From Deltaproteobacteria bacterium RIFOXYA12_FULL_61_11 (GTDB lineage: Bacteria; Bdellovibrionota_F; JAHFAK01; YA12-FULL-61-11), in contig MGSU01000123.1 in the NCBI GenBank assembly GCA_001799195.1, forward strand, positions 1 through 10,988: a stretch of DNA of 10,988 nucleotides. Direction: 5' to 3'. The position numbers and the translations under genes were made by a program. The notes under the pieces were generated by a model. It worked only from the letters and a program-made list of their open reading frames with translations. It made no database searches and was not told the origin of the DNA. Below are positions 1 to 10,988 of the stretch, piece after piece (the first letter of the stretch is position 1; every line of letters starts with the position of its first letter).

Positions 1-71
1 CTCGCCAACTGTTCCTGGGTCAGGTCTCCGTTGACGACGCGGGCGATCTTGAGCTTGTTTCTCAGCTTCAT
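1..71 (-). CDS. XRE-family HTH transcriptional regulator, N-terminal fragment
   Basis: Read on the minus strand from the CAT at 69-71, the visible 23 codons give MKLRNKLKIARVVNGDLTQE followed by QLA, and the gene then runs off the left edge. The series 'K-L-K-I-A-R ... L-T-Q-E-Q-L-A' is the classic first two helices of an XRE/Cro-type DNA-binding domain, so a small dimeric regulator is likely. Neither the ATG at 71 nor an in-frame ATG at 98 (which adds MTAIHYFPL) has a Shine-Dalgarno sequence. A TATACT -10-like box on the minus strand at 106-111 would put the transcription start at or next to the ATG at 98, so leaderless translation from 98 is possible. The gene is divergent from the ABC exporter and could regulate it, but nothing in the sequence proves this. 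Confidence 0.7.
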   Translation of the reverse strand, partial: MKLRNKLKIARVVNGDLTQEQLA

Positions 72-105
72 GAGCGGAAAGTAATGTATGGCGGTCATTG
101 TGACA

Positions 106-111
106 AGTATA
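106..111 (-). promoter_or_regulatory. candidate -10 box for the XRE regulator
   Basis: TATACT on the minus strand (5 of 6 matches to TATAAT) lies in the AT-rich gap between the XRE regulator and the ABC exporter. No convincing -35 is present at 16-18 bp. The start point would fall at about 98-99, directly on an in-frame ATG. Confidence 0.35.
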
Positions 112-151
112 AAAGACATAATGGAGCTTTAATTTTACATTCATTTTTCTT

Positions 152-181
152 TTGACGATCACTTTGCCCCTGTGGTCGAAT
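152..181 (+). promoter_or_regulatory. candidate promoter of the ABC exporter operon
   Basis: TTGACG at 152-157 (5 of 6 to the -35 consensus) is followed after 18 bp by TCGAAT at 176-181 (4 of 6 to the -10). Transcription would start near 188. That fits translation from the ATG at 211 and excludes the upstream in-frame GTG at 172. Confidence 0.35.
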
Positions 182-210
182 ACCTCGGCCACTATTGTTC
201 CAGGTATCCT

Positions 211-1164
211 ATGCGTGAGACCTCGGAAGTCGTGCTCCGCGTGAGCGGGTTGCGGAAGAGTTACGGACATCTGCGTGCAGTGGATGACCTCGACCTCGAG
301 GTGCAGGGCGGTGAGATCTTCGGTTTTCTCGGTCCGAACGGCGCGGGCAAGAGTACCAGCCTCTCGATGATGTGCGGGTTGCTCCGGCCCGATGCCGGGC
401 ACATCGAACTCCTCGGGTTACCGCTTGAAGCCGGGTGCAAGGCCTCCGTTCGCAAGATCGGCATAGCCCCCCAGGACCTCGTGTTCTGGGAGATGCTGAC
501 CTGTAAAGAACAACTCGAGTTTGTCGGTCGCGTCTATGGCTTTTCCTGCCGGGAAGCACGCGCGCGAGCCGCGGAGTTGCTCGCGATATTCGGTCTGCAG
601 GAGAAAACGAACTCTCTTGGCAAAACCCTTTCCGGGGGGATGCAGCGGCGGCTCCATATCGCCCTCGGTCTGGTCCACCGCCCGAGCATGCTGTTCCTGG
701 ACGAACCCCAGGCCGGGCTCGACCCTCAGAGCAGAGTCCTGGTACGAGAGGTGTTGGACTCGCTGCGGGGCAGCACCACGGTGATCCTCACCACCCACGA
801 CATGGAAGAGGCCGAGAAACTCTGCGACCGGGTCTGCATCATCGATCGCGGGAAACGTCTGGTACTCGACACGGTCGAGGGGCTCGAGCGTCGGCTCGGG
901 GAGGGGAACCGCTTCGAGCTGGAGATCGACGCCGAGATCGAAAACTCCCTGCTGCCACACTTACCGCATCGGCTTCGCGAGGCCCCCGGATTGGCAGTCC
1001 AGGGGAAGAGTCTGCACTTCACGGCTGCCGAGGGAGCTGCGATGCTGCCGGAGCTGCTCGCCGTGGTCACGGCTCGAGGGCTGCACGTCACCCACTTGCG
1101 CTTGAGGAAGACGACCCTCGAAGATGTCTTCCTGCATCTGACCGGCAGGAGCTTGCGCGAATGA
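211..1164 (+). CDS. ABC-2 type exporter, ATP-binding subunit
   Basis: This 317-residue protein is the nucleotide-binding subunit of an ABC-2 exporter and hydrolyses ATP at the inner membrane to drive the permease encoded next. All hallmarks are present: Walker A GPNGAGKST at residues 41-49, Q-loop Gln near 88, signature LSGGMQRR at 140-147, Walker B LFLDEP at 161-166, D-loop GLD, and switch His near 196 in TTHD. The usual EPTxGLDP reads EPQAGLDPQ, a mild variation. The last ~90 residues form the C-terminal domain common in NatA/CcmA-like drug, Na+ or lipid exporters. I chose the ATG at 211, preceded by AGG at 7-nt spacing; the in-frame GTG at 172 has no ribosome binding site and no homologous sequence before residue 211. 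The stop overlaps the permease start (ATGA at 1161-1164), indicating translational coupling. The substrate cannot be read from the sequence. Confidence 0.93.
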   Translation: MRETSEVVLRVSGLRKSYGHLRAVDDLDLEVQGGEIFGFLGPNGAGKSTSLSMMCGLLRPDAGHIELLGLPLEAGCKASVRKIGIAPQDLVFWEMLTCKEQLEFVGRVYGFSCREARARAAELLAIFGLQEKTNSLGKTLSGGMQRRLHIALGLVHRPSMLFLDEPQAGLDPQSRVLVREVLDSLRGSTTVILTTHDMEEAEKLCDRVCIIDRGKRLVLDTVEGLERRLGEGNRFELEIDAEIENSLLPHLPHRLREAPGLAVQGKSLHFTAAEGAAMLPELLAVVTARGLHVTHLRLRKTTLEDVFLHLTGRSLRE

Positions 1165-2306
1165 ACGTCTGGATCACCTTCCTCAAGACCTTCCGCGAGA
1201 ACCTGCGCGAGTGGAAGATCCTGGTCATGGCCCTCAGTTTCGCCCCGGCCTTCGTGTTCATGATGCACGGCTATTTCAGCGTAGCCTCCCCTGCCTACCG
1301 GCTGTTGGTGATCAACCTCGATACCCAGGAGGATGGGACGCGCCATCCCCTGCTCCGAGCTTGGGAAGACGCCCGACATACCGATGGGACCGCCATGTTC
1401 CTCACGGAAGAGGTGCATGACCTCGAGGTAGCCAGGGACAAGATCGAACGGCGCGAGGCCGATCTCTTGGTGGTGCTTCCCGCGGGTTTTCTCGCAGGGT
1501 TGCACCAGACCCGCGAGCAAGGGGTGCCTTATTCCGGCAAGCTGGTCAATCACTATGACCAGAATAACCCCCGCGGGGCCATGGCCATGGCCCTGTCCGA
1601 TTACGTCGCCTATTCCCTGGCCTTCGAACTGACCGCGACCGCGTTGCCGTTCGGGGTTGAAGCGGTGTCGGTCGGTGGACCGGGCCAACGCAGTGAGTTC
1701 GACCTTTACGTGCCCGCCCTCCTGGTCTTAGCGATCATCATGATCCTGTTCACGGCCGCCGCCTCCTTGATCAAAGAGGTGGACAAGAAGACCCTTCGCA
1801 GGTTGATGCTCTCGCCGCTCCGTACCGGTGAGTTGCTCGCCGCGGTCGCCCTCAACCAGGTGCTGCTCGGCACCGTCGCCCTCGCCCTGGCCTACCTCGC
1901 CGCCTATGCTACCGGTTACCGGGACCAGGGCTCGCTACCGCTCTTCCTCCTGGTCGGAGCGGTCACCAGTTTGGCAGTGGTCGCCGTAGCCGTCCTCACG
2001 GCGGCGTTCCTCTCCACTATCTTCGAGCTCCTTACGGTCGGCGTGTTCCCCTTCTTCGTGCTGATGTTCTTCTCCGAGTGCATGTTTCCCTTACCTAAAA
2101 TCCCCCTCGGGACGCTCCTGGGCCAGGTCTTCTATCTCAATGACGTACTGCCGACAGCCTTGGCCGTTCGGGCCTTCAACAAAATCCTCAACTTCGGCGC
2201 CGGGTTCCAGGAGATCGCCCTCGACCTCGCCGGCATCGTGATCCTCGGTGCGGTCTATTTCGCGGCCGGAGCCTGGTTGTTCCAGCGGCGGCATATGCGG
2301 GTGTGA
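1161..2306 (+). CDS. ABC-2 type exporter, permease subunit
   Basis: This 381-residue membrane protein is the transport partner of the preceding ATPase. Its topology is that of the ABC2_membrane_3 (YhhJ/YbhR-like) group. One N-terminal membrane segment (about residues 19-40) is followed by a periplasmic domain of ~140 residues (about 42-180), then five hydrophobic segments (about 182-203, 224-250, 258-284, 288-308 and 352-375). The conserved cytoplasmic loop after the second membrane segment appears as KEVDKKTLRRLMLSPLRTGE (about 205-224), matching the family's E-x-x-x-x-T-L-x-R-L-x-x-x-P pattern. The ATG lies in an ATGA overlap with the ATPase stop, so the two subunits are translationally coupled. 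The gene ends 10 bp from the convergent glycosyltransferase stop, with no terminator visible between them. This gene order usually forms a homodimeric or half-transporter exporter for drugs, lipids or polysaccharide-type substrates; none can be singled out. Confidence 0.9.
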   Translation: MNVWITFLKTFRENLREWKILVMALSFAPAFVFMMHGYFSVASPAYRLLVINLDTQEDGTRHPLLRAWEDARHTDGTAMFLTEEVHDLEVARDKIERREADLLVVLPAGFLAGLHQTREQGVPYSGKLVNHYDQNNPRGAMAMALSDYVAYSLAFELTATALPFGVEAVSVGGPGQRSEFDLYVPALLVLAIIMILFTAAASLIKEVDKKTLRRLMLSPLRTGELLAAVALNQVLLGTVALALAYLAAYATGYRDQGSLPLFLLVGAVTSLAVVAVAVLTAAFLSTIFELLTVGVFPFFVLMFFSECMFPLPKIPLGTLLGQVFYLNDVLPTALAVRAFNKILNFGAGFQEIALDLAGIVILGAVYFAAGAWLFQRRHMRV

Positions 2307-2316
2307 GCAGCGGTTC

Positions 2317-3453
2317 TCAGTTTCCTGCCAAGACCTCGCGATAGAGGGCTGCCAGGTGGTCCGCTTCGATCGCTGGATGGTATTCGGTTTCCATCTTCTC
2401 GCGGCCGGCCTCTCCCATGGCCGAGCGAAGCCCTGGGTCGGCGTGGAGTGCCCAAAGGTTGTCCGCGAGCGCTGAGACCTCGCCCTCGGCCGACAGTAGG
2501 CCGGTGCGGCCGTGTTCGACCTGTTCCGGAATACCGGCGTGGAGGGTGGCGACGATCGGGAGACCACACGCGCTGCCCTCGCAGATGACCGTGGGCGTGC
2601 CCTCGGCGTCCCCGTCGCGAGCGGTCTTGCTCGGAGCGAGCAGGACGTGGTGCTCGCGCATCAGCGCCGCCACGTCGGAACGGGGAGGGAGGAAACGGAT
2701 CGAGGGACCGAGGTGCTCGGCCGTCCGTCGGAGTTCTTGTTCTAGGGGACCGCTGCCGACCAGGGAGAGCGAAACGGTTGTGCGGGTCTCTGCGGGGAGG
2801 CGTTCCCGGAAGCGGGCGAAGGCGGCGAGACCGTCGGCGAAACCCTTCTTCTCGATCATCCGGCCGACCATCAACACGTCGAAGCGCGTCGGAGTCCTCG
2901 TGGGAGGAGGGCTGAAGCGTTGGAGATCACAGCCAAGACGGATCACGACGAGTTTCTCGCGAGGGCACCCCTGGGCCGCGAGTGCGTCGGCCATGTGCCG
3001 GGAGAGGACAATCACCTTGCGGGCCAGGGCGAAGATGCGCGGCCGGTAGTGGAGATAGCGCCAGGCGGTGAGATCGAGATCCCGGCGAGTGCCGAGGGTG
3101 ACGTCTCGGCCGTAGTAGCTGAGGACCAACGGCGGCAACTCCCGGTGGTCCGCTGCCGACCACACCGCGGTCTGGCCGAAGTGGGCGTGCAGGAGGTCGA
3201 TGCGTTCGCGTCTTGTCCAGGAACTGAGAGGTGAGACCGTGAGCAGGCTACGATACGCGGCCGTGCGCAGAGCTCCCTCTTGTGCAGCAAGACAATAGAC
3301 GTCAGACCAGGGGAAGCGCTCGGGCTCTTCTCTCTGCACGCAAAAGACCTTGACCCTGACCCCGCGCAGATGGCTGAGCGTGGTATAGATGAAGGTCTCG
3401 GAGAGCGGCAGAAAACGGTTGCGCAGGAAGCCGATGACGGGCGAACGATCCGT
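2317..3453 (-). CDS. GT4-family glycosyltransferase with an apparent ACG start codon
   Basis: This is a retaining, GT-B fold glycosyltransferase of family 4 (378 residues from 3453) that would transfer a sugar from a nucleotide-sugar donor to a glycan or lipid acceptor. Visible motifs: the family N-terminus FLRNRFLPLSETFIY at residues 9-23, HAHFG at 89-93, VGRMIEKKG at about 196-204, and the donor-site EX7E motif EGTPTVICE (Glu284 and Glu292) followed by ACGLPIVAT. The first standard start in this frame is a GTG at 3337-3339, which would remove the N-terminal motif. The coding frame continues upstream to a TGA at 3463-3465 with no ATG, GTG or TTG in between. A GAGG sits 7 nt before an ACG at 3451-3453, exactly where the start codon belongs, so I place the start there. 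An assembly error (ATG read as ACG) is the main alternative. The gene follows the DUF3795 gene by 36 bp and is probably co-transcribed with it. Confidence 0.82.
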   Translation of the reverse strand, partial: TDRSPVIGFLRNRFLPLSETFIYTTLSHLRGVRVKVFCVQREEPERFPWSDVYCLAAQEGALRTAAYRSLLTVSPLSSWTRRERIDLLHAHFGQTAVWSAADHRELPPLVLSYYGRDVTLGTRRDLDLTAWRYLHYRPRIFALARKVIVLSRHMADALAAQGCPREKLVVIRLGCDLQRFSPPPTRTPTRFDVLMVGRMIEKKGFADGLAAFARFRERLPAETRTTVSLSLVGSGPLEQELRRTAEHLGPSIRFLPPRSDVAALMREHHVLLAPSKTARDGDAEGTPTVICEGSACGLPIVATLHAGIPEQVEHGRTGLLSAEGEVSALADNLWALHADPGLRSAMGEAGREKMETEYHPAIEADHLAALYREVLAGN

Positions 3454-3459
3454 ACTGCT

Positions 3460-3472
3460 ACCTCACTGAGGT
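3460..3472. promoter_or_regulatory. 13-bp palindrome over the glycosyltransferase ribosome binding site
   Basis: ACCTCA-C-TGAGGT is a perfect palindrome with 6-bp arms and one central base. It contains the GAGG ribosome binding site of the glycosyltransferase. A one-base loop cannot fold well as RNA, so any role would be as a protein-binding DNA site, or it may be chance. Confidence 0.3.
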
Positions 3473-3489
3473 GTTGGAATCACGGTTCT

Positions 3490-3846
3490 TCAGGCTTCGC
3501 TCCGCGGCAGGCTCGGGCGTCGCCGTTTCGTCATCGAGGCGGCGAAGGCTTCTTTCCCGTGTTCGCGGATCGCTACGATGCAGGCCCGGCGGTTGGAGTT
3601 GAAGAGAAGGCCGAAGACCTTGGCGATGAAATTGTCGAAGGTCTTGCAGGCCTTGGGATCGGCGAAGTCCAGGCAGTCCGCGCAGGTCGTGTAGGTGTGG
3701 TTGCCGCAGCAGGTCCTGACCTTGCACCAGGTCGCCTTGAGGTTATCGCGGCAGCCCGGGCAGCGGCCTTTCAGATAGGATCGGCAGGCTCCGCAGTAGA
3801 GGCCGCAGGCGGCGATCAGCTTGGGGTCGGCGAGGATTTCTTTCAT
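3490..3846 (-). CDS. small Cys-rich DUF3795-type protein
   Basis: This is a 118-residue soluble protein with ten cysteines, nine in the first ~70 residues and one (RRACIV) near residue 90. They are arranged as ACGLYCGACRSY, GRCPGCR, WCKVRTCC and TTCADCLDF-ADPKAC. The opening 'CGLxCxxC' followed by a second 'C-x-x-C' pair is the hallmark of the DUF3795 family, presumed metal (zinc or Fe-S) binders of unknown function. Start at 3846: GGAGG lies 7 nt upstream, far better than the in-frame codon at 3915 that precedes it. The last ~20 residues are basic (TKRRRPSLPRSEA). It is the first gene of a probable two-gene minus-strand operon with the glycosyltransferase 36 bp downstream. It has a good candidate promoter upstream and is divergent from mnmG. 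No enzymatic role can be assigned. Confidence 0.87.
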   Translation of the reverse strand: MKEILADPKLIAACGLYCGACRSYLKGRCPGCRDNLKATWCKVRTCCGNHTYTTCADCLDFADPKACKTFDNFIAKVFGLLFNSNRRACIVAIREHGKEAFAASMTKRRRPSLPRSEA

Positions 3847-3931
3847 CGGTGTTCCTCCGGAGACGTCTTTGCGTTGCGGCGGCAGCAGGGGCAGGTTGAG
3901 GCGCAACAACCTCAATCACCGCCGGAAAGGC

Positions 3932-3960
3932 ATTCTACCTGCCCTCAAGGAGCGATACAA
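3932..3960 (-). promoter_or_regulatory. candidate promoter of the DUF3795-glycosyltransferase operon
   Basis: On the minus strand TTGTAT (3955-3960) and TAGAAT (3932-3937, 5 of 6 to the -10 consensus) are separated by exactly 17 bp. Transcription would start near 3925, giving a leader of about 78 nt. The first part of the leader contains a small inverted repeat (TTGAGG/CCTCAA arms, roughly 3897-3917). Confidence 0.45.
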
Positions 3961-3979
3961 GGTCATCGGTTCGAGGCAC

Positions 3980-4008
3980 TTGTAAAACCCCCTCCTGCGG
4001 ACTAGGAT
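3980..4008 (+). promoter_or_regulatory. mnmG: candidate promoter of mnmG
   Basis: TTGTAA (3980-3985) and TAGGAT (4003-4008) are separated by 17 bp, each with 4 of 6 consensus matches. Transcription would start near 4015, about 24 nt before the mnmG ATG. The -35 box lies 20 bp from the -35 of the divergent minus-strand promoter. Confidence 0.4.
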
Positions 4009-4038
4009 CCCGACCGGTTCGGCATCCCCGGTGGTGGA

Positions 4039-5928
4039 ATGGCGGTGAAGAGCGAGTTCGAGGTGATCGTGGTGGGCGGAGGCCATGCTGGGTGCGAGGC
4101 TGCGCTCTGCACGGCCAGGCTCGGGCACCCCACCTTACTCCTAACCTCGAACTACGACAACATCGCCCTGATGTCCTGCAACCCCGCCGTGGGCGGTTTG
4201 GCCAAGGGCCACCTAGTCCGGGAGCTCGATCTCCTGGGCGGACAGATGGCAAAGACCACGGACCTCTGTGCCATCCAGTATCGCAGGTTGAACACCCGCA
4301 AAGGGGCCGCCGTCCAATCCCTCCGCGCCCAGGTCGACAAGCGCCGCTATCGCGACCTCATGCGCCGGACCATCGAATTGCAGGACGGCCTGGTCGTGCG
4401 CGAGGCGGAGGTCTCGGCGCTGGAAGAGGCTGATGGACGCGTGGTCGGAGTGCGGACGGCGCTCGGGGAAGTGCTTTCGGCAGAACGGGTAATTCTGACC
4501 TGTGGGACCTTCCTCGAAGGTGTCTGCCACATAGGGTTCCACCGCTTCGAGGCCGGCAGAGTTAACGATTTTGCCACGCATGGACTATCGGGATGGCTGC
4601 GCGAACGCGGTTTCAGGGTTGGCAGGCTCAAGACAGGCACTGTTCCCAGGCTGGACGCTGCCAGCGTGAACCTCGACGGCCTCGAGGCGCAACCCGGAGA
4701 CCCGGGCGAGCTCCGCTTCGCTTACGTACCTACGGGAGTGCGTTTGCCCCAAGTAGCCTGCCACCTCACCTATACCAATCAAGCCACGCACGAGGTTATC
4801 CGGGCCAATCTCGACCGTTCCCCCCTCTTCACCGGACGTATTACCGGTATCGGCCCTCGTTATTGCCCCTCCATCGAGGACAAGGTCTGCCGGTATCCGG
4901 AACGAGAACGGCATCAGCTCTTCCTCGAGCCCGAAGGACTCGATACCTCTGAACTCTACGTCAACGGACTCCCCACTTCCCTCCCCTGGGACGTGCAAGA
5001 TCGAATGTTGCGGACCATACCAGGTCTGGAACGAGCACGGGTGCTCAGGTACGGTTACGCTGTCGAATACGATTACCTGCCGCCCACCCAGTTGCACCCA
5101 TGGCTGGAAACCCGTGCGCTGCCTGGCCTGTTCATCGCCGGGCAGCTCAATGGAACCTCGGGCTACGAAGAGGCGGCGGCGCAGGGGTTGATGGCCGGCC
5201 TGAACGCAGCCCTTGGCCTTCGCGGCAAGGAACCCTTCGTGCTCGGCAGGGCCGAGGCCTATATCGGCGTACTCCTCGACGATCTGGTCACCCGCGGGAC
5301 GGATGAGCCCTATCGCATGTTCACCTCCCGAGCCGAATTCCGGCTGACTCTGCGCGAGGACAGCGCCGAAGACCGTTTGCTGCCGTTGGCCGCAGAGCTC
5401 GGTCTGGTGTCGCGGGAGTATCTCGAGACCTACGAACGTCGCAGCTCGGCGTATACCCGGTTGCGCTCGCTGGCCCGCGAAACCAAGATTGCGCCCGATT
5501 CCGCTTTGGGGCGGCGGTTGCGCGGGGAGAGCGAAGATGCCTCGCGATTGGCACCGAACCTGTACGAAGCGCTCAAACGACCGGAGTTCACCTGGAGCGA
5601 ACTCGGCCTGGAGTTGCACGATCTCGGCGTGGAACCCGACCTCCTCTCCAAGCTCGCGGTGGAGGCCCGTTACGAGGGCTATCTCCTGCGCGAGCAACGC
5701 GAGGCTGCACGTCTGGGACAACTCGAGACCGTCCTGCTGCCCGACGTACTCGATTATGATGCAATTCACGGCTTATCCAACGAGGTGAGGGAAAAGCTCC
5801 GCAAGGTACGTCCGGCCACCCTCGGTCAGGCGGGTCGCATTCCAGGAATGACCCCGGCGGCGCTCTCGGCCGTGCTGATTGCCTTGCGCCTACGTCACAA
5901 AGAAGGAAAAAAGGTGCGGGGTTCCTGA
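4039..5928 (+). CDS. mnmG: tRNA uridine-5-carboxymethylaminomethyl modification enzyme MnmG (GidA)
   Basis: MnmG is an FAD-dependent enzyme. With the GTPase MnmE it installs the (carboxymethyl)aminomethyl group on the wobble uridine of certain tRNAs in the cytoplasm, using methylene-tetrahydrofolate. The length, 629 residues, equals the family norm. Visible features are the dinucleotide-binding VVGGGHAGCEAA (11-22), the SCNPAVGG segment with catalytic Cys47, RLNTRKGAAVQSLRAQ-D (83-100), the YCPSIEDK motif with Cys276, the FAD-site AGQLNGTSGYEEAAAQG segment (near 370-385), and TSRAEFRL (near 430). The C-terminal helical MnmE/tRNA-contacting domain is intact (GLSNEVREKL ... GRIPGMTPAALSAVLIALR). 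The ATG at 4039 is preceded by GGTGG. No rsmG, parA or mnmE follows in the window; the next gene is an unrelated coiled-coil-like ORF 50 bp downstream. I see no defects. Confidence 0.98.
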   Translation: MAVKSEFEVIVVGGGHAGCEAALCTARLGHPTLLLTSNYDNIALMSCNPAVGGLAKGHLVRELDLLGGQMAKTTDLCAIQYRRLNTRKGAAVQSLRAQVDKRRYRDLMRRTIELQDGLVVREAEVSALEEADGRVVGVRTALGEVLSAERVILTCGTFLEGVCHIGFHRFEAGRVNDFATHGLSGWLRERGFRVGRLKTGTVPRLDAASVNLDGLEAQPGDPGELRFAYVPTGVRLPQVACHLTYTNQATHEVIRANLDRSPLFTGRITGIGPRYCPSIEDKVCRYPERERHQLFLEPEGLDTSELYVNGLPTSLPWDVQDRMLRTIPGLERARVLRYGYAVEYDYLPPTQLHPWLETRALPGLFIAGQLNGTSGYEEAAAQGLMAGLNAALGLRGKEPFVLGRAEAYIGVLLDDLVTRGTDEPYRMFTSRAEFRLTLREDSAEDRLLPLAAELGLVSREYLETYERRSSAYTRLRSLARETKIAPDSALGRRLRGESEDASRLAPNLYEALKRPEFTWSELGLELHDLGVEPDLLSKLAVEARYEGYLLREQREAARLGQLETVLLPDVLDYDAIHGLSNEVREKLRKVRPATLGQAGRIPGMTPAALSAVLIALRLRHKEGKKVRGS

Positions 5929-5978
5929 TCCGAACTGCCGATATATCCACCAGAGAGTCCAGCCGAGGACGCCGGCGT

Positions 5979-6728
5979 ATGATCGAGCGCGTCGAACAGA
6001 GCCAAGAAAGCGTCGAGCCTCGCAAGGTCGAACGGGCCGGGAGGAGTCTTCATCGGAGCGAGTCTGTACCCTCTCGACCTGAACCGCATAGCGGGGATCG
6101 CGTCGATATGGGGGAAGGGAGGGCTGTGGCGCTAGCCGTGCGGAGGATCGACGAGCTGGCCGCTTCTCTGGCCGAGGTCGGAGAACGGCTCTCGGTTTCG
6201 AGGCCACCGATGGAACGTGAGCCTCGGCCTGAACCGCGACGCGCGCCCCCGCCGCAAGCTCGACGAGGTGACGATGCTGTGGAGCGCCTGCGCGAGGTTG
6301 CCGAGGAGATCCAGCGACGCAGCCACGAATTGGCCGCGGCCATTCGGCAGCAACCCGAACCCCGTTCGACCGTGCCGCGAGAAACCACCTCGATCGGGAT
6401 TGCCGGAGTGGTCGGAGCCAACATGGTGGTCTTGCGCCTCGAAGACATCAGTATTCCGACGCTTGGCCAGGCTTTTGTTGTCGATACTGGGTCCACGATG
6501 GACGAGGGGCGCCTCGATCGGACCGGACATGCGGTCGAAGAAGCCCGGGCCGGTTTGGCAGCCTTGCGCAGTGCCCTAGGCGAAGATGGACGTGGATCGA
6601 GCGAACCCCAGGACTATACCGCCCAGCTCACCGCCGGGAGTCAAGCCGCGCTCCAGAGCAGGAAGGCGGAGAGGGAAATCTCAGCAAACGAAGCCACGGT
6701 ACGAGCTGCCCTCGAGGGGGGGCGCTGA
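5979..6728 (+). CDS. hypothetical protein with charged, coiled-coil-like helices
   Basis: I do not recognise this 249-residue protein. The N-terminal ~120 residues are highly charged and Arg/Glu/Pro-rich, with low-complexity stretches such as EREPRPEPRRAPPPQARR. Two helices look coiled-coil-forming (RRIDELAASLAEVGERLS near 55-73 and VERLREVAEEIQRRSHELAA near 101-120). A more hydrophobic segment follows (IGIAGVVGANMVVLRLEDI near 138-156), which may pair with or touch a membrane or partner, then a polar helical C-terminus rich in Ala, Gln and Glu. There is no signal peptide. Third-position GC bias supports the plus reading, but a minus-strand reading at 5895-6053 is also open and partly plausible. 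The ATG at 5979 has GAGG 10 nt upstream; ATG at 6108 is an alternative. It begins 50 bp after mnmG and is probably co-transcribed. Confidence in coding is moderate and no function is offered. Confidence 0.62.
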   Translation: MIERVEQSQESVEPRKVERAGRSLHRSESVPSRPEPHSGDRVDMGEGRAVALAVRRIDELAASLAEVGERLSVSRPPMEREPRPEPRRAPPPQARRGDDAVERLREVAEEIQRRSHELAAAIRQQPEPRSTVPRETTSIGIAGVVGANMVVLRLEDISIPTLGQAFVVDTGSTMDEGRLDRTGHAVEEARAGLAALRSALGEDGRGSSEPQDYTAQLTAGSQAALQSRKAEREISANEATVRAALEGGR

Positions 6729-6911
6729 CCGGACCTGATCCTTGATATCGGCACTGCAACTATTATTTCGGTATACATGAAGCGGTGGTAAAATAAAATA
6801 AATTCATTATGTTGAATATTGTTATTGTATTCCTGTCACAATTTTCGTATTCATACGAGTTGTTGCAATGGTACTATTTCCAGTGCTCGATGCGGAAAAT
6901 GGACGGGGGTC
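6729..6911. promoter_or_regulatory. AT-rich intergenic promoter region
   Basis: This 183-bp gap is much richer in A+T than the genes around it, especially 6760-6880, as expected for the promoter of the regulator-lipoprotein operon. No -35/-10 pair with both good boxes and 16-18 bp spacing stands out; TTGTAT (6825-6830) with TATTCA (6848-6853) has 17-bp spacing but a poor -10. No intrinsic terminator for the upstream mnmG transcript is visible. Confidence 0.5.
6845..6858. promoter_or_regulatory. 14-bp palindrome, candidate operator of the DUF4423 regulator
   Basis: TCGTAT-TC-ATACGA is a perfect inverted repeat with 6-bp arms and a 2-bp spacer, inside the AT-rich promoter region 54 bp before the regulator's start codon. 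Its position suits an operator for the adjacent DNA-binding protein (autoregulation), but this is an inference from position and symmetry only. Confidence 0.4.
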
Positions 6912-7817
6912 ATGCGCCGCAAGAAGCCCATCAGTGTACTCGGGTACGATAACTATCGCCTCTACCTCGAGGACATGTACCACCACCTTAAGAAGACCCG
7001 GCGCGGCTTCTCGTACCGGGCCTTTTCGGCCATGGCTGGTCTGACCTCTCCGAATTTCCTCAAACTGGTCATCATGGGAGATCGCAACCTCGGTCAGGAC
7101 AGTGTCGAGCGTTGTGCCGAAGCCCTCGATCTGACGAAAAAAGAACACGAGTATTTTCGGGTATTGGTTTCTTTCAACCAAGCGCGAACGACCGAGGAGA
7201 AGAACTGCTACGTCGAGAAGCTGCGCAAGTTCAGACCGACGAAGGAGGTTCGGCGCCTGGAGAAGCGGCACCACCAATTCTGCAGCCACTGGTATATACC
7301 GGTCATTCGAGAAATGGTCGATCTGCAGGAATTCCGACCGGATCCGGCGTGGATCGCCTCGCGTATCAATCCTCCTATCCGCAAGAGCGAAGCCAAGCAG
7401 GCTCTGCATATCCTCGAGGACTTGGGCATCCTCCTACTGGAGCACGGGACCTACCGGAAGAGGGAACGTTCGCTCAGCACCGGCGATGAAGTGCAAAGCG
7501 TTCTGGCCAAGAATTTGCTGCACCAGATGATCCAACTCGGGTGTGAGGCCCTTGACCGGGTTCCCTCGGAACAGCGCGACATCAGCGCCTTGACCTTGTC
7601 CATCACCCAAGCCCAGTTCGAAGCCATCAAACGCAGGATCCAACTCTTCCGCAAGGAAATCCTACAGCTCGCAACGACCGAAGATCGCACGGACAAGATC
7701 TACCAGTTCAACTTCCAGTTCTTCCCCTTGCTGCGAGATCCCGCGGAGGTGGTGGTTACGGCGGAGGAACCTGCAACCCCCGAGAGAACCGAGGACACCG
7801 ATGATGCGACTTCATGA
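6912..7817 (+). CDS. TIGR02147/DUF4423 family HTH regulator
   Basis: This 301-residue cytoplasmic protein matches the TIGR02147/DUF4423 family, which is expanded as paralogues in Fibrobacter and also seen in Bdellovibrio- and Myxococcus-like bacteria. The N-terminal ~85 residues form a helix-turn-helix domain: FSYRAFSAMAGLTSPNFLK at about 33-51, then GDRNLGQDSVERCAEALDLT. The DUF4423 part carries family-typical strings: HWYIPVIREM at 126-135, a winged-helix-like segment ending ALHILEDLGILLLEHGTYRK (164-183), SEQRDISALTLSIT (219-232), and KIYQFNFQFFPL (262-273). The Thr/Glu/Pro-rich tail (280-301) is probably disordered. I chose the ATG at 6912; the longer in-frame TTG reading from 6819 runs through the AT-rich promoter region. 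The 3' end overlaps the lipoprotein start by 17 bp, so the two are translationally linked. Members are usually presumed transcription factors, possibly controlling the adjacent secreted protein. Confidence 0.88.
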   Translation: MRRKKPISVLGYDNYRLYLEDMYHHLKKTRRGFSYRAFSAMAGLTSPNFLKLVIMGDRNLGQDSVERCAEALDLTKKEHEYFRVLVSFNQARTTEEKNCYVEKLRKFRPTKEVRRLEKRHHQFCSHWYIPVIREMVDLQEFRPDPAWIASRINPPIRKSEAKQALHILEDLGILLLEHGTYRKRERSLSTGDEVQSVLAKNLLHQMIQLGCEALDRVPSEQRDISALTLSITQAQFEAIKRRIQLFRKEILQLATTEDRTDKIYQFNFQFFPLLRDPAEVVVTAEEPATPERTEDTDDATS

Positions 7818-9069
7818 TAGGAGCCTAGCCGTAGGGATCGTGTTCCTGTTGATCGGCTGTGTCGACTATTTCTTCGTCGAGGATGAGAAGAAGACCGGGG
7901 ACGTCCGAGAAGAGACTTCCCCTGTTGGGATCAACCCCCTCCTCCCCATCCCGAACCTCGCAGGAGGCACCGAGATCGGCAATCCGATGGCGGGCGGAAC
8001 AGAGCTGGGAAACCCTTACATACTCGAAGGAGTACGGGGAGGTTCACTGGCCGGCGGTGTCGAGATCGGTAATCCCATTCTCATCCCCGAGGACCACGTC
8101 AGGGTCGCCGAGCTCCTCACGTCGAACGAGGGCGGAGCCGTTGCTACCACCTTGCGCCGTCCCGACCTCAACTTCTTGATCCTGGTCACCGATGCTCCTG
8201 CGACCGAAGTCCGCCGCTTCGACGCGAATATCGGTACCGTTCGGGCCCTGCTCGCTCGGGACGGGACCAGGACGAAAGACCTCGAGCTCCTGAACGGTGC
8301 CTTCGAACTGACCGGGCTCACCGGCCTGCGCACGGTGCAACTTGCCGCAGGTTCCCTCCCGGCCGGGATGTGTCACGGAGTGGAGTTGGTGATTGACGGT
8401 TCGACCACCATCAAGCTCGACACGCTGACCGCGACCTTGACGAGATCGCTCCCGGTTCGCGTGTTGGCCGACTTCACCGTGGAACGGCCAGACCAGGTCG
8501 CGTACGTGCTGGTGCTCGATTTCTCGCCCCAGGAGAGCGTGGTCCCCTTTGCCGATGGGTACGATTTCCGCCCGGCAATCACCGTGCGCAGCCTCGCGCG
8601 GTTCGAGAACGGTTTGTACCAGATGCTCTACCCCCTCGAGCCGACCTCGGACGCTCCGGGGACAGGGCAAGCAGGGAACCCGGATCCCGTGGTTTCGCCG
8701 GTGTTCCCACAGCCAGGGTCATCCCCGGGAACGAGTGAGGACCCAGGAGACCCGTCCCCGTCGGTCGACAGCGAAAGCGGTCCGTGCGACGAAGCCCTGC
8801 CGTGCTGCGAGAGCAAGATTCTCAGTCACGATGAATTCTGCCGCAATGCGGAACGCCGTGTGTACATGCTCTGCGAAGAGAAGGTCGGTGATTGCGGTGG
8901 GAAGCTCATCAAGTACGAACAAGGGCAATTCTGTGACGGGGTCAACTCGACGTGCCCCGGCGGTGAAGTGATAACCCGCCGGGTGGAAGTGTGGGCCGAT
9001 TGTTCTGGAAAAGGTCTCGCTTGCTACGACAAAACGCGGGAATGTACCGCCAAACCCGAGTGCCCGTAA
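7801..9069 (+). CDS. DUF4382-like lipoprotein with AGGTEIGNP repeats and a Cys-rich C-terminus
   Basis: This is a 422-residue exported lipoprotein. A short signal peptide (LAVGIVFLLIGC) ends in a lipobox with Cys20 as the lipid anchor; residue +2 is Val and +3 Asp, so outer-membrane sorting is likely but not certain. After a linker come three copies of a nine-residue motif, AGGTEIGNP (54-62), AGGTELGNP (64-72) and AGGVEIGNP (84-92). Residues about 122-225 resemble DUF4382: LILVTDAPATEVRRFDANIG, LELLNGAFEL, and LPAGMCHGVELVIDG. A Pro/Gly/Ser-rich linker (280-327) leads to a C-terminal domain with 12 cysteines (329-421), an even number consistent with disulphides outside the cytoplasm. The start overlaps the DUF4423 gene; GAGG precedes ATG 7801, and ATG 7804 is an equal alternative. 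Role unknown: a surface or periplasmic protein, probably controlled with its upstream regulator. Confidence 0.88.
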   Translation: MMRLHDRSLAVGIVFLLIGCVDYFFVEDEKKTGDVREETSPVGINPLLPIPNLAGGTEIGNPMAGGTELGNPYILEGVRGGSLAGGVEIGNPILIPEDHVRVAELLTSNEGGAVATTLRRPDLNFLILVTDAPATEVRRFDANIGTVRALLARDGTRTKDLELLNGAFELTGLTGLRTVQLAAGSLPAGMCHGVELVIDGSTTIKLDTLTATLTRSLPVRVLADFTVERPDQVAYVLVLDFSPQESVVPFADGYDFRPAITVRSLARFENGLYQMLYPLEPTSDAPGTGQAGNPDPVVSPVFPQPGSSPGTSEDPGDPSPSVDSESGPCDEALPCCESKILSHDEFCRNAERRVYMLCEEKVGDCGGKLIKYEQGQFCDGVNSTCPGGEVITRRVEVWADCSGKGLACYDKTRECTAKPECP

Positions 9070-9176
9070 CGCAGAACGACCGATCGAACCAATGCTTTTT
9101 GCCCCGGACTGTTCCGAGCAGGTAGGTGCGTGGTAGTTTTCCGTGGGGGGCGTTGAAAGGCTCGTGCTACAGAAAC

Positions 9177-9202
9177 GAAAAAGGGCGGCTTGCGCCGCCC
9201 TT
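9177..9202 (-). terminator. strong intrinsic terminator, minus strand
   Basis: The stem arms AAGGGCGGC (9181-9189) and GCCGCCCTT (9194-9202) are perfectly complementary over 9 bp around a 4-nt loop. On the minus strand the stem is followed by a run of five T, the last two of which overlap the stem's A-T pairs. On the plus strand the downstream sequence (TTCCGCC) is not a U-tract, so the element is oriented to end minus-strand transcripts, though it may slow plus-strand ones from the lipoprotein gene. Confidence 0.82.
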
Positions 9203-9260
9203 CCGCCGACTCTTTCGAGCCTGCTTTTATTTGGAAACCTGAATGGTTCCCCCCCTCAAC
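9177..9260 (-). ncRNA. candidate small RNA (~84 nt) between a promoter and an intrinsic terminator
   Basis: A promoter at 9268-9305 predicts a transcript starting near 9260 on the minus strand and ending at the T-run after the terminator hairpin (~9177). The predicted RNA begins with an unusual run of seven G (complement of 9249-9255). It then has a hairpin with GGAACC and GGTTTCC arms (one bulged U), an A-rich single-stranded stretch (AAATAAAAG), a short GGCTC-GAAA-GAGTC hairpin with a GNRA-type loop, and the terminator. It encodes no plausible peptide with a standard start. It stops about 108 nt short of the convergent lipoprotein gene, so it looks like an independent trans-acting RNA rather than an mRNA leader. 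I cannot match it to any known RNA family. Confidence 0.55.
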
Positions 9261-9267
9261 GAATCCA

Positions 9268-9305
9268 TCTATAACACAGTGCGTAATCCAGGTCAACACT
9301 TTTTT
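9268..9305 (-). promoter_or_regulatory. near-consensus sigma-70 promoter with UP-like A-tract
   Basis: On the minus strand TTGACC (9291-9296, 5 of 6) and TATAGA (9268-9273, 4 of 6 with TATA intact) are separated by exactly 17 bp. Six A (9300-9305) lie 3 bp upstream of the -35 box, where the proximal UP element binds RNA polymerase alpha. This is the best promoter-like sequence in the window, and no protein gene lies downstream of it in its direction. Confidence 0.6.
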
Positions 9306-9324
9306 CGGGCGGTACTACCGTCCG
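9306..9324. repeat. inverted repeat upstream of the small-RNA promoter
   Basis: CGGGCGG and CCGTCCG can pair over 7 bp (one G-T pair on the plus strand, one A-C mismatch on the minus strand) around a TACTA loop. It abuts the A-tract of the small-RNA promoter, so it could be a regulator site or part of a larger structured RNA. Confidence 0.4.
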
Positions 9325-9358
9325 AGAACAAGTTCTTTGGATTCGCGGCTGCGTCAAC

Positions 9359-9413
9359 CAGAAGGACCGGAGGAGGTCATCAGGTCGCTGGCCAATCCGG
9401 CACGGTCCTTCTG
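9359..9413. repeat. 11-bp perfect inverted repeat enclosing a 33-nt insert
   Basis: CAGAAGGACCG (9359-9369) and CGGTCCTTCTG (9403-9413) are perfect complements. The enclosed 33 nt can form an inner hairpin on the plus strand (GCTGG-CCAAT-CCGGC, one G-T pair), giving a stem with a branched or bulged interior such as seen in structured RNAs. The element could instead be a protein-binding site or the remnant of a small mobile element; no copy is seen elsewhere in the window. Confidence 0.55.
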
Positions 9414-9442
9414 CATGATTAATGCCATGCGTTACGACAACT

Positions 9443-9457
9443 CGGAATGGTATTCCG
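9443..9457. repeat. 6-bp perfect inverted repeat with 3-nt loop
   Basis: CGGAAT-GGT-ATTCCG can fold into a tight hairpin in either strand's RNA or act as a dyad DNA site. It is one of the series of dyads in the gene-free stretch. Confidence 0.4.
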
Positions 9458-9514
9458 GTCAGCAGGTTGGGTGGGTGTTCGGGAACCAGCGAGTGCTCGG
9501 GGCCGGTGTCTCTT

Positions 9515-9532
9515 CGTCTCCTCGGGGAGACG
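9515..9532. repeat. 7-bp perfect hairpin downstream of the HARE-HTH-like gene
   Basis: CGTCTCC (9515-9521), a TCGG loop and GGAGACG (9526-9532) form a perfect hairpin 21 bp after the stop codon of the minus-strand gene at 9554. It has no T-run on either side, so it is not a standard intrinsic terminator. It may protect the 3' end of that mRNA. Confidence 0.45.
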
Positions 9533-9553
9533 GATGACTCCGCATGGTTGGGA

Positions 9554-10399
9554 TCAGGAGCGCTCGGGAGGACGTCGTTCAGGGAAAGGCACAAGAGAGT
9601 TTTGATCCTGCAGGGAAGTGGGGAGACCGGTGGGAGCTTCCTCGAGGTCCTCGGGTAGGATGGGATTGAAACGACTGTCCTCGGCGAGGACGAGATCGAG
9701 CATATCCGGGATGGTCGGCCCTTTGTGCGGGTAGCGTCCGAAGACCATACGCATGAGCGTCGGTTGGGCCTCGCAGCGTTCCCCCGCGTTCTTCAGGACC
9801 GAGAAAGCCACGTCGGCCAGTTTGCGATTCTCGCGTTGGATGGCGCGTTCCCCGCGGGCCGTCCGGGCGAACTTGCGTATGGCGTAGGTCGTGCCGGCCC
9901 GGTCGAGGACCTGAATCAACAGATCGTCGCCGAGTTCCAGACGTTGTTGGCGGTACCAAAAGGTCAGGTCGGGAAGGACGTAGCGGACATACTCGTCTTC
10001 TAAGCCGAGGTCGAGGGCCACGATCGGTCGTTCCATCACCAGGCCGCCCTCGAGTTGTAAACGGACCAAGCGTTCGGATCGACCCGAGGAGAAGAAGAGG
10101 GGCCAGAACACGAATAATTTACCGCCGTCGAGTTCGAGAATGCCTTCCTCGAGTTCGTAAGCCCGAGGGGTGATGCGGAAGCGTGCCCCCGCGAGGAGGT
10201 CGAGGGTCAGGGCGAACCGGTTGTCTGAGGTCGTCACGAAGAGGTCGTTGGTCCAGCGTTGCAGGACGCGATGCACCTCGCTCGAGCGTTGGCGCAAGCT
10301 CGGGTCGGCCACCAGTAGACCGTCCAGAATCTCTTCGAGGGTAAGGGGCATGCCGGCCTGGAGCAGAACTCGCTCGATTCGGTCTCGCAGGTCATTCAT
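9554..10399 (-). CDS. hypothetical protein with N-terminal HARE-HTH-like winged helix
   Basis: I do not recognise this 281-residue protein as a whole. Residues 1-66 read like a winged helix of the HARE-HTH kind (found in RpoE delta subunits and restriction-linked proteins): RIERVLLQAGMPLTLEEILDGL, a helix with LRQRSSEVHRVLQRW, then a short wing ending DNRFALT. Similarity is judged by eye. The middle (about 67-200) appears beta-rich with alternating hydrophobics (KLFVFWPLFFSS, LVRLQLEGGLVMERPIVALDLG), then GDDLLIQVLDRAGTTYAIRKF. A short helical region follows and the tail is Pro/Arg-rich. There is no signal peptide or membrane segment, so it is probably cytoplasmic. The ATG at 10399 lacks a clear ribosome binding site but gives a natural first helix. 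It lies downstream of mpl in the same direction, but a 216-bp gap with its own candidate promoter suggests separate transcription. Confidence 0.82.
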   Translation of the reverse strand: MNDLRDRIERVLLQAGMPLTLEEILDGLLVADPSLRQRSSEVHRVLQRWTNDLFVTTSDNRFALTLDLLAGARFRITPRAYELEEGILELDGGKLFVFWPLFFSSGRSERLVRLQLEGGLVMERPIVALDLGLEDEYVRYVLPDLTFWYRQQRLELGDDLLIQVLDRAGTTYAIRKFARTARGERAIQRENRKLADVAFSVLKNAGERCEAQPTLMRMVFGRYPHKGPTIPDMLDLVLAEDSRFNPILPEDLEEAPTGLPTSLQDQNSLVPFPERRPPERS

Positions 10400-10510
10400 G
10401 GAAGCATCGGAACCGTGAGATGCCCAAGTCGGATGATCAACACCCGAGTAGCATAGCCTGGTTGGGGTTTCTTTCCCAGTTTTCCAACGTACCGGTGGAG
10501 TTGGGAAATA

Positions 10511-10538
10511 TTAATACATTGAAATAAATAAAAGTAAA
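10511..10538 (-). promoter_or_regulatory. candidate promoter of the HARE-HTH-like gene
   Basis: In an AT-rich island on the minus strand, TTTACT (10533-10538) and TATTAA (10511-10516) are separated by 16 bp, each with about 4 of 6 consensus matches. It would give a leader of roughly 105 nt. The rest of the 10400-10615 gap shows no gene. Confidence 0.35.
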
Positions 10539-10575
10539 TGAACCAATGGGGGGTGAAAGGACCCCAGAAAGAACG

Positions 10576-10602
10576 AAAAAATCCATCTCCGAGGGAGGGA
10601 GA
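10576..10602 (-). terminator. possible weak terminator after mpl
   Basis: On the minus strand, 14 nt after the mpl stop, a 5-bp stem (TCTCC/GGAGA, at 10598-10602 and 10586-10590) is followed 4 nt later by a run of six T (10576-10581). The stem is short, so termination would be partial at best. Confidence 0.35.
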
Positions 10603-10615
10603 AGAGGGAGGACGC

Positions 10616-10988
10616 TCAGCAGGGACAACAGGTGGTCGGTGGGATCCGGGTGGCAAGATGGTCGCGTAATTTGCCGTGCAAGCCGTTGAAGCCACCATTG
10701 CTGAGTACGAGGACGAGATCTCCGGCGCGGACTTCGTTGCACAGAATGGCGAGGAGTTCGTCGAAGTGGGCCGGGTGCCTGGCCGAGACTCCTTCTGCGA
10801 GGAGAGTGGCGATTGCGACGGACGGATTGAAACGCTCCTCCGGCGCGATCAGTTCGGGTCTGAACACCGGAGCGATCAGCACGTTCCCTGCCTCACGGAG
10901 AGAGGCGGCGATCTCGTGCTGGAAGATGTTGCGCCGGGTCGAATTGGTACGGGGCTCGAAGACCGTCCACAAGCGTCGGTCGGGGTAT
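10616..10988 (-). CDS. mpl: Mpl (murein tripeptide ligase), C-terminal part
   Basis: The 123 visible residues match the C-terminal domain of UDP-N-acetylmuramate:L-alanyl-gamma-D-glutamyl-meso-diaminopimelate ligase. This Mur-ligase relative re-attaches recycled murein tripeptide to UDP-MurNAc in the cytoplasm. Diagnostic segments are RLWTVFEPRTNSTRRNIFQ, LIAPVFRPE, and VRAGDLVLVLSNGGFNGLHGKL near the end. MurC itself lacks the FEPR-N-S/T-RR and SNGGF-G-H strings in this form, so Mpl is preferred. The gene enters from the right edge; its start and its ATP-binding central domain lie outside the window. The last residues (ATRIPPTTCCPC) end in an unusual Cys-rich tail. The presence of mpl implies a peptidoglycan-recycling, diaminopimelate-containing cell wall. 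Confidence 0.9.
   Translation of the reverse strand, partial: YPDRRLWTVFEPRTNSTRRNIFQHEIAASLREAGNVLIAPVFRPELIAPEERFNPSVAIATLLAEGVSARHPAHFDELLAILCNEVRAGDLVLVLSNGGFNGLHGKLRDHLATRIPPTTCCPC

Follow-up and report, generated by a model that had tools for sequence, protein, structure and literature searches.

Our analysis indicates that the minus strand of the region examined here probably carries a gene for a stand-alone small noncoding RNA (sRNA) of approximately 83 nt, extending from a 5' end at about 9261-9260 to a 3' end at about 9178, as judged from the spacing of a predicted promoter and terminator. This is the best-supported and most likely reading of the locus. A preliminary description had proposed a stand-alone small RNA here, and the proposal is upheld as a prediction by a promoter that is strong on a genome-trained matrix, a T-run on one strand only, a strand-specific fold, and the lack of both a coding open reading frame (ORF) and an Rfam family. 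The window, by which we mean the whole stretch of DNA analyzed (10,988 bases), is the complete contig C123 of a 4.64-Mb, 342-contig draft genome, whose G+C content is about 60% in the portion sampled. The candidate unit sits inside a 484-base gap separating two convergent genes, one on the left (7801-9069, plus strand) for a lipoprotein-like, DUF4382-containing protein and the other on the right (10399..9554, minus strand) for a 281-residue protein of unknown family. Predictions of this type are common, and the candidate is a new orphan example of a very ordinary kind of element. If transcribed, it would provide a candidate sRNA in a phylum that has been poorly sampled, and an entry point to RNA regulation there.

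The predicted promoter is of the sigma-70 type (9268..9296, minus strand) and was recognized by sequence and by a matrix trained on the same genome. It consists of TTGACC (9296-9291), a 17-nt spacer and TATAGA (9273-9268), the latter preceded by TGT, which provides the TG of an extended -10 element. An A6 tract (9300..9305, minus strand) lies immediately upstream of the -35 box and is a possible UP-type element. The two boxes, their spacing and the A6 tract had been named in the preliminary description and are present, but its term "near-consensus" overstates the promoter, because only 9 of the 12 consensus positions match and the -10 box has no conserved T at -7. A stock promoter scan was silent on this site because it requires that T. 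The exact pattern has a single occurrence in the window, and none of 200 shuffled sequences contained it, a comparison in which the pattern was picked post hoc.

We therefore relied on calibration within the genome, using 1.66 Mb of the 4.64 Mb (36%), taken contig by contig, in which 1,122 genes were called through codon usage. In this sample, sigma-70-type sites matching at least 10 of 12 positions were about eight times as frequent upstream of genes as in shuffled sequence and were not found on the antisense strand or in convergent regions, indicating that the organism uses such promoters. A matrix was then trained on 32 upstream sites, with the candidate excluded, and applied to 130-nt tiles; the training sites had been selected for their likeness to the consensus, so that the calibration is partly circular. 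The candidate scored 12.2 bits on this matrix. Scores at least as high were found in 56 of 1,603 upstream-sense tiles (3.5%), compared with 11 of 3,565 coding tiles (0.3%), 4 of 769 antisense tiles (0.5%) and none of 588 convergent tiles. As far as sequence can indicate, the predicted promoter is thus exceptional for its location and strong by the standard of its own genome. The 6S RNA of the same genome provides a useful positive control: its predicted promoter, TTGCCC-17-TATACT, is located 5 nt upstream of the 6S match and also agrees with the consensus at 9 of 12 positions.

The T-tract of an intrinsic terminator (9178..9204, minus strand) is found 85 nt past the -10 box. Its hairpin has a perfect 9-bp core, AAGGGCGGC/GCCGCCCTT (arms at 9202-9194 and 9189-9181), a GCAA loop and a T5 run that is present on the minus strand only, in agreement with the perfect GC-rich hairpin described previously. 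Such structures are rare in this genome. Under a strict definition, which required a T-tract preceded by a stem core with 6 bp or more and no mismatch, 21 sites were identified in 1.66 Mb, 13 of them within genes. When 503 gene ends were examined at the stronger thresholds, a hairpin with a T-run was no more common in the sense than in the antisense orientation. Rho is encoded in the genome, and good terminators follow some tRNA genes, those of L133, L145 and L156 among them. This suggests that the mRNA ends of protein genes are mostly Rho dependent in the sampled contigs (L107-L126 and L157-L256). A strong terminator therefore fits a stable-RNA unit better than the end of an mRNA, on the basis of a few cases. 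Elsewhere in the genome, two identical 12-bp terminator hairpins, CCCGCGGGAGTC-TCAC-GACTCCCGCGGG followed by T5 or T6, were observed in L250 (4517-4544 and 7923-7950), each about 15 nt past a gene and spaced 3.4 kb apart; perhaps a gene was duplicated together with its terminator.

These observations bear on the main rival explanation, in which the hairpin merely terminates the minus-strand gene at 10399..9554, the promoter-like sequence is a chance match or of minor importance, and any short RNA is a product of the 3' untranslated region (UTR). The hairpin is on the same strand as this gene, no better terminator lies closer to it, and the long 3' UTR that would result folds well (z = -4.36). 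However, the hairpin is located about 350 nt beyond the stop codon, the genome encodes Rho and shows no enrichment of intrinsic terminators past its protein genes, and a promoter score this high is very uncommon in places of this kind. We consider this explanation rather unlikely.

The fold of the predicted RNA constitutes a third line of support for a stand-alone sRNA, largely independent of the promoter and the terminator. Three stem-loops are predicted, with an unpaired 5' end (GUUGAGG) and an A-rich linker (CAAAUAAAAG) between them. The 5' hairpin, GGGAACC-AUUCA-GGUUUCC (9233..9251), overlaps a run of seven G residues (9255-9249) and is followed by a middle hairpin with a GAAA tetraloop and one G-U pair (9205..9224), whose plus-strand counterpart is weaker, and by the terminator. 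Both the G run and the GAAA-loop hairpin had been pointed out before, and every element listed at that time was found in its place; the 5' hairpin at 9251-9233 had been left out of the list. The minimum-energy fold of 9264-9177 has a value of -39.9 kcal/mol (z = -4.05). When the terminator is excluded, the 56-nt body gives a z of -3.0 on the minus strand versus -0.3 on the plus strand, a strand specificity that arises because G-U pairs in the stems turn into A-C mismatches on the opposite strand. Among 700 intergenic tiles of the genome, a z of -3 was reached by 1.4% of the tile-strands, and a comparable strand asymmetry was seen in 3 tiles.

The strand specificity also bears on the possibility that the transcript is a cis-antisense RNA, which would pair with the lipoprotein mRNA (7801-9069) in its 3' UTR and control the stability or termination of this mRNA. 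The unit lies opposite a stretch that this mRNA would traverse, and such an effect is possible because no clear T-tailed plus-strand terminator precedes the unit, there being just an unremarkable fold ahead of TTTTATTT (z = -1.56). That the lipoprotein transcript reaches the unit is nevertheless an assumption, and the wobble pairs and the strand-specific folding suggest that the RNA of the minus strand is itself important. We regard a role of this kind as quite improbable.

How often would a promoter and a hairpin be found together by chance? In the 1.66-Mb sample, a promoter this good followed within 300 nt by a hairpin of -16 kcal/mol or lower with at least four T residues was found once, at the candidate itself, versus zero times in the opposite-strand control. 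With looser cutoffs there were 9 promoter-terminator units versus 13 in the control, that is, no excess. By our own estimate, about 0.1 to 0.5 chance pairs are expected across the whole sample, a number that is not negligible, and the pairing alone is therefore suggestive and does not amount to proof. A further alternative is a fortuitous promoter match beside a hairpin with no transcriptional role. Against this, the promoter, the terminator and the strand-specific body fold are each rare and largely independent, and they coincide in the right order and with the right spacing. Coincidence accordingly has only a slim chance of being the correct explanation.

The sRNA reading is further consistent with the protein-coding analysis. 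Among the overlapping ORFs of 80 or more residues, none showed a coding signal; the three ORFs of 91, 115 and 112 residues had negative codon log-odds scores (-14, -10 and -12, whereas the flanking genes scored +72 and +76), and none had a match in NCBIfam. We also considered that the transcript might be a short mRNA encoding a very small protein, for example, MDSLRGGTIQVSK starting from the ATG at 9268. An ATG-to-TAA frame with a G-rich stretch within it does exist, but the ATG overlaps the -10 box and would thus precede the expected start of transcription, and the longer ORFs that span the region have noncoding scores. With the codon scores of the overlapping ORFs all negative, the small-protein explanation was rejected as extremely improbable. 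A riboswitch or attenuator leader was ruled out as well. The unit is not a leader because the flanking genes converge on it and 5 kb separates it from the nearest downstream gene of its own strand, which is found past neighbors in the opposite orientation; this agrees with the earlier statement that no protein gene follows in that direction before the convergent lipoprotein gene. Three of the features expected of an sRNA gene are found at this locus, namely, a predicted host-type promoter of its own, a terminator close downstream on the same strand and no protein-coding frame.

The arrangement resembles that of trans-encoded sRNAs in Sinorhizobium meliloti. In that organism, the pairing of orphan promoters and terminators was among the criteria for sRNA prediction, and candidates were then detected by Northern blotting or microarray (PMC2573895). 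A co-oriented promoter and terminator within 40 to 500 bp in an intergenic region were taken as a single independent transcription unit (PMC2573895). The candidate displays the same orphan promoter/terminator arrangement, a length of about 80 nt and a U-tailed terminator (PMC2573895). It differs in that its host lineage is very distant and in that it is known here from sequence alone.

In agreement with the preliminary description, which could not match the RNA to a known family, an Rfam search at gathering and permissive thresholds gave no family above the cutoff. BjrC68 (RF02353), an sRNA of the Bradyrhizobiaceae, was rejected because it reached 18.6 bits and its gathering score is 39. The last 60 nt or so of the candidate are weakly similar to it, a GCAA-loop terminator coming after a hairpin in this part, and the likeness most likely reflects a shared terminator shape only. 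The 6S RNA (RF00013) of the same genome has a promoter layout of the same type; it is encoded elsewhere (G000:C66), however, and the candidate is half as long and forms three separate hairpins.

The sequence is single copy, no further copies being found in its own genome. Neither the sRNA DNA nor the adjacent 281-residue protein gave a convincing match in 58 other genomes, where the best DNA matches were chance-level pieces of 19 to 37 bases; only one of these genomes shares class and phylum with the host, the others sharing the domain only, and at such distances the result is uninformative either way. A scan with MnmG in GTDB 220 identified no close genome, the best relatives being 44 to 54% identical. 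The terminator hairpin of about 27 nt matches some Rhizobium plasmids (E value of 3e-3 at best), which we take as a chance similarity of terminators. Phage records contained no match for the candidate, and viral contigs no exact match.

If the predicted gene is active, RNA polymerase with the housekeeping sigma factor would initiate on the minus strand at about 9260, and transcription would stop at about 9178, in the U run that follows the GC-rich hairpin, to give the RNA of about 83 nt. The favored mode of action for this RNA would be pairing in trans with mRNAs, either via the A-rich linker or via the unpaired 5' end (GUUGAGG), and an RNA chaperone might assist. Base pairing in trans is a tentative guess from the usual behavior of such RNAs, and we hold it to be possible rather than probable. 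The 5' end, linker and body were used to search 1,030 translation-start regions for duplexes; the best of these were no better than those formed by shuffled RNAs, and for this reason no target is proposed.

As regards a possible dependence on Hfq, an A-rich linker and a U5 tail are present in the predicted RNA, and the sole Hfq-like match in the host is below the cutoff. This match is a 233-residue protein (L257:967-1668, plus strand; contig C76 at about 9174-9875), the only one of the Hfq family found in the genome. It has a cold-shock domain (residues 3 to 64; E value of 1.6e-14) and two weak Hfq-like segments, Hfq_1 at residues 84 to 117 and Hfq at residues 179 to 229, just under the Pfam cutoffs. 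A class-level relative harbors a near full-length relative of the protein (28% identity over residues 2 to 225), and G040 has a partial match restricted to the Hfq-like part (residues 88 to 223). The protein is possibly an unusual RNA chaperone. Since the genome is 87% complete, the lack of a canonical Hfq may reflect no more than a gap in the assembly. It is conceivable, with a low probability, that the candidate represents a trans-acting sRNA specific to its lineage within a deep-branching phylum, partnered by this cold-shock-domain/double-Hfq-like chaperone instead of canonical Hfq.

Several other features of the locus were observed. The DUF4382 lipoprotein-like gene is preceded and overlapped by a gene for a TIGR02147/DUF4423 protein, apparently as a two-gene unit (6909-9069). 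At the other end, a gene at 10616-10987 is cut by the contig end, and the C terminus of its product matches Mpl (UDP-N-acetylmuramate:tripeptide ligase). Within the intergenic gap, an imperfect 12-pair hairpin with G-T pairs (9302-9328) abuts the A6 tract; it is also reported by the stock scan as a weak plus-strand terminator and could be a 3'-end structure of one or the other flanking transcript. The same gap contains a 16-nt inverted repeat (9354-9369 and 9403-9418) that is 88% complementary across a 33-nt loop, with a core of AGAAGGACCG/CGGTCCTTCT and no T-run on either strand.
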